Of a stretch of 64,000 nucleotides of DNA, positions 1 through 64,000 are shown piece after piece; position 1 is the first letter of the stretch, and every line of letters begins with the position of its first letter. This DNA comes from an uncultured bacterium. Lineage in GTDB: Bacteria > Cyanobacteriota > Vampirovibrionia > Gastranaerophilales > Gastranaerophilaceae. The position numbers were made by a program, and so were the translations under genes. Below the pieces are notes generated by a model. It was not told the DNA's origin and did not search any database. It worked only from the letters and a program-made list of their open reading frames with translations. The DNA lies in contig CASELF010000042.1 of the NCBI GenBank assembly GCA_949288725.1, positions 1 to 64,000 of the forward strand. Direction: 5' to 3'.

Positions 1-120
1 ATCAATACTTTCTTCAATTTGTTCCGGAGTTAGATTTTGATAAGATGAAAAAGTTACAGACTTTCTCAAATTGCTGCCTGCCATAATATAATTATATTGT
101 GCAATTGCACCAATTCTCAT
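1..120 (-). CDS. N-terminal fragment of an unknown protein (runs off the window)
   Basis: An open frame starts with ATG at 120 and runs leftward off the window edge, giving 40 codons that begin MRIGAIAQYNYIM. A strong Shine-Dalgarno (GGAGGT, 124-129 on the complementary strand) precedes the ATG at good spacing, which is the main reason to believe it. I do not recognise the family and the rest of the protein is not visible. It is divergent from the tRNA-Met gene. Confidence 0.6.
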   Translation of the reverse strand, partial: MRIGAIAQYNYIMAGSNLRKSVTFSSYQNLTPEQIEESID

Positions 121-270
121 ATTACCTCCTTATTTGTAAGGTGAACCTAACAAATAAAATATTAAAACTACAGGGAAAATTTGTCAAGCCAAAATGATTA
201 AAACTACTTGAAAAATTTTTATATTTGTGTGAGAATGATTACACGACTTGAGTTAGAAGTTACAAAACAT

Positions 271-344
271 GGCTGGGTAGCTCAGTTGGTGAGAGCGTTC
301 GGCTCATACCCGAAAGGTCGACAGTTCGAATCTGTCCCCAGCTA
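271..344 (+). tRNA. tRNA-Met (CAT), elongator type
   Basis: A complete 74-nt cloverleaf can be folded. The acceptor GGCTGGG pairs with CCCAGCT (G1-U72 wobble) with discriminator A; the D stem is GCTC/GAGC; the anticodon stem TTCGG/CCGAA holds loop CTCATAC with anticodon CAT at 305-307; the T stem is GACAG/CTGTC around TTCGAAT. The anticodon stem lacks the three G-C pairs of initiator tRNA, so this is read as elongator Met. The 3' CCA is not encoded. Confidence 0.95.
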
Positions 345-347
345 AAT

Positions 348-388
348 AAAAGGACCGGATATTTTATCCGGTCCTTTTATTTTTTTTG
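348..388 (+). terminator. Rho-independent terminator after tRNA-Met
   Basis: AAAGGACCGGAT and ATCCGGTCCTTTT form a long GC-rich hairpin with a tiny loop, followed by a run of eight or more T, starting four bases after the tRNA. Confidence 0.93.
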
Positions 389-404
389 TTACATTACAGG
401 CAGA

Positions 405-438
405 TAAAAAAGAGTTCCAAATTTTGAAACTCTTTTTT
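405..438 (-). terminator. Terminator of the PC4-like gene
   Basis: A-tract/GAGTT and AACTC/T-tract arms form a hairpin flanked by A and T runs, so it can work in both directions. It lies just beyond the stop of the leftward gene at 463-705. Confidence 0.75.
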
Positions 439-462
439 ATATTTGAACTTTTTATTTATATA

Positions 463-705
463 TTAGGCTTCCATTTCTTCTGCCATGAATTCTTGTTTTG
501 CTGTTTCGATTGCTTCTGTTAGTATATCGATTTGATCCGGGGTAAAAGTTACTCCTTTTTTGGTTGGAAGCCAGGTTGCTCCGTCATCTGTTGTGTAAAA
601 TATGCGCATATTTAAGTAACTTTTTCCTTTATATTCACTAATTGAGATTTGTAATTGTTCGGTATCTGTTCTATCTATTGTTGCTAAAATTTTTGCATCT
701 GCCAT
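463..705 (-). CDS. PC4/p15-type transcriptional coactivator domain protein
   Basis: An 80-residue protein beginning MADAKILATID. Residues about 21-60 (ISEYKGKSYLNMRIFY, then DDGATWLPTKKGVTF) fit the PC4 fold: a KGK basic strand, an aromatic strand, the W-P-T-KKG turn and a closing helix. Bacterial PC4 domains bind single-stranded DNA and are thought to act as nucleoid or transcription accessory proteins; this role is inferred from the family. Start is supported by AAGGAG before the ATG. Acidic tail (MAEEMEA). It is monocistronic with its own terminator, downstream of gyrA and the small secreted protein on the same strand. Confidence 0.75.
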   Translation of the reverse strand: MADAKILATIDRTDTEQLQISISEYKGKSYLNMRIFYTTDDGATWLPTKKGVTFTPDQIDILTEAIETAKQEFMAEEMEA

Positions 706-770
706 TGTTCTCTCCTTTTATTTTTTACCCTTATAATCCTAGCATAAATTATATTTCTATGTAAATATGA

Positions 771-1049
771 TTACTTGCAATCTTCAATAATGCCGTATGT
801 TCTATCGACAGCAAAACCTTTTATATTTGTTATATCTCCGGATGTCCATATTTTTAAATTATTACACTCATTGCAGATACATTTATATTTATTTCCTTGA
901 TAAAAAAAGCATATAGCATTTGCTTTATTTGGTTTTGTTGGTTTAAAAATATAGTCCAAATTTTTTACTACATAGTACTCCGTCGAAAAAACGGGGTAAG
1001 ACACTGTTAACAATGCCATAATAAGTATTATTTTGGTTAAATTTTTCAA
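771..1049 (-). CDS. Small secreted Cys-containing protein, unknown function
   Basis: A 92-codon frame starting with TTG at 1049, 22 bases after the gyrA stop and preceded by AGGG. Residues 1-22 (basic start, hydrophobic ILIMALLTVSYPVFS, cleavage after FS) look like a Sec signal peptide. The mature part contains a KCICNEC cluster and a C-terminal Cys, suggesting disulfides or metal binding outside the cytoplasm. No family recognised. An ATG eleven codons in is an alternative start but would cut the signal peptide. Probably co-transcribed with gyrA by read-through; whether that matters is unknown. Confidence 0.6.
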   Translation of the reverse strand: MKNLTKIILIMALLTVSYPVFSTEYYVVKNLDYIFKPTKPNKANAICFFYQGNKYKCICNECNNLKIWTSGDITNIKGFAVDRTYGIIEDCK

Positions 1050-1071
1050 TTTTTAAACCCTATGCTATATT

Positions 1072-3630
1072 CTATTCGGACTTTTCTTCCTCAAGCAAAC
1101 TCGTTTGTTGTACTGAAGAATCTTCTGTGTTTGGTGTTTCTGATGGTTTATTCTTCAATGTAACATCATCCTCATCAGGATTAATGATTTTGTTAACTGA
1201 GCATACAACATCATTTTCATTCAGATTTTGTGCTCTAACACCTGTTGCAGGACGTCCTTGACGAGAAATTGAGCCGGCATTCAATCTTGTTACAACCCCG
1301 TTTGCTGTTACTAACATAATATCATCTGAATCTCTTACAATAGTTAATGCAACAAGTCTTGATGCGCTTGTTTTGAATTTAGTTGCAATCAAGCCTATTC
1401 CGCCTCTGTTTTGTGTTCTGAATTCAGAAAGTTTGGTTCTTTTTCCAAATCCGTCTGAAGTTACTACCAGCAAATCTGCATCATAATCTTGCGGAACTAT
1501 ATCGCAGCCTACAATTTCATCACCCGTGCGTAATTTCATAGAAATTACCCCTCTTGCGCTTCTGCCAAGCGGTCTTAAATCTTGTATCGGGAATCTGATT
1601 GCCATACCGCATGATGTTCCGATAATGATTTCATCTTTTGCTGTTGCTAATTTTACCCAACACAAACTATCGCCTTCATCTAATCCGATAGCAATAATTC
1701 CGCTTCGTCTGATATTTGCAAAATTATCAAGTTCTATACGTTTGATATTACCTTTTTTAGTCAACATAATTAAGTTCAAATCTTTAGAGAATGAACTTAC
1801 AGGAACAACTGCTGTTATATGTTCATCCTGATCAATAGGAAGAACATTAACTATTGGCAAGCCTTTTGACTGGCGTCCGCCTTCTGGGAAATCATATACA
1901 TTCAGGCTGTATACAGTACCTTTTGATGAGAAGAACAATACTTTATCATGCATCATTGCAGTGAAGAAATGTTGAATATCATCATCTTCTTTTGTTTTAA
2001 TACCTGATTTGCCTCTGGTTGCTCTGTTTTGACGTTCAAATGTATCTAGTGAAATACGTTTCAAATATCCTTGGTGTGTTATGAATACTGCCATTGGAGT
2101 ATTTGGAGTCAAATCTTCTATTGTAACTTCACCTTGTTCAGGTAATATTTGAGTTTTTCTGTCATCGCCATATTTTTCTTTATCTTCAAGAAGTTCGGCT
2201 TTAATAATATCAAGAACTTTTTGACGACTTGCAAGAATAGACTCGTATTCAGCAATTTTTTTCAATAATTCTTCGTATTCTGCTTTTACTTTGTCCTGTT
2301 CTAGTCCTGTCAAACGTCTTAATTGCATTTCTAATATCGCATTTGCCTGATCAGCATCAAGTCCAAATCTGCTCATCAATCCTTCTCTTGCAATATCTGT
2401 GGTTTTTGATGTTTTGATTAATTCAATAACTTCATCAATAGAGCCAAGTGCAATTATTAAACCGGCTAAAATATGTGCTCTGATTTTTGCCTTTTTAAGG
2501 AAGAAAATTGTTCTTCTTGTTACAATTTCAATTCTGTGTTCTACAAATTCGTTTAATACTTCATACAGATTTAATAATCTAGGTTGTTTTCCGCATAGCG
2601 CAACCATATTAACACCAAATGTTGTAGCAAGTTGAGTGTATTTATATAAGTTATTTCTTACGACATCAGGTTTTGCATCTCGTTTTAATTCAATAACAAT
2701 TCGCATACCTTCTCTGTCTGATTCATCACGAATATCAGAAATACCTGTAATCTTTTGATCTTTAACAAGTTCTGCAATTTTTTCAATCAATTGTGCTTTA
2801 TTGACCTGATATGGAATTTCAGTAACAACAATTGCAGTTCTTGCTTGACGTCCTGCTCCGCCTGAAATTTCTTCAAAACCTGAAACAGCAGACATTTTGA
2901 TAGAGCCTCTGCCTGTTTCGTATGCTTGTTTGATATCGTTTAGACCAATAATAGTTGCTGCTGTAGGGAAATCAGGTCCTTTAATATATTCCATAAGTTC
3001 AGGAATAGTAATTTTCGGATTTTCAATAAGTGCAATAGTTCCGTCAACAACTTCTGCAAGGTTATGTGGAGGAATATTTGTCGCCATACCAACAGCAATA
3101 CCTGATACTCCGTTTAGTAACAGCATTGGAAGTCTTACAGGAAGTACTGAAGGTTCTTGAAGTGAACCGTCAAAGTTCGGTTCAAATTCAACTGTTTCAC
3201 AATCAATATCAGCAAGCATTGATTGGGTAATTTTGTGCATACGCGCTTCTGTATAACGCATTGCAGCAGCTCCGTCACCGTCAACAGAACCGAAGTTTCC
3301 GTGTCCGTCAACCATTAGGTATCTGGTTGAAAAGTCTTGTGCCATACGAACTAATGCTTCATATACAGAACTGTCACCGTGAGGGTGGTATTTACCAAGA
3401 ACTTCACCAACGATTCTGGCACATTTTCTAAATGGCTTGTCAGGATACATTCCAAGTTCATTCATTGCATATAAGATACGTCTGTGTACAGGTTTTAAAC
3501 CATCTCTGACATCTGGTAATGCGCGTCCTACAATTACACTCATCGCATAATCTATATAAGAACGTTTCATCTCTTCCCTTATATTAACTGGAACAATTTT
3601 CCCGTGATCAAACATATTTTGCTGTGTCAA
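1072..3630 (-). CDS. gyrA: DNA gyrase subunit A
   Basis: Type IIA topoisomerase subunit that cuts and rejoins DNA to add negative supercoils, with GyrB. 852 residues, normal length. The catalytic tyrosine is Tyr126 in AAMRYTEAR; the [11 protein letters not shown] helix (82-92) carries Ser87 and Glu91 at the quinolone positions 83 and 87 of E. coli, so no classical resistance change is seen. The C-terminal beta-pinwheel carries the GyrA box as [10 protein letters not shown], the degenerate form I know from cyanobacterial GyrA rather than QRRGGKG. The tail is acidic (EDDVTLKN to EEEKSE). ParC is the main alternative, but cyanobacterial-type GyrA fits the whole sequence better. Confidence 0.95.
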
Positions 3631-3737
3631 ACCTCTATCCTCCGGTGTCTGATTTACTTCTTATCCCTATAATAGCACAAACATAACCTTTGGGGTATTT
3701 TTAAAATAATCTTTACATTAGATTAAGTTTCTTATAT

Positions 3738-3776
3738 AAACAGGGTGGGCAGGATGAAATCCTGCCCACCCTGTTT
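3738..3776 (-). terminator. Long perfect hairpin between hom and gyrA
   Basis: An 18-bp perfect inverted repeat (arms AAACAGGGTGGGCAGGAT and its complement) with a 3-base loop. It lies 14 bases after the leftward hom stop and about 110 bases before gyrA. The following U-run is weak in the leftward direction, so termination is likely but not certain. Confidence 0.8.
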
Positions 3777-3789
3777 ATTTGTTATAAAG

Positions 3790-5064
3790 TTATATTTGAA
3801 CTCTTATTAAACTGTTTACTTTGGTGATTGCTTTATCGTTATTCAAGATATTGATAACATTTTGCATATCTTTTTCTTTGCATAATTCTGTAATAACAGT
3901 AATGATTGCAGCATTATTGCTAAATACTTCTTTTTGAACAATGCTTGCAAGGCTTATGTTATTATCTTCGCAGGCTTTACCGATTCTTCCGATTACACCA
4001 ATGCTGTTTTGTGCTGTAATTGAAAGATAATATTTGTTTTCGGTTTCAGATATATCAATCATTTCAGCATTTTCGCTATGGTGACATCTCATCATCGGTA
4101 ATAAATAATCAGTTTTGCCGATTTCAGATGCTATTGCTAAGATATCTCCGACAACTGAACTTGCTGTTGGAAATTCTCCGGCGCCAGGCCCTGAAAGCGT
4201 TACGTCCCCTACCGGATGACCTGATAGGCTGACTGCATTTGTTACATAATTTATGTGTGCAAGGGTTTGTGTTATCGGTACAAGCATTGGATGTACTCTT
4301 ACATCTGCTTTGCCTTCTTTGTTAAGTTCTGCAGATGCTATAAGTTTTATCTTATAACCCATTTCATTTGCTGCTTGCATATCTTGCGCTCTAATTTTTG
4401 TAATTCCTTCTCTATATACCTTGTCTATTTTTATTCTCTTGCCAAAGGCTATAGTTGCAAGTGTTGTGATTTTATATGCAGCATCATATCCTTCTACATC
4501 ACCTGTTGGGTCTGCTTCTGCGTATCCCAATTCTTGTGCTTCTTTTAACACATCTTCATAAGATGCACCTTGCATATCCATCTTGGTTAAGATGTAGTTT
4601 GTTGTCCCGTTTAAGATGGCCTTAATCTTATTGATTTTGTTTCCTGCAAGAATTGTTTTTATAGGCATTATTAAAGGAATTCCGCCAGCAATTGCGGCTT
4701 CATATAATACAACCTTGTTATTTGCCTCTGCAAATTTGAACAATTCTTCACCGTGTTTTGCTAAAAGTTCTTTGTTTGCAGTAACAATATGTTTGCCGTT
4801 TTTAATTGCAGTTTCAATCAAGTCAAATGCTGGCTCAAGCCCGCCTATAAGTTCCGCAACTATTTCTATCTCAGGATCATTTACAACTTCATAAGGATCT
4901 TCTGTTATAATATTTTCATCAAGCCCTTCAATATTGCGTTTTTTGTGCTTGTTGCGTACTGCAATCTTGGTAATTTCTATGTTGTCAAAGTTTTGCAGTG
5001 TCTTATATACACCGCTTCCGACTGTTCCCAGTCCAATTAGTCCGATTTTAATTTTCTTTTCCAT
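3790..5064 (-). CDS. hom: Homoserine dehydrogenase
   Basis: Reduces aspartate semialdehyde to homoserine in threonine/methionine synthesis. With the start used here (ATG at 5064) the protein is 424 residues: NAD(P)-binding GLGTVG at 11-16, the catalytic domain with NKELLAKHG and the GTTNYIL and GYAEADPTGDVEG signatures, and a C-terminal ACT domain (about 347-424, YYLSITAQNSIGVIGRIG) for amino-acid feedback. The frame stays open to an ATG at 5112, but the extra 16 residues have no place in the family. A -10-like TATACT lies only 7 bases before ATG 5064 and there is no Shine-Dalgarno, so the message may be leaderless. Divergent from rpmB. Confidence 0.93.
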   Translation of the reverse strand: MEKKIKIGLIGLGTVGSGVYKTLQNFDNIEITKIAVRNKHKKRNIEGLDENIITEDPYEVVNDPEIEIVAELIGGLEPAFDLIETAIKNGKHIVTANKELLAKHGEELFKFAEANNKVVLYEAAIAGGIPLIMPIKTILAGNKINKIKAILNGTTNYILTKMDMQGASYEDVLKEAQELGYAEADPTGDVEGYDAAYKITTLATIAFGKRIKIDKVYREGITKIRAQDMQAANEMGYKIKLIASAELNKEGKADVRVHPMLVPITQTLAHINYVTNAVSLSGHPVGDVTLSGPGAGEFPTASSVVGDILAIASEIGKTDYLLPMMRCHHSENAEMIDISETENKYYLSITAQNSIGVIGRIGKACEDNNISLASIVQKEVFSNNAAIITVITELCKEKDMQNVINILNNDKAITKVNSLIRVQI

Positions 5065-5186
5065 GTGTTTCAGTATAACATAAAATGTTTTATTTGTAAT
5101 TAAATTTAACATGCCCTTGCAAAAAACTATTTTTTGTATATCATTAAGATATTAGTCGAATAATTACTAGAAAAGGAAATAAAGTC

Positions 5187-5378
5187 ATGGCAAAACATTG
5201 TGAAATTTGTGGCAAAGCCCCAATTAAAGCAGCTAAATTAACTTTCTCACATAAGCAAATTGTTCATACCCAAGAACCTAACTTGCAAACAGTTAAGGCT
5301 GTTGTTAATGGCGCAACAAAGAAAATCAGAGTTTGTACTTCTTGCCTAAAAGCAGGTAAAGTTCGCAAAGCTGTATAA
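5187..5378 (+). CDS. rpmB: 50S ribosomal protein L28
   Basis: 63 residues, normal length, with the L28 core (TFSHKQIVHTQEPNLQTVKA). It is the zinc-binding type: CEIC (5-8) and CTSC near the C terminus form a four-cysteine site. AAAAGGAAATAAAGTC before the ATG supplies the ribosome binding site. Single gene with its own terminator. Confidence 0.96.
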   Translation: MAKHCEICGKAPIKAAKLTFSHKQIVHTQEPNLQTVKAVVNGATKKIRVCTSCLKAGKVRKAV

Positions 5379-5395
5379 ATTTTTAAAAGTTTAAT

Positions 5396-5430
5396 AAAAA
5401 AGGAACTCTATTTTAGAGTTCCTTTTTTTT
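5396..5430 (+). terminator. Terminator of rpmB
   Basis: AAAGGAACTCTA and TAGAGTTCCTTT form a hairpin with a TTT loop followed by T8. Confidence 0.93.
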
Positions 5431-5678
5431 GCAATAAAAATAGCCGCGTTAATCGGCTTTTTCGGTAAAAGGTTAGTGTGTAGGAGAAAATAAAGAAAAA
5501 GAAAATGGTTTATCTACTCTATATATACCCAAGATATCCTACCTTGTAACATGTAATGACCTATTTGTTACATAACTTTACAATTACTATTGGTTTGGTA
5601 GGGGTTTTGAGAGATATTTTGGTTTGCATTTCGGATGTGTTTTGAGTAAAATGTTTACTATAGTTAGAAGGGGATAAG
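5431..5678. other. Gene-free region before lptB
   Basis: About 250 bases with no credible reading frame. It holds a small hairpin AGCCG/CGGCT (5441-5458) followed by T5, possibly a second weak terminator, and the lptB ribosome binding site (AGAAGGGGA). I could not place a convincing -35/-10 pair for lptB. Confidence 0.6.
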
Positions 5679-6404
5679 ATGAAAATTGAGGCTAAGAACT
5701 TAGTTAAGATATATGGGGAAAGAAGTGTTGTATCGGATATTTCTTTTGATATAAATAAAGGAGAGGTTGTTGGGTTGTTGGGGCCTAATGGTGCCGGTAA
5801 AACTACTACATTCTATATGATTGTAGGTTTGGTAAAGCCAAATTCCGGAACAGTAACGATTGATGGAACTGAGATTACTAATTGGCCTATGCACAAACGT
5901 TCAAGAGCCGGAATCGGTTATTTGCCTCAGGAAGCATCAAGTTTTAGAACTTTATCTGTGGAAGATAATATCAAGTTAGTTTTAGAGATGAATATGAAAC
6001 TGACTGAATGTGAAAAGAAGGCAAAATTAGAGGAGTTGTTGGCAGAATTTGGGGTTGCAAGACTTAGAAAAGCTGCTGCAATTTCTTTATCAGGTGGTGA
6101 AAGAAGAAGGGTAGAACTTGCAAGAGCACTTGCTGCTAGTCCTGATTTTATTTTGCTTGATGAACCTTTTACAGGTATTGACCCGATTGCGATTGGTGAA
6201 ATTAAGGATAATATTAGAAAATTGTCTGAGGACAAAGGTTTAGGGGTTTTGATTACTGACCACAACCCGAAGGCTACATTGTCTATTACTGACAGAGCTT
6301 ATGTAATTTTTGACGGAAGAATTAAAATTCAGGGTAAAAGTACTGATGTTGCGGTTGACCCTGTTGCTAAAGAATTTTATTTAGGAAAGGATTTCACTTT
6401 ATAA
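5679..6404 (+). CDS. lptB: LPS export ABC transporter ATPase LptB
   Basis: ATPase that powers extraction of lipopolysaccharide from the inner membrane into the Lpt bridge. 241 residues: Walker A GPNGAGKTT (35-43), Q-loop in YLPQEASSFRTLSV typical of LptB, signature LSGGERRRVE, Walker B FILLDEPFTGID, H-loop TDHN. The PQEAS-FR-L pattern and the C-terminal DPVAKEFYLG are specific to LptB among ABC ATPases. AAGGGGAT precedes the ATG. The stop overlaps the next ATG by one base (TAATG), so the permease is translationally coupled. Confidence 0.95.
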   Translation: MKIEAKNLVKIYGERSVVSDISFDINKGEVVGLLGPNGAGKTTTFYMIVGLVKPNSGTVTIDGTEITNWPMHKRSRAGIGYLPQEASSFRTLSVEDNIKLVLEMNMKLTECEKKAKLEELLAEFGVARLRKAAAISLSGGERRRVELARALAASPDFILLDEPFTGIDPIAIGEIKDNIRKLSEDKGLGVLITDHNPKATLSITDRAYVIFDGRIKIQGKSTDVAVDPVAKEFYLGKDFTL

Positions 6405-7522
6405 TGAGTTTCAAATTTCCTAAAATTACTATATATGACAGATACATGTTTAAGCAGGTAGCATTGGCATCTATGGTGGCTATTTTGCTATTTACCATTG
6501 TTTGGGTTGCACCTGAAATGTTATTAAATATTATCAAAGGTGCATTGGCTGGCGAGTATGGTTTGAAAACGGCTGTGTATTTGTTCATTTGCGAGTTGCC
6601 TAAGATTTTAGAAAAGGCTTTTCCTGTTGGTTTGTTGTTAGGTTCTTTATTTACATTTGACAAAATGAGTAAGGATTCTGAGTTAACAATATTCAGGGCT
6701 GTTGGAATGTCTTTTCCTAGGATTATTGCTCCTGTTGTTCTGTTGGGAGTTATTTTCACTGTGTGTTCGTTTTTAATTGCGGGAAAATTAACTTCAAAAT
6801 CAGAAGACAAATTGAGGGCTATTCGTGGGGATGTAATTTCTACTCAATATATTTATGCTCAAAAAGATAAAAAAGGTCATCCTCGAATGGCTGTTGTTGT
6901 TTCAAAATCTTATGGGCGTGAGTTGCGAAGGGTTATTGTTTTGGACTTTTCTAATAATATTTATCAGGATGTGCATCAACTTAATCATATTTATTCAGCC
7001 GAGACAGGTTATGCTTATGACAATCGATGGGAGTTGTATAATGTGACTAATTACAAAATCTCACCTGATGGAATTTTTGAATCTATAGGCAATATTGATA
7101 AAATGAATATATTAGAGGGTGAATCGGCTAAAAATGCTTTTACACTTTTAACTTATTCATCTGTTAAGGTGCGTGATATTAACAATAAAAATTTAAGGCG
7201 GTATGTTAAACTTTTGAAGAAAGAAAATTTAACAGAAGAATATAATTCTATGTTAAATAAGTATTTACAAAGGTTTACGCAACCTTTGGTATGTTTGTTG
7301 ATGGCGGTTTTGGGTAGTTTGTTAGGGTTTAGCAAGCCGCGTGAACAAAAGTTTATCGGAATGGTTATCGCTATTGGTATGATTTTCCTTTATTATGTTA
7401 CGCTTCCGTTCTTTGATTTGTTGGCGGAAAAAGGAATTTTATCACCTTATATTACTTCAACTCTTCCGATATTGGCATTTATATATGCTATTAGTGTATT
7501 CTACAAGATAAAGGATTTGTAA
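6404..7522 (+). CDS. LptF/LptG family LPS export permease
   Basis: Inner-membrane half of the LptBFG extractor. 372 residues with the YjgP/YjgQ layout: a start that enters the membrane (DRYMFKQVALASMVAILLF), further helices at about 45-85 and 104-125, a large periplasmic beta-rich region (about 130-275), then three C-terminal helices (about 290-306, 313-336, 346-366). GLLLGSLFTFDKMSKDSELTI matches the coupling helix region that contacts LptB. Only one permease gene is present here; the partner is either elsewhere or the protein works as a homodimer, as in some cyanobacteria. I cannot decide between LptF and LptG. Confidence 0.9.
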   Translation: MSFKFPKITIYDRYMFKQVALASMVAILLFTIVWVAPEMLLNIIKGALAGEYGLKTAVYLFICELPKILEKAFPVGLLLGSLFTFDKMSKDSELTIFRAVGMSFPRIIAPVVLLGVIFTVCSFLIAGKLTSKSEDKLRAIRGDVISTQYIYAQKDKKGHPRMAVVVSKSYGRELRRVIVLDFSNNIYQDVHQLNHIYSAETGYAYDNRWELYNVTNYKISPDGIFESIGNIDKMNILEGESAKNAFTLLTYSSVKVRDINNKNLRRYVKLLKKENLTEEYNSMLNKYLQRFTQPLVCLLMAVLGSLLGFSKPREQKFIGMVIAIGMIFLYYVTLPFFDLLAEKGILSPYITSTLPILAFIYAISVFYKIKDL

Positions 7523-7523
7523 T

Positions 7524-8333
7524 ATGAAATATTTTAAGAAGTTGTTATTTATATTATTTTTAATGGTTGCTTGTGTTAATCCGACTTTTGCTTTTGGGGA
7601 TATCAGCGTAACTAAAGATAATGGTGTTTATCATATTATTTTGAAAGGCGAACGTATTAAAAAGAAGATGAACTTCGTTGTTTCTGAGGATTTAATCACA
7701 AATAGAGAAGCTCATATCAGAGGACGTTCTGAATTGACAATTAACACAGGATTTTTTGATCCTAATAATGCCAAAACAATATCATATATCGTGACGGATA
7801 GAATGATTTCCGGTGATCCGATGTTTAACAGTGCTTTGTTGGCTAACCCTTTTTTCAGAAAAAATATGAATAAAATTTTAAACCGTTCAGAATTTAGGAT
7901 TATGGAATGTGGTAACAAAAGAGAATATGCAATAGTTTCTCACAAATCTGAAGTGCCTTTTGGTTGTGTTGTAGAAACTTCAGCACAGGGTGGACCTTTG
8001 ATTTTGCCTGAATTGCGTTTGGAAGAAGAAGGTTTTATTGTAAAAAATGATAAGGGTGAAGTTATTAGAGAATCTGCTCATGTTTTGCACAAAACTGCTC
8101 GTACTATTATCGGTATAAAAGGTACTGATGAATGTCATATTTTGATTATTACTGATGAAAATCCTATGGATATGTATGAAGTTCAAAAATTGTGCAAGGA
8201 TTTGCAACTTGATAGGGCTATGGCTTTTGATGGCGGAAGTTCAACATCATTTAATTACAAAAATATTGAAGTCGTTTCAACTAAAGGTGATGGCGCAGGC
8301 AGAATGTTGAAATCCTTTATGGTAATTCACTAG
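7524..8333 (+). CDS. Exported phosphodiester glycosidase (NAGPA-domain) protein
   Basis: 269 residues. Residues 1-23 form a Sec signal peptide ending PTFA. The rest shows the NAGPA-domain motifs: INTGFFD, QGGPLIL, RTIIGI and AFDGGSSTSF near the C terminus. The family includes the uncovering enzyme that removes GlcNAc from a phosphodiester; bacterial members are thought to act on phosphodiester-linked sugars of envelope polymers. It follows lptF-like after one base, so it belongs to the lptB operon and probably acts in the periplasm on an envelope glycan. Substrate unknown. Confidence 0.85.
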   Translation: MKYFKKLLFILFLMVACVNPTFAFGDISVTKDNGVYHIILKGERIKKKMNFVVSEDLITNREAHIRGRSELTINTGFFDPNNAKTISYIVTDRMISGDPMFNSALLANPFFRKNMNKILNRSEFRIMECGNKREYAIVSHKSEVPFGCVVETSAQGGPLILPELRLEEEGFIVKNDKGEVIRESAHVLHKTARTIIGIKGTDECHILIITDENPMDMYEVQKLCKDLQLDRAMAFDGGSSTSFNYKNIEVVSTKGDGAGRMLKSFMVIH

Positions 8334-8366
8334 GCAATTTTGTGAAGAAATTTTATAGATATTTTA

Positions 8367-8400
8367 AAACCTGTAAAGTATAATTCCTTACAGGTTTTAT
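8367..8400 (+). terminator. Terminator of the lptB operon
   Basis: AAAACCTGTAA and TTACAGGTTTT form an 11-bp stem (one bulge) followed shortly by TTATTATTTTTT. Confidence 0.88.
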
Positions 8401-8443
8401 TATTTTTTGTATTATGTTTTGAGTTTTATTTTTATGCTGATTA

Positions 8444-8634
8444 GACCCTGAAACAAGTTCAGGGTGACGTGTTTATTTATTCCTGAAACAAGTTAGTGTG
8501 ATATGTTTATTTGCCCCTGAAACGATTTTGATTGTAGTTTGGTAAAATAATTTTTGTCACCCTGAACTTGTTTCAGGGTCTAAATGTTAAAATATTTCTT
8601 ATTTGTCTAATTTTGAAACAAATTCAGAATGATA
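8444..8634. repeat. Cluster of palindromic REP-like elements (CCTGAAACAAGTTCAGG)
   Basis: This fills most of the 317-base gap between the lptB operon and the matrixin gene. A full copy at 8444-8471 (CCCTGAA, spacer ACAAG, TTCAGGG, then TGACGTG), a full inverted copy at 8556-8581, and three eroded copies at about 8481-8503, 8513-8533 and 8611-8634. The same family appears at 48466-48728 with different but compensating stem bases. No gene seen. Confidence 0.85.
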
Positions 8635-8650
8635 ATTAAATGATTAGCGA

Positions 8651-9442
8651 TTATGAACTTGTGTCACGATGAAATTTTCGAATTTGTTCTGTTAATTCTC
8701 CCGGAATTTTGATATTTTGCAGTGCCATGTGGTATTTTTTTAAGTTGGCAATGCTTTCAGATTCTTCTAATAAATTTCTTTCGGGTTCAATTTTAATGTT
8801 ATCTTTAACTTTTTCAAAATCTGTTTTGGCTTCTTTTGCAATAATTTTGGCAACAACTTCATCCAAATCGCTTCCTCCTACTCCGTATTTTGAAGCGATT
8901 TCAGGAACTGTTTTGCCTTGAGGGAAGGTGTAGAGCCAATTTACGGAAAGTCTATCCCCGTCTCCTACGTGTAAAATTCCCTTTTGGTGCGGGGTGTACA
9001 TAATGTCTTTTTTAAATGGGCTATGCCCTAGCCCTATGGCATGTCCTATTTCGTGAAGTATTGTGTGGTAAACTTCGCCTTCATCCATATAATCGGCATG
9101 TACAAGTCCGTCTGTTAAACCTATTGAAACGTTTGCACTATATAGTCGATTGGCTTTGTCATAGTGAAAGTAACAATACCCCAAGGCTTGCCTTTCAACC
9201 CTTTTCCATTCTATATCTACATTAGAATTGTTTAACTTATCTACAATTATAAAGGAAACTTTCCCGTTAGAAACTTTGTGCCATTCTTCCATCGCTTTTT
9301 TGACCAGTGCTCTGTATTTGGAATCTTGTCCTTTCTTGGTGTAAAACTTCATGGGCGCAATATATACCTTCAACGGCATAAAACTCCAACGAATTAATCG
9401 CCCGTTTTTTACAGATTCTTGTAAATAAGTTTTCTTCTCCAT
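8651..9442 (-). CDS. Matrixin-like zinc metalloprotease
   Basis: 263 residues. The zinc site HEIGHAIGLGH lies at 130-140 (His130, His134, His140, catalytic Glu131), followed by SPFKKDIMY, the Met-turn of metzincins. Residues about 42-110 form the expected strand/helix core (ALVKKAMEEWHKVSNGKVSFIIV). After the catalytic domain comes VPEIASKYGV and an acidic helical tail of unknown role. There is no signal peptide, unusual for an enzyme class that is normally exported; it may use another route or act inside. The last codons overlap a degenerate copy of the REP-like repeat. Divergent from ybaB. Confidence 0.85.
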   Translation of the reverse strand: MEKKTYLQESVKNGRLIRWSFMPLKVYIAPMKFYTKKGQDSKYRALVKKAMEEWHKVSNGKVSFIIVDKLNNSNVDIEWKRVERQALGYCYFHYDKANRLYSANVSIGLTDGLVHADYMDEGEVYHTILHEIGHAIGLGHSPFKKDIMYTPHQKGILHVGDGDRLSVNWLYTFPQGKTVPEIASKYGVGGSDLDEVVAKIIAKEAKTDFEKVKDNIKIEPERNLLEESESIANLKKYHMALQNIKIPGELTEQIRKFHRDTSS

Positions 9443-9517
9443 ATTTTTATTGTATAATAAACTGTACTATAATAAAAGAAGTTATCACATTATAAACACA
9501 GACTAAGGAGAAAAAAT

Positions 9518-9859
9518 ATGGGTATGAATTTAATGAACATTATGAAGACTGTTCAAAAAGCACAAAGTAAAGCAGTTGAAGTTCAAAAAGAATTAGAAGA
9601 ATTAGAAATTACAGGTGTTGCAGGTAATGGCTCTGTTAAAGTTGTTTGTAACGGACAAGGTAAATTCAAATCAATTAAAATCGCTCCGGAAGCAATCAAT
9701 CCTGAAAATCCTTCTTCTGTTGATTCTGATACTTTAGAAATGCTTGAAGATTTAATTTCTTCTGCTATGGCACAAGCAAATGACCAATCTTCAAAAATTA
9801 TGTCAGAAAAAATGAAGAAAATTACTGGTGGAATCAGTATTCCGGGACTTAATTTCTAA
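9518..9859 (+). CDS. YbaB/EbfC nucleoid-associated protein
   Basis: 113 residues: an N-terminal helix (MNIMKTVQKAQSKAVEVQKELEEL), the strand region ITGVAGNGSVKVVCNGQGKFKSIKI and a C-terminal helix ending KKITGGISIPGL, the standard YbaB plan. These dimers bind and bridge DNA and are usually encoded next to recR. AAGGAG precedes the ATG. The stop overlaps the recR start (TAATG). dnaX, the usual third partner, is absent. Confidence 0.95.
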   Translation: MGMNLMNIMKTVQKAQSKAVEVQKELEELEITGVAGNGSVKVVCNGQGKFKSIKIAPEAINPENPSSVDSDTLEMLEDLISSAMAQANDQSSKIMSEKMKKITGGISIPGLNF

Positions 9860-10455
9860 TGATTTATCCAAAATCAATAGCAGCACTAATCGAGCAGTTT
9901 CAGAAATTTCCTTCAGTAGGTCCAAAATCTGCTCAACGTATGGCATTTTATTTGCTTAGAATGCCTATGGCTGATGTTGAAAATTTTGCAAAAGCAATGA
10001 TTGAAGCAAAGAAAAATACTCACGCGTGTGAGATTTGCTTCAATCTTTCTTCGCAAAGCCCTTGTGAAATATGTTCTTCTCCTCAAAGAGACAGATCTGT
10101 TATTTGTGTTGTTGCTGAAACAAAAGACCTTATCGCTATTGAAAAAACTAATGAATACAAAGGTTTATATCATGTTTTGCAGGGATTAATTTCTCCAATG
10201 GATGGTGTTGGCGCTGATGATATAAGAATAAAAGAATTGTTAAACAGGCTTACTGATGAAGGTGTTAAAGAAGTTATATTGGCTTTGAGTCCTTCTGTTG
10301 AAGGTGAGGCTACAAGTTTGTATTTGACAAAATTAATCAAACCCTTCGGCATAAAAGTTTCGCGTATTGCATTTGGTCTTCCTGTTGGTGCTGATTTAGA
10401 GTATGCCGATGAAATTACTATCGCAAAAGCCATTGAAGGCAGGCATGAAATTTAA
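9859..10455 (+). CDS. recR: Recombination protein RecR
   Basis: 198 residues, normal length. Acts with RecF/RecO to load RecA at gaps. An N-terminal helix-hairpin-helix (FQKFPSVGPKSAQRMAFYLL), a four-cysteine zinc finger (CEIC ... CEIC), a TOPRIM domain (VICVVAETKDLIAIE to SPMDGVGADDI) and the Walker-B-like end (RIAFGLPVGADLEYADE) are all present and in order. Translationally coupled to ybaB. Confidence 0.97.
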   Translation: MIYPKSIAALIEQFQKFPSVGPKSAQRMAFYLLRMPMADVENFAKAMIEAKKNTHACEICFNLSSQSPCEICSSPQRDRSVICVVAETKDLIAIEKTNEYKGLYHVLQGLISPMDGVGADDIRIKELLNRLTDEGVKEVILALSPSVEGEATSLYLTKLIKPFGIKVSRIAFGLPVGADLEYADEITIAKAIEGRHEI

Positions 10456-10466
10456 TGCAAAAAAAA

Positions 10467-10495
10467 CCTGATTTCGTTGAAATCAGGGAAAAATT
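10467..10495 (+). terminator. Terminator of ybaB-recR
   Basis: CCTGATTT and AAATCAGG arms with loop CGTTG, flanked by A8 upstream and GAAAAATTT downstream. The A-run on the left also allows it to end the leftward small gene at 10533-10703. Confidence 0.82.
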
Positions 10496-10532
10496 TGTAG
10501 GGGAAAAATTAAATTGGAGTTAAAAAAATCTT

Positions 10533-10703
10533 TTACGCAATGTGTAATAATTGCTTGTTGTAACTTGCGATAAAGTTCATTTGTTGAAATAATAAATCTG
10601 ATCTGTCAACAAATGGTTCTTGTGGTGCAACTGTTGTTGTTACTTGGTTTTGATATAATTCGTTTAATTTCTTATCTAATTTTTTTAAATTTTTAAGTGC
10701 CAT
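10533..10703 (-). CDS. Small 56-residue protein, unknown function
   Basis: A frame of 56 codons plus stop, starting ATG at 10703 (MALKNLKKLDKKLNELYQNQ) and ending HIA. The first half is a highly charged amphipathic helix likely to form a coiled coil; the second half is PFVDRSDLLFQQMNFIASYN. It is preceded by a weak purine-rich site (GAGAGAG) and a -10-like TATACT on the same strand about 45 bases upstream, and it ends at a bidirectional hairpin. No family recognised. The protein-like composition and placement argue that it is real. Confidence 0.6.
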   Translation of the reverse strand: MALKNLKKLDKKLNELYQNQVTTTVAPQEPFVDRSDLLFQQMNFIASYNKQLLHIA

Positions 10704-10741
10704 AATTTACTCTCTCAATCTTCTTATTCATCTCTCGTGTA

Positions 10742-10756
10742 TATATAAAGTATATA
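10742..10756 (-). promoter_or_regulatory. Shared 15-bp AT element with TATACT core
   Basis: TATATACTTTATATA on the minus strand, about 40 bases before the 56-residue gene. The identical 15-mer lies at 14722-14736 before the CHAP-like gene, also on the minus strand. It contains a -10-like TATACT; no matching -35 is clear. The rest of 10704-10992 shows no gene. Confidence 0.4.
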
Positions 10757-10992
10757 CGAAAGTCGAAATTTCAGAAAAGAGTATATATCGTTACAAAACT
10801 TAACAACTTCCTACTAAGCACTATAATACTGAAAAGGATACGTTTTATGTGTTTAAAAGCCTTTATTTATATGCTTTAGAATGATAAATATAAAGATTTC
10901 CTTGCATATTGTTAAAATACATAGTTTATACTATATCTATTACGTGATTTTATTATAAAATGAGAATATAATAGGATTAAAAAGTTTGAGAT

Positions 10993-12372
10993 ATGTTAAA
11001 TATGCAAGATAGAAACAATAAAAAAAGGGTATCGAATTATACGCAAAAACGCAGGCGTAGTGTTGATGGTTCGGAATCTCATTTTTCATCATACCCTAGT
11101 TACAGAGTAAAGAAATCAAATTCATTCAGAAAAATATTAACATTAATGATAATAGTATTTTTCGTTGCGATATTTGCAATATTGTTATTTGCGAATAACA
11201 AAGACTTTATGGCAGGTAAGTTAGGCGAAAATTCATTTATATCAACGTTTTTATCAAAATTATCAAAGGAAAACAGTTCAAAAGATCCCGGATTTTCATT
11301 ACCGTTTGGTTTGAGAAGGCAGAATATTTTATTGTTAGGTGTTGATTCAAACGGTGCTGATTCTGATTTGTGGGTTGGGACACGTACTGATACTATGATT
11401 GTTTTGAATATTGACCCTAGAACAAAAACTGTTAATGCATTAACTATTCCTCGTGACAGTAAGGTTTATTTACCTAAGGGAATGGGAATTCAAAAAATTA
11501 ATGCTGCCCATGCAATTGGTGGTGTTGATATGACAAAACAAACAATAGAAGATACTTTAGGTATTCATATTGACAGATATATTATGGTTCATGATGATGC
11601 TGTTAGAGAAATTGTTAAGGCTCTTGGCGGTGTTGATATTTATGTTGAAAAAGATATGCATTATAACGACAACGCCGGAAAATTGCACATTAATATTTCA
11701 AAAGGCAAACATCATTTGACTGATAAAGATGTTGTTGAATATTTACGTTTTAGACACGATGCTTTGGGTGATATTGGAAGAACTCAGCGTCAACAGTGGT
11801 TCTTGAGAGGTTTGTTGGATGCTATACAAAAACCTGAAAATATTACTAAAATTCCTAAGATTATTGCTGTTGCAAGTAAATATATAAAAACAGATATGTC
11901 TGTTTATGAAATGACACAATATGCATCATTGGCTAAGCATTTTGATAAGGATAATATAGAAAGCGCAATGCTTCCTGGTGCGCCTAATAAACACGGATAT
12001 ACAAGTTATTGGATTTTGGATCCTAAAATGACTCAAGAAGTTGTAAATAGGCTTATCTATAGACAAATGGCCGGAGAACGTAAAGAAAAATATACTGCAA
12101 GTATTATGAGTTCTCCTGATAATATTGCTGAAGCAAGAGAATTAAAAGCAGCATTAGAAAAAGCAGGTATTGAAGTTAAATGCTCAGGTACATTACGTTC
12201 TACTCATTCTCAATTTATTGCTCATTCAAAATATGTGACTATAGATTATTATGCAGATTTGAAAAAAGAAGTTCCTGAGGTTAAATCAAGACAGTTTGTA
12301 TATTCTCCATCAACTTATATGTGTGCAGATACAGACTTTACGATTGTAACCGGTGGTGAAAACGGGATTTAA
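10993..12372 (+). CDS. LytR-CpsA-Psr (LCP) family protein
   Basis: 459 residues: a basic cytoplasmic head (1-46), one membrane helix at about 48-67, then the LCP catalytic domain (about 105-280) with GVDSNG, GTRTDTMIVLNIDP, SIPRDS-like IPRDSKVYLP and RFRHDALGDIGRTQRQQ, whose acidic and arginine residues bind the polyprenyl-pyrophosphate donor. A C-terminal LytR_C-like domain (about 360-440) follows. LCP enzymes transfer glycopolymers from lipid carrier to peptidoglycan or protein, so this is a plausible ligase for the polymer made by the 23.7-29.7 kb cluster; that link is inference. A second ATG three codons in is equally possible. Confidence 0.93.
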   Translation: MLNMQDRNNKKRVSNYTQKRRRSVDGSESHFSSYPSYRVKKSNSFRKILTLMIIVFFVAIFAILLFANNKDFMAGKLGENSFISTFLSKLSKENSSKDPGFSLPFGLRRQNILLLGVDSNGADSDLWVGTRTDTMIVLNIDPRTKTVNALTIPRDSKVYLPKGMGIQKINAAHAIGGVDMTKQTIEDTLGIHIDRYIMVHDDAVREIVKALGGVDIYVEKDMHYNDNAGKLHINISKGKHHLTDKDVVEYLRFRHDALGDIGRTQRQQWFLRGLLDAIQKPENITKIPKIIAVASKYIKTDMSVYEMTQYASLAKHFDKDNIESAMLPGAPNKHGYTSYWILDPKMTQEVVNRLIYRQMAGERKEKYTASIMSSPDNIAEARELKAALEKAGIEVKCSGTLRSTHSQFIAHSKYVTIDYYADLKKEVPEVKSRQFVYSPSTYMCADTDFTIVTGGENGI

Positions 12373-12395
12373 AATATAAGAGAGGATTTTATCTT

Positions 12396-13034
12396 ATGGT
12401 AATGAATGCAATTATAAACAGAAAAAGTGTCAGAAAATATTCTGATAAACCAATTAGTGATGAAGTTTTAAATAAGATATTAGAAGCAGGCAGACTTGCT
12501 CCTTCTTGGGTAAACGTTCAACCTTGGAAGTTTATAGTTGTAAAAAATCAAGAAACAAAAGATATATTATCATTAGCATCTGGTGGTCAAAAGCAAGTAA
12601 AAACAGCAAATGCTTTGATTTGTTGTGTTGCAGATTTGGATAGTTGGAATAGAACTAATTTCGGGAAAGTTCTTGAGCAAAAAGGACTTGATGAGCAGGC
12701 AAGAGAAGGAATTGTTACTTCTAAATTGTTAAACCCTTCAACTATAGGTGAGCAAATGGCATTGTTAAGGAGTGTAGAACAAGTTACTTATGCTGTTGCT
12801 TATATGACTCTTGAGGCGCAAGAACAGGGTGTAGGATGTTGTGTTATCGGGGCAACATCTAATGAATTAACTCACCTTGATGATAGTTATGCCAAACAAG
12901 TGAAAGAAAAATTAAACCTTAATGAAAGACAAGTGCTTGTAGACATTATTGCTTTGGGTTATGAAGAACCTGTAATAAATGCTAAAAAACTTAGGAAAGA
13001 ACCTTCTGAAGTCATTTTTTATGAGACTTTATAG
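12396..13034 (+). CDS. Nitroreductase family FMN oxidoreductase
   Basis: 212 residues with nitroreductase-fold signatures: INRKSVRKYSDKPISDEVLNKILEAGRLAPSWVNVQPWKFIVV (FMN-binding N-terminal part), VEQVTYAVAYMTLEAQEQGVGCC and the C-terminal IIALGYEEPV. Such enzymes reduce quinones, nitro compounds or act in specialised steps; the substrate cannot be told. AGAGAGG precedes the start. It follows the LCP gene after 23 bases and may share its transcript. Confidence 0.92.
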   Translation: MVMNAIINRKSVRKYSDKPISDEVLNKILEAGRLAPSWVNVQPWKFIVVKNQETKDILSLASGGQKQVKTANALICCVADLDSWNRTNFGKVLEQKGLDEQAREGIVTSKLLNPSTIGEQMALLRSVEQVTYAVAYMTLEAQEQGVGCCVIGATSNELTHLDDSYAKQVKEKLNLNERQVLVDIIALGYEEPVINAKKLRKEPSEVIFYETL

Positions 13035-13113
13035 ATGATTTTTCTATCCATGGATTGTAAGCCTTTGAAAAACATGTTATAATCAAATATACACAGCAAA
13101 AGAGGATACTAGG

Positions 13114-13719
13114 ATGACTTACATTAATGAAGGAGATTTTACAATTATGATTACAACACTTGTTCTACTGGTTATTGCAGTGGTTATTGCTTTAGCATTG
13201 TATGGTATGTACACAAGACTTATACAATTAAAAAACAAAGTAAAAGAGGCAATGAGTGGTATTGATGTTCAATTGAACAAAAGATACAGCCTTATTCCGA
13301 ATATATTAACTATTGCTAATAAGTTTATGGAGCACGAAAGAGAGTTGTTCCAAAGTATTACTGAATTAAGATCACAAGCATCAAGCATTCGTTCAACTCA
13401 AGATACTATTGCTAAGAAAATCGATTTGGATAACCAAATTGCATCTAAAATGGGTCAATTGATGGTAAATGTTGAAAATTATCCGCAATTGAAATCAGAC
13501 CAAACAATGATGAATGCTATGCAAACATATTCAGAAGTTGAGGAACATATTGCGGCAGCAAGAAGATTTTATAACAGTGCTGTCAATGAAATTAATAATG
13601 CAATTGAAATTTTCCCAAGTTCTATTATTGCCGGCATGTTGGGAATGAAGGTTTATCCGTTCTTTGAAGCAAATGAGGCGGCAAGACAAGAGATTAATGC
13701 TTCAAATTATTTTAACTAA
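13114..13719 (+). CDS. LemA family protein
   Basis: 201 residues. A single N-terminal membrane helix (about 13-32) is followed by the LemA helical bundle: RLIQLKNKVKEAMSGIDVQLNKRYSLIPNI, the conserved YPQLKSDQTMMNAMQTYSEVEEHIAAARRFYNSAVNEINN, and a hydrophobic end. Function of LemA proteins is poorly known (membrane-associated, sometimes with TPM-domain partners, none here). A second ATG at 13147 has its own AAGGAG and would remove 11 residues, so the true start may be there. Confidence 0.9.
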   Translation: MTYINEGDFTIMITTLVLLVIAVVIALALYGMYTRLIQLKNKVKEAMSGIDVQLNKRYSLIPNILTIANKFMEHERELFQSITELRSQASSIRSTQDTIAKKIDLDNQIASKMGQLMVNVENYPQLKSDQTMMNAMQTYSEVEEHIAAARRFYNSAVNEINNAIEIFPSSIIAGMLGMKVYPFFEANEAARQEINASNYFN

Positions 13720-13747
13720 GAAGTAATAAATAAATAATTTTTAAATG

Positions 13748-13773
13748 AAACGGGTTGAAATAGACCCGTTTTA
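13748..13773 (+). terminator. Terminator of lemA
   Basis: AAACGGGT and ACCCGTTT form an 8-bp stem followed by TTA; the T-run is short. It separates lemA from the tRNA gene two bases later. Confidence 0.75.
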
Positions 13774-13774
13774 T

Positions 13775-13848
13775 GTGCCCGTAGCTCAGGAGAATAGAGC
13801 GTGAGTTTCCGAAGCTCAAGGTCGGGGGTTTGATTCCCCCCGGGCACG
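13775..13848 (+). tRNA. tRNA-Arg (CCG)
   Basis: 74-nt cloverleaf: acceptor GTGCCCG/CGGGCAC with discriminator G, D stem GCTC/GAGC, anticodon stem TGAGT/GCTCA (U-G closing pair) with loop TTCCGAA and anticodon CCG, T stem GGGGG/CCCCC around TTTGATT. CCA is not encoded. T6 directly follows, serving as a transcription end. Confidence 0.93.
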
Positions 13849-13857
13849 TTTTTTATA

Positions 13858-14691
13858 TTAGGCTACCGGCATGAATATTGCTGTTATATTTCCTCTGATG
13901 TTATTTGTTACACCGTCAGAAACTGCTCTGCCATCGCCTGTTGTTATTTCTGTGTGTCCGTATTTTGAACTGTAGCCTGAAACGCCTCTTTCATAAACTA
14001 ATATACATCCTGGTGGTAGTGTATTTGGATTAACTCCTTGTGCAGGAATTTCTTTGAAATTCTTGTTGTTTCTTAAAATTCTGATCATTTCGTATGCGTT
14101 TCCACTTACATATTTACCGAGGCCGCAACTTGCAATCGCATTTTTAACATATCTTGCACAATAACCTGTGAAGCCTACGGCTTTTGACATTGCTGTTCTT
14201 GCAAGGCGCAATCCGGAGGATATATTGTATCCTATTTTCTTCCAAAATCCAGGGTTGTTATTGTTGCTAATTGTATAGTTGAATGATGGTTGGGTAATGT
14301 TATATGGGTTATAGTTTGTAAATCTAAGACTTGATGTTAAACTCCCGAATTTGTAAGAACTATTGTTTTGTTTTAATTGTTGTTGAAATTTTTCCATCAT
14401 TTCAGCTTGCTGCTTATATCTAGCCGCAAGTTGTTGTGCTGATTGCATCATATTTTGAATAAAGATGTTTGTGCTTGCTAATAGTGGTGGGGTATAGGTC
14501 ATAGGTGCCATAAACATTGGTGTTAATAACGGAAATGTCGGCACTGTAGGTAGCATTGGTCTAAAACTACAACATCCAAACCCTCCAATAAAAGGCATAG
14601 GGGTGATTACAGGACGTGGCGGTATAAATGGCATTGCACATCCTGCCATAAATGGTCTTGGATATATTCGTGGTCTTGGTATTACAAACAT
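13858..14691 (-). CDS. CHAP/NlpC-like cysteine amidase with Pro/Met-rich N terminus
   Basis: 277 residues from ATG 14691, chosen because GGGGA precedes it; the frame extends 17 codons further to an ATG without a ribosome site. Residues 1-75 are extraordinarily rich in Pro, Met and Phe (PRPRIYPRPF, PPRPVITPMP). A glutamine-rich helix (about 78-108) follows. The C-terminal 110 residues look like a CHAP-type papain-fold domain: GYCARYVKNAI with candidate nucleophile Cys178, PPGCILVYERG, and YGHTEITTG with candidate His246. Such domains cut peptidoglycan peptides. No signal peptide is visible. The domain call is from motif pattern only. Confidence 0.65.
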   Translation of the reverse strand: MFVIPRPRIYPRPFMAGCAMPFIPPRPVITPMPFIGGFGCCSFRPMLPTVPTFPLLTPMFMAPMTYTPPLLASTNIFIQNMMQSAQQLAARYKQQAEMMEKFQQQLKQNNSSYKFGSLTSSLRFTNYNPYNITQPSFNYTISNNNNPGFWKKIGYNISSGLRLARTAMSKAVGFTGYCARYVKNAIASCGLGKYVSGNAYEMIRILRNNKNFKEIPAQGVNPNTLPPGCILVYERGVSGYSSKYGHTEITTGDGRAVSDGVTNNIRGNITAIFMPVA

Positions 14692-14721
14692 ATATAATCT
14701 TTCCCCGTCATTCCCCTTATT

Positions 14722-14736
14722 TATATAAAGTATATA
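14722..14736 (-). promoter_or_regulatory. Second copy of the 15-bp TATACT element
   Basis: TATATACTTTATATA on the minus strand, about 31 bases before the CHAP-like gene start, identical to 10742-10756. Likely the -10 region of this gene. Confidence 0.4.
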
Positions 14737-14785
14737 TTCCATAAATAATTGCTTGCATTTTTGTTCATGTTACAATATGTAAATT

Positions 14786-14821
14786 ACTTAAGTGGGATGC
14801 CTGTTGATTGAACTTAAGTGG
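14786..14821 (+). promoter_or_regulatory. Paired ACTTAAGTGG repeats before bioF (candidate operator)
   Basis: ACTTAAGTGG occurs at 14786-14795 and 14812-14821, a 26-base period, and each contains the palindrome ACTTAAGT. They lie 22-57 bases before the bioF ATG. The arrangement suggests a regulator bound twice on the biotin operon leader; the regulator is unknown and this does not resemble a BirA operator I know. Confidence 0.45.
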
Positions 14822-14842
14822 TGTTTGTAATAAATTATAGTT

Positions 14843-15982
14843 ATGTATGAAGATTATCAAAATATACTTGAGGAATTAAAAAATCACTCCCATTTTAGAA
14901 GTTTAAGGGATGTTGCTGGTAAAGATGAAAAATTCATTTATTACAGAGGTAAAAAGTTATTAAATTTATCTTCTAATAACTATTTGAATTTTGCTGATAA
15001 TTCATCTTTAACCCGTGAATTTTTAGAAGTTGTTGGGGATAAATACTCTTTTGGAAGTGCTTCTGCCAGACTATTAACGGGAACATTGCCTGTGTATAAC
15101 GAATTAGAAAATCTTTTGGCGAATTTGTATGGTAAAGATTCTGCATTGCTTTATAACAGCGGTTATCATGCTAATGTCGGAATTTCCAGTGCTTTGAATA
15201 AAAAAGGGGATGTTATATTTTCTGATAAATTAAACCATGCAAGTATTATTGACGGTATGCAATTATCACAAGGCAAATTTTTCAGATTTCCGCATAATGA
15301 TATGGAAGCATTAGAAAAACTTCTTATCAGAGAGCGTGAAAATTATAATGATGCCTTCATTGTTACAGAAAGTGTGTTTTCAATGGATGGTGATATTGCT
15401 GATTTAGATAAAATTGTTGAATTGAAAAAGAAATACAATTGCGGATTAATAATTGATGAAGCACATGCTTTTGGTGTGTTTGGTCAGAGAGGTTTGGGTG
15501 TTGCTGAGGAATTGAATTTGATAAAAGACGTTGATTTAATTGTTGGAACTTTTGGCAAGGCGGTTGGCTCTATGGGGGCTTTTGTTGTGGGGTCGAGAGT
15601 TTTAATTGATTATCTTATTAATAAATCACGTTCTTTTATATTTTCAACAGCGTTACCACCAATTAATATTGCCTTTTCAAAATGGATAATAGAAACTCAA
15701 TTTCCAAAAACTTTGCAAAAACGAAGAAGAATGCTTGAAATTGCCAAAAATATGGGAAGTCAAAGTCATATAATTCCTGTAATAGTTGGGGAAAATAAAG
15801 ATACAGTTGATTTATGTGAAGTCTTATTTCATAATGGATATTTCACTTTGCCTATACGTCCTCCGACTGTGCCTGTTGGAACTTCACGTATTAGATTGTC
15901 TTTAACTTGCGAAATTGAAGAAGATGAACTTGATGTTTTGAAGGAGAAAATTAGTGAAAGCGTATTGGTTAAACAAAAATAA
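14843..15982 (+). CDS. bioF: 8-amino-7-oxononanoate synthase
   Basis: PLP enzyme joining pimeloyl-ACP and alanine, first step of the biotin ring pathway. 379 residues with NNYLNFA, GSASARLLTG, NSGYHANVG, DKLNHASIIDG, the PLP aspartate/histidine in IIDEAHAFG (Asp205, His208) and the Schiff-base lysine Lys239 in TFGKAVGSMGAF. Related enzymes (glycine C-acetyltransferase, serine palmitoyltransferase) are excluded by context. Overlaps bioG by 29 bases. Confidence 0.95.
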   Translation: MYEDYQNILEELKNHSHFRSLRDVAGKDEKFIYYRGKKLLNLSSNNYLNFADNSSLTREFLEVVGDKYSFGSASARLLTGTLPVYNELENLLANLYGKDSALLYNSGYHANVGISSALNKKGDVIFSDKLNHASIIDGMQLSQGKFFRFPHNDMEALEKLLIRERENYNDAFIVTESVFSMDGDIADLDKIVELKKKYNCGLIIDEAHAFGVFGQRGLGVAEELNLIKDVDLIVGTFGKAVGSMGAFVVGSRVLIDYLINKSRSFIFSTALPPINIAFSKWIIETQFPKTLQKRRRMLEIAKNMGSQSHIIPVIVGENKDTVDLCEVLFHNGYFTLPIRPPTVPVGTSRIRLSLTCEIEEDELDVLKEKISESVLVKQK

Positions 15983-16634
15983 TAATAAAAAATTAATAGT
16001 ATTTTTTGCAGGATGGAGTTTTGACAATTTCCCGTTTGAAAAGATGCTTTGTTCTGATGAATATGATGTTTTAATGATTTATGATTATAACGATATGTCT
16101 TTGCCTGAAGTGTTGAAACAGTTGGGTGAATATGAAGAAAAAATTATTATTGCGTGGTCAATGGGCGTTTTTGCTGCGTATTTGAACAGGGATTTATTGA
16201 ATGAATTTGATTTTAAGATTGCGCTAAACGGTACAATTACTCCTGTGGATGATAAGTTCGGTATTCCTGTCAAAATTTTTGAATTAACATTGAAACATGC
16301 TACAGTTGGTTTAGGGGGAAAATTTTATAAGAATGTTTTCTCAACAAATGAAGAATATCAAAAATATGCGTTATCTCCTGTTCAAAGAAGTATTGAAAAT
16401 AGAGTATCAGAACTTGAAAATCTATATGAATTGATAAAAAAACAACCTGCCGGGTTTGATAATGTTAAGTTCTATGATTTTGCGATTGTTTGTGAAGGGG
16501 ATAAAATTATTCCTCCGCTTAATCAATTAGCAAGTCATAAAAAGAATAATGTTCCTGTAGTTAATCTTTCTTATGGGCATTTTCCGTTTTATAATTTTTC
16601 TAAATGGGATGAAATTGTGAAATTATGCCGATAG
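15954..16634 (+). CDS. bioG: Pimeloyl-ACP methyl ester esterase BioG
   Basis: Removes the methyl cap from pimeloyl-ACP methyl ester, freeing pimeloyl-ACP for BioF. 226 residues, DUF452/BioG type alpha/beta hydrolase: FFAGWSFDNFPF near the start, nucleophile Ser69 in AWSMGV, probable Asp183 in CEGDKIIPP and His209 in YGHFPF. The start is GTG at 15954 with AAGGAG eight bases upstream, inside the bioF 3' end. The overlap with bioF and bioC shows a tightly coupled operon. Confidence 0.92.
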   Translation: MKAYWLNKNNNKKLIVFFAGWSFDNFPFEKMLCSDEYDVLMIYDYNDMSLPEVLKQLGEYEEKIIIAWSMGVFAAYLNRDLLNEFDFKIALNGTITPVDDKFGIPVKIFELTLKHATVGLGGKFYKNVFSTNEEYQKYALSPVQRSIENRVSELENLYELIKKQPAGFDNVKFYDFAIVCEGDKIIPPLNQLASHKKNNVPVVNLSYGHFPFYNFSKWDEIVKLCR

Positions 16635-17392
16635 ATTTTAAACAAGTTAAAAAGCAATTTGAAAAGAGTATGGCTGATTATGATAAAAATGCCATAGTTC
16701 AGGACATGATGGCATCAAAAATGATGTTTGAATTGCTAAAGGTGTCTAAAGTTTATGATAATATTCTTGAAATAGGTACAGGTACAGGACTTTTGACAAA
16801 ATACATTGCAAAAGATTTGAAATTCAATCGTTATTATGGCAATGATATTGTTGAAAAGTCGAAGAATTATATTAATAAAATAATTCCTAATTCAACTTTT
16901 ATATGCGGTAATGCTATGAAAATCAAACTTGACAGAAAGTTTAATTTAATTGTTTCTAATGCTGTTTTTCAGTGGTTTGAAAATCTTGAAAAAATGATTA
17001 AACTTTTGAGTTGTTCAATGGTTAAGGATGGAATTATTGCATTTTCGACATTTTCGCCCAAAAATTTTGGAGAAATAACAGATGTTACCGGATTATCCTT
17101 AAAATATAAGTCCAAAGAGGAATTAGTCCAAGTTATGAAATCTTGCGGATTTGAAGTTTTATATTGTGAAGAATTTTATGAACCTGTCGAATTCAAAAAC
17201 CCGCTTGAGATGCTTGCACATATGAAGAAAACAGGTGTAAATTCCTTGTCAGATAAAACTTGGTCAGTCAAAAATATCAAAGAATTTTGTGACAGATTTT
17301 CAAACAAGTATCCAAAAACGACTTTGACCTATGCCCCAATCATAATGATTGCAAAGTTAAACGCCAATCCAATTCAAGTAACCGATAATTAG
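16625..17392 (+). CDS. bioC: Malonyl-ACP O-methyltransferase BioC
   Basis: SAM-dependent enzyme that methylates malonyl-ACP so fatty-acid synthase can build pimelate. 255 residues: N-terminal FEKSMADYDKNAIVQ typical of BioC, SAM motif LEIGTGTGLLTKYIA, SNAVFQWF (the W-F pair is characteristic), and late FEVLYCEEFYEPVEFKNPLEMLAHMKKTGVN, a BioC-specific stretch. Starts inside bioG. Its last 36 bases overlap the convergent chromate-transporter gene. Confidence 0.93.
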   Translation: MPIDFKQVKKQFEKSMADYDKNAIVQDMMASKMMFELLKVSKVYDNILEIGTGTGLLTKYIAKDLKFNRYYGNDIVEKSKNYINKIIPNSTFICGNAMKIKLDRKFNLIVSNAVFQWFENLEKMIKLLSCSMVKDGIIAFSTFSPKNFGEITDVTGLSLKYKSKEELVQVMKSCGFEVLYCEEFYEPVEFKNPLEMLAHMKKTGVNSLSDKTWSVKNIKEFCDRFSNKYPKTTLTYAPIIMIAKLNANPIQVTDN

Positions 17393-17896
17393 TCCTGCAA
17401 TAGCAGATATTCCAAGGTAAAATAACGGGTCTAATTTTTTGATAAAACTTGTTGAAATTAATGCAACTAATAAAATAGTGCCAAATAAATGTAAGTTAGA
17501 TGTAAAAATAAGTTTTATTCCAACAGAAGTTAACAATGCACAACCTGCAGGTTTTATGCTTCGGACAGCACCTTTTACCATTCGGTTGGTTTTAAACTTT
17601 TCCAGTGTTTTTGAAACAATTGTAACTATTATAAATGAAGGTAATACAACAGCCGTTGTCGCAAGTAGTGAACCTAATATTCCGCCACTGTTAAATCCGG
17701 CAAATGTTGCCACATTCACTCCGACAGGTCCTGGGGTAATTGATGAGATGGCAAGCATATTGGTTAATTCTGATGTTGAATACCAGTGGAATTTGCTCGC
17801 AATTTCATATAAAAACGGCATTGTTGCATATCCGCCTCCAAATGAAAAAATCCCGATTTGAAAAAATTGCCAGAATAATTGTATGTATAAACCCAT
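17357..17896 (-). CDS. Chromate transporter family half protein (downstream)
   Basis: 179 residues, one CHR domain: FWQFFQIGIFSFGGGYATMPFLYEIASKFHWYS with the FSFGGG motif and the LAISSITPGPVGVN motif, followed by several hydrophobic helices. Short CHR proteins work as pairs with opposite topology; the partner lies two bases upstream. The substrate is assumed to be an oxyanion such as chromate or sulfate, but many homologues are untested. Convergent overlap with bioC. Confidence 0.92.
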   Translation of the reverse strand: MGLYIQLFWQFFQIGIFSFGGGYATMPFLYEIASKFHWYSTSELTNMLAISSITPGPVGVNVATFAGFNSGGILGSLLATTAVVLPSFIIVTIVSKTLEKFKTNRMVKGAVRSIKPAGCALLTSVGIKLIFTSNLHLFGTILLVALISTSFIKKLDPLFYLGISAIAGLIIGYLNWIGV

Positions 17897-17898
17897 TT

Positions 17899-18459
17899 TT
17901 ACAATTCCTCCTTAGATTTTTTCTTATCTTCATATTGCTGCCATAATATTCCGATGATTATTGAAGCAATTATAATAAGCGGCAATGGAATTTTCCCGCT
18001 TAGTGTTGCAATCAAACTGGCAAGATATATTATAAGTGTGAATTTATCAGTAACAGATTTTGTCCACATCTCTTTTACTGCCATAAATAATAAAACTATT
18101 ACACCAACTCCCACACCCCAAAATATATGCTGTACTGTTGGAATACTTACTATAGCACTAAATAGATATGCAAGTATTATAATTGATATGAAGGCAGGTA
18201 AAATCATTCCTGTTACGGCTGCTATTGCACCTCGTGTGCCTAGTAATTTTCTCCCTGTAAATATTGCTGTATTAGCTGCGATTATCCCGGGTAAGGCCGC
18301 TCCTAGTGCATAGTATTCACATAATTCATCTGAGGTTATCCATTTTTTCTTTTCGACTAATTCGCTTGTTAACAATGGTAAAATGACATACCCCCCACCT
18401 AAAAGCATTGTGCCTACTTTGAAAAAAGTTTTGAATATTGAGTAAAAATTTTTATCCAT
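17899..18459 (-). CDS. Chromate transporter family half protein (upstream)
   Basis: 186 residues, second CHR half: FYSIFKTFFKVGTMLLGGGYVILPLL with LLGGGY, then YALGAALPGIIAANTAIFTG, then four to five hydrophobic segments and a basic tail (EDKKKSKEEL). Encoded immediately before its partner, so the two are one transcription unit. Confidence 0.92.
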   Translation of the reverse strand: MDKNFYSIFKTFFKVGTMLLGGGYVILPLLTSELVEKKKWITSDELCEYYALGAALPGIIAANTAIFTGRKLLGTRGAIAAVTGMILPAFISIIILAYLFSAIVSIPTVQHIFWGVGVGVIVLLFMAVKEMWTKSVTDKFTLIIYLASLIATLSGKIPLPLIIIASIIIGILWQQYEDKKKSKEEL

Positions 18460-18525
18460 ATTAATATTTTACTACCTAAAAATATTTTTTTAGCGTTATT
18501 TTTTTAGTTGTATATAAAACGATAC

Positions 18526-18565
18526 AAAAATGCAGAATATGAAATTTTTCATATTCTGCATTTTT
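18526..18565 (-). terminator. Terminator of the 699-residue protein gene
   Basis: AAAAATGCAGAATATGAAA and its near-complete complement form a 19-bp stem with a two-base loop and T/A runs on both sides, about 20 bases beyond the leftward stop. Confidence 0.88.
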
Positions 18566-18585
18566 CCTTTGTAAATATTAAATTT

Positions 18586-20685
18586 CTATGCTCTTGGTTC
18601 AGCACATTTTCCTAAAAATCCTGCCATTGATGGGGCTTTTGACATATATCTTTGTACTGCCACCCCTGGATGTTCCATTTGTTTGCCTTCACCATTTTCT
18701 TTTTTGATACGGTTTTCTGTCATTTTTTCGCAAGCGTGAGTTAACCATATAATCAAACTTGGTACAAGTACAATTGTTGACAAGAAACTAAATGCACTGT
18801 TACATGTTTTTGCAAGTTTCAACATGCTATTTTCTTTTTCAAACAGTTTGTAGAAGTTCTTAATCAAATCTCCATTTTCTTTACGTGCTGCTCTTAATGC
18901 ATCTTTTATATCGGATACTGATGCTTTAGCATAAGTTGTATCAGAATTGATGTGCTTTTTAAGAATTTCTTCAACGGCTTCTTTAACATTTTTATCTTTA
19001 GCGAATGCTTTTTTCAAGTTTCCGCCGCTCTTTTCGATAAATTCCATAAAGCCTTCTACACCATTTTTGTACTTATCAATATTCATATATTTAGATTCTA
19101 ACTGTTTACTTGATAGTACACGGTGTCCGCTGCTGCTTGGTTGTACGTAGGCAATGAATTTTTGGAATGCATTTTTACCTTCCATATTCTTGCTGTTAAG
19201 TGCTAAACCTGTAAATCTTGTGAACAAATCAGTTGAGAATCTTGCTACTGCTTTTGCTCCAAATAACAATGTTGTAAATGCTGTCATATCACGAAGCATA
19301 ATTTCACCAAAATCATACTTGTCTTGAGCATTTGTTAATCTAGGAGGAATACAAAAACCATATAATAATGTCGCCATTGCTCCACCTGAAATTATTGAAC
19401 CGTTCAATTCAAACATATCAGTGATATATTTTGCATGTTTATTATTGAATGCTTTAGTTGCTACATTACCTGCTTTTGATGCTAAACCTGTAAATGGTAC
19501 ATCTTTTTTCTCTTCTGAACCATTTGCTACTTTTGCCGGTTCTTTTGGCAGTTGTTGTTGTTGTTTTTGTTGAGCAAGGGCAGGATTTTTTGATAATCCC
19601 CAGTTATACATTTTGGGTATTTGTGTGTAGAATAATGCTACTGTACCAAATATTCCAAAGTTAGTTAGTAATCTTGTGCCCATTTTGTTATGTGTGAATG
19701 ATTTCAAAGTGTTTCTTATATTATCAGCACTTAAATTTTCTTTTAAGGCTTTAGCGGTTGTCTTGGAAACATCATTGAAGTAATTATCCATTGCTCCAAG
19801 TAATTCATCAATGCTGCCTCCATTCAATGTGCCTTTTGATGAAGTCATTAAAACAGACATTTCATCAACTGTACCGCCGATATGTCCTTTCTTTAATTCC
19901 ATAAATGAATCTACAACACTGCCGCCTAATTCTTTGATTTTGGCATTTTTAGCTTCCTTGCTTAATGCCTTTTGCGACATTATGTCTTCAATTTTTACCT
20001 GTCTTTGAGCATATTCTTCTGCGATACTTGAAACTTGTTTTGCATCTAATTTTTCATTATCTGCTAATTCTCTGTTTGCACTGTTTTCAATAACATCTTG
20101 GAATACATTCTTATAGAATAATTCTTTTCCTGTTTTAGTATTGGCAGTTTGTATCAAGTCTTTGTTATCATTTGCAAATTTGATGTATTGATCTTGGAAA
20201 CTATCAAGATAGTTCATCTTAACAGCATTTGCAGTACCAAATTTATTTTTGATAAATCTAAGCATGAATAATGGTATTAAGAATGAACTTGGTCCTGTAA
20301 TAATTTCACGTAAGAATTCTTTTCGTGCATAAGCCCAGTTCAATTCGTGTTCAGGTTTTCCATTTTTATCAAGAACGACATTACCATTTTCATCAGTCTT
20401 TTCAGGACCTCCACGTAACAAACCTTTTCCTACACGTGGGGCAATAAATCCTAATCCGTCTTGAATAATAAATTCAGCAGCATAACCGCCTTTTTCTATG
20501 AAATCCATCAACCCAACTACTGGATTGAACCCGGTGAATGCTACTGAAGATTGGTTTCTATTAGGTTTTGCATGCGACATACTGGAATTTTCGGAGTATG
20601 TTATAGTTCGCATGTTTGTGTCTTTTTTGAATTTATTTGCATTATTGTTTGATTCTACACTTGGTATGATTGGTTTTACTGACAT
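18586..20685 (-). CDS. Large multi-helix membrane protein with FTG motifs, unknown function
   Basis: 699 residues, no recognised family. After a polar N terminus comes SSVAFTGFNPVVGLMDF (VAFTGF at 48-53); a second DVPFTGLASKAGN (396-401) begins the second half, so the protein may be a two-part repeat. Hydrophobic stretches lie at about 131-143, 340-356, 430-447, 468-483 and near 650-670; long charged helical parts lie between, and a poly-Gln run (374-378). No signal peptide. TAGGG precedes the ATG, within a TAG triplet run. The same short motif occurs in several other unknown proteins of this window. Confidence 0.85.
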   Translation of the reverse strand: MSVKPIIPSVESNNNANKFKKDTNMRTITYSENSSMSHAKPNRNQSSVAFTGFNPVVGLMDFIEKGGYAAEFIIQDGLGFIAPRVGKGLLRGGPEKTDENGNVVLDKNGKPEHELNWAYARKEFLREIITGPSSFLIPLFMLRFIKNKFGTANAVKMNYLDSFQDQYIKFANDNKDLIQTANTKTGKELFYKNVFQDVIENSANRELADNEKLDAKQVSSIAEEYAQRQVKIEDIMSQKALSKEAKNAKIKELGGSVVDSFMELKKGHIGGTVDEMSVLMTSSKGTLNGGSIDELLGAMDNYFNDVSKTTAKALKENLSADNIRNTLKSFTHNKMGTRLLTNFGIFGTVALFYTQIPKMYNWGLSKNPALAQQKQQQQLPKEPAKVANGSEEKKDVPFTGLASKAGNVATKAFNNKHAKYITDMFELNGSIISGGAMATLLYGFCIPPRLTNAQDKYDFGEIMLRDMTAFTTLLFGAKAVARFSTDLFTRFTGLALNSKNMEGKNAFQKFIAYVQPSSSGHRVLSSKQLESKYMNIDKYKNGVEGFMEFIEKSGGNLKKAFAKDKNVKEAVEEILKKHINSDTTYAKASVSDIKDALRAARKENGDLIKNFYKLFEKENSMLKLAKTCNSAFSFLSTIVLVPSLIIWLTHACEKMTENRIKKENGEGKQMEHPGVAVQRYMSKAPSMAGFLGKCAEPRA

Positions 20686-20902
20686 AATCCCTACTACTAC
20701 TACTAAATTTATTGCTACTACATGGTATTAAAAACAAATTAATACATTAAATTGTTATTTTTTATGGGTAATGTTTCAAAACATTAACATTATAAATGCA
20801 TTTTTTCAAAACAAGTGTAATTATTATACTTAATCTTGTATAAAAAAACAATAGTTTTTACTACATTTATAATAAAACTTAACATATATTAACAATATGC
20901 GT

Positions 20903-20929
20903 TTGACACAACGCTTTCAGCAATATAAA
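20903..20929 (+). promoter_or_regulatory. Promoter directly upstream of trmFO
   Basis: TTGACA (20903-20908), 15-base spacer, TATAAA (20924-20929). Transcription would begin about one or two bases before the trmFO ATG at 20938, and there is no Shine-Dalgarno, so a leaderless mRNA is likely. The remaining 20686-20902 has no gene. Confidence 0.6.
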
Positions 20930-20937
20930 CTACAGAA

Positions 20938-22239
20938 ATGGAAGTCAATATTATAGGTGCAGGTTTAGCAGGCTCGGAAGCCGCGTTGCAACTTGCTAAA
21001 AGAGGATTTAAGGTTAATTTATTTGAAATGCGTCCTGAGGTTCAGACAGGCGCTCACACTACTGAGGATTGTGCGGAATTTGTTTGTTCAAACAGTCTTG
21101 GCTCTGATGATATTACAAATGGTAGTGGATTATTGAAATGTGAAATGGAGATGCTTGGCGGTGAACTTATTAAAATTGCCAAAGCATGCCGTGTTCCTGC
21201 TGGAAATGCGCTTGCTATTGATAGGCATAAATTTTCGCAAACTGTTACTGTTAAAATTCTTGAAAATGATAATATTAATTTAATTAGAAAAGAAGTTGTT
21301 GATATTCCTGAAGGGCCTGTGATTATTGCTTCAGGGCCTTTAACAAGTTCTGAATTTGCTAAAAGTATCAAGAATTTTACTCAAAGTGAATATTTACATT
21401 TTTTTGATGCTATTGCGCCTATTGTAGAAGTTGACAGCATAAATTTTGATATTGCATTTTGGGCAAGTCGTTATGATAAGGGTGAAGCGTCTTATATTAA
21501 CTGTCCAATGAACAAAGAACAATATGAAAAGTTTTATAACATCTTGATTAATGCTCCAAGAATTGAGCAGCATGACTTTGAAAAAGGGGCAAAATTTTTT
21601 GAAAGTTGTTTGCCGATAGAAGTTTTGGCTTCTCGAGGAGAAGATACTTTAAGGTTTGGACCGATGAAACCTGTAGGGCTTGTTGATAAAAGGACTAATG
21701 AAAAAAATTATGCAGTTGTTCAATTAAGGCAAGACAATTCTGCTAAAACATTATTCAATCTTGTCGGATTTCAAACAAATCTTAAGTGGGGAAGTCAAAA
21801 AGAACTTTTGCAATCTATACCGGGGTTGGAAAATGTTAGTATTGTTAGATATGGTGTTATGCACAGAAATACTTTTATAAATTCGCCAAATCTTCTTTAT
21901 CCGACATTGCAAACAAGAGCCAGAAAAGATTTATTTTTTGCAGGGCAAATTACCGGTACTGAAGGTTATACAGAATCTATTGCCTCAGGTTTATTAGCAG
22001 GAATTAATATGGCAAGACTTTTGAATGGCGAAGAACTTTTAGAGTTACCTAAAGATACCATGCTTGGTGCTTTAACTCATTACATCACTAATCCGGAACA
22101 TACTAATTTTCAGCCGATAAATTCAAATTGGGGAATTGTGCCACCTGTTGATTTGCCTAAAAAAGAACGTAAAAATAAAAAACTAAAAGGTGAACTTATG
22201 GCAAAACGTGCCATTGAATCCTTGAAAAGTGTTTTATAG
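20938..22239 (+). CDS. trmFO: Folate/FAD-dependent tRNA m5U54 methyltransferase TrmFO
   Basis: Makes ribothymidine at tRNA position 54 using methylenetetrahydrofolate and FADH2. 433 residues: FAD-binding IGAGLAGSEAALQLAKRG (6-22), FEMRPEVQTGAHTT, FVCSNSLGSD, RPAGNALAIDR-like VPAGNALAIDRHKFS, and the C-terminal FAGQITGTEGYTESIASGLLAGIN. All hallmarks of TrmFO (GidA-like, small). Start at 20938 follows the family length; see the promoter entry for the missing leader. Confidence 0.96.
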   Translation: MEVNIIGAGLAGSEAALQLAKRGFKVNLFEMRPEVQTGAHTTEDCAEFVCSNSLGSDDITNGSGLLKCEMEMLGGELIKIAKACRVPAGNALAIDRHKFSQTVTVKILENDNINLIRKEVVDIPEGPVIIASGPLTSSEFAKSIKNFTQSEYLHFFDAIAPIVEVDSINFDIAFWASRYDKGEASYINCPMNKEQYEKFYNILINAPRIEQHDFEKGAKFFESCLPIEVLASRGEDTLRFGPMKPVGLVDKRTNEKNYAVVQLRQDNSAKTLFNLVGFQTNLKWGSQKELLQSIPGLENVSIVRYGVMHRNTFINSPNLLYPTLQTRARKDLFFAGQITGTEGYTESIASGLLAGINMARLLNGEELLELPKDTMLGALTHYITNPEHTNFQPINSNWGIVPPVDLPKKERKNKKLKGELMAKRAIESLKSVL

Positions 22240-22243
22240 ATTT

Positions 22244-23554
22244 TTATTTATCTTCTTTTTCTGTTGTTTGTAGTTGTGCAAATTTTGCTTGCATCGTCGG
22301 ATTATTTTTAGTTAATCGTTTTATGCTCAAATCTTCTGCTTTTTTATTTGCAAGACGGAGATTATCTTCGGAAGATAATAGTGCGGCTTTTGTTTTTTGC
22401 AGATGATCTATTGTTTTATCAATCTCATCGATTGCGGTTTTAAATTTTCTGCTGGCAAGTTCGTAATTTTTAGAAAATTTATCTTTAAATTCATTCATTG
22501 CGGCTTCAAAATTAGAAACATCTATATTTTGTGCTTTTATTATTGCAAGTTCTTTTCTGTATTCTAATGAGTTCATCGCTGCATTTCGCAATAGGGTGAT
22601 AATTGGTATAAAAAATTGTGGTCTTATAACATACATTTTTTCAAATTTGTGTGAAACATCGACTATCCCGGAATTATAATATTCATTATCAGGTTCCAGC
22701 ATTGAAACCAGAACTGCATATTCACAATTTTTTTCTTTTCTGTCTTTATCAAGTTCTTTTAAAAAGTCTTCATTTTTCTTTTTGGTTGATGTTGTATCTG
22801 CTTCATTTTTCATTTCAAACATTATAGAAATATATTCACAGCCTGTTTCATCCTTATCTCTGAAAATGTAATCTCCTTTGCTGCCTGTTTTGGCATCATT
22901 ATCTTTTTCAAAGTAGGCATTTTTAAAACCTGTTGCTCTAAGTTGATTGAATGAAATTTCACAATGCTGTTCTAAACTTTCACCTATCATTTTGGTTGAA
23001 AGTCTTGCTTTGAAATCTTTATAGCGTTCTATTTCTTCATCTTTTAATTTTAATTCAACTTCATATCTTTTCTTTAAGTTTTCTTCGTTTAGTTGATATT
23101 CTTTTTTATTCAATTCTATTTCATTGTTTATTTTTAGAATTTCGGTTTCTTTTTCGGAAAGTTTTTCGTTCATTTCAGACTTAAATTTGGCAAGTTCAAG
23201 TTCTTTATCTTTATTAAATGAATCCAATTTGTTTTTAAGTTCGGTAATTTCTTTATCTTTTTGCGCAGTGGTTAGGTCTATGGCATTTTCTTTGGCTGTT
23301 TGCTGAGATGAAATTTCCAGTTTGAGTTCGGTTATTTGGATTTCTTTTTGTTTTAGAATTTCATCATAGCTCTTTTCTATATCCATTGTCGCAATTTTTA
23401 TTGCATTTTCTTTATCTTGTTCAAACTGAGATTCTCTTGTTTGAATTTCTTTTGAAAATTCCTTATCTCTGACTTGTTTTAAAATTGATGCATAACCTGA
23501 TTCATCTACTTGAAATATTTCTCCGCATTTTGGACATTTAATTTCGTTTGCCAT
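22244..23554 (-). CDS. DUF2130 protein: zinc ribbon, coiled coil, nuclease-like core
   Basis: 436 residues. Residues 1-15 hold CPKCGEIF, half of a zinc ribbon; 30-185 is a long coiled coil; 186-330 is the DUF2130 core ([44 protein letters not shown]); another helical part follows. Glu194, Asp228 and Glu247-x-Lys249 line up as the E...D...ExK pattern of PD-(D/E)XK nucleases, so DNA cleavage or binding is possible; this is my inference. Convergent with trmFO with four bases between stops. Confidence 0.88.
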
Positions 23555-23728
23555 TTTTTCACCCTTCCTTACAAAAGGGTAATTTATTAAACTTTGATTG
23601 TCAACTTGTATTTAATAATTTTCAATAATATATGAATATTTGATATGTTTATATTATGATTACTATGCTGAGAGTTGCAGGTTGAGATTTGTTTTTTAAT
23701 ACCCTGCGTTATTATGAGGTAAAGTTTA

Positions 23729-25066
23729 ATGAAGTACAGCATTTTAAGTGTACTAATATCATGGGTTTTTCCGACCAGAAAAGACCGTAATAAATTTAGA
23801 AAATTTTGTGAAGGTTTGGAGAACAGAGCAAAAATTAAACAAGCACACTCCAGATATCCCAAGATTATTTCTGATATAAGAAAAAATAAAGATTCTAAGA
23901 TAAAAGTTTTGTTTTTGGTTAATGAAAACTCTAAATGGAAAACTCAATCTTTGTATGATTGTTTTATGAAATCTGAAGAATTCGAACCTGTGATTGCTTT
24001 AACTATCGCGGATGCTCAAAATAAATTGTCTAAAGATGAAAAGATTAAATGTTTGGAAGATAATTACAAATTTTTTGATGACAGAGGAATGCGATGTATT
24101 TATGCTTGGGATATGAAGTCTAATAAGGCATTGAATTTGAAAAAATTTAAACCTCAAATTGTTTTTTATCAGCAGCCTTGGTATCTTCCAAAAGTGCAAA
24201 GACCTGATGTCGTTTCAAAATTTGCACTAACTTGTTATGTCCCGTATTTTGTTCCTAATTATGGAATTATGAATATGGATTATTTTGATTTTCACAAATT
24301 CTTGTTTAGAAATTATGTATTAAACAAGGACTGGGAAAATATTTATAAAGAGTATGCGGGTGATGAATATAATGATAATATTCGCGGGCTTGGTCATACT
24401 ATGCTTGATGGAATTAGTTTTGTTGATGAGTCTGAAAATGAAGATGATAGTCCAAAAGAAAAGAAAAAAGACTATGTAATTTATGCTCCGCACTGGTCTA
24501 TCCCTTATAAGGGGAATGAAAACGACGAAAATTACGGAACATTCTTATGGAATTATAAGTTGATATTAAATTATGCCCAGAATCATCCTGAAATAAATTG
24601 GGTATTTAAGCCACATCCTACGTTGAAGTTGGCATTGTTAAGGACGGGATTATTTACGCAAGAAGATATTGATAATTATTACAAAGAATGGGAAAAAATC
24701 TCTACTCCGTGTTATTCTTCTAATTATATGGATATTTTTATGGAGTCTAAGGCTTTGATTACGGATTGCGGGTCTTTCTTGGTTGAATATTTTTGTACAG
24801 GAAAACCTGTTATTCACTTGATTTCCGACAAGTGTAAAATCATTCCGCCGCTGCCTTCTCAAAAGATTTTTGATACTTTTTATAAGGTTCATAATGCCGG
24901 TGAATTTTATAATGTTTTGGATTCTTTATTAAGAAGAGAAAATGATTATAAAAAAGAAGACAGATTGAGAGTTTTAAAAGAATTAAATATTGAAGATTGT
25001 TGTGCTGCTAAAAATATTTGTCAGGATTTGTTGGCAGTGATAAAAGGAGATAATAATGCAAAGTAA
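23729..25066 (+). CDS. CDP-glycerol/ribitol-phosphate transferase family protein (first)
   Basis: 445 residues, glycerophosphotransferase-like GT-B fold. C-terminal half shows YAPHWSIP, NWVFKPHPTL, ITDCGSFLVEYFCTGKPVIHL, the nucleotide-binding signature of TagB/TagF-type enzymes. N-terminal half is IKVLFLVNENSKWKTQSLYDCF, a Rossmann-like start. GAGGTAAAG precedes the ATG. First gene of a tightly packed forward cluster; overlaps the next by 11 bases. Likely adds polyol-phosphate units to a surface polymer; donor unproven. Confidence 0.85.
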   Translation: MKYSILSVLISWVFPTRKDRNKFRKFCEGLENRAKIKQAHSRYPKIISDIRKNKDSKIKVLFLVNENSKWKTQSLYDCFMKSEEFEPVIALTIADAQNKLSKDEKIKCLEDNYKFFDDRGMRCIYAWDMKSNKALNLKKFKPQIVFYQQPWYLPKVQRPDVVSKFALTCYVPYFVPNYGIMNMDYFDFHKFLFRNYVLNKDWENIYKEYAGDEYNDNIRGLGHTMLDGISFVDESENEDDSPKEKKKDYVIYAPHWSIPYKGNENDENYGTFLWNYKLILNYAQNHPEINWVFKPHPTLKLALLRTGLFTQEDIDNYYKEWEKISTPCYSSNYMDIFMESKALITDCGSFLVEYFCTGKPVIHLISDKCKIIPPLPSQKIFDTFYKVHNAGEFYNVLDSLLRRENDYKKEDRLRVLKELNIEDCCAAKNICQDLLAVIKGDNNAK

Positions 25067-26411
25067 ATTGAAAAATTATGGAATAATATTAGCATCTGGT
25101 GTTGGAAGTCGATATAGCAGTGATATTCCTAAGCAGTTTATCAAAATTGCAGGGAAAACTGTTCTTGAACATACTGTTGAAATTTTTGAAAAATCACCAA
25201 ATATTGATGAAATTATTCTTGTTATTACTCCTGAATATCGCTATATGGCAGAAAATATATTATTGAAAAATAATTATAAAAAGATTTCCAAATTGTTAAA
25301 TGGTGGTGCAACAAGAAAAGACAGTTCATATATTGCAATTTCTTCTATTGAGGATGAGGAGGCAAATGTTTTAATTCACGATTGTGCAAGACCTTTTGTT
25401 ACTGAAAATATTTTATCAGAATGTGTTAAGGCTCTTGAAAGATATAGTGCGGTTGATGTTGCTATACCTTCTGCTGATACAATTATAAAGGTTAAAGATA
25501 ATATTATCGACAGTATTCCAAATCGTGCAGAACTACAAAGAGGACAAACACCGCAGTGTTTCAAATTATCTTTGATTAAAAAAGCGCATGAACTTTCAAA
25601 AGGTGATAATAATTTTACTGATGATTGCGGACTTATTGTAAAGTATAATTTGGCTGATGTTTATGTTGTAAATGGTTCAGGTGAGAATATTAAAATTACT
25701 TATCCTGAAGATATTTTTATGGCAGACAGATTGTTCCAGATAAGAAGTTCAGTTTGTCCTGAAAAAACATCACTTGAAAATTTAAAAGATAAGGTTATTG
25801 TAGTTTTTGGCGGAACAAGCGGAATTGGGCAGTGTATTGTTGAACTTGCTCAAACATATGGGGCAAGAGTTTATGCTGAATCTTCCAGAACAGGATGTGA
25901 TATAACAGATTATAAAAGTGTTTGCGCTGTGCTGGAAAAGGTTGTTGTAAATGATAAAAAAATTGATTATATTGTTAATTCTGCCGGAGTTTTAAGGATG
26001 GGTAAACTGTTGGATCGTGATATTTCTGATATTAAAAAAGATATTGAAATAAATTATATCGGTTCAATAAATACTGCAAAAGCAAGTATTCCTTATTTAC
26101 AAAAAACTGAGGGAGCAATATTATTATTTGCATCAAGTTCTTATACAAGAGGCAGAGCATTGTATTCTACATATTCTTCAACAAAAGCAGGAATAGTCAA
26201 CCTTTCTCAAGCATTAGCTGAAGAACTTATGTCTGATAATATAAGAATAAATGTTATCAACCCTGAAAGAACAGCAACTCCTATGAGAACAAAAGCTTTT
26301 GGTAAGGAGCCTGAAGGTAGTTTGCTTCAACCGGAAAAAGTTGCTTTGGCTTCTTTAAAAACTTTACTGTCTGATTTGACAGGTCAGGTAATTGATGTTA
26401 GACGCAGTTAG
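25056..26411 (+). CDS. Fused ribitol-5-P cytidylyltransferase / ribulose-5-P reductase (Bcs1/Acs1 type)
   Basis: 451 residues, two enzymes in one chain. Residues 1-235 are an IspD/TarI cytidylyltransferase (ILASGVGSR at 11-19, IPKQF, GGATRKDS, HDCARPF, QRGQTPQCF, DDCGLIV). Residues 243-451 are a short-chain dehydrogenase with GGTSGIG (252-258) and YSSTK catalytic pair Tyr373-Lys377. This order matches Bcs1/Acs1 of Haemophilus influenzae capsule loci, which make CDP-ribitol from ribulose-5-phosphate and CTP. It therefore supplies donor for the two transferases. The fused SDR makes pure IspD unlikely. AAAGGAG lies upstream of the ATG. Confidence 0.88.
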   Translation: MQSKLKNYGIILASGVGSRYSSDIPKQFIKIAGKTVLEHTVEIFEKSPNIDEIILVITPEYRYMAENILLKNNYKKISKLLNGGATRKDSSYIAISSIEDEEANVLIHDCARPFVTENILSECVKALERYSAVDVAIPSADTIIKVKDNIIDSIPNRAELQRGQTPQCFKLSLIKKAHELSKGDNNFTDDCGLIVKYNLADVYVVNGSGENIKITYPEDIFMADRLFQIRSSVCPEKTSLENLKDKVIVVFGGTSGIGQCIVELAQTYGARVYAESSRTGCDITDYKSVCAVLEKVVVNDKKIDYIVNSAGVLRMGKLLDRDISDIKKDIEINYIGSINTAKASIPYLQKTEGAILLFASSSYTRGRALYSTYSSTKAGIVNLSQALAEELMSDNIRINVINPERTATPMRTKAFGKEPEGSLLQPEKVALASLKTLLSDLTGQVIDVRRS

Positions 26412-26425
26412 CAGGGATTTTTAGT

Positions 26426-27685
26426 ATGGGAATTTTACAAAAAATATTTGAAATCACTAATATTGGTAATCACAAAGTTATTACGATTTTGGGATTAAAG
26501 TTGAAATTGAAAAGACAGGCAACAAAAGAAAAGAAATATATTTTAGAACATATTTTTTGCTATTTTGTGAGTAAATTTTGTAAGGTTAAGAAAAATAAGA
26601 TTGTTTTTATTAACTTTATAAATTGGCAATATGCTGATAATCCCAAATATTTGGCAGAAGAGTTTTTAGCTCGTGGTTTGAATAATCTTGATTTAGTTTG
26701 GTTTTCTAATAATCAAACAGATTTGAAATTAATCCCGTCTGGGTTAAGGGTTGTTAATTACAATTCTGCTAGGGCATTATATGAATTTATGACTGCAGGA
26801 ATTTGGGTTATTAATGCTAATCCGTTTTTAATGCTTAAAAAGGGTGCTAAAAAATTAAAAGGTACAATTTGTATGCAAACCTGGCATGGAACAATGGGGA
26901 TTAAACAGGAAAGTGCCGCAGCATCAAGTGCTTATCAAAATTTAGGTTGGACAAAATGGCAAAAATTATCCGCTCAGATGTATGATTATATTTTTACCGA
27001 TAGTGAATTTGAAAAAGAAAAATATAAAACTGCATTTTGGGGTTATGGCGAAATTTTAAAATATGGTATTCCTCGTGATAAAAATTTTTATATTAAAGGT
27101 GTAGATTATTCTAAAAAGATTAAAGAATATTATAATATTCCGCAGGAAAATAAAATATTGTTATATGCTCCGACTTGGAGAGTTGATAAAAGATGTTATG
27201 TTTATAATATTGATATCAAATTGTTGAAAAGGGTTTTGAATCAAAGATTTGGCGGAGAGTGGTCAATTCTTATAAGAAGTCATGTCCAAATGAAAAAGGC
27301 GATATTCAATGCGCTGTATGATAAAAATGAAATTGTTAATGCGGCTTTATATCCTGATATGCAAGAATTGTTATTGGCAGCAGATGTTTTAATAACGGAT
27401 TACAGTTCTTGTGTATCTGAATACACAATATTACAAAAGCCTTCTTTTATTTATGCCGCTGATATTAAAGATTTTGAACAAGGTTTTGCTTATCCGATAA
27501 CTGATTTGCCGGGTGATGTTGCAACTGATAATGGTGAACTTGCTCAAAATATTTTGAATTTTGATTATGATAAATTTAGACAGAAAGCTCAACGTTTTCT
27601 TGATGATAAAGGTCATTGTGATGATGAAAATTCTTGCAAAAGAATTGTTGATTTTATACTTGATAAAATGGAGCAAAAACAATAA
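26426..27685 (+). CDS. CDP-glycerol/ribitol glycerophosphotransferase (TagF/TarL-like, second)
   Basis: 419 residues. Family signature MQTWHGTMGIK at 150-160 (catalytic His154), LLYAPTWR, LIRSHVQMKK, ADVLITDYSSCVSEY. The first 30 residues include NHKVITILGLKLKLKR, a short tail-like motif that I know from many capsule and LPS glycosyltransferases of Gram-negative bacteria, here N-terminal and probably a membrane anchor. Works with CDP-ribitol from the upstream gene to polymerise or decorate a teichoic-like or capsular polymer, by inference. Confidence 0.9.
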   Translation: MGILQKIFEITNIGNHKVITILGLKLKLKRQATKEKKYILEHIFCYFVSKFCKVKKNKIVFINFINWQYADNPKYLAEEFLARGLNNLDLVWFSNNQTDLKLIPSGLRVVNYNSARALYEFMTAGIWVINANPFLMLKKGAKKLKGTICMQTWHGTMGIKQESAAASSAYQNLGWTKWQKLSAQMYDYIFTDSEFEKEKYKTAFWGYGEILKYGIPRDKNFYIKGVDYSKKIKEYYNIPQENKILLYAPTWRVDKRCYVYNIDIKLLKRVLNQRFGGEWSILIRSHVQMKKAIFNALYDKNEIVNAALYPDMQELLLAADVLITDYSSCVSEYTILQKPSFIYAADIKDFEQGFAYPITDLPGDVATDNGELAQNILNFDYDKFRQKAQRFLDDKGHCDDENSCKRIVDFILDKMEQKQ

Positions 27686-27687
27686 AT

Positions 27688-29718
27688 ATGATGTGTTACG
27701 ATTTATATTCATTTGATATTTTTGATACGATAATTACCAGAAAAGTTGCAAAACCTAATGGGATTTTTGCACTTATGCAAAACATAATAAGAACTGATTC
27801 AAAATATGCGGATTTACCAAATGATGTAAAGGCAAATTTTTTCAAATATAGAGTTAATGCAGAATATAGACAAAGAAGAATTAATATACAATGGCTGGAT
27901 AATAAAGAAATCACTTTTGATCAAATTTATCAGGATATAAAGGATAATTATTTTTTATCAGATTCTCAAATTGATGCTCTAAAAGAACTTGAATTGAATT
28001 TGGAGTATGAAAATATTATTCCGATAAATGAAAATGTTCAAAAGATAAACAATTTGATTAGTAACGGCAAAAGAGTAGTGCTAATTTCTGATATGTATTT
28101 GCCTGAATGGTTTATAAGAAAACTACTTTCAAAAACCCAGTTACTTCCGGATATCAAAATTTATTTATCATCTGTTGTCGGCTACAAAAAAGATACCGGT
28201 GATATTTTCAAGTATGTTAAATCTCAAGAAAATGTTGAGTATGAAAACTGGTATCATCTTGGCGATAATGAATATTCCGATTATAAACAGGCACTTTATC
28301 TTGGGATAAATTCCGAATTGTACCATTACACACAGTTAAAGTGTTATGAGGAAAAACTTTTAAACAGTAATGTTGAATCTCCTGTCATCCAGTTGACAAT
28401 AGGGTGTGCTAAAAATTTAAGATTAGCGAATTATAAAATTTCAGAGAAATTTGATTTAGGTGTTTCACTAGCAGCACCGATATTTTACCCTTATGTAGAA
28501 TGGCTGTTAGAGCAAGCGCAAAAACGCGGGATTAAGTATCTTTATTTCTTGGCTCGTGACGGTTATATTTTGCAAAAAATTGCTGATATTATTATTAAAG
28601 ACAGAAACCTAAATATTAGAACAGAATATGTATATGGTTCTAAAAAAGCGTGGAGATTGCCTTCATTATCATTGGAAAATAAAATGCTTAAAAAGCAATT
28701 TGTTGAAGTTTTAATGTGGGAATATAAAAAATTAGACAAAATGTTAGGGCTTAATCCTAAAGATTTGCAGCCGCTTTTGCCTAAAGAATTTCGCAAATAT
28801 CGTTCTACAATGAGCGATAAAAAATTGAAAAAGTTTAAGGAATTTTTGTTAAAAGATGATTCTTGGTTGAAACTTGTGATAGAAAATAACAAAGACAAAA
28901 AAGCCCCTGCTATCAATTATTTGAAGCAACTTGTACAAATGGCAAATGGAGAAAAGTTTGCATTTGTTGATGTTGATGGAACTCGTTTTACTATGAATTG
29001 TATGAGTTCTTTGATGCGTGAAGTTTATAACGGGGATTTAATGACTTTCTACTTAACAAGTACTCCAAATGTTTTTGAGGCAATAAATATTGACTATTAT
29101 CATTTTTATGCCCTAAAACGTTCATTAGTTGGTCATGTTATGGAACTGCTTGCAAGAGCGCCACATGGTCAGACTTTGGGGTATGAATATAAAGATAATA
29201 AATATGTTCCGATTTTAGAAAATTTGCCTTCTAAAATATTTGAAAATTGGCAATTTGATAAATATATTGAAGGTATTGAAGCATTCACAAAATGTATGTG
29301 TGAATATGAAAAACAATTTAAGGGTATATCTTTTGAAAATCAACAGATAATGGAAAAATATATTTATTTTATGTCAAAAGATGTTGATAAAGATACTGCA
29401 AATCTTTTGGGGACAATTGTTCATAGTTTGTATGGCTCTGAACAGAAAGAATTTGCTCCAAAAGTTGGTTTTGCTGCTGCAATAAAATATATAATTACTA
29501 AAAAAATTGCAACCGAAAATATTTTATATTCCAAAGTGCGTTCTAATATTGTTATTCAAAAAATGATAGATTATAGGTTAGCTCATCCTGATATTCGAAA
29601 AGAAATGATTAACCTGTTCATTCATAAACGAAGAAGACAAGCATATTTGACAATATTAGGAGTAACAATAGATTTTGGAAATATTCTTTTCAAAAAACGA
29701 AAGGTATCAAATAATTAA
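27688..29718 (+). CDS. HAD-family protein of surface polysaccharide loci
   Basis: 676 residues. N-terminal HAD phosphatase domain with motif I SFDIFDTIITR (nucleophile Asp10), VVLISDMYLPEWFIRKLL (motif II) and HLGDNEYSDYKQA (motif IV). A second HAD-like part starts at about 280 (YLYFLARDGYILQ, YGSKKAWRLPSLS), and FAFVDVDGTRFT follows. Such double-HAD proteins sit in capsule and LPS loci; the substrate is unknown. The C terminus carries LTILGVTIDFG, a variant of the ILG tail seen at the N terminus of the preceding protein. Two bases after that gene. Confidence 0.8.
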   Translation: MMCYDLYSFDIFDTIITRKVAKPNGIFALMQNIIRTDSKYADLPNDVKANFFKYRVNAEYRQRRINIQWLDNKEITFDQIYQDIKDNYFLSDSQIDALKELELNLEYENIIPINENVQKINNLISNGKRVVLISDMYLPEWFIRKLLSKTQLLPDIKIYLSSVVGYKKDTGDIFKYVKSQENVEYENWYHLGDNEYSDYKQALYLGINSELYHYTQLKCYEEKLLNSNVESPVIQLTIGCAKNLRLANYKISEKFDLGVSLAAPIFYPYVEWLLEQAQKRGIKYLYFLARDGYILQKIADIIIKDRNLNIRTEYVYGSKKAWRLPSLSLENKMLKKQFVEVLMWEYKKLDKMLGLNPKDLQPLLPKEFRKYRSTMSDKKLKKFKEFLLKDDSWLKLVIENNKDKKAPAINYLKQLVQMANGEKFAFVDVDGTRFTMNCMSSLMREVYNGDLMTFYLTSTPNVFEAINIDYYHFYALKRSLVGHVMELLARAPHGQTLGYEYKDNKYVPILENLPSKIFENWQFDKYIEGIEAFTKCMCEYEKQFKGISFENQQIMEKYIYFMSKDVDKDTANLLGTIVHSLYGSEQKEFAPKVGFAAAIKYIITKKIATENILYSKVRSNIVIQKMIDYRLAHPDIRKEMINLFIHKRRRQAYLTILGVTIDFGNILFKKRKVSNN

Positions 29719-29732
29719 CTTTAAAGGTTTTT

Positions 29733-31709
29733 ATGGAATATTTGTCACTTGAAGAATTAAGTAATGAACTTTCAATTTCTGTCGCAACGGCGAAAAATTG
29801 GCTTCGGCTTGGCAAGATTACTTTTCAAAAAACTAAAGGTAATGCTAAATATTTTTCTCGTGAATATATTGAAAAGTTACTTTTAAATATCCGTCAAAGT
29901 GATGATAATGTTTTGAAAAGCAGAAGAAACAAAAACTATATTAAAGGTAATTTTTTTTACAAAGATTATGTATCTGCTGTATCAAAAAATATAAAAACAG
30001 TAGAAAGTCTTTTGAATACGTTATCTTTAGACGGCTTGAAAGATGAAGATTATACTAAATATATAGTTGCCGATTGCGCTATTCAGTTGTTGGTTCAGGC
30101 AAAGAAAATTCCTGATGTAAAAGAAGATTTTTTGTTAAATTATCTTGAAAATAAAATAAATCTTGGTTTCTATTCTCCATTGATAGACTTTTTTATCACA
30201 AATAAAGAGGAAGCAAATTTATTTGTCAAAAATTTTGGGCAATTATTTAAATTCCGTTATGTGTATGAGAGAAATGAAGATCTTTTGGGGTTGTTATATA
30301 TTTCGTGTTCTAATATGAACAAAAGAAAACAATGCGGCATGTATTATACCCCAACAAAAATTGTCGAATCTGCAATAGAAAATCTTTTATCTAAAAATGA
30401 AATTAACCCTAATGACAAAATTCTTGATTGCTGCTGCGGGACTGGAAATTTTCTATTGAATTTGCCAGATAGCGTAAAACTTGAACAAATTTACGGAAAT
30501 GATATTGATATTATTAGTTCCCATATTACCAAAATCAATTTAGCATTAAAATATAATATTAGGGATTTAAAGATTTTAGATAAGAATATTACAAATTTTG
30601 ATTTTTTAACTGAATATAATCAGGCAGGTTTTAGTTATATTATAGGGAATCCTCCGTGGGGTTTTTGTTTTTCTAAATCACAAAAGAAAGCCTTATCAAA
30701 AGATTATTTGACAGCGAGGAGAGAAAATGTTGAATCTTTTGATTTGTTTATAGAAAAGTCTTTGTCTATTTTGAAAAAAGACGGGATATTAATATTTGTT
30801 CTTCCTGAATCTGTTTTAAATGTCAAATCTCATCTTGCTATTCGTCAAATTATTAAGGAAAATAATTCTATTCAATATATTCATTATCTTGGAAATATTT
30901 TTGATGGAGTTAATTGTCCCGGAATAGTTTTGCAAATTAGACATACCAAACACTCAATGAAAACTTCAGGCATGGTTATTTGTACAGAGAAAAATATTTT
31001 TGAAATCTCTACAGAAAGGGATTTTGATATAGATAATTTTAGTTTTAAAACAAGTGATAGTGAATATAAACTGCTAAAGAAAATTCAAAATCCTAAAGAT
31101 AAAAAATATTTGAAAAATAACGCAGATTTTGCACTCGGAATTGTAACAGGTAATAACAAACTTTATTTATCTTCTAAGAAATCTGAAACTAATGAAGTTA
31201 TAATAAAAGGTTCTGATATTTCCCCATATAAGATAAATGACGGGAAAAATTTTATTACTTATGACAAAAACTTATTCCAACAATCTGCCCCACTTGAAAT
31301 GTATCGGGCATGCGAGAAACTTGTTTATAAATTTATAAGTAACAAATTAGTTTTTGCCTATGATAATCTTCAGCGCTTGACCTTGAACAGTTGTAATATA
31401 CTTATTCCTAAAGTTAAAGATATGAATATAAAATATATTCTGGCAATTTTAAATTCTTCTGTGGCTCAATTTGTGTATCAGAAGGAATTTAATTCGGTCA
31501 AAGTCTTGCGCTCTCATCTTGAAAAAATTCCATTTCCGATTTGTGATGCGGAAATTCAAAAAGAAATTACCCAACTTGTCGATAAACTAATTGCCACAGA
31601 GGATATAGAAAATTATCAAAGTTTATATGATACTTTAGATGACAAAATAAGTCAATTATATGGTCTGAATTATAGTGAATATATATCAATAAGAAAGTCT
31701 TTAGTATAG
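29733..31709 (+). CDS. N6-adenine DNA methyltransferase with N-terminal helix-turn-helix
   Basis: 658 residues. Residues 3-27 (YLSLEELSNELSISVATAKNWL) are an excisionase/MerR-like helix-turn-helix. YYTP (204-207) and LDCCCGTGNF (231-240) are the entry and SAM motifs, and NPPW (306-309) is the catalytic motif of adenine methylases. The C-terminal 200 residues (IIKGSDISPYKI, RLTLNSCNILIP, LNSSVAQFVYQ, VLRSHLEKIPFP) resemble a TaqI/Eco57I-type target recognition domain. No nuclease motif was seen within it and no partner endonuclease is adjacent, so it may be an orphan or regulatory methylase. Fourteen bases after the HAD gene, apparently in the same operon. Confidence 0.85.
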   Translation: MEYLSLEELSNELSISVATAKNWLRLGKITFQKTKGNAKYFSREYIEKLLLNIRQSDDNVLKSRRNKNYIKGNFFYKDYVSAVSKNIKTVESLLNTLSLDGLKDEDYTKYIVADCAIQLLVQAKKIPDVKEDFLLNYLENKINLGFYSPLIDFFITNKEEANLFVKNFGQLFKFRYVYERNEDLLGLLYISCSNMNKRKQCGMYYTPTKIVESAIENLLSKNEINPNDKILDCCCGTGNFLLNLPDSVKLEQIYGNDIDIISSHITKINLALKYNIRDLKILDKNITNFDFLTEYNQAGFSYIIGNPPWGFCFSKSQKKALSKDYLTARRENVESFDLFIEKSLSILKKDGILIFVLPESVLNVKSHLAIRQIIKENNSIQYIHYLGNIFDGVNCPGIVLQIRHTKHSMKTSGMVICTEKNIFEISTERDFDIDNFSFKTSDSEYKLLKKIQNPKDKKYLKNNADFALGIVTGNNKLYLSSKKSETNEVIIKGSDISPYKINDGKNFITYDKNLFQQSAPLEMYRACEKLVYKFISNKLVFAYDNLQRLTLNSCNILIPKVKDMNIKYILAILNSSVAQFVYQKEFNSVKVLRSHLEKIPFPICDAEIQKEITQLVDKLIATEDIENYQSLYDTLDDKISQLYGLNYSEYISIRKSLV

Positions 31710-31820
31710 TGTTTTGCGGGGTTATTTTATGCAGAGATTTCCGAATAAAAAAGTTATTGATTTTTATATGATTTTGTTGTATTATCAATATGCTGGTAGA
31801 AATAATAGTTGGGGTTAAAA

Positions 31821-32057
31821 ATGCTAGTTTCATCGATTGGTTATTTGGATGCTAACAAAGGTATTAGTTCTTCCCTTGTAAAAAGTAAAGTTAATAAAAA
31901 TGATAGTGGTTTTGGGCATGTACAAGGTGCAGTCAATAATGTGACTGTTTACGAGAAGAATACTTTTAACAACAATAATATAGTAGATCTAATTAAAGCA
32001 CTTTTTGCTACTAATAGTGAGAAAAATACTAATTCCGGTCTTTCTTTAAACGCATAA
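31821..32057 (+). CDS. Small 78-residue protein, unknown function
   Basis: Start taken at ATG 31821, preceded by TTGGGGT; an in-frame TTG at 31809 is less likely. Sequence begins MLVSSIGYLDANKGISS and is rich in Asn and Ser (FNNNNIVDLIKALFATNSEKNTNSG). No domain or signal peptide. It ends 11 bases from the convergent MFS gene. Confidence 0.55.
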   Translation: MLVSSIGYLDANKGISSSLVKSKVNKNDSGFGHVQGAVNNVTVYEKNTFNNNNIVDLIKALFATNSEKNTNSGLSLNA

Positions 32058-32068
32058 ATAATAAAGAA

Positions 32069-33238
32069 CTATTGTTCTTCTTGGAATAGGAATTTTACAA
32101 ATATTATTGAGAAAACAGCAGGGAAGGCAGATATTACTGTCAATACAGGTGCTATACTTGTTGCTTGTGCAATAAATCCTATTATAGACATTGCGATTGC
32201 AACGATTCCCCAAGAGAATCCGTTGATAAATCCGCCTATTATACTTTTATATTGTGGCAAAACTTTTTGGGCCATGCTCATTGTTATTGGTGTTGCAAAC
32301 ATTGTTATAAATCCTATTACAGCATAGGTTATGAAAGATATTACGGGATGAGTTTTGTATGTTAGCATAAATAAAATCATCAGTGGGAATGTTGTAATCA
32401 TAGAAATATAAAATACATTTGCTGTGCCTATAATTTTTTCAAATTTAGGACTTAGCAACGAACTTATTCCGCCCAAGAAAATAAATACGAATAAGGCAAC
32501 TCCTATTTGAAATTTTGAATAACCCATGGATTTCCAAAGGAATGGCAAAAGAATTGAACAAGATGTTGTAACAAGTGTTTTTAGAACTGCAATAACATTT
32601 AGGATATTTAATTTTCTGTTTGTTAAAATATCAATGAATGCTTGTTTAAGTTTTATATTCATTGGCGGGGTTTTTATATTAGAAAATTTCGGAACGCATG
32701 AAAACATACATAAAGCACAAATAATACCAATGATAGATAAAAACGGCATTTTATTGAGTCCGAAATATTGTGCAATAGCAGATGATAACAATGGTCCCAT
32801 TGCATAACCTAAAGACCCGCAAGCAATAAATGTTCCCATATTTTTAACAGTATCAGTGGTTGAAAATTTTACAACAAAACCTAAAGATTGCGGGTGAAAA
32901 AGGCTAGAACCTAAACTCCCAAGGATAATGCACAATAGCATAATGCTAATATGAGAAGATATCGGAACTAATGAAATAAAAATAGAAGTAAACAGTAATC
33001 CCCAAAATATAAAGGCTCTTTTTTTCATAATGTCGGCAAAAAATCCGAAATAAGGCTGCAACAAAGATGAAAAAATATGTGAGCAACTTAGTATAATTGT
33101 TGCAACAGGCATTGAAATTTTAATTTGCTCAGCGATGAACGGCATAATCGGATTTAATAAACCAGTATAAATGTCATTTACAAAGTGAGCACTTCGAAGC
33201 CAAATCTGGGTTTTTCTATTTTTATTATCATCAGTCAT
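32069..33238 (-). CDS. MFS transporter, fosmidomycin-resistance (Fsr)-like
   Basis: 389 residues, about 12 membrane helices. The N-terminal RSAHFVNDIYTGLLNPIMPFIAEQ and SSLLQPYFGFFADIMKKR match Fsr-type exporters. Substrate not deducible. It starts at 33238, 62 bases from the promoter/operator of the divergent DtxR-type regulator, so it is probably under the same metal-dependent control; a metal-linked role (for example metallophore or toxic compound efflux) is inference only. Confidence 0.88.
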   Translation of the reverse strand: MTDDNKNRKTQIWLRSAHFVNDIYTGLLNPIMPFIAEQIKISMPVATIILSCSHIFSSLLQPYFGFFADIMKKRAFIFWGLLFTSIFISLVPISSHISIMLLCIILGSLGSSLFHPQSLGFVVKFSTTDTVKNMGTFIACGSLGYAMGPLLSSAIAQYFGLNKMPFLSIIGIICALCMFSCVPKFSNIKTPPMNIKLKQAFIDILTNRKLNILNVIAVLKTLVTTSCSILLPFLWKSMGYSKFQIGVALFVFIFLGGISSLLSPKFEKIIGTANVFYISMITTFPLMILFMLTYKTHPVISFITYAVIGFITMFATPITMSMAQKVLPQYKSIIGGFINGFSWGIVAIAMSIIGFIAQATSIAPVLTVISAFPAVFSIIFVKFLFQEEQ

Positions 33239-33299
33239 AGTACCATAATCTCACTAACAATAAGAAAAATCAAACGTTGAAACAGTGAAAAAATATACC

Positions 33300-33328
33300 T
33301 TGACAAAGTGTTAGGCATGCCTTACAAT
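33300..33328 (+). promoter_or_regulatory. dtxR-type gene promoter with embedded 22-bp operator
   Basis: A textbook promoter: TTGACA (33300-33305), exactly 17 bases, TACAAT (33323-33328). The spacer and -10 are covered by an imperfect palindrome at 33307-33328, half-sites AGTGTTAG and CTTACAAT around GCATGC. TTAGG/CCTTA half-sites resemble DtxR/IdeR-family boxes. The position would block polymerase, suggesting autorepression by the product of the next gene. Confidence 0.85.
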
Positions 33329-33343
33329 AGTTTAGGAGGTTAT

Positions 33344-33796
33344 ATGAATCAAATTTCAGATACATTATCTTCAGGATTAGAAGATTATATTGAGGCAATA
33401 TATGTTGCGCATGTAAACAAAACATCTTTAAAGGGAGCGGAACTTGCAAGGAAATTAAATGTTTCAAGAGCTTCTGTATCTGAAGCATTGTCAAAACTTG
33501 TTGCCAAAAAATTGATAACATATAACAGTTATGAATCAATTACTTTGACAAAAGAGGGGATAGAACTTGCTAAAGTTGTATATAATAAGCATCATATATT
33601 ACAGAATTTTTTTGAGCAGATTTTAGATATTTCCTCTAAGGAAGCAGGTGAGAATGCTTGCAAAATTGAACATATAATTTCTCAAAACATATTAAACAAA
33701 ATGGTAGAATTTAGCGAATTCTGTCAAAAACATGAAAGTTTTATTACCGAGTTTAAGAAGGAAGTTACCCAAAAATGCCACAAATATCATCAATAG
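33344..33796 (+). CDS. DtxR/MntR-family metal-dependent regulator
   Basis: 150 residues from ATG 33344, which has a near-perfect TAGGAGGT; the open frame continues 12 codons upstream through the operator, so the shorter start is right. SSGLEDYIEAIYVAHVNKTSLKGAELARKLNVSRASVSEALSKLVAKKLITYNSYESITLTKEG is the winged helix typical of DtxR/MntR, followed by the helical dimerisation domain with His/Glu/Cys candidates for metal binding (NKHHILQNFFEQIL, EAGENACKIEHIIS). MntR-like in length, lacking an SH3 domain. Metal (Mn or Fe) not certain. Overlaps the next gene by 22 bases. Confidence 0.92.
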   Translation: MNQISDTLSSGLEDYIEAIYVAHVNKTSLKGAELARKLNVSRASVSEALSKLVAKKLITYNSYESITLTKEGIELAKVVYNKHHILQNFFEQILDISSKEAGENACKIEHIISQNILNKMVEFSEFCQKHESFITEFKKEVTQKCHKYHQ

Positions 33797-34830
33797 GAAA
33801 ATTTCTTGACCAACCTATTTTAACTGCGAAATTAAACAAGAATATGCCTGCAATTTTAACAGGCGGTTCCGCATTATTTCTTGCTAATCAATTACATAAA
33901 ACTCCAGAGGATGAACGGTTCAGAAGCGGTTTAAAATCATTAATCGTCCTTGGGACTACAGGGATTGCAGCGCTTAATGCTTCAAAAATTGCTGCATATA
34001 TTACTAAAAAAGAAACGACAAAGCCTTTTGCACAAATTATTAAAACTAATGAAAAATTAGTTGAAGAATATCTTAAAAACAACACTTTTAGCAAGGAAAT
34101 CAGTAAAATTTTAGAAAAAGCTAAAAATAAAGTATTATCAATTAAAGAAATTGATAAATTAAATATTCCTGAACATAAGACTTTTTTAGATAAATTAATT
34201 CCGCCGCCTGAAAATATTCAAGCAAAGGATTTGTTTAAAGAAATCGGCTGGCTTTCAATATATGGTGCAATTCCTGTGGCTGGTGGAATTGTTGGTGGAA
34301 TTGTTGCCGATAGAATGACTGAAAGAAATTGGAAAAAGCAGATTCCAAATAAAATTAATGAAGGTATTTATCAGTATTTGGCAAATATCTTTATGTGTAA
34401 TATTGGAGCAGGTGCTGCACTTGCTATTTTAGAAAAATGCAATATAAAATCTAAGGCTGCAAGATGTGTTGGAATGACAGCAGGTATAATTTTGACAGGT
34501 GTAATTGGTGGAAGTGCAATTGCAAATTATATTGGTAACAAAATTATAAATCCGTTGCTTTTGAAAAATCATAAAAACGAAACTCGAACGCCTGAACTTT
34601 TAGATATCGGACTTCATTCGGATGATATTGCAACGGTGTCTTTGTTATCGGGGTTAAAATGGATAGAACCATCATTACCTTTATTGTATTCAATATCAGG
34701 ATATAGAGCAGGAGTCGGGTACAGAAACGACAAAGTCCAATGTAAAAAACTTGATGAACGTGATAAAAATAAACATTCTAATAATGTTAAGAATGAACAG
34801 CAGACTCATTTTTTACGACAAAAGTGTTAG
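33775..34830 (+). CDS. Unknown membrane protein coupled to the DtxR-type regulator
   Basis: 351 residues, no family recognised. Hydrophobic segments: about 27-38, 53-72, 157-177 (GWLSIYGAIPVAGGIVGGIVAD, glycine-rich), 203-220 (YLANIFMCNIGAGAALAIL), 231-256 (CVGMTAGIILTGVIGGSAIANYIG) and about 285-310. Between the first and second pairs is a charged helical loop (about 75-150). The tail is polar, with Cys and His (KVQCKKLDERDKNKHSN ... RQKC). It starts inside the regulator gene, so the two are translationally coupled; a role in metal homeostasis is the obvious guess but only a guess. GGAAG serves as the ribosome site. Confidence 0.8.
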   Translation: MPQISSIGKFLDQPILTAKLNKNMPAILTGGSALFLANQLHKTPEDERFRSGLKSLIVLGTTGIAALNASKIAAYITKKETTKPFAQIIKTNEKLVEEYLKNNTFSKEISKILEKAKNKVLSIKEIDKLNIPEHKTFLDKLIPPPENIQAKDLFKEIGWLSIYGAIPVAGGIVGGIVADRMTERNWKKQIPNKINEGIYQYLANIFMCNIGAGAALAILEKCNIKSKAARCVGMTAGIILTGVIGGSAIANYIGNKIINPLLLKNHKNETRTPELLDIGLHSDDIATVSLLSGLKWIEPSLPLLYSISGYRAGVGYRNDKVQCKKLDERDKNKHSNNVKNEQQTHFLRQKC

Positions 34831-34844
34831 GCATATCTAACACT
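34823..34844. promoter_or_regulatory. Second copy of the DtxR-type palindrome
   Basis: AGTGTTAG and CTAACACT flank GCATAT: a perfect 8-bp half-site palindrome, sharing the first 12 bases with the site at 33307-33318. It covers the TAG stop of the preceding gene (34828-34830) and lies 40 bases before its terminator. No promoter is obvious around it on either strand. Confidence 0.75.
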
Positions 34845-34884
34845 GCCTTATTTTACATTATCCGAAACTACTGTACACAAATTC

Positions 34885-34910
34885 AAGGCGGTTAACCGCC
34901 TTTTTCCTTT
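34885..34910 (+). terminator. Terminator of the dtxR-type operon
   Basis: AAGGCGG and CCGCCTT around TTAA, followed by TTTCCTTTTTTT. Confidence 0.88.
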
Positions 34911-34965
34911 TTTTAGTACTAGCAAAATTATTTTTTAGGGGTTTTATAATAAAAAAGGGGGAAAC

Positions 34966-35547
34966 ATGACAGAAATAAATTTTACATCTACATATAGAAT
35001 CCCGATTACCCAAGCGGGTGTTAATTCAGCGAAAAAAGCAAAATTAAAGGAACTAATTCAATCATATCCAAACGGTCTTATCGGAAACAGCAAAGTAGGA
35101 AATGCAAGGGTTTCAGTGGCTGATAGCGAAGATGCCACATTTGTTCAAAAACTAAAGGCAATAGGTTATAAAGTTTTCCAAAAATTTGAAGGTGAAAATA
35201 TTCCCAAAGAGGAAATGGATGTTTATATCAAGGAAAGACTTGATAACAGGGATTATAGCCAAATAGGCAAAAAGATGAAAAGAATGAGCAGAGAAATGAA
35301 AGAAAGAAAAAAATTCGAAAATAGTTTTGACGCTCCAGCAAAAGTTGTTAAAAATGAAGAATCTTTTGACGATGTACAATCAGTACAAACAAATAAAGTG
35401 CCGGTAAAAGCAACCAAGACAAATTCAGCGCAAAAAGCAGATCAAAAAGCTTTAATGGAAAGAATTAAACAGACTCCGGGCTATATAAAATGCAAAGAAG
35501 AATATGGGGAAGCGTTTGCGGATGCTGTTTATTTTGGAATAAAATAA
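34966..35547 (+). CDS. Hypothetical protein with N-terminal INFTS motif
   Basis: 193 residues; AAGGGGG precedes the ATG. It begins MTEINFTSTYRIPITQAGV, then a region with YPNGLIGNSKVGNARVSVADSEDATFVQKLKAIGYKVFQKFEG that reads like a small alpha/beta domain, a very basic helix (about 95-120, KKMKRMSREMKERKKFE), a disordered linker and a conserved-looking C-terminal helix pair (LMERIKQTPGYIKCKEEYGEAFADAVYFGI). No known family. The N-terminal motif groups it with other unknown proteins here. Confidence 0.75.
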   Translation: MTEINFTSTYRIPITQAGVNSAKKAKLKELIQSYPNGLIGNSKVGNARVSVADSEDATFVQKLKAIGYKVFQKFEGENIPKEEMDVYIKERLDNRDYSQIGKKMKRMSREMKERKKFENSFDAPAKVVKNEESFDDVQSVQTNKVPVKATKTNSAQKADQKALMERIKQTPGYIKCKEEYGEAFADAVYFGIK

Positions 35548-35569
35548 ACATTTATATATTTGTAATTAA

Positions 35570-35602
35570 AAAAAAACAGGTAAAATATTTTTGCCTGTTT
35601 TT
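35570..35602. terminator. Bidirectional terminator between 34966 gene and HEAT gene
   Basis: AAAAACAGGTAAA and TTTGCCTGTTTTT pair (one G-U) with loop ATAT; A-run on the left and T-run on the right serve both converging genes. Confidence 0.85.
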
Positions 35603-36770
35603 ATAATGCGTTGATTACTGCTCTTAAGTTTTCATCTGAAATTGAATTGAGCGCAGTTTCTTTATCTTGCGGGGTTATAACTTCAAGCATTTTTAATACT
35701 TCTAATGCCTTTACGACTAAAGTCGGATTAGATGATTTTAAAAGGTTTCTGACCAATTTATCATTTTCTGTGTATTCAAGTGCACTAAATACAAACAAAC
35801 TGTCTTGTCTGAGTTCATTGTCTGTCAATTTAAACAAATTGGCAGGATCTACAGAGTTTAATAAATTTTTAATTTCCAAAATTTCTTGCTTAGTATCTCT
35901 TGTTTCATCAAAAAGGTACTCATCATTTTCGGTTAATGTATGGAATTTATCTTGTGCGGCAAGAAGAACTGTTGCAATTTGTGAGTTTAGCGGTTCTTTA
36001 ATGAGCATTTCTATAAATTCATACAGTTGGAAATCAAATACTTGAGAAAGATTTAAAATTTCTCCAAGACCTTCTATTATTGCATTAAAAACATAAAGTC
36101 CATAGGTTTGATTCTTTTTATATATATGGAACAAATCTGTCAGATATAGAAGTTCACCGGCTATATTATCAGCCATGGAAGATTTCATCATTGCTTTTAT
36201 TATATCTTCTACGGCGCTTGTATCCTGGAAAGAAACAAGAAATCTTACAGCATCCAACTTGATAAAATCATCATCTGATGATAAAAGTTTAACAGATTTA
36301 TTAAATAAAGACCTATCGCCAATACTTGCCAGTGCGGAAGCGCAATTTGAACTAAGATAAGAATTTTGGCTATAAGCATATTCTTTTAGAAGATCTGTCG
36401 CTTTTGGGGTTTTAATCAATGAAAAATATTTTGCACAATATATTTTTTCATCTGTTGTCCCGTTTTTGAAAATTTCTAACATTTTTTCAGTCAAATTTTT
36501 ATCAGAATATTTTGCTAATGTAGAAACAATAAAATCTTCATAAGATGGAGAATAGAATTTCAGAAAGTTTAGCAAATTCAAATAATTTGATTGATTACAG
36601 GCTTTTTCAAGTCGTTTTGCAACATTTTGCTTGACAAAATCGAACAGAAAACTATCTTGTTCAACGAGTTCGGAAAACAATTCAGTATCTGAATTATTGA
36701 CGATATCCTCTGCTGCGGGTTCAAAATCGGCAGGATTTTTGCCCGTAAGTTTTTTCAATTTCTCATTCAT
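35601..36770 (-). CDS. HEAT-repeat-like alpha-solenoid protein
   Basis: 389 residues, entirely helical, with repeated pairs such as DEKIYCAKYFSLIKTPKATDLLKEYA, NSYLSSNCASALASIGDRSLFNKSVKLL and DDFIKLDAVRFLVSFQDTSAVEDIIKAM at about 37-residue spacing, the HEAT pattern. The C-terminal helices again show NPTLVVKALEVLKMLEV. Cytoplasmic, probably a protein-interaction scaffold. It follows the DprA-like gene after 20 bases, so a functional pairing is possible. Confidence 0.75.
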   Translation of the reverse strand: MNEKLKKLTGKNPADFEPAAEDIVNNSDTELFSELVEQDSFLFDFVKQNVAKRLEKACNQSNYLNLLNFLKFYSPSYEDFIVSTLAKYSDKNLTEKMLEIFKNGTTDEKIYCAKYFSLIKTPKATDLLKEYAYSQNSYLSSNCASALASIGDRSLFNKSVKLLSSDDDFIKLDAVRFLVSFQDTSAVEDIIKAMMKSSMADNIAGELLYLTDLFHIYKKNQTYGLYVFNAIIEGLGEILNLSQVFDFQLYEFIEMLIKEPLNSQIATVLLAAQDKFHTLTENDEYLFDETRDTKQEILEIKNLLNSVDPANLFKLTDNELRQDSLFVFSALEYTENDKLVRNLLKSSNPTLVVKALEVLKMLEVITPQDKETALNSISDENLRAVINAL

Positions 36771-36790
36771 AAGGTTATTTCCTAAAAGAA

Positions 36791-37390
36791 CTAATCCAGA
36801 TAGAATACAGTAATAACTTTATGACGTTCTTCAGCATATTGAACAGCATTGTGAAGAGTTTTACTTGTATGAGAAAGGAAACAAATTAATTGATTACATT
36901 CATCAATAATTTCTCTGTTACAAACTCTAGAAGCATCAGCAAGAGTCATCATTGCTCTGTCTAAATGCTCAATAATATTAGGAACACCAATCAACTGATT
37001 TTGAACATCAGAAGGTTGTTGGCTGATAGTTTGCGGAAGAATAACACATAATTTATCAGGATTTGCTTTCATTGCTCCTCGAATAGCAGCAGCATTAGTA
37101 CCTGAAGAACCGCCTGATGTAATAATTGTATTGTCTTGCATAACTAAAGCAGTTGCAAGCGTTTCAATCATTTGCTGATGAGTGATTGGAAGATTACGAC
37201 TACCGATGATAGCGATTTTCTTTGCGGATTGCTTAATTGTTGCCAATTCCATTGCCAATTCATCAACTGTGTTAGGCGTATCTGCTTTTACTGTGTCTAA
37301 ATCATCATCTATTGGTACCACTATGGATTTTTGTGCGTCCTCCTGATTATCATCTGAACTCAATATAATTTCCATATCACTGTCTGTCAT
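36791..37390 (-). CDS. Short SLOG-fold protein related to DprA
   Basis: 199 residues. After an acidic N-terminal tail (1-55), residues 56-199 form a Rossmann-like SLOG domain: AKKIAIIGSRNLPITHQQMIETLATALV, TIITSGGSSGTNAAAIRGAMKA, CVILPQTISQQPSDVQNQL, and a late NQLICFLSHTSKTLHNAVQYAEERH. GSR and SGGSSG...A are DprA/LOG-type nucleotide-binding signatures, but the DprA winged helix and SAM domain are missing. Cyanobacteria encode a similar stand-alone protein annotated as recombination mediator A. Role unproven; nucleotide or ssDNA binding is plausible. Confidence 0.75.
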   Translation of the reverse strand: MTDSDMEIILSSDDNQEDAQKSIVVPIDDDLDTVKADTPNTVDELAMELATIKQSAKKIAIIGSRNLPITHQQMIETLATALVMQDNTIITSGGSSGTNAAAIRGAMKANPDKLCVILPQTISQQPSDVQNQLIGVPNIIEHLDRAMMTLADASRVCNREIIDECNQLICFLSHTSKTLHNAVQYAEERHKVITVFYLD

Positions 37391-37475
37391 TTTGTCTTTT
37401 ACCTTCTGATTGCATTAATTACATTTTTAAACTATGCTAGATTATAGCATATATTTTTTGATTTGGGAAGAGGTC

Positions 37476-40013
37476 ATGGAAAATCTATTAGAAAATCTTA
37501 ATAAGGAGCAGCAGGAAGCTGTTCAGACAACGAAGGGTCCGTTATTAATATTAGCCGGTGCAGGTTCAGGCAAAACAAAAGTTCTAACGACTCGTATTGC
37601 TTATATGATAAGAAACGGAGTCAGACCTGCAAATATTTTAGCAGTTACATTTACCAACAAGGCTGCAAAGGAGATGAAAGAGCGTATTTCTAAAATTCTT
37701 GGAGAAGATGCGATTAAGTATATGTGGGTTGGGACTTTCCACGGGATTTGCGGCAGAATATTGAGGGAAAATATTGACAAATACAACACTGCAACAGGTA
37801 AACATTTAGACAAGAATTTTACTATCTATGATGATTCTGATACTAATCAGATAATTACAAGAGCGATTAAAAAATTAAATCTTGATGACAAAGTTTATCA
37901 ACCAAAACTTGTCAAATCAATTATTTCAAATGCAAAAAATAAAATGCAGGATGCAACGACATTTGCAACATACGCAAGAGATTTCAAATCTCAAAGAATT
38001 GCAACTGTATATGAAGAGTATGAAAAGACGTTAAATAGTAATAATGCAATTGATTTTGACGATATGCTAATGTTGACCGTCAAATTGTTAGAGCAAAATG
38101 AAGAGGTCAGAACTCATTATTATGAAAGATTTCAACACATAATGGTTGATGAATACCAGGATACAAACCTTGCACAGTATAATCTTGTTAATATGCTTTA
38201 TACAAATTTATCAAAAGAAGTTCCTTCTGAGCGCTCATTGTGCGTAGTAGGTGATGTTGACCAGTCAATATATTCTTGGCGTGGGGCAGATTTTACAATA
38301 ATAATGAACTTCCAAAAAGATTATCCTAAAACAAAACTTATCAAACTAGAGCAAAATTACCGTTCAACAGCGCATATTTTGCAGGCTGCAAATGCTGTAA
38401 TTGAAAACAATAATGAGCGAGTTGAAAAGATTTTGTATTCAAACAAAGGAGAAGGTGAAAAACTAAGTTATTACATAGCAAATGATGAAGCTGATGAGGC
38501 AAATTATATTGTTAGTAACATAAAGCGGACAGCAGGCGGAAATTATAATCAGTTTGCAATTTTATATAGAACAAACAACCAATCAAGAGCATTAGAAGAA
38601 GCCTGTATGGCAGCAGGTGTCCCATATAGAATATATGGCGGTACAAAGTTCTATGATAGAGCAGAAGTCAAAAATGTAATCTGTTATTTAAAACTTATAA
38701 ATAATACCGAAGATTCTCAGAGTTTGCGCAGGATAATAAATATTCCAAAACGAGGCTTGGGAGATACTACGCTAAAAAATCTTACAGATTTTGCAAATTC
38801 TAAGGATATAAGTTTATTTGAGGCCATAAAAATTTGTGAAGAATCCGAAATTTCTGCAAAAACACAATCCAAATTGAAGGATTTTGCAACTTTAATTCAA
38901 AAATTTAAAGATGCACAAAGTTCATACAATTTAAAAGATTTTGTAGCACTTGTAATTGAAAAATCAGGATATCTGGCAGAACTTCAGTCCAAAGCGGCAA
39001 GTGAACCTGAGTATCAGGATGATATAAATAACTTACAAGAACTTGTTAACGTAGCAGAAGAATTTGTACCTGAAGAAGAAGATAATTTGCTAGGTGAATT
39101 TTTACAACAAGTGGCACTTGTTTCTGATTTAGATTCTATGCAGGATGAAGCAAATAATGTTACTATGATGACGCTTCATGCAGCAAAAGGTTTGGAATTC
39201 CCAACAGTATTTATTGCCGGCATGGATGAAGGGATTTTTCCAAGCCAAAGAACACTTCAAGTTCCTTCAGAAGTCGAAGAAGAACGCAGGTTGATGTATG
39301 TCGGAATTACAAGAGCAGAAGAAAAATTATATCTAGTTTCATCTAAAAGACGTCAAACTTGGGGCGAGTATCGTTATTATAATCCTTCAAGATTTATTGA
39401 AGAAATTCCGCAAAACCTTATTGATTCGTTTGAATCAGACAATAGATATGATACTTCTTCAACCTTTAGAAACGCTGTTTCTAAAGCAAGAGAAGACTCT
39501 CATGCATCGTCAACTCCTGATGGTTATGTAAGACCAACTACAGGTTTTGGTGCAAATTTTGTAGCACCTAAACGAGGCGGGCTTTCAACAACAACAGTTA
39601 CGAAGAAAACCCCATCGTCATCAAGTTCAAGTTATTCTTCTAACTACCAAAGACCACAACAAAATCGTACCCCGCAAAGAACGATTATTGTAAAATCTGC
39701 AATAAATAAGAAAAAAGAAGAAGAAAAAATAGCAGCATTTTTCAAAGACAACGCAATAAAAAGAATGGCGGAAGAAAGACGTCAAAAACGTGCTGCAGAA
39801 GAACTTGAAGCCCAGAAAAAACGTGAAAAAGTTCAAAGCGGTTTTGTTGAAGATGCTTATCAAACAGGACAAAGAGTATTTCATGAACAATTTGGCATAG
39901 GACATATAACAGATGTCTTAAATGTCGGAGATAGCGTTATGTACACCGTTGATTTTGGCAAAATGGGCAAAAAAGCAATGGATGCTGCGTATGCGAAATT
40001 GAAGAAATTTTAA
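37476..40013 (+). CDS. pcrA: ATP-dependent DNA helicase PcrA/UvrD
   Basis: SF1A 3'-5' helicase for repair and for removing RecA or polymerases. 845 residues from ATG 37476 (GAAGAGGT upstream); the frame is open 14 codons further. Walker A AGAGSGKT, VTFTNKAAKEMKERI, GTFHGICGRILR, DEYQDTN, GDVDQSIYSWRGAD, LEQNYRS, TLHAAKGLEFPTVFI and RRLMYVGITRAEEKL are all present. A low-complexity Ser/Thr-rich linker (about 690-760) leads to the C-terminal Tudor-like domain (GQRVFHEQFGIGHITDV) that contacts RNA polymerase. Confidence 0.95.
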   Translation: MENLLENLNKEQQEAVQTTKGPLLILAGAGSGKTKVLTTRIAYMIRNGVRPANILAVTFTNKAAKEMKERISKILGEDAIKYMWVGTFHGICGRILRENIDKYNTATGKHLDKNFTIYDDSDTNQIITRAIKKLNLDDKVYQPKLVKSIISNAKNKMQDATTFATYARDFKSQRIATVYEEYEKTLNSNNAIDFDDMLMLTVKLLEQNEEVRTHYYERFQHIMVDEYQDTNLAQYNLVNMLYTNLSKEVPSERSLCVVGDVDQSIYSWRGADFTIIMNFQKDYPKTKLIKLEQNYRSTAHILQAANAVIENNNERVEKILYSNKGEGEKLSYYIANDEADEANYIVSNIKRTAGGNYNQFAILYRTNNQSRALEEACMAAGVPYRIYGGTKFYDRAEVKNVICYLKLINNTEDSQSLRRIINIPKRGLGDTTLKNLTDFANSKDISLFEAIKICEESEISAKTQSKLKDFATLIQKFKDAQSSYNLKDFVALVIEKSGYLAELQSKAASEPEYQDDINNLQELVNVAEEFVPEEEDNLLGEFLQQVALVSDLDSMQDEANNVTMMTLHAAKGLEFPTVFIAGMDEGIFPSQRTLQVPSEVEEERRLMYVGITRAEEKLYLVSSKRRQTWGEYRYYNPSRFIEEIPQNLIDSFESDNRYDTSSTFRNAVSKAREDSHASSTPDGYVRPTTGFGANFVAPKRGGLSTTTVTKKTPSSSSSSYSSNYQRPQQNRTPQRTIIVKSAINKKKEEEKIAAFFKDNAIKRMAEERRQKRAAEELEAQKKREKVQSGFVEDAYQTGQRVFHEQFGIGHITDVLNVGDSVMYTVDFGKMGKKAMDAAYAKLKKF

Positions 40014-40046
40014 ATGTAATTTGTAAAGAATTATGTAAGTAAATAC

Positions 40047-40252
40047 TTGTATTTTGCGATTTTCCATGATATATTGACTACTGTCAGACTGTCGAAATAA
40101 GCCTGCAAAAGTTAGGCAACATTAATTCGATAAGTGACGAGTAGTATGGATACTCCGAAGCGTAAATAAATTTGACAAACAACATACCGCAAGGTTTTGT
40201 GTGTTTTTTATAATATTAGTTTCGGAAGTCCGCAAGAGAAAAGGAAAATAGT
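40047..40252 (+). promoter_or_regulatory. rpsH promoter and structured leader
   Basis: TTGTAT (40047-40052), 17 bases, TATATT (40070-40075) predict a start near 40082 and a leader of about 170 bases. The leader can form nested helices TCGAA/TTCGA enclosing GCCT/AGGC with a bulged A-rich internal loop, then a GAGTA/TACTC hairpin, and a distant CCGAA/TTCGG pairing close to the rpsH ribosome site. A ribosomal-protein feedback leader (S8 is the natural candidate) would look like this, but no known motif was matched. Confidence 0.55.
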
Positions 40253-40648
40253 ATGAACACAGATCCTATAGCAGATATGCTAACAAGAATCAGAAACGCA
40301 AACATGGTTAAACACCCTTCAGTAGAAGTTCCTGCTTCAAAATTGAAAGTTGAATTAACAAAACTTTTAAAAGAAGAAGGTTATATTGCTGATTATGAAG
40401 TGCGTGAAGCAGGTAATTTCAAAGTTATCAACATCACTTTGAAATATGATGAAAAAGGAAATCCTGTAATTACAAAACTTGAAAGAATTTCAAAACCGGG
40501 TTTACGTCACTACTCAAAAGCTAAAAACTTACAAAAAGTTTTAGGCGGTATGGGTGTTGCTATTGTTTCAACTCCAAAAGGATTGTTGACAGACAGAAAA
40601 GCAAGAAAAGAAAACGTTGGCGGAGAAGTTCTTTGCTACGTATATTAA
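40253..40648 (+). CDS. rpsH: 30S ribosomal protein S8
   Basis: 131 residues, normal. Starts [41 protein letters not shown]-terminal [53 protein letters not shown] is the rRNA-binding S8 end. AAAAGG precedes the ATG. First of three isolated spc-operon genes. Confidence 0.98.
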
Positions 40649-40682
40649 TATAAATTTTTCAGATTTATATTAAGTTGATTAT

Positions 40683-40713
40683 TTTCAGGTGCAATTGGTA
40701 GAAAAGCCTGAAA
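40683..40713 (+). promoter_or_regulatory. Hairpin in the rpsH-rplF spacer
   Basis: TTTCAGG and CCTGAAA (7 bp, 17-base loop) in a 97-base spacer, unusually long for this operon. No T-run, so not a plain terminator; a processing or feedback element is possible. Confidence 0.5.
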
Positions 40714-40745
40714 TTGTGCAAGATATACCATAAGGAGAAAATGAA

Positions 40746-41285
40746 ATGTCAAGAATTGGTAAAAAACCGATAGAAATTCCTCAAGGTGTTGAGGTAAAAA
40801 TTGAAGGACAAGTAGTAACAGCAAAAGGACCTTTGGGTGTTGAAGTTGTTGAAGTTCGTCCTGAAATTGCCGTAAAAATTGAAGATAATCACATTGTATT
40901 ATCAAAAGTAGGTACATCTCGTGAAACAGATGCATTATACGGCTTATCAAGAACTCTTGTTGCAAATGCTGTAACCGGTGTTAAAGAAGGTTTTGTTAAA
41001 AAACTTGAAATTAACGGTGTAGGTTACAGAGCACAAATGCAAGGTACAACATTAAATATGGCACTTGGATATTCACATCCTGTTGATATCGTTCCACCGG
41101 AAGGTATTACAATTTCTGTTGAAGCAAATACAAAAATTACCGTAAAAGGTTCAAACAAACAAAAAGTCGGTGATGTTGCTGCTTTAATCAGATCTAAACG
41201 TAAGCCTGAAGTTTACAAAGGTAAAGGTATTAAATACGAAGGTGAATATATCAGACGTAAAGCCGGTAAAGCAGGTAAAAAATAA
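40746..41285 (+). CDS. rplF: 50S ribosomal protein L6
   Basis: 179 residues, normal. MSRIGKKPIEIPQGVEV start, two L6 repeats, and the end VRSKRKPEVYKGKGIKYEGEYIRRKAGKAGKK-type C terminus (with I in place of V) binding 23S rRNA near the factor site. Strong AAGGAG upstream. Confidence 0.98.
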   Translation: MSRIGKKPIEIPQGVEVKIEGQVVTAKGPLGVEVVEVRPEIAVKIEDNHIVLSKVGTSRETDALYGLSRTLVANAVTGVKEGFVKKLEINGVGYRAQMQGTTLNMALGYSHPVDIVPPEGITISVEANTKITVKGSNKQKVGDVAALIRSKRKPEVYKGKGIKYEGEYIRRKAGKAGKK

Positions 41286-41334
41286 TAAACTTGCGGCCTA
41301 ATAAATTTTAGGTTAATTAAGTAAGTAGAATAAA

Positions 41335-41377
41335 GCCCATATAAACTCTTGAAGTGGTTTTTCAAGTCGGTTTGGGT
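41335..41377 (+). promoter_or_regulatory. Nested hairpins in the rplF-rplR spacer
   Basis: CCCA/TGGG outer and CTTGAA/TTCAAG inner helices, with a further CCTAA/TTAGG hairpin at about 41297-41312, in a 112-base spacer. Same geometry as the other two leaders of this group: a structure just upstream of each gene. Confidence 0.45.
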
Positions 41378-41397
41378 GATATGAAAGGAAAAGAAAA

Positions 41398-41766
41398 ATG
41401 ATTAAACAACAAACAAGAAAACCATTAGTTCAAAAAAGACACAGATCAATCAGAGTTAAATTAGCAGGTACTGCAGAATTTCCAAGATTGGCAGTTTATA
41501 GAAGTACAAAACATATTTATGCTCAATTGATTGATGATGATAACCATGTAACAATTGCATCAGCATCATCTAATGATAAGGAATTAAAAGAAAAATTATC
41601 TCACGGCGGTAATATAGAAGCTGCTAAGGTTGTTGGTGAAGCAATTGCTCAAAAAGCTAAAAAAGCAGGTATTGAATGTGTAGTATTTGACCGTGGCGGA
41701 TTTTTATACCATGGTAGAATTGCTGCACTTGCTGATGCTGCAAGAGAAGCTGGTTTGATGTTCTAA
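41398..41766 (+). CDS. rplR: 50S ribosomal protein L18
   Basis: 122 residues, normal. [46 protein letters not shown]-type core (here beginning [10 protein letters not shown]) and end [26 protein letters not shown] bind 5S rRNA. Directly followed by a terminator; rpsE, which normally comes next, is absent. Confidence 0.98.
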
Positions 41767-41788
41767 TTGAACTTATCTATAACAATTC

Positions 41789-41823
41789 AAAGCGCCAAAC
41801 TTATTTTAAGTTTGGCGCTTTGT
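41789..41823. terminator. Terminator after rplR
   Basis: A 15-bp stem AAAGCGCCAAACTTA with its complement, loop TTT, then TGTTTAT. It also lies downstream of the convergent 41838 gene. Confidence 0.92.
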
Positions 41824-41837
41824 TTATGTATAAAATT

Positions 41838-42470
41838 TTATGCTAATTGCATGAAATCCTTTGGATCTTTTGTTTTGAGTTGTGTATCTTCATAATCTTT
41901 TGTAATTCCAACAAACCAAGGGTGTGTAGGGAATTTAGGTGCTTCGGCAAGTATTCCTTCTTTTGGGAATGTCTTTGTTTGTGCTTCAGGTTCTGCTTTT
42001 GCCCATGCTCCTGCTTGTGTTTCAAAATATTTCGGACTTTTTTCATTGATGTATGCTTTTAAATTTCTGAAACTGATATTACCTTTTTCGTCAACTTTGA
42101 AATTTGGGTTTAGTGTACCATTTTTTGACATAATGTCTTCAGGTTTTAAATCAAGTCCTAATGCTTTGATTTCTTCCAAAAATTTCGTTACTTGTTCTTT
42201 TTTTACTTTTGCTAATTCTTTAGGTTCTCTGCCATTAATTATGTCTGTAATACTTTGTGGTTCGTATTTTACGATTTTTCCTTTTCTCACAACTCCATCT
42301 TTATCAACTATCATTTGATAACCATTGTCTTTCGGTCTTAAGTTAAGTTTTTTTATCAGTTCTGCAAAATCTTCATTATTTTCTATTTTTATACTATCGC
42401 TTTTTGCTGGTACTGAATAACCTGTTTTTACAACATTTTGTGTGCTAATTTCAAATCCATCTCCTGCCAT
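41838..42470 (-). CDS. Hypothetical soluble protein
   Basis: 210 residues with GAAAGGGGAAAA before the ATG. Begins MAGDGFEISTQNVVKTGYSV. Contains a DKDG loop (YQMIVDKDGVVRKGKIVKY) and a second DEKGNISFRNLKAY, suggesting small beta-hairpin repeats, with helical stretches between and a Pro-rich end. No signal peptide, no known family. Confidence 0.7.
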   Translation of the reverse strand: MAGDGFEISTQNVVKTGYSVPAKSDSIKIENNEDFAELIKKLNLRPKDNGYQMIVDKDGVVRKGKIVKYEPQSITDIINGREPKELAKVKKEQVTKFLEEIKALGLDLKPEDIMSKNGTLNPNFKVDEKGNISFRNLKAYINEKSPKYFETQAGAWAKAEPEAQTKTFPKEGILAEAPKFPTHPWFVGITKDYEDTQLKTKDPKDFMQLA

Positions 42471-42702
42471 ATTTTTCCCCTTTCTTAATTTTCCCCGTTT
42501 TATCGTGTTATATTCTTATAAAGTTTTTATTCGGTGTAGAATTGCTCAAATTCTATCGAATGTTAAAGAATATTAAGAGTGGAGTTAAGATGAAAGAAAA
42601 TATGTGTTTTAAAATATTATTTTTTTCTTAATATTATCCATACCGTTTGTTTTTATGTTACACTTTAACAATAAGACTAAACTTGGGGAAGGATATACAT
42701 TA

Positions 42703-45342
42703 ATGATAAAATTGTTATTGAAACTTTTAGGCGACCCGAATGAAAAGAAAATAAAATCAATGATGGGTGTTGTAGAGCATATCAATGCATTGGAACCTGA
42801 ATTTGCTCAGTTAACTGATGCTGAATTAAGGGCTAAAACGCAGACTTTTAAAGATATTTTAGCAAAACGCCCAACGTCGAACAATTTTAAAGAGGATTTA
42901 AAATTAGAAAAAGAAGCTTTAGATAAAATTTTACCTGAAGCGTTTGCAACGGTTAGAGAAGCCGGAAAACGTGTATTAAATATGCGTCATTTTGATGTTC
43001 AGTTGATAGGCGGATATTTTTTACATAACGGGCATATTGCAGAGATGAGAACAGGTGAAGGTAAAACACTTGTTGCGACATTACCTGCGTATTTGAACGC
43101 TTTGACTGGTAAGGGTGTTCATGTTGTTACGGTAAACGATTACCTTGCAAAACGTGACAGTGAATGGATGGGAAAAATTTATAAATTCCTTGGGCTTAGT
43201 GTTGGTGTTGTTTTATCTAATGGGGATGGGGCAAGGGATTTTGAACTAAAGCGTCGAGCTTATCAATGTGATATTACTTATGGTACAAATAATGAGTTCG
43301 GATTTGACTATTTGCGTGACAATATGGCAACCAGTCAAGAAATGCTTGTTCAAAGACCGTTTAATTATGCAATTATTGATGAAGTTGACAGTATTTTGAT
43401 TGATGAAGCAAGAACTCCTTTAATTATAAGCGGAAGACTTGCTCAATCTGCTGAAACATATCAATTAATGGCAAAAATTGCACCTCAACTTACTAAAGAT
43501 GTTGATTATACTGTTGATGAAAAAAATAAAAACGTAATTTTAACAGAAGAAGGTATTGATAGAGCACAGGATTTGATTGGTATTAAAGATTTGTTTGATA
43601 TTCAAACTCAATATGCTCATCATTTATTGCAAGCATTAAAGGCAAAAGAATTGTTTGTAAAAGACACCGATTATGTTGTTCGAAACGGTGAAGTAATGAT
43701 TGTAGATGAGTTTACCGGACGTTTGATGGAGGGCAGACGTTGGTCTGACGGATTGCACCAGGCTGTTGAAGCAAAAGAAGGTGTTGAAATTCAAGATGAA
43801 ACTCAAACCCTTGCAAGTATTACATTCCAAAATCTTTTCAGATTGTATCCGAAACTTTCCGGTATGACGGGTACTGCAATGACTGAAGAGGCTGAATTTG
43901 GCAAGATTTATAATCTTGAAGTTACTACAATTCCTACGAACAAGCCTGATATAAGAATAAATTATCCTGATGTAATTTATAAAACTGAGGCACAAAAATT
44001 TTTGGCTGTAGTTGATGATATTATTGAACAACATAAACTTGGCAGACCTGTTCTTGTTGGTACAATTAGTATCGAAAAATCTGAATATGTGTCAAAACTT
44101 TTGACAGAACGCGGGATTAAGCATAATGTATTGAATGCAAAACACCACGAAAAAGAAGCATATATTATTGCTCAGGCAGGCAGATTGAATGCGGTGACTA
44201 TTGCAACAAATATGGCAGGTAGAGGTACTGATATTTTATTAGGTGGTAACCCTGAATATATGGCAAAGTCAGAATTGGATGAGCAGGGAATTGATGAGAC
44301 TAATCCAAATTATAATGAACTAAAAGAAGAAATGCTTGCTAAGGCACGTGCCATAACCGAATATGAACATAGCAAAGTTGTTGCAGCAGGCGGTTTGCAT
44401 GTAATCGGAACAGAGCGTCATGAATCTCGCCGTATTGATAACCAATTGCGTGGTCGTGCGGCTCGTCAAGGGGACCCTGGTTCTACAAGATTTTTCTTGT
44501 CATTGGAAGATAACTTGATGCGTATTTTTGGCGGTGAAAAGATTACTCAACTTATGACTGCGATGAATGTTCCTGAAAATATGGCGATAGATCATCCTTT
44601 GATTACAAAGCGTATTGAATCTGCTCAGAAAAAAGTTGAAACCTTCCACTTTGATATGAGAAAATCTGTTCTTGAATATGACGATGTTATGAATATTCAG
44701 CGTGAAAAATTCTATCGTCAAAGACGTAAAGTTCTTGCAGGTGTTGGTTTGCAGGAAGATATCTATTATATGATTGAACGTGAAGTTGACAGGTTGATAA
44801 GAAGTTATATTTCTCCTGAACAAAAGGTTGAAGAATATGTTTATGAGGACTTGCAAACTATGATTAAAGAACTTCATTCAACAGTTCCGCAGTTATCATC
44901 TTTTGAAGTTTCTGATATTCAGAATATGCGTTTTGAACCTATGTATAACAAGATTAAAGATTATGTTATAGAGGCATACAAAACTCATGAAATAGAAATT
45001 ATAGAATTTTATAATCACGTTGTTGAAGAATATGGTATTGCACCTGATAAGCAAGAACCATTTACCGAACACAATGTTGTAAGACAATTGGAAAAGGATA
45101 TTTTGCTAAAAGTTGTTGATAGCAAATGGATCGATCATCTTCACAATATTGATATGTTAAGAGAAGGTATAGGTTTAAGAGCGTATGGCCAAAAAGATCC
45201 GCTTATTGAATATAAAAAAGAAGCCTATGACTTGTTTAATAAAATGATGTATGAAATTCAAAGTGATACAGTTAAGCATTTATTCAGAACAAGATTTGGT
45301 GTTCAAGTTATAAATACGGATGCTGAAGATAATGCAGAATAG
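42703..45342 (+). CDS. secA: Preprotein translocase ATPase SecA
   Basis: Motor of the SecYEG channel. 879 residues from ATG 42703, chosen for GGGGAAGGA ten bases upstream; the frame is open 16 codons further. Walker A MRTGEGKT, VNDYLAKRD, GTNNEFGFDYLRDNM, DEVDSILIDEARTPLIISG, GMTGTAMTEEAEF, NMAGRGTDILLGG and GTERHESRRIDNQLRGRAARQGDPGS are all present. The C terminus ends IQSDTVKHLFRTRFGVQV with a short acidic tail and lacks the zinc-binding CxCxS motif found in many SecA proteins; loss of this domain is known in several lineages. Confidence 0.97.
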   Translation: MIKLLLKLLGDPNEKKIKSMMGVVEHINALEPEFAQLTDAELRAKTQTFKDILAKRPTSNNFKEDLKLEKEALDKILPEAFATVREAGKRVLNMRHFDVQLIGGYFLHNGHIAEMRTGEGKTLVATLPAYLNALTGKGVHVVTVNDYLAKRDSEWMGKIYKFLGLSVGVVLSNGDGARDFELKRRAYQCDITYGTNNEFGFDYLRDNMATSQEMLVQRPFNYAIIDEVDSILIDEARTPLIISGRLAQSAETYQLMAKIAPQLTKDVDYTVDEKNKNVILTEEGIDRAQDLIGIKDLFDIQTQYAHHLLQALKAKELFVKDTDYVVRNGEVMIVDEFTGRLMEGRRWSDGLHQAVEAKEGVEIQDETQTLASITFQNLFRLYPKLSGMTGTAMTEEAEFGKIYNLEVTTIPTNKPDIRINYPDVIYKTEAQKFLAVVDDIIEQHKLGRPVLVGTISIEKSEYVSKLLTERGIKHNVLNAKHHEKEAYIIAQAGRLNAVTIATNMAGRGTDILLGGNPEYMAKSELDEQGIDETNPNYNELKEEMLAKARAITEYEHSKVVAAGGLHVIGTERHESRRIDNQLRGRAARQGDPGSTRFFLSLEDNLMRIFGGEKITQLMTAMNVPENMAIDHPLITKRIESAQKKVETFHFDMRKSVLEYDDVMNIQREKFYRQRRKVLAGVGLQEDIYYMIEREVDRLIRSYISPEQKVEEYVYEDLQTMIKELHSTVPQLSSFEVSDIQNMRFEPMYNKIKDYVIEAYKTHEIEIIEFYNHVVEEYGIAPDKQEPFTEHNVVRQLEKDILLKVVDSKWIDHLHNIDMLREGIGLRAYGQKDPLIEYKKEAYDLFNKMMYEIQSDTVKHLFRTRFGVQVINTDAEDNAE

Positions 45343-45364
45343 TTTAATTATATAATATAAGAAA

Positions 45365-45396
45365 AGGGGCATTTTGAAAATTTTCAAAATGCCCCT
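45365..45396. terminator. Bidirectional terminator between secA and TPR gene
   Basis: AGGGGCATTTTGAAAA and its exact complement abut, leaving an A/T-rich apical loop. Serves both converging genes. Confidence 0.9.
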
Positions 45397-45420
45397 ATTG
45401 TAATTATAAAATTTTTATCA

Positions 45421-47022
45421 TTAGTCAAATAGTGCATTAATTTTATCTGTAATATCTTGAGGGTCAATTTCGTGTGTAACCTTATTGATATCTTGTGAAA
45501 TTTGATATAACTTAGCTGCTTCAATCTTGTCTCCGGTAATTGCTATTGTACGTGCAAGATTGAAATGAGCCAGTGCATAATTCGGATTACATTCTACTGA
45601 TTTTTTGAACATTTCCATTGCTTCTTTTACTCTGCCCAAATCATCAAGGTATATTACACCTAGGTTGTTATAAGCAATATCATAATTCTTATCAAATTCT
45701 ATTGCAAGTTCATATTCTCTTATTGCTTCATCAGTGTCGCCTTTGCCCCAGTATAAAAAGCCTAAATTACAGTGAATTTTTGCATTTTTAGGGTCAAGGT
45801 CAAGTGCATTTCTGTATATTGCAAGTGCATTTTCATAATCTTCTTTATCATAAAATGCGCTGCCAAGATTGATATAAATATCAATATCTTCAGGTGTTAG
45901 CAAATACGCGCTTTGATATGATGTAATTGCAGCATCCAAATCTTGCTTTGCTTCTTGAAAAACATAGCCCAGTGTTTGGTTAATAACACTTGTCCATTCC
46001 TTATTAGGATTTAGTGTAACTGCCGTTTGGAAATGTGATATAGCACCTTCAATATCGCCTTTTACATATAAGATGTTTGCTAAATTTGAATGGAATTCAG
46101 GCATATTTGGCATAATTTGAATAAGTTTCTTATAAGTTTCAATCGCACTTTCATAGTCTCCTAAATCTTCATAAGCCTTGCATAAATGACGGTATGCAGG
46201 AATATTCAAGTTATCTAACCAAATTGCCATACGATATTCTGTAATTGCGTTTTCAAATTGTCCTAAAGATGAATATATATCTCCTAATAGACAATATAAA
46301 GGCACAAATCCCGGTGCTTTTTCTACTGCATTGATGTAAATATCTAATGCTCCATCAAGCCCTTTGGTTTGTACTTGAATATAACCTTTTAATAAAATTG
46401 GTAAAAATTTCAAATATGATAAGGATTCTCTAACTTTTTTTATTGCTTCGGCATCAAATGGAAGTGTTAATACAGACATAAAATATTCGTAAGTCGATTT
46501 AATTTTATTTTTAAATATCCTAAAAGAGGACACTTCGTAAAGGCTGTGAAGCAAATAATGCGCGCAAGAACTTGCCAGTGGGGAATACTTAATCGCTTTT
46601 TTTGCATTAACTTCTGCATCTAAAAATCTTGCTTTTTTAGTGTATGCTTCAGCAAGCATATAATATGCTTTTGCATATTTTTCGTTTTTGGTGACGGTCT
46701 TGTCGAAGTAGTTTATTGCTTTGTCTAAATCGCCTTTATAAAATTGGGCAAGACCAATTTTGTAATAAATTTCGTATTCAATATCTTCACTACAAGATTC
46801 CAGTGCAATATTATACTCTTTTATTGCCTCGTCAATATATTGGCAAGATGTGTAAATATCCAAGTGCCAAGCCATATATAAATCACCTAAACGCAAGTGA
46901 AGATTTGCATTTGTCGGATCGGATTGAATTTCTAATTGACATAGCGCAATCGCTGATTTTACATTCCCGCCTTTTAATTCTTTATTTATTTTTTTTTCTA
47001 TAACTTTGGTATTATTTTTCAT
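45421..47022 (-). CDS. Tetratricopeptide-repeat protein
   Basis: 533 residues, nearly all TPR. Clear 34-residue units include AKAYYMLAEAYTKKARFLDAEVNAKKAIKYSP, PLYCLLGDIYSSLGQFENAITEYRMAIWLDN, PAYRHLCKAYEDLGDYESAIETYKKLIQIMP and AKIHCNLGFLYWGKGDTDEAIREYELAIEFD; about eleven or twelve in all. No signal peptide or membrane segment except a weak hydrophobic patch near 175-215. Protein-interaction scaffold; partner unknown. Confidence 0.92.
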   Translation of the reverse strand: MKNNTKVIEKKINKELKGGNVKSAIALCQLEIQSDPTNANLHLRLGDLYMAWHLDIYTSCQYIDEAIKEYNIALESCSEDIEYEIYYKIGLAQFYKGDLDKAINYFDKTVTKNEKYAKAYYMLAEAYTKKARFLDAEVNAKKAIKYSPLASSCAHYLLHSLYEVSSFRIFKNKIKSTYEYFMSVLTLPFDAEAIKKVRESLSYLKFLPILLKGYIQVQTKGLDGALDIYINAVEKAPGFVPLYCLLGDIYSSLGQFENAITEYRMAIWLDNLNIPAYRHLCKAYEDLGDYESAIETYKKLIQIMPNMPEFHSNLANILYVKGDIEGAISHFQTAVTLNPNKEWTSVINQTLGYVFQEAKQDLDAAITSYQSAYLLTPEDIDIYINLGSAFYDKEDYENALAIYRNALDLDPKNAKIHCNLGFLYWGKGDTDEAIREYELAIEFDKNYDIAYNNLGVIYLDDLGRVKEAMEMFKKSVECNPNYALAHFNLARTIAITGDKIEAAKLYQISQDINKVTHEIDPQDITDKINALFD

Positions 47023-47129
47023 ATCTGTAAAACAACTCTGTAATATATATTTTAATTAAGATTATATAAAAAAGCAAGTTATTTAACATAATTTTGTGTA
47101 TAATAGAGTTTATTAGATGAGGTAGTAAT

Positions 47130-48440
47130 ATGGCAGACAACAGAATTTATTTTGTAGATGTTACAAATCGTGATGGTGTTCAAACATCCAGATTGGGATT
47201 AGCGAAGTTAGAAAAAACGATTATCAATTTAATGCTTAATGATATGGGGATTACTCAATCAGAATTTGGGTTTCCTACTACAAAGCACGAGTTGAATTAT
47301 TTGAACGGGAATTTGGAATTGGTTAAAAGAGGTGTTATAAAAACAACAAAACTTTCAGGCTGGATGAGAGGTATTGCTTCTGATGTTGAAGAATCTTTTA
47401 GAAACGTTCCTGATTTAGAATATGTCAATCTGTCACAATCTACTTCTGAACAAATGATTCATGGAAAATATTTAGGCAAAAAGACTTCTGATGATATTAT
47501 CAAGATGACTAAAGAAGCAGTTGAATGTGCTAAAGATAAGGGCGCTAAAATTATTGGTGTTAATGCAGAAGACGCTTCTCGAAGTGATCTTGATTTCTTA
47601 ATAAAATATGCAAACGAAGCAAAAAAATCAGGTGCTCACAGATTTAGATATTGCGATACTTTAGGTTATGAAGATCCGCAAACTTCTTATGATAGAATAT
47701 ATAGAATAGCCAAAGCAACTGAAATGCCTATTGAACTTCATTATCATAATGATTTAGGTATGGCGGTTGCTTGTTCTGTTATGGGTGCTAAAGCCGCAAT
47801 AGATGCAGGTGTTGATGCTTATATCAATACTGCAATAAACGGAATGGGTGAACGTGCAGGTAATGCTGATTTAGTTTCTTGCTTGCTTAGTTGCTTAAAA
47901 TCTGCTGGGTTCAAAGGTAAATATAAAATTGATGAAAATATAAGGCTTGATAGAGCCTGGAAACTTGCAAAATATACCGCTTATGCTTTTGGCGTTGATA
48001 TTCCGATAAATCAACCTGCAGTTGGTGATAATGCTTTTGCTCATGAATCAGGTATTCATGCAGATGGTGCTTTAAAAGATCGTAGAAATTATGAATTGTA
48101 TGATTTTGAAGAACTTGGACGCGGTGAACCGGAAATTATTGAAACAGGTAGAATGATTACGACTGGTGAATATGGTGGAATTAAAGGGTTTAGAAATGTT
48201 TATAACAATTTGGAACTTGAATTTAAAGATGAGCACGAAGCGCGTAATATCCTTGAACTTGTCAGATATGCAAATGTTCATACTCAAAAGCCGCTTACTA
48301 CAAGTGAATTGAGATTTATTTATTACTTCCCTGATATTGCGGCACAAATTATGACAGTATCACCTTATTATGAGCCTATTGGTGCCATAAAAGACAGGGT
48401 AGAACAACAAAAACAATGCCCTCCTGTTGGTGTTATTTAA
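47130..48440 (+). CDS. Homocitrate/isopropylmalate synthase family enzyme
   Basis: 436 residues, HMGL-like TIM barrel condensing acetyl-CoA with a 2-oxoacid. Signatures: FVDVTNRDGVQ (metal/substrate), HYHNDLGMAVAC, NGMGERAGNADLVS and AFAHESGIHADG. The C-terminal LeuA regulatory domain of isopropylmalate synthase is absent, so homocitrate synthase or a related specialised enzyme is more likely. No nif, lysine or leucine genes lie nearby, so the pathway is unclear. GAGGT precedes the ATG. Confidence 0.85.
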   Translation: MADNRIYFVDVTNRDGVQTSRLGLAKLEKTIINLMLNDMGITQSEFGFPTTKHELNYLNGNLELVKRGVIKTTKLSGWMRGIASDVEESFRNVPDLEYVNLSQSTSEQMIHGKYLGKKTSDDIIKMTKEAVECAKDKGAKIIGVNAEDASRSDLDFLIKYANEAKKSGAHRFRYCDTLGYEDPQTSYDRIYRIAKATEMPIELHYHNDLGMAVACSVMGAKAAIDAGVDAYINTAINGMGERAGNADLVSCLLSCLKSAGFKGKYKIDENIRLDRAWKLAKYTAYAFGVDIPINQPAVGDNAFAHESGIHADGALKDRRNYELYDFEELGRGEPEIIETGRMITTGEYGGIKGFRNVYNNLELEFKDEHEARNILELVRYANVHTQKPLTTSELRFIYYFPDIAAQIMTVSPYYEPIGAIKDRVEQQKQCPPVGVI

Positions 48441-48465
48441 TTTTATTTAAAAGAGGATAATTTTA

Positions 48466-48728
48466 GATGCTGAAACAAGTTCAGCATGACGTATCTATTT
48501 ACTTTTGTACTGTCCAGATGCTAAAACAAGTTCAGCATGATAGGTAAAGTTCAGGATGACGTGAGTTTTACAGGTCTAATTTTATTACATCTTAAATATG
48601 TCATTCTGAAGTTCTTGCAAGCAAAACTAACTACTACAACATGTCACCCTGAATTTATTTCAGGGTCAAAAGGTTTTTGTCAAATATACAAAATAAATGG
48701 ATGCTGAAACAAGTTCAGCATGACGTGT
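48466..48728. repeat. Second cluster of palindromic REP-like elements
   Basis: Fills the 354-base gap after the homocitrate-synthase-type gene. Full copies at 48466-48492 and 48700-48728 (TGCTGAA, ACAAG, TTCAGCA, TGACGT), a near-full one at 48517-48542, an inverted CCCTGAA/TTCAGGG copy at 48641-48666 and half copies at about 48547-48563 and 48599-48620. No gene seen. Confidence 0.85.
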
Positions 48729-48742
48729 AAGGTTTACATAAA

Positions 48743-48772
48743 AAAGAGGCAAATCAGATGATTTGCCTCTTT
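48743..48772 (-). terminator. Terminator of the pilin gene
   Basis: AAAGAGGCAAATCA and TGATTTGCCTCTTT form a 14-bp stem with a tiny loop, flanked by A and T runs. Confidence 0.9.
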
Positions 48773-48794
48773 CAATCCTTCTAACAAGATATAA

Positions 48795-49499
48795 TTATTT
48801 TGCTTGGTTCAATACATATCTTGCAGCATCTGTGATAGGTTCAACTGTACCATCGTGGAATACAACCGGGAAGATATCACCCATATCTGCTGCGTTGTTT
48901 CTTACGATACAAGTTCCAACTGATGATGCAACTTTTCCTGCAGAACTAGAACATCTAACTTCTTTGTTAGGTAGAGTTGGTCCGTTTACATCGATAAACC
49001 CATAACACTTAGTAGCTAAACCTGTAATAGGATCGCCAGGTGCTAATGTACAAGAAGCTAGGGCTGGGTCAAATGCAACAACAGAACCATCAGCTAATTG
49101 GTATGCTTTCATGGTAGTTTTTGCAACTACAGGGCTAGCATTTATTGTATATGATGCTGTAGAACCAGGAATTTTCATAGCGCTAGCAGTTGCGTAGTAT
49201 GTAGCACCTGATAAAGTACCGTTAATCAATGCACACATAGAAGCAGTTACATCAGGTTTTTCTGTTCCACCACTTGCACCGCAAGCTGTAGTTACTGATG
49301 CATAGTCTAAGTCATATTGAGCAGTAGCCATCAATGCTGCTTGGTTTAATGTTGATAAAGTCTTTTTGTATTGAGATTTGAATTTTGCACTGTTAGTATT
49401 TGAAATCAATGTTGGAATTGTCATAGCGGCAACTACACCAATGATACCTAAAGTAATCAATACTTCTGCCAAAGTAAAACCGAATCTTTTTGTTGTCAT
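48795..49499 (-). CDS. Type IV pilin-like / pseudopilin protein
   Basis: 234 residues from ATG 49499, which has AAGGTGA at normal spacing; an ATG two codons upstream touches that site and is less likely. MTTKRFGFTLAEVLITLGIIGVVAAMTIPTLI is a class III prepilin signal: cleavage after FG, then Phe+1 and Glu+5. The mature part is rich in Ala, Thr and Ser with six Cys residues that could form disulfides. Monocistronic with its own strong terminator, and its base composition is less AT-rich than neighbours, consistent with a highly expressed surface protein. Pilus, secretion or DNA-uptake role cannot be separated. Confidence 0.9.
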   Translation of the reverse strand: MTTKRFGFTLAEVLITLGIIGVVAAMTIPTLISNTNSAKFKSQYKKTLSTLNQAALMATAQYDLDYASVTTACGASGGTEKPDVTASMCALINGTLSGATYYATASAMKIPGSTASYTINASPVVAKTTMKAYQLADGSVVAFDPALASCTLAPGDPITGLATKCYGFIDVNGPTLPNKEVRCSSSAGKVASSVGTCIVRNNAADMGDIFPVVFHDGTVEPITDAARYVLNQAK

Positions 49500-50055
49500 A
49501 ATCATTCACCTTTCTTAATTTTTAATAAACTATAACATACGCTTTACATAATCATTATATTACTATTTTTTTCAAAATCTGTCAATCATTTGTATGATTT
49601 TTCCCGAAAACAGGGGCTTTTCATGCTTTTTCCGGAGGATGAACTTTTATTATTTTGTGTATCAAAACACCTGATATTATATAAACTTTATTCACTCCAA
49701 AAAGCAAAGAAATCATTGCGCACTTGCCTTATAAATATAAAGAGCAAGTGCGACTTATTTTATTCGGTGTTGCTATAAACCTTTTTATTAATCAAATTTA
49801 TTATCCTCATGAATGTATATTTATAGTTAACCCAGATTACTTGACAAAGTAACATAAAACTAAAAAATTAATACTTTTGGATTAATGTTTCTTAAAATAA
49901 ATCTCTGAAAGTCAAGTATAGTTTGAAAAAATTTCCCCAGGATTTTATTTAACATTTATTAATATTTTATTTTTATGCTTTACATTTGTTTACAAATCAG
50001 CAATTTTAAAATAACAAAAAACTTTATAAATCATGTAAAATAAAGGGGAATTAAA
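49500..50055. other. Long intergenic region
   Basis: About 555 bases between the pilin gene and a tiny gene. Extremely AT-rich on the right half. Holds the pilin ribosome site, one strong hairpin (49719-49752) and, near the right end, AT-rich promoter-like boxes. The reading frame from TTG 49590 lacks a ribosome site and is not believed. Confidence 0.6.
49719..49752. terminator. Isolated hairpin, possible terminator of an unseen RNA
   Basis: CGCACTTGC and GCAAGTGCG (9 bp, 16-base loop) followed by ACTTATTTTATT. No gene ends here on either strand, so it may end a small RNA or be part of one. Confidence 0.5.
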
Positions 50056-50130
50056 ATGGGAATTATACTTATTACTGTACAAGTTGTTGCACTTGGTGCA
50101 TTGTCAAAAGATTTGTTATCACGTTGTTAG
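50056..50130 (+). CDS. Tiny hydrophobic peptide, 24 residues
   Basis: ATG at 50056 with a near-ideal AAAGGGGAA at the right distance, then 24 codons: a hydrophobic helix (MGIILITVQVVALGALS) and a short polar end (KDLLSRC). Its TAG stop shares TTAG with the convergent GH57 stop. It looks like a single-span membrane peptide; type I toxin, regulatory peptide or small membrane subunit are all possible. Chance occurrence cannot be excluded, but the ribosome site is among the best in the window. Confidence 0.5.
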   Translation: MGIILITVQVVALGALSKDLLSRC

Positions 50131-52382
50131 TTTGGTCTTGTGACAGATAGAACCATTTCATTTGGGATATAAAAATCTTTTATGCCATAATTGGCGTTTA
50201 CGAATAGAAATTCCAGAGTTTCGCCGTTATTTATCCCAAGTGCGCTAAACGGAATTTTCAAATCCAGAGTTTCGCCGTAAGCAGATTCTATCATACGAGA
50301 TTGTTCTAAAACCCACATATCTCCAGGAATTGCTCTGATTAGTCTAACTAATTGCAATTTATCGTTTTTTATTGCTATTTGCATTTCTTTATGGAATTTT
50401 TCCATTGAAATTGGTGATATATTTTCTGTTTTGTTTATTAATCTGACAGGAGAAAGAGTTTGTTTGTGGTGTGATTTTCTGAAATATACATACATTTGGT
50501 AAGTTCTTTTTGATAATTCTGAATTTTCTTTGATGTATTTATTCATATTAAATTTAAGATAGAAATTATCTTTATCGTTTCCAAAACGTATTTTATCAAA
50601 CAATTTTGATTCTCTCAGCACAGGTCCGTCAGGAATTTCGATATAACCTGCATTATTCCATTCATCGTCTGCTGTGACATTTTTTCCTGAAATTTCGGGT
50701 GTAATTAGTGATTTAGGATATTTTGACGGTTTTGTTGCTGTCACATCTGATAGTGCATCATCCAAAAATGTGGGGATATCCAATTCAAGATATCTATATA
50801 CATTTTTTAGATGTGTTCTATATATAAAATCAAATATATTATCACGTCCGGAATCATTTGGTTCTCCATACCACCAGAACCAATCGCTGCCTTCGCATAT
50901 TAATATTTCTCTATATGCTGCATCAAGATTTGGGTGGTTTGGTTCTCTTTTGGCAAAAAGGTTAAAGTCTTTTTTTACTCTTTTTAAATAAGTCCATGCC
51001 AAATCTTTGACCGGTTCATCAATCCATAGTTTAAAATCTCTATTTATCCAAGAGCCTGAAGCAATTTTATCCAAGGTTTTATCTTCTTTTGTATGGGCAA
51101 GATAATCTGAGATTAGTACGGTTTCCAAAGTGTTATCTTCGGTTATTAATTTATATAATGTTTCTAAGAAAGATTCACCGTCTTTAATGTAATTTTCCCA
51201 ACAATTTTCTCCATCAAGTGCTATTGTTAGCAAATGTTCTTTGTCAGGTGAGGATAAAACTTTACTTTGTATGATTTTTATGCGGTCATATAAATCGTTT
51301 GCCGTTGCTATCGGGTCGTGGTTTTGATATTCAAAACTTATCAAATTCGGTATCGTTGATTCCCTGAAAATCATTTTGATATCAGATTGGTTGGTTTTAT
51401 ATTTGTATGTTTTTAAAAGATGATAAGGTTCGTTTATGTAGCCTTTAAAATCGTGTTCAAATTCAAATTTTATTGAATTTGCTAAAATCCCTTCATCTGA
51501 AATTGACCATTTGACCCCAAGTTTTGCAAGCAGAGCAAGTGTTTTTTTGCTTACGCAATGTTCTGATGGCCAAATACCTTCAGGGCGTTTCCCAAAGACT
51601 TCTTCAATTCTATCAAGTGCCATTTTTACTTGAACTTCGGCATCTTGTTCCGGATTGAAGCCTGTCATATCTTCATCAGGCATAGGAATTTTTTTGATGT
51701 TTTTAAAATCAAGCAGTATCGGTAATATCGGATGATAATAAGGGCTTGTAATAACTTCGATTTTATTTTTTTTGATAAGTGTTTTCATTGTCGGGATAAT
51801 TCTTTTTATTATATCCCTTTGAATATCAATGATTCTGATTCTGTCTTCGTCGGTATAATTTTTCCCCTTTTTGATGAGTCTTTTTAATTCGGGATTTTTA
51901 TTTTTGAATGAGCCATCAATCCAGACTAAATTAAATAATGCCGTTAAATCTGCATATTCTTGGTTTGTGAGTACGGAAATGTCATTTCCGCCAGATGCTT
52001 GAACTATTTTATATAACCTGTGATATTCCTCGTTAGGAAGTATCATGGTTTGATAATTTGCATCAAAAAAATTGGTTAAGATAAATAATTTGTCTTCATC
52101 ATTTAGCCTATCAACAGGTTTTATTGTTATTCTTGAATGTATGTCGTGAGCGTTATTCTGCGCATAATCAATTATGGCATCAACTAATACGGGTACAAAA
52201 TTGAAATTTAGTTTAAGTTTTTCGATTTTTTTTGCCCATAAAATCATGTCTAAATAATCTTTTACGGCATGCAATCTTACCCAAGGCATTAAATAATCAC
52301 CATTTTGCGCAAGTTGATATACAGGTTGGTGCATATGCCAACAAAAGGCTATTGACAATTTTTTTGTCTGACTCATCATCAT
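50127..52382 (-). CDS. Glycoside hydrolase family 57 protein
   Basis: 751 residues. GH57 signatures: WHMHQP (region 1, 15-20), GIWPSE with candidate nucleophile Glu274, and ALDGENCWENY with candidate acid Asp390. The GH57 barrel spans about 8-450; a C-terminal part (about 570-750, ISGKNVTADDEWNNAGYIEIPDGPV, FLFVNANYGIKDFYIP) resembles a beta-sandwich carbohydrate-associated domain. Cytoplasmic, probably an alpha-glucan-acting enzyme (amylase, branching or glucanotransferase activity cannot be told apart here). First codons MMMSQTKK leave the exact start open among three ATGs. Confidence 0.92.
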   Translation of the reverse strand: MMMSQTKKLSIAFCWHMHQPVYQLAQNGDYLMPWVRLHAVKDYLDMILWAKKIEKLKLNFNFVPVLVDAIIDYAQNNAHDIHSRITIKPVDRLNDEDKLFILTNFFDANYQTMILPNEEYHRLYKIVQASGGNDISVLTNQEYADLTALFNLVWIDGSFKNKNPELKRLIKKGKNYTDEDRIRIIDIQRDIIKRIIPTMKTLIKKNKIEVITSPYYHPILPILLDFKNIKKIPMPDEDMTGFNPEQDAEVQVKMALDRIEEVFGKRPEGIWPSEHCVSKKTLALLAKLGVKWSISDEGILANSIKFEFEHDFKGYINEPYHLLKTYKYKTNQSDIKMIFRESTIPNLISFEYQNHDPIATANDLYDRIKIIQSKVLSSPDKEHLLTIALDGENCWENYIKDGESFLETLYKLITEDNTLETVLISDYLAHTKEDKTLDKIASGSWINRDFKLWIDEPVKDLAWTYLKRVKKDFNLFAKREPNHPNLDAAYREILICEGSDWFWWYGEPNDSGRDNIFDFIYRTHLKNVYRYLELDIPTFLDDALSDVTATKPSKYPKSLITPEISGKNVTADDEWNNAGYIEIPDGPVLRESKLFDKIRFGNDKDNFYLKFNMNKYIKENSELSKRTYQMYVYFRKSHHKQTLSPVRLINKTENISPISMEKFHKEMQIAIKNDKLQLVRLIRAIPGDMWVLEQSRMIESAYGETLDLKIPFSALGINNGETLEFLFVNANYGIKDFYIPNEMVLSVTRPN

Positions 52383-52454
52383 ACTTAACTCTATCCTTTA
52401 TCCCATTGTATCATTGAAAAAATATATAAACAAGCATTGTGAATAATCAATAAG

Positions 52455-52505
52455 TGTTACAGTTAGTAACAACATATGACGCGATTTATATGTTTTTGCT
52501 ATACT
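52455..52505 (+). promoter_or_regulatory. Promoter and palindrome upstream of the AGCS symporter
   Basis: Extended -10 TGCTATACT (52497-52505) with a weak -35 near 52477. Upstream at 52455-52471 is TGTTAC-AGTTA-GTAACA, a 6-bp inverted repeat of CRP/FNR-family style, suitably placed for an activator. Regulator unknown. Confidence 0.5.
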
Positions 52506-52570
52506 GTTAGTAATATGGTTGGAATTTACCTCGTGTGACTAACCGATAATAGTTCTGAAAGGATAGTAGA

Positions 52571-54178
52571 ATGAAGAAATTTTTAGGTTTGATTATGTCA
52601 TTATTTTTTAGTATTCAACAAGCTGGGGCTATGAGTGTTGACGCATTTATGGACAAACATATTGCGCCGATATCCGATTTTGTTGCAAATTTGATATTTT
52701 TGTCGGTTCCTGTTTGTGGCTATAAGGTTCCGATAATTATTTTTTGGATTCTTATTGCCGGAATATTTTTCACTATATACTATCGCGGAATTGCGGTTTG
52801 GGGATTTAAGCATGCTCTTGATTTAATTATGAAGCCTGCTGACTCTTCCGACAAAGACGGTAATTGTGGTGAAGTTTCTTCATTCCAAGCGTTGGCTACT
52901 GCTTTGTCAGGAACTATTGGTATTGGTAGTATTGCAGGTGTTGCAATTTCTATTTCTATCGGTGGCCCTGGTGCGGCTTTTTGGATTTTTGCCGGTGCAA
53001 TACTTGGGATGTCTATAAAATTTGTTGAAGCAACTTTGGCTGTTAAGTATAGAAGATTTAATACTGACGGATCTATTTCCGGAGGCCCGATGCATTATAT
53101 TGCACACGGTTTGACAAGAAAAAATATGCGCTGGTTAGGTCAGCCTTTGTCTGTGGTATTTGCTATTCTTTGTATTGGTGGTGGTATTACAGGCGGTAAT
53201 ATGATTCAAATTAACCAATCTGCTCACCAAATCGTTTTTATTACAGGTGGGGCTCATAGTTTTATGCACGGTTATACTTGGGTTTTCGGTTTAATTGTTG
53301 CTATTTTGATCGGTTTAGTTGTTGTTGGTGGTATCAAAAGTATAGCTAAAGTTACAACTATTCTTGTTCCTACAATGTGTATTTTATATATTGTTTCAGG
53401 TCTAATTGTTATTGGCGCTAATATTGCTAATATCCCAAGTGCACTTGTTTTAATTTTGAAAGAAGCATTTCATCCTACTGCTGTTGCAGGCGGTGTTTTC
53501 GGTACAATCATTATTGGTTTAAGACGTTCTGTTCAATCTAATGAAGCTGGTACAGGTGCAGCTGCTATTGTTTATGCTACGGCGCAAACTAAGGAGGCTG
53601 TTTCTCAAGGTTTTGTTGCTTTATTGGAAACTTTCTTAACCGGTGTGCTTTGTTTGTTCACTTCTTTTGCTATTGTATTTTCAGGTGTACTTGCCAAAAC
53701 TCATATAGGACAAATTTCCGGTATTGAACTTGCGTCTAACGCATTTCAATCTGTTATTCCGTTCTTCCCTTATATTTTGTCTTTTATTGCGATATTGTTT
53801 GCTCTATCTACTTTGATTTCTTGGGCTTATTACAGTCAAAAGGCTTGGACTTTCCTTGTTGGTGAAGGTAAGAAAAGAGCGTTAACTTTTAATATCATTT
53901 ATTGTATCTTTATTGTTATCGGTTCTGTTATGAATGTTCAATCTGTTATTAATATTACTGATGCTATGATGATTGCTATGTGTGTGCCTAACGTTATTGT
54001 TTTATATGTTTTGGCACCTGAGGTTAAAAAAGATTTAATGGCTTATTGCAGAAAATATAATATAGGCAGATTTGTATATCCAAAGTGGTTTAAGGCAGAA
54101 CCTGTTCCTGTTGCGGCTAAATCTGAGGAAGATGATATTCCTGAATTTGTTGAAGTTAATGTGGAGGACAACAAATAA
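52571..54178 (+). CDS. Sodium:alanine symporter (AGCS) family protein
   Basis: 535 residues with about 10-11 membrane helices. GEVSSFQALATALSGTIGIGSIAGVAISISIGGPGAAFWIFAGAILGMSIKFVEATLAVKYR is the AGCS family signature; SISGGPMHYI and RRSVQSNEAGTGAAAIVYA follow. The first 20 residues end in AGAM and may be a cleavable or reverse signal. Imports alanine/glycine-type amino acids with Na+ or H+. Stop and next start overlap (TAATG), linking it to the ACT protein. Confidence 0.94.
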   Translation: MKKFLGLIMSLFFSIQQAGAMSVDAFMDKHIAPISDFVANLIFLSVPVCGYKVPIIIFWILIAGIFFTIYYRGIAVWGFKHALDLIMKPADSSDKDGNCGEVSSFQALATALSGTIGIGSIAGVAISISIGGPGAAFWIFAGAILGMSIKFVEATLAVKYRRFNTDGSISGGPMHYIAHGLTRKNMRWLGQPLSVVFAILCIGGGITGGNMIQINQSAHQIVFITGGAHSFMHGYTWVFGLIVAILIGLVVVGGIKSIAKVTTILVPTMCILYIVSGLIVIGANIANIPSALVLILKEAFHPTAVAGGVFGTIIIGLRRSVQSNEAGTGAAAIVYATAQTKEAVSQGFVALLETFLTGVLCLFTSFAIVFSGVLAKTHIGQISGIELASNAFQSVIPFFPYILSFIAILFALSTLISWAYYSQKAWTFLVGEGKKRALTFNIIYCIFIVIGSVMNVQSVINITDAMMIAMCVPNVIVLYVLAPEVKKDLMAYCRKYNIGRFVYPKWFKAEPVPVAAKSEEDDIPEFVEVNVEDNK

Positions 54179-54453
54179 TGGCTAATCAAATTATTGTTAC
54201 TGTCTTTGGTGCAGATAGAGTAGGTATTGTTGCAGAAGTTACTGCTGTACTTGCTAAATATGAAATAAATATTGAAGATATTAAGCAAACTCTTATGCAA
54301 GGACATTTTGTTATGTTTATGCTTTGTGATATCGAAAAATCAAAATATTCTTTTAAGGAAATTAAAGAAGCATTAACAAATAAAGGCTCAGATATGGGCA
54401 TGGAAATCTGGGTTCAAAAAAAAGAAATTATTGATAATATGCATAAAATTTAG
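54178..54453 (+). CDS. ACT-domain protein, UPF0237 type
   Basis: 91 residues, a single ACT domain: IIVTVFGADRVGIVAEVTAVLAKYEINIEDIKQTLMQGHFVMFMLCDI, the GcvR/UPF0237 pattern. ACT domains bind amino acids; coupling to the AGCS gene suggests it senses the imported amino acid. Ends in a 4-base overlap (TTAG) with the convergent next gene. Confidence 0.93.
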   Translation: MANQIIVTVFGADRVGIVAEVTAVLAKYEINIEDIKQTLMQGHFVMFMLCDIEKSKYSFKEIKEALTNKGSDMGMEIWVQKKEIIDNMHKI

Positions 54454-54755
54454 CGTGTGTGCTTTGTTAAGTTGTTTACTTTATAAATATGATCGTACAC
54501 TTGTATTGCAATATTGGCTTGTAAATCTTCATTTTTAAGTGCGGTAGTGTATGGACCGTAATTCATAAGAGTTAAAGCGTCACTTTTTGGGAAAAATGTA
54601 AGTGGCGTATTCTCTTTTTTTATCAATGTTTCAATATTTGGAATTTCCGGTTTGATTTTTTTATATATGGCACTGTTTTTATCTATTTTAAATTTTATGT
54701 TGCTAATGTTAGGTTTAGAATCAAGATTTTTTAATATGTTAAAATTAACTTTCAT
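54450..54755 (-). CDS. Small hypothetical protein, 101 residues
   Basis: Preceded by GAAAGGAAACAAA, a good ribosome site. Starts MKVNFNILKNLDSKPNISNIKFKIDKNSAIYKKI, then TPLTFFPKSDALTLMNYGPYTTALKNEDLQANIAIQVYDHIYKVNN. No signal peptide, no known family. Shares TTAG with the ACT gene stop. Confidence 0.65.
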   Translation of the reverse strand: MKVNFNILKNLDSKPNISNIKFKIDKNSAIYKKIKPEIPNIETLIKKENTPLTFFPKSDALTLMNYGPYTTALKNEDLQANIAIQVYDHIYKVNNLTKHTR

Positions 54756-54894
54756 TTTGTTTCCTTTCGTTCTTTAATTTTACACATATTAAATCAAAAC
54801 AAAAAATAATTTGCTATTAGTTTAGCAAATTATTACAAAATTTTTATATAATTTTAATATTCTGTACTGTTAGCATATTTAATAAAGTTCAATT

Positions 54895-55335
54895 TTAATA
54901 ATTAATTTTATTTCCGTTTTTGTCATAGCGGGTTACGGTTCCGTCCATATTTATTTTATAACTGCCAATTTTATTTCCATATTTGTCATATTGGGTGGTT
55001 TTGTTTCCATATCTTTTATAGGAGCCTGTTATTTCTCCATAGCGGTTATATGTATTAACTATTTTGCTGCTTCTTTTATATGGTCTTCTTTTTATTTTGT
55101 ACCCTTGGGTTTGGCTTATTACTTGACCATTGGGGTTGTAATAGGTTATGGAACCGTTCATGTTTCTTTTGGCAATGCTAATGACATTTCCGTTTTTATC
55201 ATAACAAGTTGTTTTAGTCCCGTATCTTTTGCAGCAATTTATTTTTTTGCATTGGTCATAATGATTTATGCATCTTGCAAATACCGGAGTTGCGGTTATA
55301 CATATTATTATAAAAATGGCTAAAAACTTTTTCAT
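54895..55335 (-). CDS. Secreted protein with YDKNGN-type repeats
   Basis: 146 residues from ATG 55335, where GGGGAATGTT gives the ribosome site; the frame is open 16 codons further. Residues 1-20 form a signal peptide ending PVFA. The mature part starts with a Cys cluster (RCINHYDQCKKINCCKRYG) and then repeats of about 10-14 residues: YDKNGNVIS, YNPNGQVIS, YNRYGEITGSYK, YDKYGNKIGSYK, YDKNGNKI. These recall YD/RHS or MORN-like beta-hairpin repeats. Very basic. Exported, probably envelope- or surface-binding; function unknown. Confidence 0.75.
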   Translation of the reverse strand: MKKFLAIFIIICITATPVFARCINHYDQCKKINCCKRYGTKTTCYDKNGNVISIAKRNMNGSITYYNPNGQVISQTQGYKIKRRPYKRSSKIVNTYNRYGEITGSYKRYGNKTTQYDKYGNKIGSYKINMDGTVTRYDKNGNKINY

Positions 55336-55513
55336 AACATTCCCCTTATTTATTAAAATAGAAAAATTGTAAAAATTGTTCAAAAAGGATGCTTTTGTTA
55401 TAAATTGTTAAGTAAAATTTTGTATTGATGTTGATACGGTGCGGAAATTAACAAATATGAAATAGTGTTTCAAATCTGATTTTTGTGATATATATTAATA
55501 AGAAATGGATTGA

Positions 55514-55585
55514 GCGGGCATAGTTCAGTGGTAGAATGTCTCCTTCCCAAGGAGAAGATCGCGAGTTCGAGTCTCGTTGCCCGCT
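55514..55585 (+). tRNA. tRNA-Gly (CCC)
   Basis: 72-nt cloverleaf: acceptor GCGGGCA/TGCCCGC with discriminator T (usual for Gly), D stem region TAGTTCAGTGGTAGAA, anticodon stem TCTCC/GGAGA with loop TTCCCAA and anticodon CCC, T stem GCGAG/CTCGT with one G-U. CCA not encoded. Confidence 0.94.
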
Positions 55586-55622
55586 TTTTAATATTATTTA
55601 GGGATTAGATGTGAGGTTTTTG

Positions 55623-56534
55623 ATGTCGTATTATGATGAATTATTAAAAAAAATTCCCAAGATTAAAAAATTTTTAGATACCGGTTCTAATTGTACTATT
55701 TATCATTATACGAAGCCTGAAAAACTTTTGAATATTTTATCAGGCGGTACAATTCGTTTTTCTAATGCTTTGTATCTTAATGATAAAGAAGAAATTGCTT
55801 ATTCTTATAAACTTATTATTGAATTGATTGATCAGACTGAAAATCTTAATCAGGATTTGTTTGCAAAAATTAAAAATCATTTTAATAACAAGTATAAGCA
55901 TATTGTCGGTGGGAATGATGATTTTATAAATAAGTTGGAATATTTTACGACATCTTTTTCTACTGAAAGCGATAATTTGACGCTTTGGAATAACTACGCT
56001 AAAGGTAAAAATTATACAGGTTATAATATCGGATTTGATAAGCAAAAACTTGTGTGTGAAATGGATAAAAATAATTATCTGCCAATTTATGGAAGCGTTA
56101 TTTATGATAAGCAAAAACAGGTTAAGATTATACGTGCTATTTTTAAAAAATGGAATAGTCTTTTTGAAAGAGCATTGAAGTCTAAAAAATCTAATGAAGT
56201 TAAATTGTTTGATATCTTGTTTGAATTGGTTGATATTTTAAGTATCGTTAGTATATTTTTTAAAAATCCGCAATTTAAAAATGAGCATGAATATCGTATT
56301 GTTATGGTGAATGTTTTTGGGGCTGAAAACTCTAAACCTACAGGTGTTGTAGAGAAAAATGGTTTATTTGTTCCTTATCTTGAATATCATTTTTCTAAGG
56401 ATTCTGTTGTGTCTGTTAATATCGGACCAACTTTTGAAGAAAATATTTTCTATACCAGCACAAATAGAATGCTTTTAAATTTTGGGTATCAGGGAAAAGT
56501 TGTTAACCGTTCCAAAATACCGTTGAGGTATTAG
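55623..56534 (+). CDS. DUF2971 family protein
   Basis: 303 residues from ATG 55623 (GTGAGGT upstream); a GTG four codons earlier is an alternative. IYHYTKPEKLLNILSGGTIRFSNALYLNDKEEIAYS, FTTSFSTESDNLTLWNNYAKGKNYTGYNIGFD and KNEHEYRIVMV are the DUF2971 signatures. Members are scattered, often on accessory DNA, and some sit in defence islands; no biochemical role can be stated. It lies 37 bases after tRNA-Gly, a common spot for insertions, and is convergent with the HEXXH gene. Confidence 0.88.
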   Translation: MSYYDELLKKIPKIKKFLDTGSNCTIYHYTKPEKLLNILSGGTIRFSNALYLNDKEEIAYSYKLIIELIDQTENLNQDLFAKIKNHFNNKYKHIVGGNDDFINKLEYFTTSFSTESDNLTLWNNYAKGKNYTGYNIGFDKQKLVCEMDKNNYLPIYGSVIYDKQKQVKIIRAIFKKWNSLFERALKSKKSNEVKLFDILFELVDILSIVSIFFKNPQFKNEHEYRIVMVNVFGAENSKPTGVVEKNGLFVPYLEYHFSKDSVVSVNIGPTFEENIFYTSTNRMLLNFGYQGKVVNRSKIPLRY

Positions 56535-57976
56535 TTTGCCATTGAGTCCAGTCTAAGTGTATTTAGTATGTACGTAGGACTTATTGAGGCATTAGGATTT
56601 TTGGAGTTTACTGTTTTACATACATTATCTAAATGTGTGTATAGCGGATCTTTTAGGGCTGCGCTTTCTGCTTCTCTGGCTCCAATTTCTAATGGTGATT
56701 TTAGGTATTGGGCAAATGTTCCATTTTGAGGTTTTTGTGCAATCATTTGTGCTGTTTCTGCTGCTTTTTCGGCTGTTCTTGGTTGTGATATCATTTCTTT
56801 TGTCATTGCTTGATAGATGTTTTTGCCCAGTTCTGTCGGCATCATTGTATTTAGACCTTTTTCGATTACTATTCTTGCATATTGGTCGATATGTTCTCTT
56901 TCGTGTATTGTTACAATGATTCTTTTTAATTCGGGACTTAAATTTTTATATGCTTTTTGAAGTTCATTGTATTTATCAACAATACTTGCGGAAATTTCTT
57001 CTACTATTGTTTTGTTGGTTTCTTTATCTAGATATGTAAATTTATAGGTATCATTAATCTTTTTTATTTCTAATGTATCATATCTGCTTATTGCAGGGAT
57101 TCTTGCTCTGTTATCATTTATAATAATAGTACATGTGTTGCCTATGGCTTTTCCTGCTGTGAATTCCGGTAATGTTTGAAATTCTAATTGTGGTTTGGTG
57201 TGTATATTATACTTTTGTGCCCATTTTTCTAATACAACTTCAGGAAGTTTGTCATATTCTACATTATAATCCGCAAGTTCTTGTTTTAGTGTTTTAAGTT
57301 CTGCGGGGCTTAAGTTTTTGATACTTTTTAGTTCTTGTGCTGTTGCTTGTTTAAAATAGATACTTCTTTCAAGTTCTGCATTATATGTTGGTGATGTTAC
57401 TGTGTCTATTACTTCAGAAAATTTTTTCTGGTTAAATAATTCTTTGTTTATTCCGATTTTTCCATATTTAGTGAAGGTCTTTAATTTTGTTATTGATTTT
57501 GGGACAAAAGGTAAAGACAATGCTATATCTACGGTGTCTTCGCCAATAGTTTCTAAATTTTTTCTTGCTGTGTCATATTGTTTATTTCGATTATTTTTTG
57601 CAAATTCAAGACAATGTTTTGTTGTTTTTATTGTGGCAAAAGTCGCAAATCCAACAGCAAGAGCACTTCCGCCTACTGCTATTGGAATTCCTATTATTGG
57701 TAATATTGATAAACCTGCTGTAATTCCTACTAATCCTAATAGGCATTTAGGATTTTCAAACATTTCTTTTGCTGTTGAGATACATTGTTGTTTTATTCCT
57801 TCCCATAATATTTGCATTCCCTCCTCAAATTTAATGGGTTTGTTAGGTGAAGGTGTATTGTTGTTGTTTAGCCCAAAGTTTATTAAAGTGCTGTTTGGTA
57901 TGCTTTGGTGCCTATTAGAATAGTTTAATTTATTGTAATTATATCTCTGTGTGTTATAATTATCTACTCGTATCAT
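56531..57976 (-). CDS. Putative membrane-associated HEXXH metallopeptidase with INFGL motif
   Basis: 481 residues, unknown family. N-terminal Asn/Tyr-rich stretch with STLINFGLNNN (31-38), then two hydrophobic helices at about 79-114 (GLVGITAGLSILPIIGIPIAVGG and beyond) and a long soluble part. IIVTIHEREHIDQYARIV contains HEREH (His358, Glu359, His362), a gluzincin-type zinc site, and SPLEIGAREAESAAL (Glu430/435/437) could provide the third ligand about 70 residues later. No signal peptide. If zinc binding is real this is a novel peptidase; the motif alone can arise by chance. Confidence 0.7.
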   Translation of the reverse strand: MIRVDNYNTQRYNYNKLNYSNRHQSIPNSTLINFGLNNNNTPSPNKPIKFEEGMQILWEGIKQQCISTAKEMFENPKCLLGLVGITAGLSILPIIGIPIAVGGSALAVGFATFATIKTTKHCLEFAKNNRNKQYDTARKNLETIGEDTVDIALSLPFVPKSITKLKTFTKYGKIGINKELFNQKKFSEVIDTVTSPTYNAELERSIYFKQATAQELKSIKNLSPAELKTLKQELADYNVEYDKLPEVVLEKWAQKYNIHTKPQLEFQTLPEFTAGKAIGNTCTIIINDNRARIPAISRYDTLEIKKINDTYKFTYLDKETNKTIVEEISASIVDKYNELQKAYKNLSPELKRIIVTIHEREHIDQYARIVIEKGLNTMMPTELGKNIYQAMTKEMISQPRTAEKAAETAQMIAQKPQNGTFAQYLKSPLEIGAREAESAALKDPLYTHLDNVCKTVNSKNPNASISPTYILNTLRLDSMAN

Positions 57977-58113
57977 ATTAACCTTCGTCTCTTTTTTTAT
58001 TATAAAGCATGTAATAATTTTTTTTGCTATATTTATAAAATAAATTTACACTAAATGTCTATTTATTTTTTTATAATCTGTTATTATAATTAGGTATTAA
58101 AAGGAGAACGGTT

Positions 58114-58419
58114 ATGTTAGTTGAATTAAATAGTCAGAATTTTGACGAAGAAACAAAATCCGGCTTGAAGTTGATTGAATTTTATACAACTTGGTGCGGA
58201 TATTGCAGAAATCAAAGAATAGAATTACAGGATTTCGAAGAGTCTAAAATATGGATTGGGCTTGTTGATGCCGATGAATCTCCTGAAATTGCACAAAAAT
58301 ATAATATCAATGGGTTTCCAACATTTGTCTTATTAAAAGACGGCAATCCTGTGGCAAAAATTGTAGGTTTCCATCAAAAAGCACAGTTATTAAATGAACT
58401 TATGGGTTATTTAAACTAG
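58114..58419 (+). CDS. Thioredoxin family protein
   Basis: 101 residues, thioredoxin fold: LIEFYTTWCGYCRNQ with redox pair Cys28-Cys31, DADESPEIAQKYNINGFPTFVLLKDG with the cis-proline in GFPTF. WCGYC replaces the classical WCGPC, altering redox potential. Cytoplasmic (no signal). AAAAGGAG precedes the ATG. Shares CTAG with the next convergent gene. Confidence 0.93.
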   Translation: MLVELNSQNFDEETKSGLKLIEFYTTWCGYCRNQRIELQDFEESKIWIGLVDADESPEIAQKYNINGFPTFVLLKDGNPVAKIVGFHQKAQLLNELMGYLN

Positions 58420-59345
58420 GCATTAGTAGTTTTTTGAGGTTCAGACTTTTGGTTTGGATCCCAAAAACTGCTAAATGAATATTTATTCATATCGATTTTC
58501 TTAATCTGTGGTTCTACTATTTTCTTAAGAAGAACTTTTTCAGTAAAATTATCAATAAATTTCATTGTTAAAATTAATGCAGTAAATGAACCTGCGGATT
58601 TCCAGGCTTTTAATTTGAAAATTTCTTTATCAAAAGTTTTGTTTAATGAATCCAAATTTTTGACTGAATCAATAACATCTTTAAATCTTTTATTTGCAAA
58701 ATCAGTTATACGTTTTTTATCTGAATTTGCAACAGCCCCTCGTTTGCAATTTGCAAGGAGTTTATCATATATTTTTACAAAAATATTTTTGTTATGGTAT
58801 GTTGTGTAATTATTATTGTAGAAGTTATCAAAACTTGTTTGGAAATCTTTTACAATTTTATCTTTGTCTTGGTAAGGTTCAAAAATTCTTTCAGATGCCG
58901 CATAATTTTTGATGTATCGTAGTGTTTGTTCTTTTGCGTTAGTTGAAAGTTTCAGACCTTTGTATTTTTCTATTTGTGAAAAAGCGCTTGCTCCCATGTG
59001 CCCGAAAATCATTGGCATAATGATGCTTGCATTGGCTTGAAATACAGCTTGCGAAAATGCTCTTTCTGCATTTGGATCATATACGTTGCCTTTATTTTTG
59101 TACTTGTCATATACATCTGCGCCAAAATACATTAATGCAGGAACCCAGCATAATGTTGCAAATGTCGGGAACAATTCATTAATCGCTACACCTACATCAT
59201 TTGTGTAACCTAAAAGTCTTAAGGGGTAATTTTGTAGTGGGTCTTTATAATTTTTTTCTTTTTTTGTTTTTTTTGCATCAAAATTAACATCTTGAGGGTT
59301 GTTGTTTCCAAATCTCAGGTTATTTACTATCGGGGTAATCTTCAT
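58416..59345 (-). CDS. Unknown membrane protein with RFGN motif
   Basis: 309 residues from ATG 59345 (GGGAG upstream); an upstream TTG at 59357 is unlikely. Begins MKITPIVNNLRFGNNNPQDVNF. Hydrophobic segments at about 63-80 (LFPTFATLCWVPALMYFG), 105-122 (ANASIIMPMIFGHMGASAF) and 262-278 (SAGSFTALILTMKFI), with charged helices between. It resembles the 699-residue protein in plan (motif, short helices, long charged loops). No known family. Confidence 0.75.
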   Translation of the reverse strand: MKITPIVNNLRFGNNNPQDVNFDAKKTKKEKNYKDPLQNYPLRLLGYTNDVGVAINELFPTFATLCWVPALMYFGADVYDKYKNKGNVYDPNAERAFSQAVFQANASIIMPMIFGHMGASAFSQIEKYKGLKLSTNAKEQTLRYIKNYAASERIFEPYQDKDKIVKDFQTSFDNFYNNNYTTYHNKNIFVKIYDKLLANCKRGAVANSDKKRITDFANKRFKDVIDSVKNLDSLNKTFDKEIFKLKAWKSAGSFTALILTMKFIDNFTEKVLLKKIVEPQIKKIDMNKYSFSSFWDPNQKSEPQKTTNA

Positions 59346-59463
59346 ATTTTCTCCCAAGCCAAACTATTCACACATTCACTCATAGATTATTATAAAATCA
59401 AGTCGTTTTCAATATTTATAAAAATTTTGTGATATATCTTTACATATATACTTTTAAATTGTT

Positions 59464-59940
59464 TTATGGTGTAAAGCCCTCGTCATCAAGAAGATTTTCA
59501 CTATTTGAGGATTGTACTGCCATCTCATCACAACGTTCATTATATTCGTGCCCATTGTGTCCTTTTATCCATATAAATTTTACGTTATGGTCTTTTTTTG
59601 CTTCTAATAATCTTTTCCATAGGTCTTGATTTTTTACGGGTTGTTTATTGGCACTTTTCCAACCCTTTTTCACCCAGCCGTCAATCCATTTTTGATTAAA
59701 GGCATCTACTAAGTATTTTGAATCTGATGTCAGTTCAACATCACATGGCTTTTTCAACGCTTCAAGTCCTACGATTGCTGCCAGAAGTTCCATTCTGTTA
59801 TTTGTTGTTACTTTATAACCTTGGGTTAATTCTTTTCTATGAATTTTTCCGTTATCATCTTCAGCAATTAAAATTGTTCCGTATCCGCCTTTGCCGGGAT
59901 TTCCGCTACAGGCTCCGTCTGTATATATTTTGATTAACAT
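59464..59940 (-). CDS. rnhA: Ribonuclease HI
   Basis: Degrades RNA in RNA-DNA hybrids. 158 residues: IYTDGACSGNPGKGGYG, NNRMELLAAIVGLEAL, TSDSKYLVDA and IKGHNGHEYNERCDEMA. Catalytic Asp8, Glu51, Asp73 and Asp138 with His near 128. Thirteen bases after the UvrD-like gene, so the two form an operon linking helicase and R-loop removal. Confidence 0.96.
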   Translation of the reverse strand: MLIKIYTDGACSGNPGKGGYGTILIAEDDNGKIHRKELTQGYKVTTNNRMELLAAIVGLEALKKPCDVELTSDSKYLVDAFNQKWIDGWVKKGWKSANKQPVKNQDLWKRLLEAKKDHNVKFIWIKGHNGHEYNERCDEMAVQSSNSENLLDDEGFTP

Positions 59941-59953
59941 ATTTTTATTCCCT

Positions 59954-61957
59954 TTATTCTTCTGTTATATCCCAAACTTCCAAAATATCATCAGGTATAT
60001 TATCTAAAAATCTTGATGGTTTTGATAATACCATATTCATTGAATAATCATACATATCAACAGGATATGTAATATATAAATTATTCTTGGCACGAGTTGC
60101 TGCGACATACATCAATCGTAATTCTTCGTCCATTTCTTCTTCTGAATTAAATGAATATGCACTTGGAAATCTTCCATCAACGGCGCCTATTATAAATACA
60201 CTATCCCATTCAAGTCCTTTGGCGGAATGTATTGTTGAAATTGTTAGGGCTTCATCATCACTGTTGTTTTTATACATTCCTTCAACACTTGCATCAGGCG
60301 GTTCTAGTGCAAGGTCACTTATAAAATCTTCTAAGTTTGAATATTGCGTTGCTAAGTATTCGAAATGATCTAAATCTTTTTCACGTTTATTAAAGTCATC
60401 ATATTTATCTTTCAGTATCGGGCGATAGTAGGCAATAACTTTTTCTACAATTTCTGACGGGTTTTCTGTTGCTAAGGAATGTCTTATTTTATCAAGTGTT
60501 TGAAGCATAGGTGCTATACTTGAAACTTTGTTTGAGGGCAGAAGTTTAATATCAGGATTTAGTTGTCCTTTTATAATAGGAATTACATTGTTTACTGTTG
60601 ATGCGCCAACACCTTTTAATAAAAGTAAAATCCTTGTTAAACTAATGATATCATCAGGATTAATTATTACTCTTAAATGAGCAACAATATCTTTTATGTG
60701 TGCTGTTTCCATAAATTTTGGCCCGCCAAATTTTTGATATGGAATTGCACGTTTTGATAATTCTATTTCTAATGCGTACGACATTCGGGCATTTCTTGCA
60801 AGAACGCATATATCTGATAAACTGATATCTTCATCCAACAGTTCTAAAATTCTTTGACAGATAAAATCTGCTTCCATTTGTGTATCTTTTGCGCAAATCA
60901 ATGCAGGTACGACAGGTGAATCTATGGTAGAAAATAATGTTTTGTCATATTTTTCTTTTGCTTGAGCGATAAGTGCATTGGTGAATTTTAGAATATTTTT
61001 AGTGCTTCTGTAATTTTGTTCAAGTTTAATAATTGTTGTGTTTGGAAAGATTTTTGGAAAATCCAAAATGTTTCGATAATTTGCTCCCCTAAAAGAATAA
61101 ATACTTTGAGCATCATCACCTACTGCCATAATGTTGTTATGTTCTGAGGCTAAAAGTTTTATTACATCTGCTTGTAATGTATTTGTATCTTGGTATTCAT
61201 CAACCATTATGTATTGATATTGGTTTGATAATTTCTTGCGTAAGTTTTCGTTATTTTCTAAAAGTAATTTCACGTATAATAATAAATCATCATAATCCAG
61301 TACGGAATTTTCTCTTTTGTATGCGACATAGGCTTTGTGAATTTCTATTATACTGTCTTCGCAGTGTGAAAATTGCGGAAATTCTTCTGATATTATTTGT
61401 TTTGTCGGGGTTTCTTTGTTTACACTTTTTGAGTAAATTTCAAGAATTGTACTTTTTTTAGGAAATCTTTCTTCTTTTTTAGGAAATAATTGTCCTGTGA
61501 TATGCGAAATTATATCTTCGCAATCAGATTTGTCTAAAATTGTAAAATTGTTTTTTAGTTTTAAATATTTAGCATATTTTCTCAAAATAATATTTGCAAA
61601 AGAATGAAATGTTCCGCCTGCAACTTTTTCGCATCTGTCATCAAGTACTAAGGATGCTCTGGAAAGCATTTCTGCGGCTGCTTTTTTTGTGAAGGTCAAA
61701 AGCAAAATATTTTCAGGCTGTATTCCATCTTCAATTAGTCGTGCTACTCTATATGTTAATGTCTTTGTTTTTCCTGAGCCTGCTCCTGCGATAACAAGTA
61801 TTGGTCCTTTTTTTGTGACAACAGCTGATAATTGTGCAGGATTAAGATCATTTTCGTAATTAACCTTGTAGTCGGTTTTTAATGGCTCTTTTTTCTTCAG
61901 CACATATTTTTTGCGTATAGGTTTTTTCTCTTCTATTGCTACAATATTATCTGTCAT
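59954..61957 (-). CDS. UvrD/Rep-family helicase (second)
   Basis: 667 residues, SF1A helicase distinct from the PcrA at 37.5 kb: Walker A AGAGSGKT, LLTFTKKAAAEMLSRA, GTFHSFANIIL, DEYQDTN, GDDAQSIYSFRGANY, LEQNYRSTKNI, STIHSAKGLEWDSVFI, LRLMYVAATRAKNNLYI. A basic N-terminal extension (1-33) and no Tudor-like C terminus. Likely a paralogue for R-loop or recombination work, given the rnhA neighbour. Confidence 0.94.
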   Translation of the reverse strand: MTDNIVAIEEKKPIRKKYVLKKKEPLKTDYKVNYENDLNPAQLSAVVTKKGPILVIAGAGSGKTKTLTYRVARLIEDGIQPENILLLTFTKKAAAEMLSRASLVLDDRCEKVAGGTFHSFANIILRKYAKYLKLKNNFTILDKSDCEDIISHITGQLFPKKEERFPKKSTILEIYSKSVNKETPTKQIISEEFPQFSHCEDSIIEIHKAYVAYKRENSVLDYDDLLLYVKLLLENNENLRKKLSNQYQYIMVDEYQDTNTLQADVIKLLASEHNNIMAVGDDAQSIYSFRGANYRNILDFPKIFPNTTIIKLEQNYRSTKNILKFTNALIAQAKEKYDKTLFSTIDSPVVPALICAKDTQMEADFICQRILELLDEDISLSDICVLARNARMSYALEIELSKRAIPYQKFGGPKFMETAHIKDIVAHLRVIINPDDIISLTRILLLLKGVGASTVNNVIPIIKGQLNPDIKLLPSNKVSSIAPMLQTLDKIRHSLATENPSEIVEKVIAYYRPILKDKYDDFNKREKDLDHFEYLATQYSNLEDFISDLALEPPDASVEGMYKNNSDDEALTISTIHSAKGLEWDSVFIIGAVDGRFPSAYSFNSEEEMDEELRLMYVAATRAKNNLYITYPVDMYDYSMNMVLSKPSRFLDNIPDDILEVWDITEE

Positions 61958-62113
61958 ATCTAGTCTATTATAATGCAGTGTTTATCTGTTTTTCAATCAG
62001 GATTTGTAAATTTTTAATAAGATAAGATCTATTATTAACTTTGTAACAATTTTTTTTAATTCTGAAAATCTCTCCTTTTTAAAAACTTAAATATAATAAG
62101 AGAGATTGTTATT

Positions 62114-62314
62114 ATGTTAAATAAAATTGAAGAAGTACAACGTCAATATACATACGCTGTACAGCCTGTAAAACTTTTTGAAACACAAAATAATCAGGCT
62201 GCACAAAAAAGTATGTTCGATTTTACTAATAGAATCAAGCAATCCGGAAACAATCCGTTTCATCCGGATATATCAAATACAAATAAAGGAGGTAAACTCG
62301 ATATTTTAGGTTAA
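62114..62314 (+). CDS. Small hypothetical protein, 66 residues
   Basis: MLNKIEEVQRQYTYAVQPVKLFETQNNQAAQKSMFDFTN, ending NTNKGGKLDILG. Polar, probably partly disordered. Only AGAGAG upstream as ribosome site. Its stop abuts the convergent stop at 62315. Unknown. Confidence 0.55.
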   Translation: MLNKIEEVQRQYTYAVQPVKLFETQNNQAAQKSMFDFTNRIKQSGNNPFHPDISNTNKGGKLDILG

Positions 62315-62560
62315 CTATGCAAGACAGTCGTATTTAAGACCACTTGGCATATAACCCGGTAAAAGCGGATTACCGTTTTTATCTGTAACAGGAACTGTAG
62401 CTCCGTGTTCAGGCGCACGTTCATATTTGATAGCCGCAATATTAGCATTTTGAGATGGGTTTGTAACTCCAAGAAATGGCACTCTAGTCCGTTGCGCTCT
62501 TTGAACGCTTGTCGGATTTAAAAATGATACTAATAGACTTTGTCCTGTAAGTGTTGCCAT
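62315..62560 (-). CDS. Small hypothetical protein with VPFLG motif, 81 residues
   Basis: MATLTGQSLLVSFLNPTSVQRAQRTRVPFLGVTNPSQNANIAAIKYE, then EHGATVPVTDKNGNPLLPGYMPSG. No signal or membrane helix. VPFLG parallels the VAFTG/VPFTG motif of other unknown proteins. Unknown function. Confidence 0.6.
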   Translation of the reverse strand: MATLTGQSLLVSFLNPTSVQRAQRTRVPFLGVTNPSQNANIAAIKYERAPEHGATVPVTDKNGNPLLPGYMPSGLKYDCLA

Positions 62561-62582
62561 AATTTAACCCAATTTTTCCCTT

Positions 62583-62611
62583 ATATTATTATAAAGAAAA
62601 AATGTTGTCAA
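62583..62611 (-). promoter_or_regulatory. Promoter of the 81-residue protein
   Basis: TTGACA (62606-62611), 17 bases, TAATAT (62583-62588) on the minus strand, ending 22 bases before the ATG. Confidence 0.7.
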
Positions 62612-62656
62612 AAATTGCGTAATTTCTTGCGTTTTATTAAGAAATATTACTATAAA

Positions 62657-62818
62657 TTATATTAAATACGCATTATTCTTATAATTCGCTCTAAATGTCG
62701 GTCTGTTCAAATTTAACCTTTGAGGAATTTGATAAGGTTTTTCTTCTCTTTTTTCCTTAAAGTTTTTTAATCCTATTGCAGGAACTTCGTCCTTGATAAA
62801 AATTTTCAACAATTCCAT
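62657..62818 (-). CDS. Small hypothetical protein, 53 residues
   Basis: ATG at 62818 with AAGGA upstream, 53 codons plus stop. Begins MELLKIFIKDEVPAIGLKNF, then a basic KEKREEKPYQIPQRLNLNRPTFRANY and ends AYLI. The VPAIGLKNF stretch recalls the motif of its neighbours. Unknown; moderate chance of being real. Confidence 0.5.
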   Translation of the reverse strand: MELLKIFIKDEVPAIGLKNFKEKREEKPYQIPQRLNLNRPTFRANYKNNAYLI

Positions 62819-62897
62819 ACTATACCAATCCTTCTTTTTTTCATGTATAATATATTTTAATAACGTTTATGGAAAAGTCAAAAAGGAGATTATAATT

Positions 62898-63107
62898 ATG
62901 GCAGAAAAAGTTACTAAAGAAATGAATATTTTAGAAATCGCACAAAAACACCCTGAAAGTATTGAAGTATTTCATAGATACGGTTTAGGTTGTCTTGGTT
63001 GCGCTGCTGCTAGATTTGAAAATCTTGAAGCAGGTGCTAAAGTTCACGGTTACAACGCTGATGATATGGTTGCTGATATCAATGCACTAATTGAAGCAGT
63101 TGAATAG
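62898..63107 (+). CDS. DUF1858 domain protein
   Basis: 69 residues from ATG 62898 (AAAAGGAG upstream); the frame runs much further upstream but those codons are not protein-like. NILEIAQKHPESIEVFHRYGLGCLGCAAARFENLEAGAKVHGYN fits DUF1858, with Cys32-x-x-Cys35. Members are small redox or cluster-associated proteins often found with hybrid-cluster or iron-sulfur biology; exact role unknown. Monocistronic. Confidence 0.92.
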   Translation: MAEKVTKEMNILEIAQKHPESIEVFHRYGLGCLGCAAARFENLEAGAKVHGYNADDMVADINALIEAVE

Positions 63108-63123
63108 TTTTAATAATTTTCAT

Positions 63124-63170
63124 AAAAAATCCTAAAATGTTTAATTCGGTTAAATGTTTTAGGATTTTTT
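63124..63170 (+). terminator. Terminator of the DUF1858 gene
   Basis: AAAAAATCCTAAAA and TTTTAGGATTTTTT outer arms, with further pairing inside and loop TTCGG, ending in T8. Confidence 0.9.
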
Positions 63171-63220
63171 TTGTGTTATTATTATATAGGTCTAATAGTT
63201 TAGGAGTTAATAATTTAGTT

Positions 63221-64000
63221 ATGCGTGTGTCTGCGGTAAATGATAGAATTGCTTTTGGGCGAGAATTGAAGTCTGGTGAAATTAATGAATTTGTAAAGGT
63301 TAGGGATGAGGCAAAAAAATTGGTCGGACAAAACGGGATGTCTATTTTTATTGTGCATGATCCTTGTTTGCCAAGAGAAAAATCTATGGATACCGGTTTA
63401 GGTAATCTTGCAACTAAAGAGGCTAAAGACTTTTTTGAATATATGAAAACTTATTTAGGGTTTAATACTGTTGAGGTTTTGCCATCAGGTGAAGTTGCTC
63501 CTTTCAAGGGCGCTTATTGTGCTTATGCAGGTACGGCTTTATCTTTAGGTAATCATCAAATTAACCCTTATTTATTGACTACTTCTCAGTTTGAGAAAAT
63601 TTTGAAACCCAGAGAATATAATCAAATTGTCGAAGCAAACAAGGCAGATAATCTTGGTGAGTGGCATGCAAATTTCAAAAATGTTATGAATGATGATTCT
63701 GCTCAAGATAATGCTTTAAAAATTGCGTATAAAAGATTTCAAAAACTTCCGCAAAATTCAAAGTTGAAAAGTCAGTATGAAACTTTTGTTACACAAAATA
63801 ATGACTGGCTTGAACCTAAAGGGATTTTCAAGGTTTTATATAAAAATTATAAAACTCATAATTTTGACAATTGGCCTGATGAAATTGATAAAAATTTGTA
63901 TAATCCCGATTTTGACAACGAAAAAAGGAAAACTAGAATTAATGCCTTGAATAAAGAGTATTCTGAGGAAATTGATTTTTATAAATTTAAACAATTTCTT
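63221..64000 (+). CDS. Divergent 4-alpha-glucanotransferase (MalQ)-like protein, N-terminal part
   Basis: 260 codons to the window edge, no stop. The ATG follows stops in frame and a TAGGAG 14 bases upstream. MalQ features: SIFIVHDPCLP, TGLGNLATKEAKDFFEYMKTYLGFNTVEVLPSGEVAPFKGAYCAYAGTALSLGNHQINP (the SAFAGNP region altered to CAYAGTA), and DWLEPKGIFKVLYKNY with NFDNWP. The catalytic residues lie beyond the edge. Residues 1-16 include DRIAFGRELKS, an IAFG motif like that of the unknown proteins here, absent from normal MalQ. It may be a modified paralogue. Confidence 0.75.
   Translation, partial: MRVSAVNDRIAFGRELKSGEINEFVKVRDEAKKLVGQNGMSIFIVHDPCLPREKSMDTGLGNLATKEAKDFFEYMKTYLGFNTVEVLPSGEVAPFKGAYCAYAGTALSLGNHQINPYLLTTSQFEKILKPREYNQIVEANKADNLGEWHANFKNVMNDDSAQDNALKIAYKRFQKLPQNSKLKSQYETFVTQNNDWLEPKGIFKVLYKNYKTHNFDNWPDEIDKNLYNPDFDNEKRKTRINALNKEYSEEIDFYKFKQFL

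Follow-up and report, generated by a model that had tools for sequence, protein, structure and literature searches.

The DtxR/IdeR box has the core TTAGG-TTAG-CCTAA within the sequence TTAGGTTAGCCTAACCTAA (PMC7762939), and the mntH site of Bacillus subtilis is TTTGCCTTAAGGAAAC (PMC9861239). The members of the DtxR family described so far that lack the SH3-like domain are not Fe2+-responsive in vivo (review, PMC7762939). In Porphyromonas, Prevotella and Bacteroides, the flavodoxin-DUF2023 operon ranks among the genes with the strongest induction under iron starvation. DUF2023 and the flavodoxin gene fldA are raised 48- to 598-fold in three Bacteroidetes under these conditions, and ICMT-family genes are raised as well (PMC10434189). 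Small RNAs derived from 3' ends are reported in cyanobacteria (PMC8136909).

The window, which is the whole stretch of 64,000 nucleotides that was analysed, is contig C42 of a genome of the Gastranaerophilales (Melainabacteria), a gut relative of cyanobacteria whose nearest relatives carry the same name. A search of the open-access literature for DtxR in Gastranaerophilales found nothing. The window encodes a DtxR/MntR-family regulator, REG, and a palindrome, O1, overlaps the promoter of its gene. Judged from sequence, O1 can be taken with good confidence as the predicted operator of an autorepressing switch of this family, most likely one that responds to Fe2+. The features around REG are the following.

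32069-33238, minus strand: divergent MFS transporter gene (PF07690).
33300-33328, plus strand: sigma-70-type promoter, with -35 TTGACA (33300-33305), a 17-nt spacer and -10 TACAAT (33323-33328); 11 of 12 consensus matches.
33309-33326, no strand: O1, the predicted operator TGTTAGG-CATG-CCTTACA, overlapping the spacer and the -10.
33334-33339, plus strand: ribosome-binding site AGGAGG of REG, from the sequence.
33344-33796, plus strand: REG, DtxR/MntR-family metalloregulator of 150 aa, assigned from PF01325 and PF02742, alignment A2 and relatives in the PDB.
33775-34830, plus strand: TM351, an all-helical, probably membrane protein and operon partner of REG; its start overlaps the end of REG.

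By direct reading, positions 33300-33328 are TTGACA AAGTGTTAGGCATGCCT TACAAT. The sequence-only reading had called this promoter perfect; its 17-base spacer stands, and the adjective is one base too strong. The 22-base imperfect palindrome that it described as filling the spacer and the -10 is present: 9 of the 11 positions of AGTGTTAGGCATGCCTTACAAT (33307-33328) pair, and the genome contains no second copy of this 22-mer. The palindrome is strongest in the 18-bp core of O1, TGTTAGGCATGCCTTACA (33309-33326), in which 8 of 9 positions pair. When the 105-bp intergenic region was dinucleotide-shuffled 2000 times, a 22-nt palindrome of the same quality turned up in 38 shuffles and a promoter of the same quality in 11, and the two never occurred together. 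The palindrome alone is therefore weak evidence, and it is conservation that provides the proof of an operator. As a separate observation, nine related loci (L074, L087, L090, L092, L096, L098, L102, L104 and L105) carry a second, partial box (e.g. TTTGTAAGGCAAGCTTGACA) directly upstream of O1, which overlaps the -35 and forms a tandem pair with O1, about 21 bp apart.

The assignment of the gene to the DtxR/MntR type was borne out. REG has the N-terminal winged helix-turn-helix domain PF01325 (42.7 bits) and the C-terminal metal-binding and dimerisation domain PF02742 (57.1 bits), both above the Pfam cut-off, and its relatives in the PDB are SloR, MntR, ScaR, IdeR and DtxR. The ligand positions D14, E17, H83, C106, E109 and H110 are invariant or nearly so in an alignment (A2) that spans relatives from Gastranaerophilales and Desulfobulbaceae. 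That alignment includes MntR and DtxR reference rows, which we take to represent the two proteins. The ligand set is mixed: D14 and E17 correspond to the Asp and Glu of MntR (positions 8 and 11), and C106 corresponds to Cys102 of DtxR, where MntR has Glu99. REG ends at 150 aa with no further Pfam domain and has no SH3-like domain, the DtxR row extending far beyond it. The best NCBIfam and PDB matches of REG are MntR and SloR, and its scores against the NCBIfam MntR equivalogs (73.4 and 71.9 bits) are below the respective cut-offs of 153 and 138 bits.

REG orthologues were gathered from 80 genome loci and 59 whole genomes, and 61 non-redundant promoters were aligned at the -35. The -35 has an information content of 1.98 bits per base, the half-sites TGTTAGG and CCTTACA have 1.87 and 1.94, respectively, and the final two bases of the -10 have 1.76. 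The four centre bases of the box reach 1.08, the upstream flank 0.27 and the downstream flank 0.29. An exact TTGACA-17-TACAAT promoter with the box in the same register is found in 56 of 63 orthologous promoters, amid scrambled flanks, and about 60 related genomes keep the box with hardly a letter changed. As expected of an autorepressor, the box thus lies over the -35/-10 region of the regulator's own gene in the orthologues. A lack of conservation of the palindrome in these promoters, the outcome that the earlier note had named as speaking against its claim, is decisively excluded. The box is also near unique in each genome. Of 36 same-genus genomes, 33 have perfect matches to TGTWAGG-N4-CCTWACA, mostly one or two apiece, and a reversed-pattern control gave none in the same 36. 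Boxes with two mismatches in the window's own genome were not above this control and were left out of the interpretation; boxes with one mismatch at other genes (e.g. G020:C78 and G026:C26) were about as frequent as control matches and were not interpreted either.

The box is tied to genes and not to a position. In most loci it stands ahead of REG-TM351, and it moves with TM351 where the gene order differs: in L094, L101, L103 and L111, TM351 is upstream of REG and two tandem boxes precede TM351, and in G048 (L160) a box stands ahead of a lone TM351 homologue away from REG. The window contains a further box, at a DUF2023 gene.

135-152, no strand: third box, TGTAAGGTGAACCTAACA, with 0 mismatches, 14 bp upstream of the DUF2023 gene.
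1-120, minus strand: 5' part of a DUF2023 gene (PF09633) that runs off the contig end, with the rest on contig C98.

A TTGACA-17-TAATAT promoter on the minus strand (187-159) lies immediately upstream of this third box. An orthologue of the gene (L155:3539-3991) matches PF09633 at 1.3e-38, and the fragment on C98 (G000:C98:16756-16899) covers profile positions 52-100. The splitting of the gene over C42 and C98 suggests that the two contigs join there. DUF2023 genes have the same box arrangement as in the window in G005, G009, G024, G032 and G052. In G017 and G035 the box differs by one mismatch, and L088 and L099 have two boxes there. A flavodoxin gene stands behind the box-marked DUF2023 in G052 only, and about half of the DUF2023 genes of the genus have no upstream box. 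In G057, an ICMT-family methyltransferase gene has a box of its own (L161:2362-2949, box at 2981). An ICMT-family gene, recognized by sequence resemblance only, also lies behind TM351 in an operon at L084:6427-7053. On sequence grounds, the box-marked set of REG, TM351 and DUF2023 is an unusually small regulon. A search of related genomes, which had been proposed earlier, did find the site upstream of orthologues; none of the known metal importers carried it, so that the customary evidence for an iron regulon is lacking. Two importers considered as box targets are absent from the sampled genomes of the genus: FeoB_C was not found in 13 sampled genomes, and Nramp (mntH), the target by which an MntR would be recognized, was not found in 13 of 13, with a working positive control. 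The route of iron and manganese uptake in these 13 genomes is thus left unexplained by FeoB_C and Nramp.

The autoregulated metal switch put forward in the sequence-only reading survives in part. The operator over the regulator's own spacer and -10, which predicts autorepression, is conserved, and the divergent MFS gene had to be dropped as its controlled partner. The distance of about 62 bases noted between the start of the MFS gene (33238) and the -35 (33300) is correct. Among about 70 related loci, however, the MFS gene adjoins REG only in the window and its closest relatives, L036 and L038, and by this comparison it is not a conserved member of the regulon. A single half-site, CTCACTAACA (33250-33259; TGTTAG on the minus strand), is seen between the MFS start and the promoter. 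It is shared with L036 and L038 and perhaps has a weak influence on the MFS gene.

The protein family, the overlap of promoter and box with its conservation, the near-uniqueness of the box and the genes that it marks were read directly. We infer that REG binds O1 and that it represses rather than activates. When the metal, most likely Fe2+, is plentiful, a metal-loaded REG dimer would occupy TGTTAGG-N4-CCTTACA, cover the spacer and the -10, and so exclude RNA polymerase from REG's own promoter. When the metal is scarce, REG would leave and the REG-TM351 operon would be transcribed, as would DUF2023 (once with flavodoxin) in many relatives. Repression is supported by the positions of the boxes, which overlap the -10 at O1 and lie just downstream of the DUF2023 promoter in the window.

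The main effector of the switch is presumably TM351; that it moves metal, perhaps as an uptake system, is a guess that fits its features and the lack of FeoB_C and Nramp. This protein of 351 aa is encoded next to REG in most related loci, and its sequence is conserved (alignment A1). Its structural model, which has high confidence for most of the chain (pLDDT 84.5), contains only helices. At least four segments are strongly hydrophobic, and the protein has an invariant H-x-D-D motif (H281, D283 and D284). No convincing Pfam match and no PDB sequence match were found for TM351. Fold searches gave nothing above noise: Foldseek E-values were above 0.1, and the best VIA Z-score of 7.6 is within the noise for helical bundles. 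Most genomes also contain paralogues of about 250 aa that resemble the C-terminal half of TM351 (e.g. G000:C56:44733-45125). TM351 represents a new family of probable membrane proteins, which accompanies a metal repressor throughout the order. If it imports metal, it would help explain the supply of iron or manganese in genomes without FeoB and Nramp.

The end of the operon has a conserved element of its own.

34804-34880, plus strand: conserved 3' element of 77 nt, with a T-rich run, a box-like hairpin, CCTTATTTTACA and ACTGTACAC, from alignments A3 and A4.
34825-34842, no strand: O2, the box-like palindrome TGTTAGGCATATCTAACA, spanning the stop codon of TM351.
34885-34902, plus strand: intrinsic terminator AAGGCGGTTAACCGCCTT, then T-rich sequence, at the operon end.

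A model of the 3' element (R1) matches 40 of 46 genus genomes, with a single match per genome except for one weak echo of O1, and the sister lineages do not have the element. It sits directly after REG where TM351 is absent (L039, L058, L059, L060, L062, L063 and L065) and is kept where TM351 ends earlier (L048-L050, L053, L066, L068, L070, L072 and L078). The element is therefore not a coding artefact, a by-product of the TM351 tail -HFLRxKC. O2 could be a second REG-binding site at the 3' end of the operon that works together with O1 through DNA looping or by serving as a roadblock, a reading that we consider possible and somewhat doubtful. Its half-site TGTTAGG and its spacing are the same as in O1, and TTAGG..CTAA is nearly invariant without covariation between the hairpin arms, as expected of a protein site. 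However, the right half is without its second C in most genomes, and no promoter fits around O2, where the spacing of minus-strand candidate hexamers, judged by eye, varies between loci. Auxiliary sites so far downstream are also unusual in the DtxR/MntR family.

The absence of arm covariation is consistent with a protein-binding site, and the predicted fold, with its hairpin, open stretch and terminator, is consistent with a small RNA. An RNA hairpin is predicted at 34823-34844 (fold z -4.7). It is tentatively conceivable that the repressor mRNA ends in a metal-controlled regulatory RNA, in which a copy of the repressor's DNA box would form the hairpin, followed by the open stretch and the terminator. 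The conserved open stretch could then pair with ribosome-binding sites (CCUUAUUUUAC). In this reading the element, released as a small RNA, would repress iron-using genes and be the main output of the switch in place of a protein, a role like that of RyhB and IsaR1 placed on the repressor's own mRNA. This we regard as unlikely. The element is present in single copy throughout most of the genus, is retained right behind REG in loci without TM351 and has the predicted hairpin, open region and terminator, and small RNAs from 3' ends do have the cyanobacterial precedent cited above. Covariation, on the other hand, gives the hairpin arms no support, and the sister lineages do without the element. 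A search for antisense targets of the ACTGTACA stretch returned almost exclusively the element itself and no seed target, and a search for known RNA families gave only a weak miRNA match, which we attribute to chance. If true, the switch would have this regulatory RNA as its main conserved product in G020, G026 and G033, in which TM351 and DUF2023 were not found; FeoB and Nramp are likewise missing from the sampled genomes of this lineage.

Iron is the likelier metal for the switch at O1, given the strong induction of DUF2023-flavodoxin in iron-starved Bacteroidetes. C106 at the position of DtxR Cys102 and the box at the ICMT gene in G057 are also in favor of iron. Against iron, REG lacks the SH3 domain and keeps the MntR Asp and Glu (D14 and E17), and by these sequence features manganese is possible. 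Since the SH3-less members described so far do not respond to Fe2+ in vivo, the REG protein alone does not settle the metal. The same switch could thus be of the MntR type, with REG sensing Mn2+ and TM351 a Mn2+ transporter or chaperone. We give this reading a rather low probability: the missing SH3 domain, the MntR and SloR top matches and the residues at MntR positions 8 and 11 are in its favor, but REG has Cys at MntR position 99, as in DtxR, the core of the box is of the DtxR type rather than that of the B. subtilis mntH site, and the second target, DUF2023-flavodoxin, is a marker of iron starvation. The weakest alternative, a chance palindrome inside an ordinary promoter, appeals to the AT-rich sequence and to the recurrence of the palindrome alone in shuffles, and has a negligible probability given the conservation over 61 promoters with scrambled flanks, the lack of control matches in the genus and the shuffle test, which rule it out.

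In comparison with DtxR and IdeR, the core of O1, TTAGG-N4-CCTTA, has the classic geometry TTAGG-N4-CCTAA with one base changed in the right half. The earlier remark that the operator differs from the canonical ones therefore applies to this base and to the extra TG/CA flanks, and not to the core geometry. REG shares both DtxR Pfam domains and the Cys at DtxR Cys102, and the operator is likewise placed to exclude RNA polymerase. The system differs in that REG has no SH3-like domain, O1 is a single 18-bp palindrome with TG/CA flanks, and the box marks REG and about one other locus as opposed to a global uptake regulon. REG resembles MntR of B. subtilis and Escherichia coli in its two-domain architecture of 140-150 aa and in the Asp/Glu/His/Glu/His ligand positions. 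In contrast to MntR, it has Cys at position 99, a different box and a score far below the MntR equivalog cut-offs, and Nramp, the usual MntR target, is absent from the sampled genomes.

DUF2023, once with flavodoxin, would be induced when metal is scarce, as in the Bacteroidetes fldA-DUF2023 operon (PG1857-PG1858 and BT0516-BT0517); the difference is that here it carries a DtxR-type box, which ties a domain of unknown function to that box. If the 3' element is a small RNA, it would resemble RyhB and IsaR1 in being made when iron is scarce. RyhB and cyanobacterial IsaR1 are transcribed from their own Fur-controlled promoters, whereas this RNA would be the 3' end of a DtxR-family mRNA. The proposed mechanism is the textbook one for the DtxR/MntR family and is ordinary. 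The novelty lies in the regulon and in the lineage that carries it, in the DtxR-type box at DUF2023, in TM351 as a family and in the element at the 3' end, and the regulon highlights the TM351 family and the single-copy 3' RNA/DNA element as two testable subjects.
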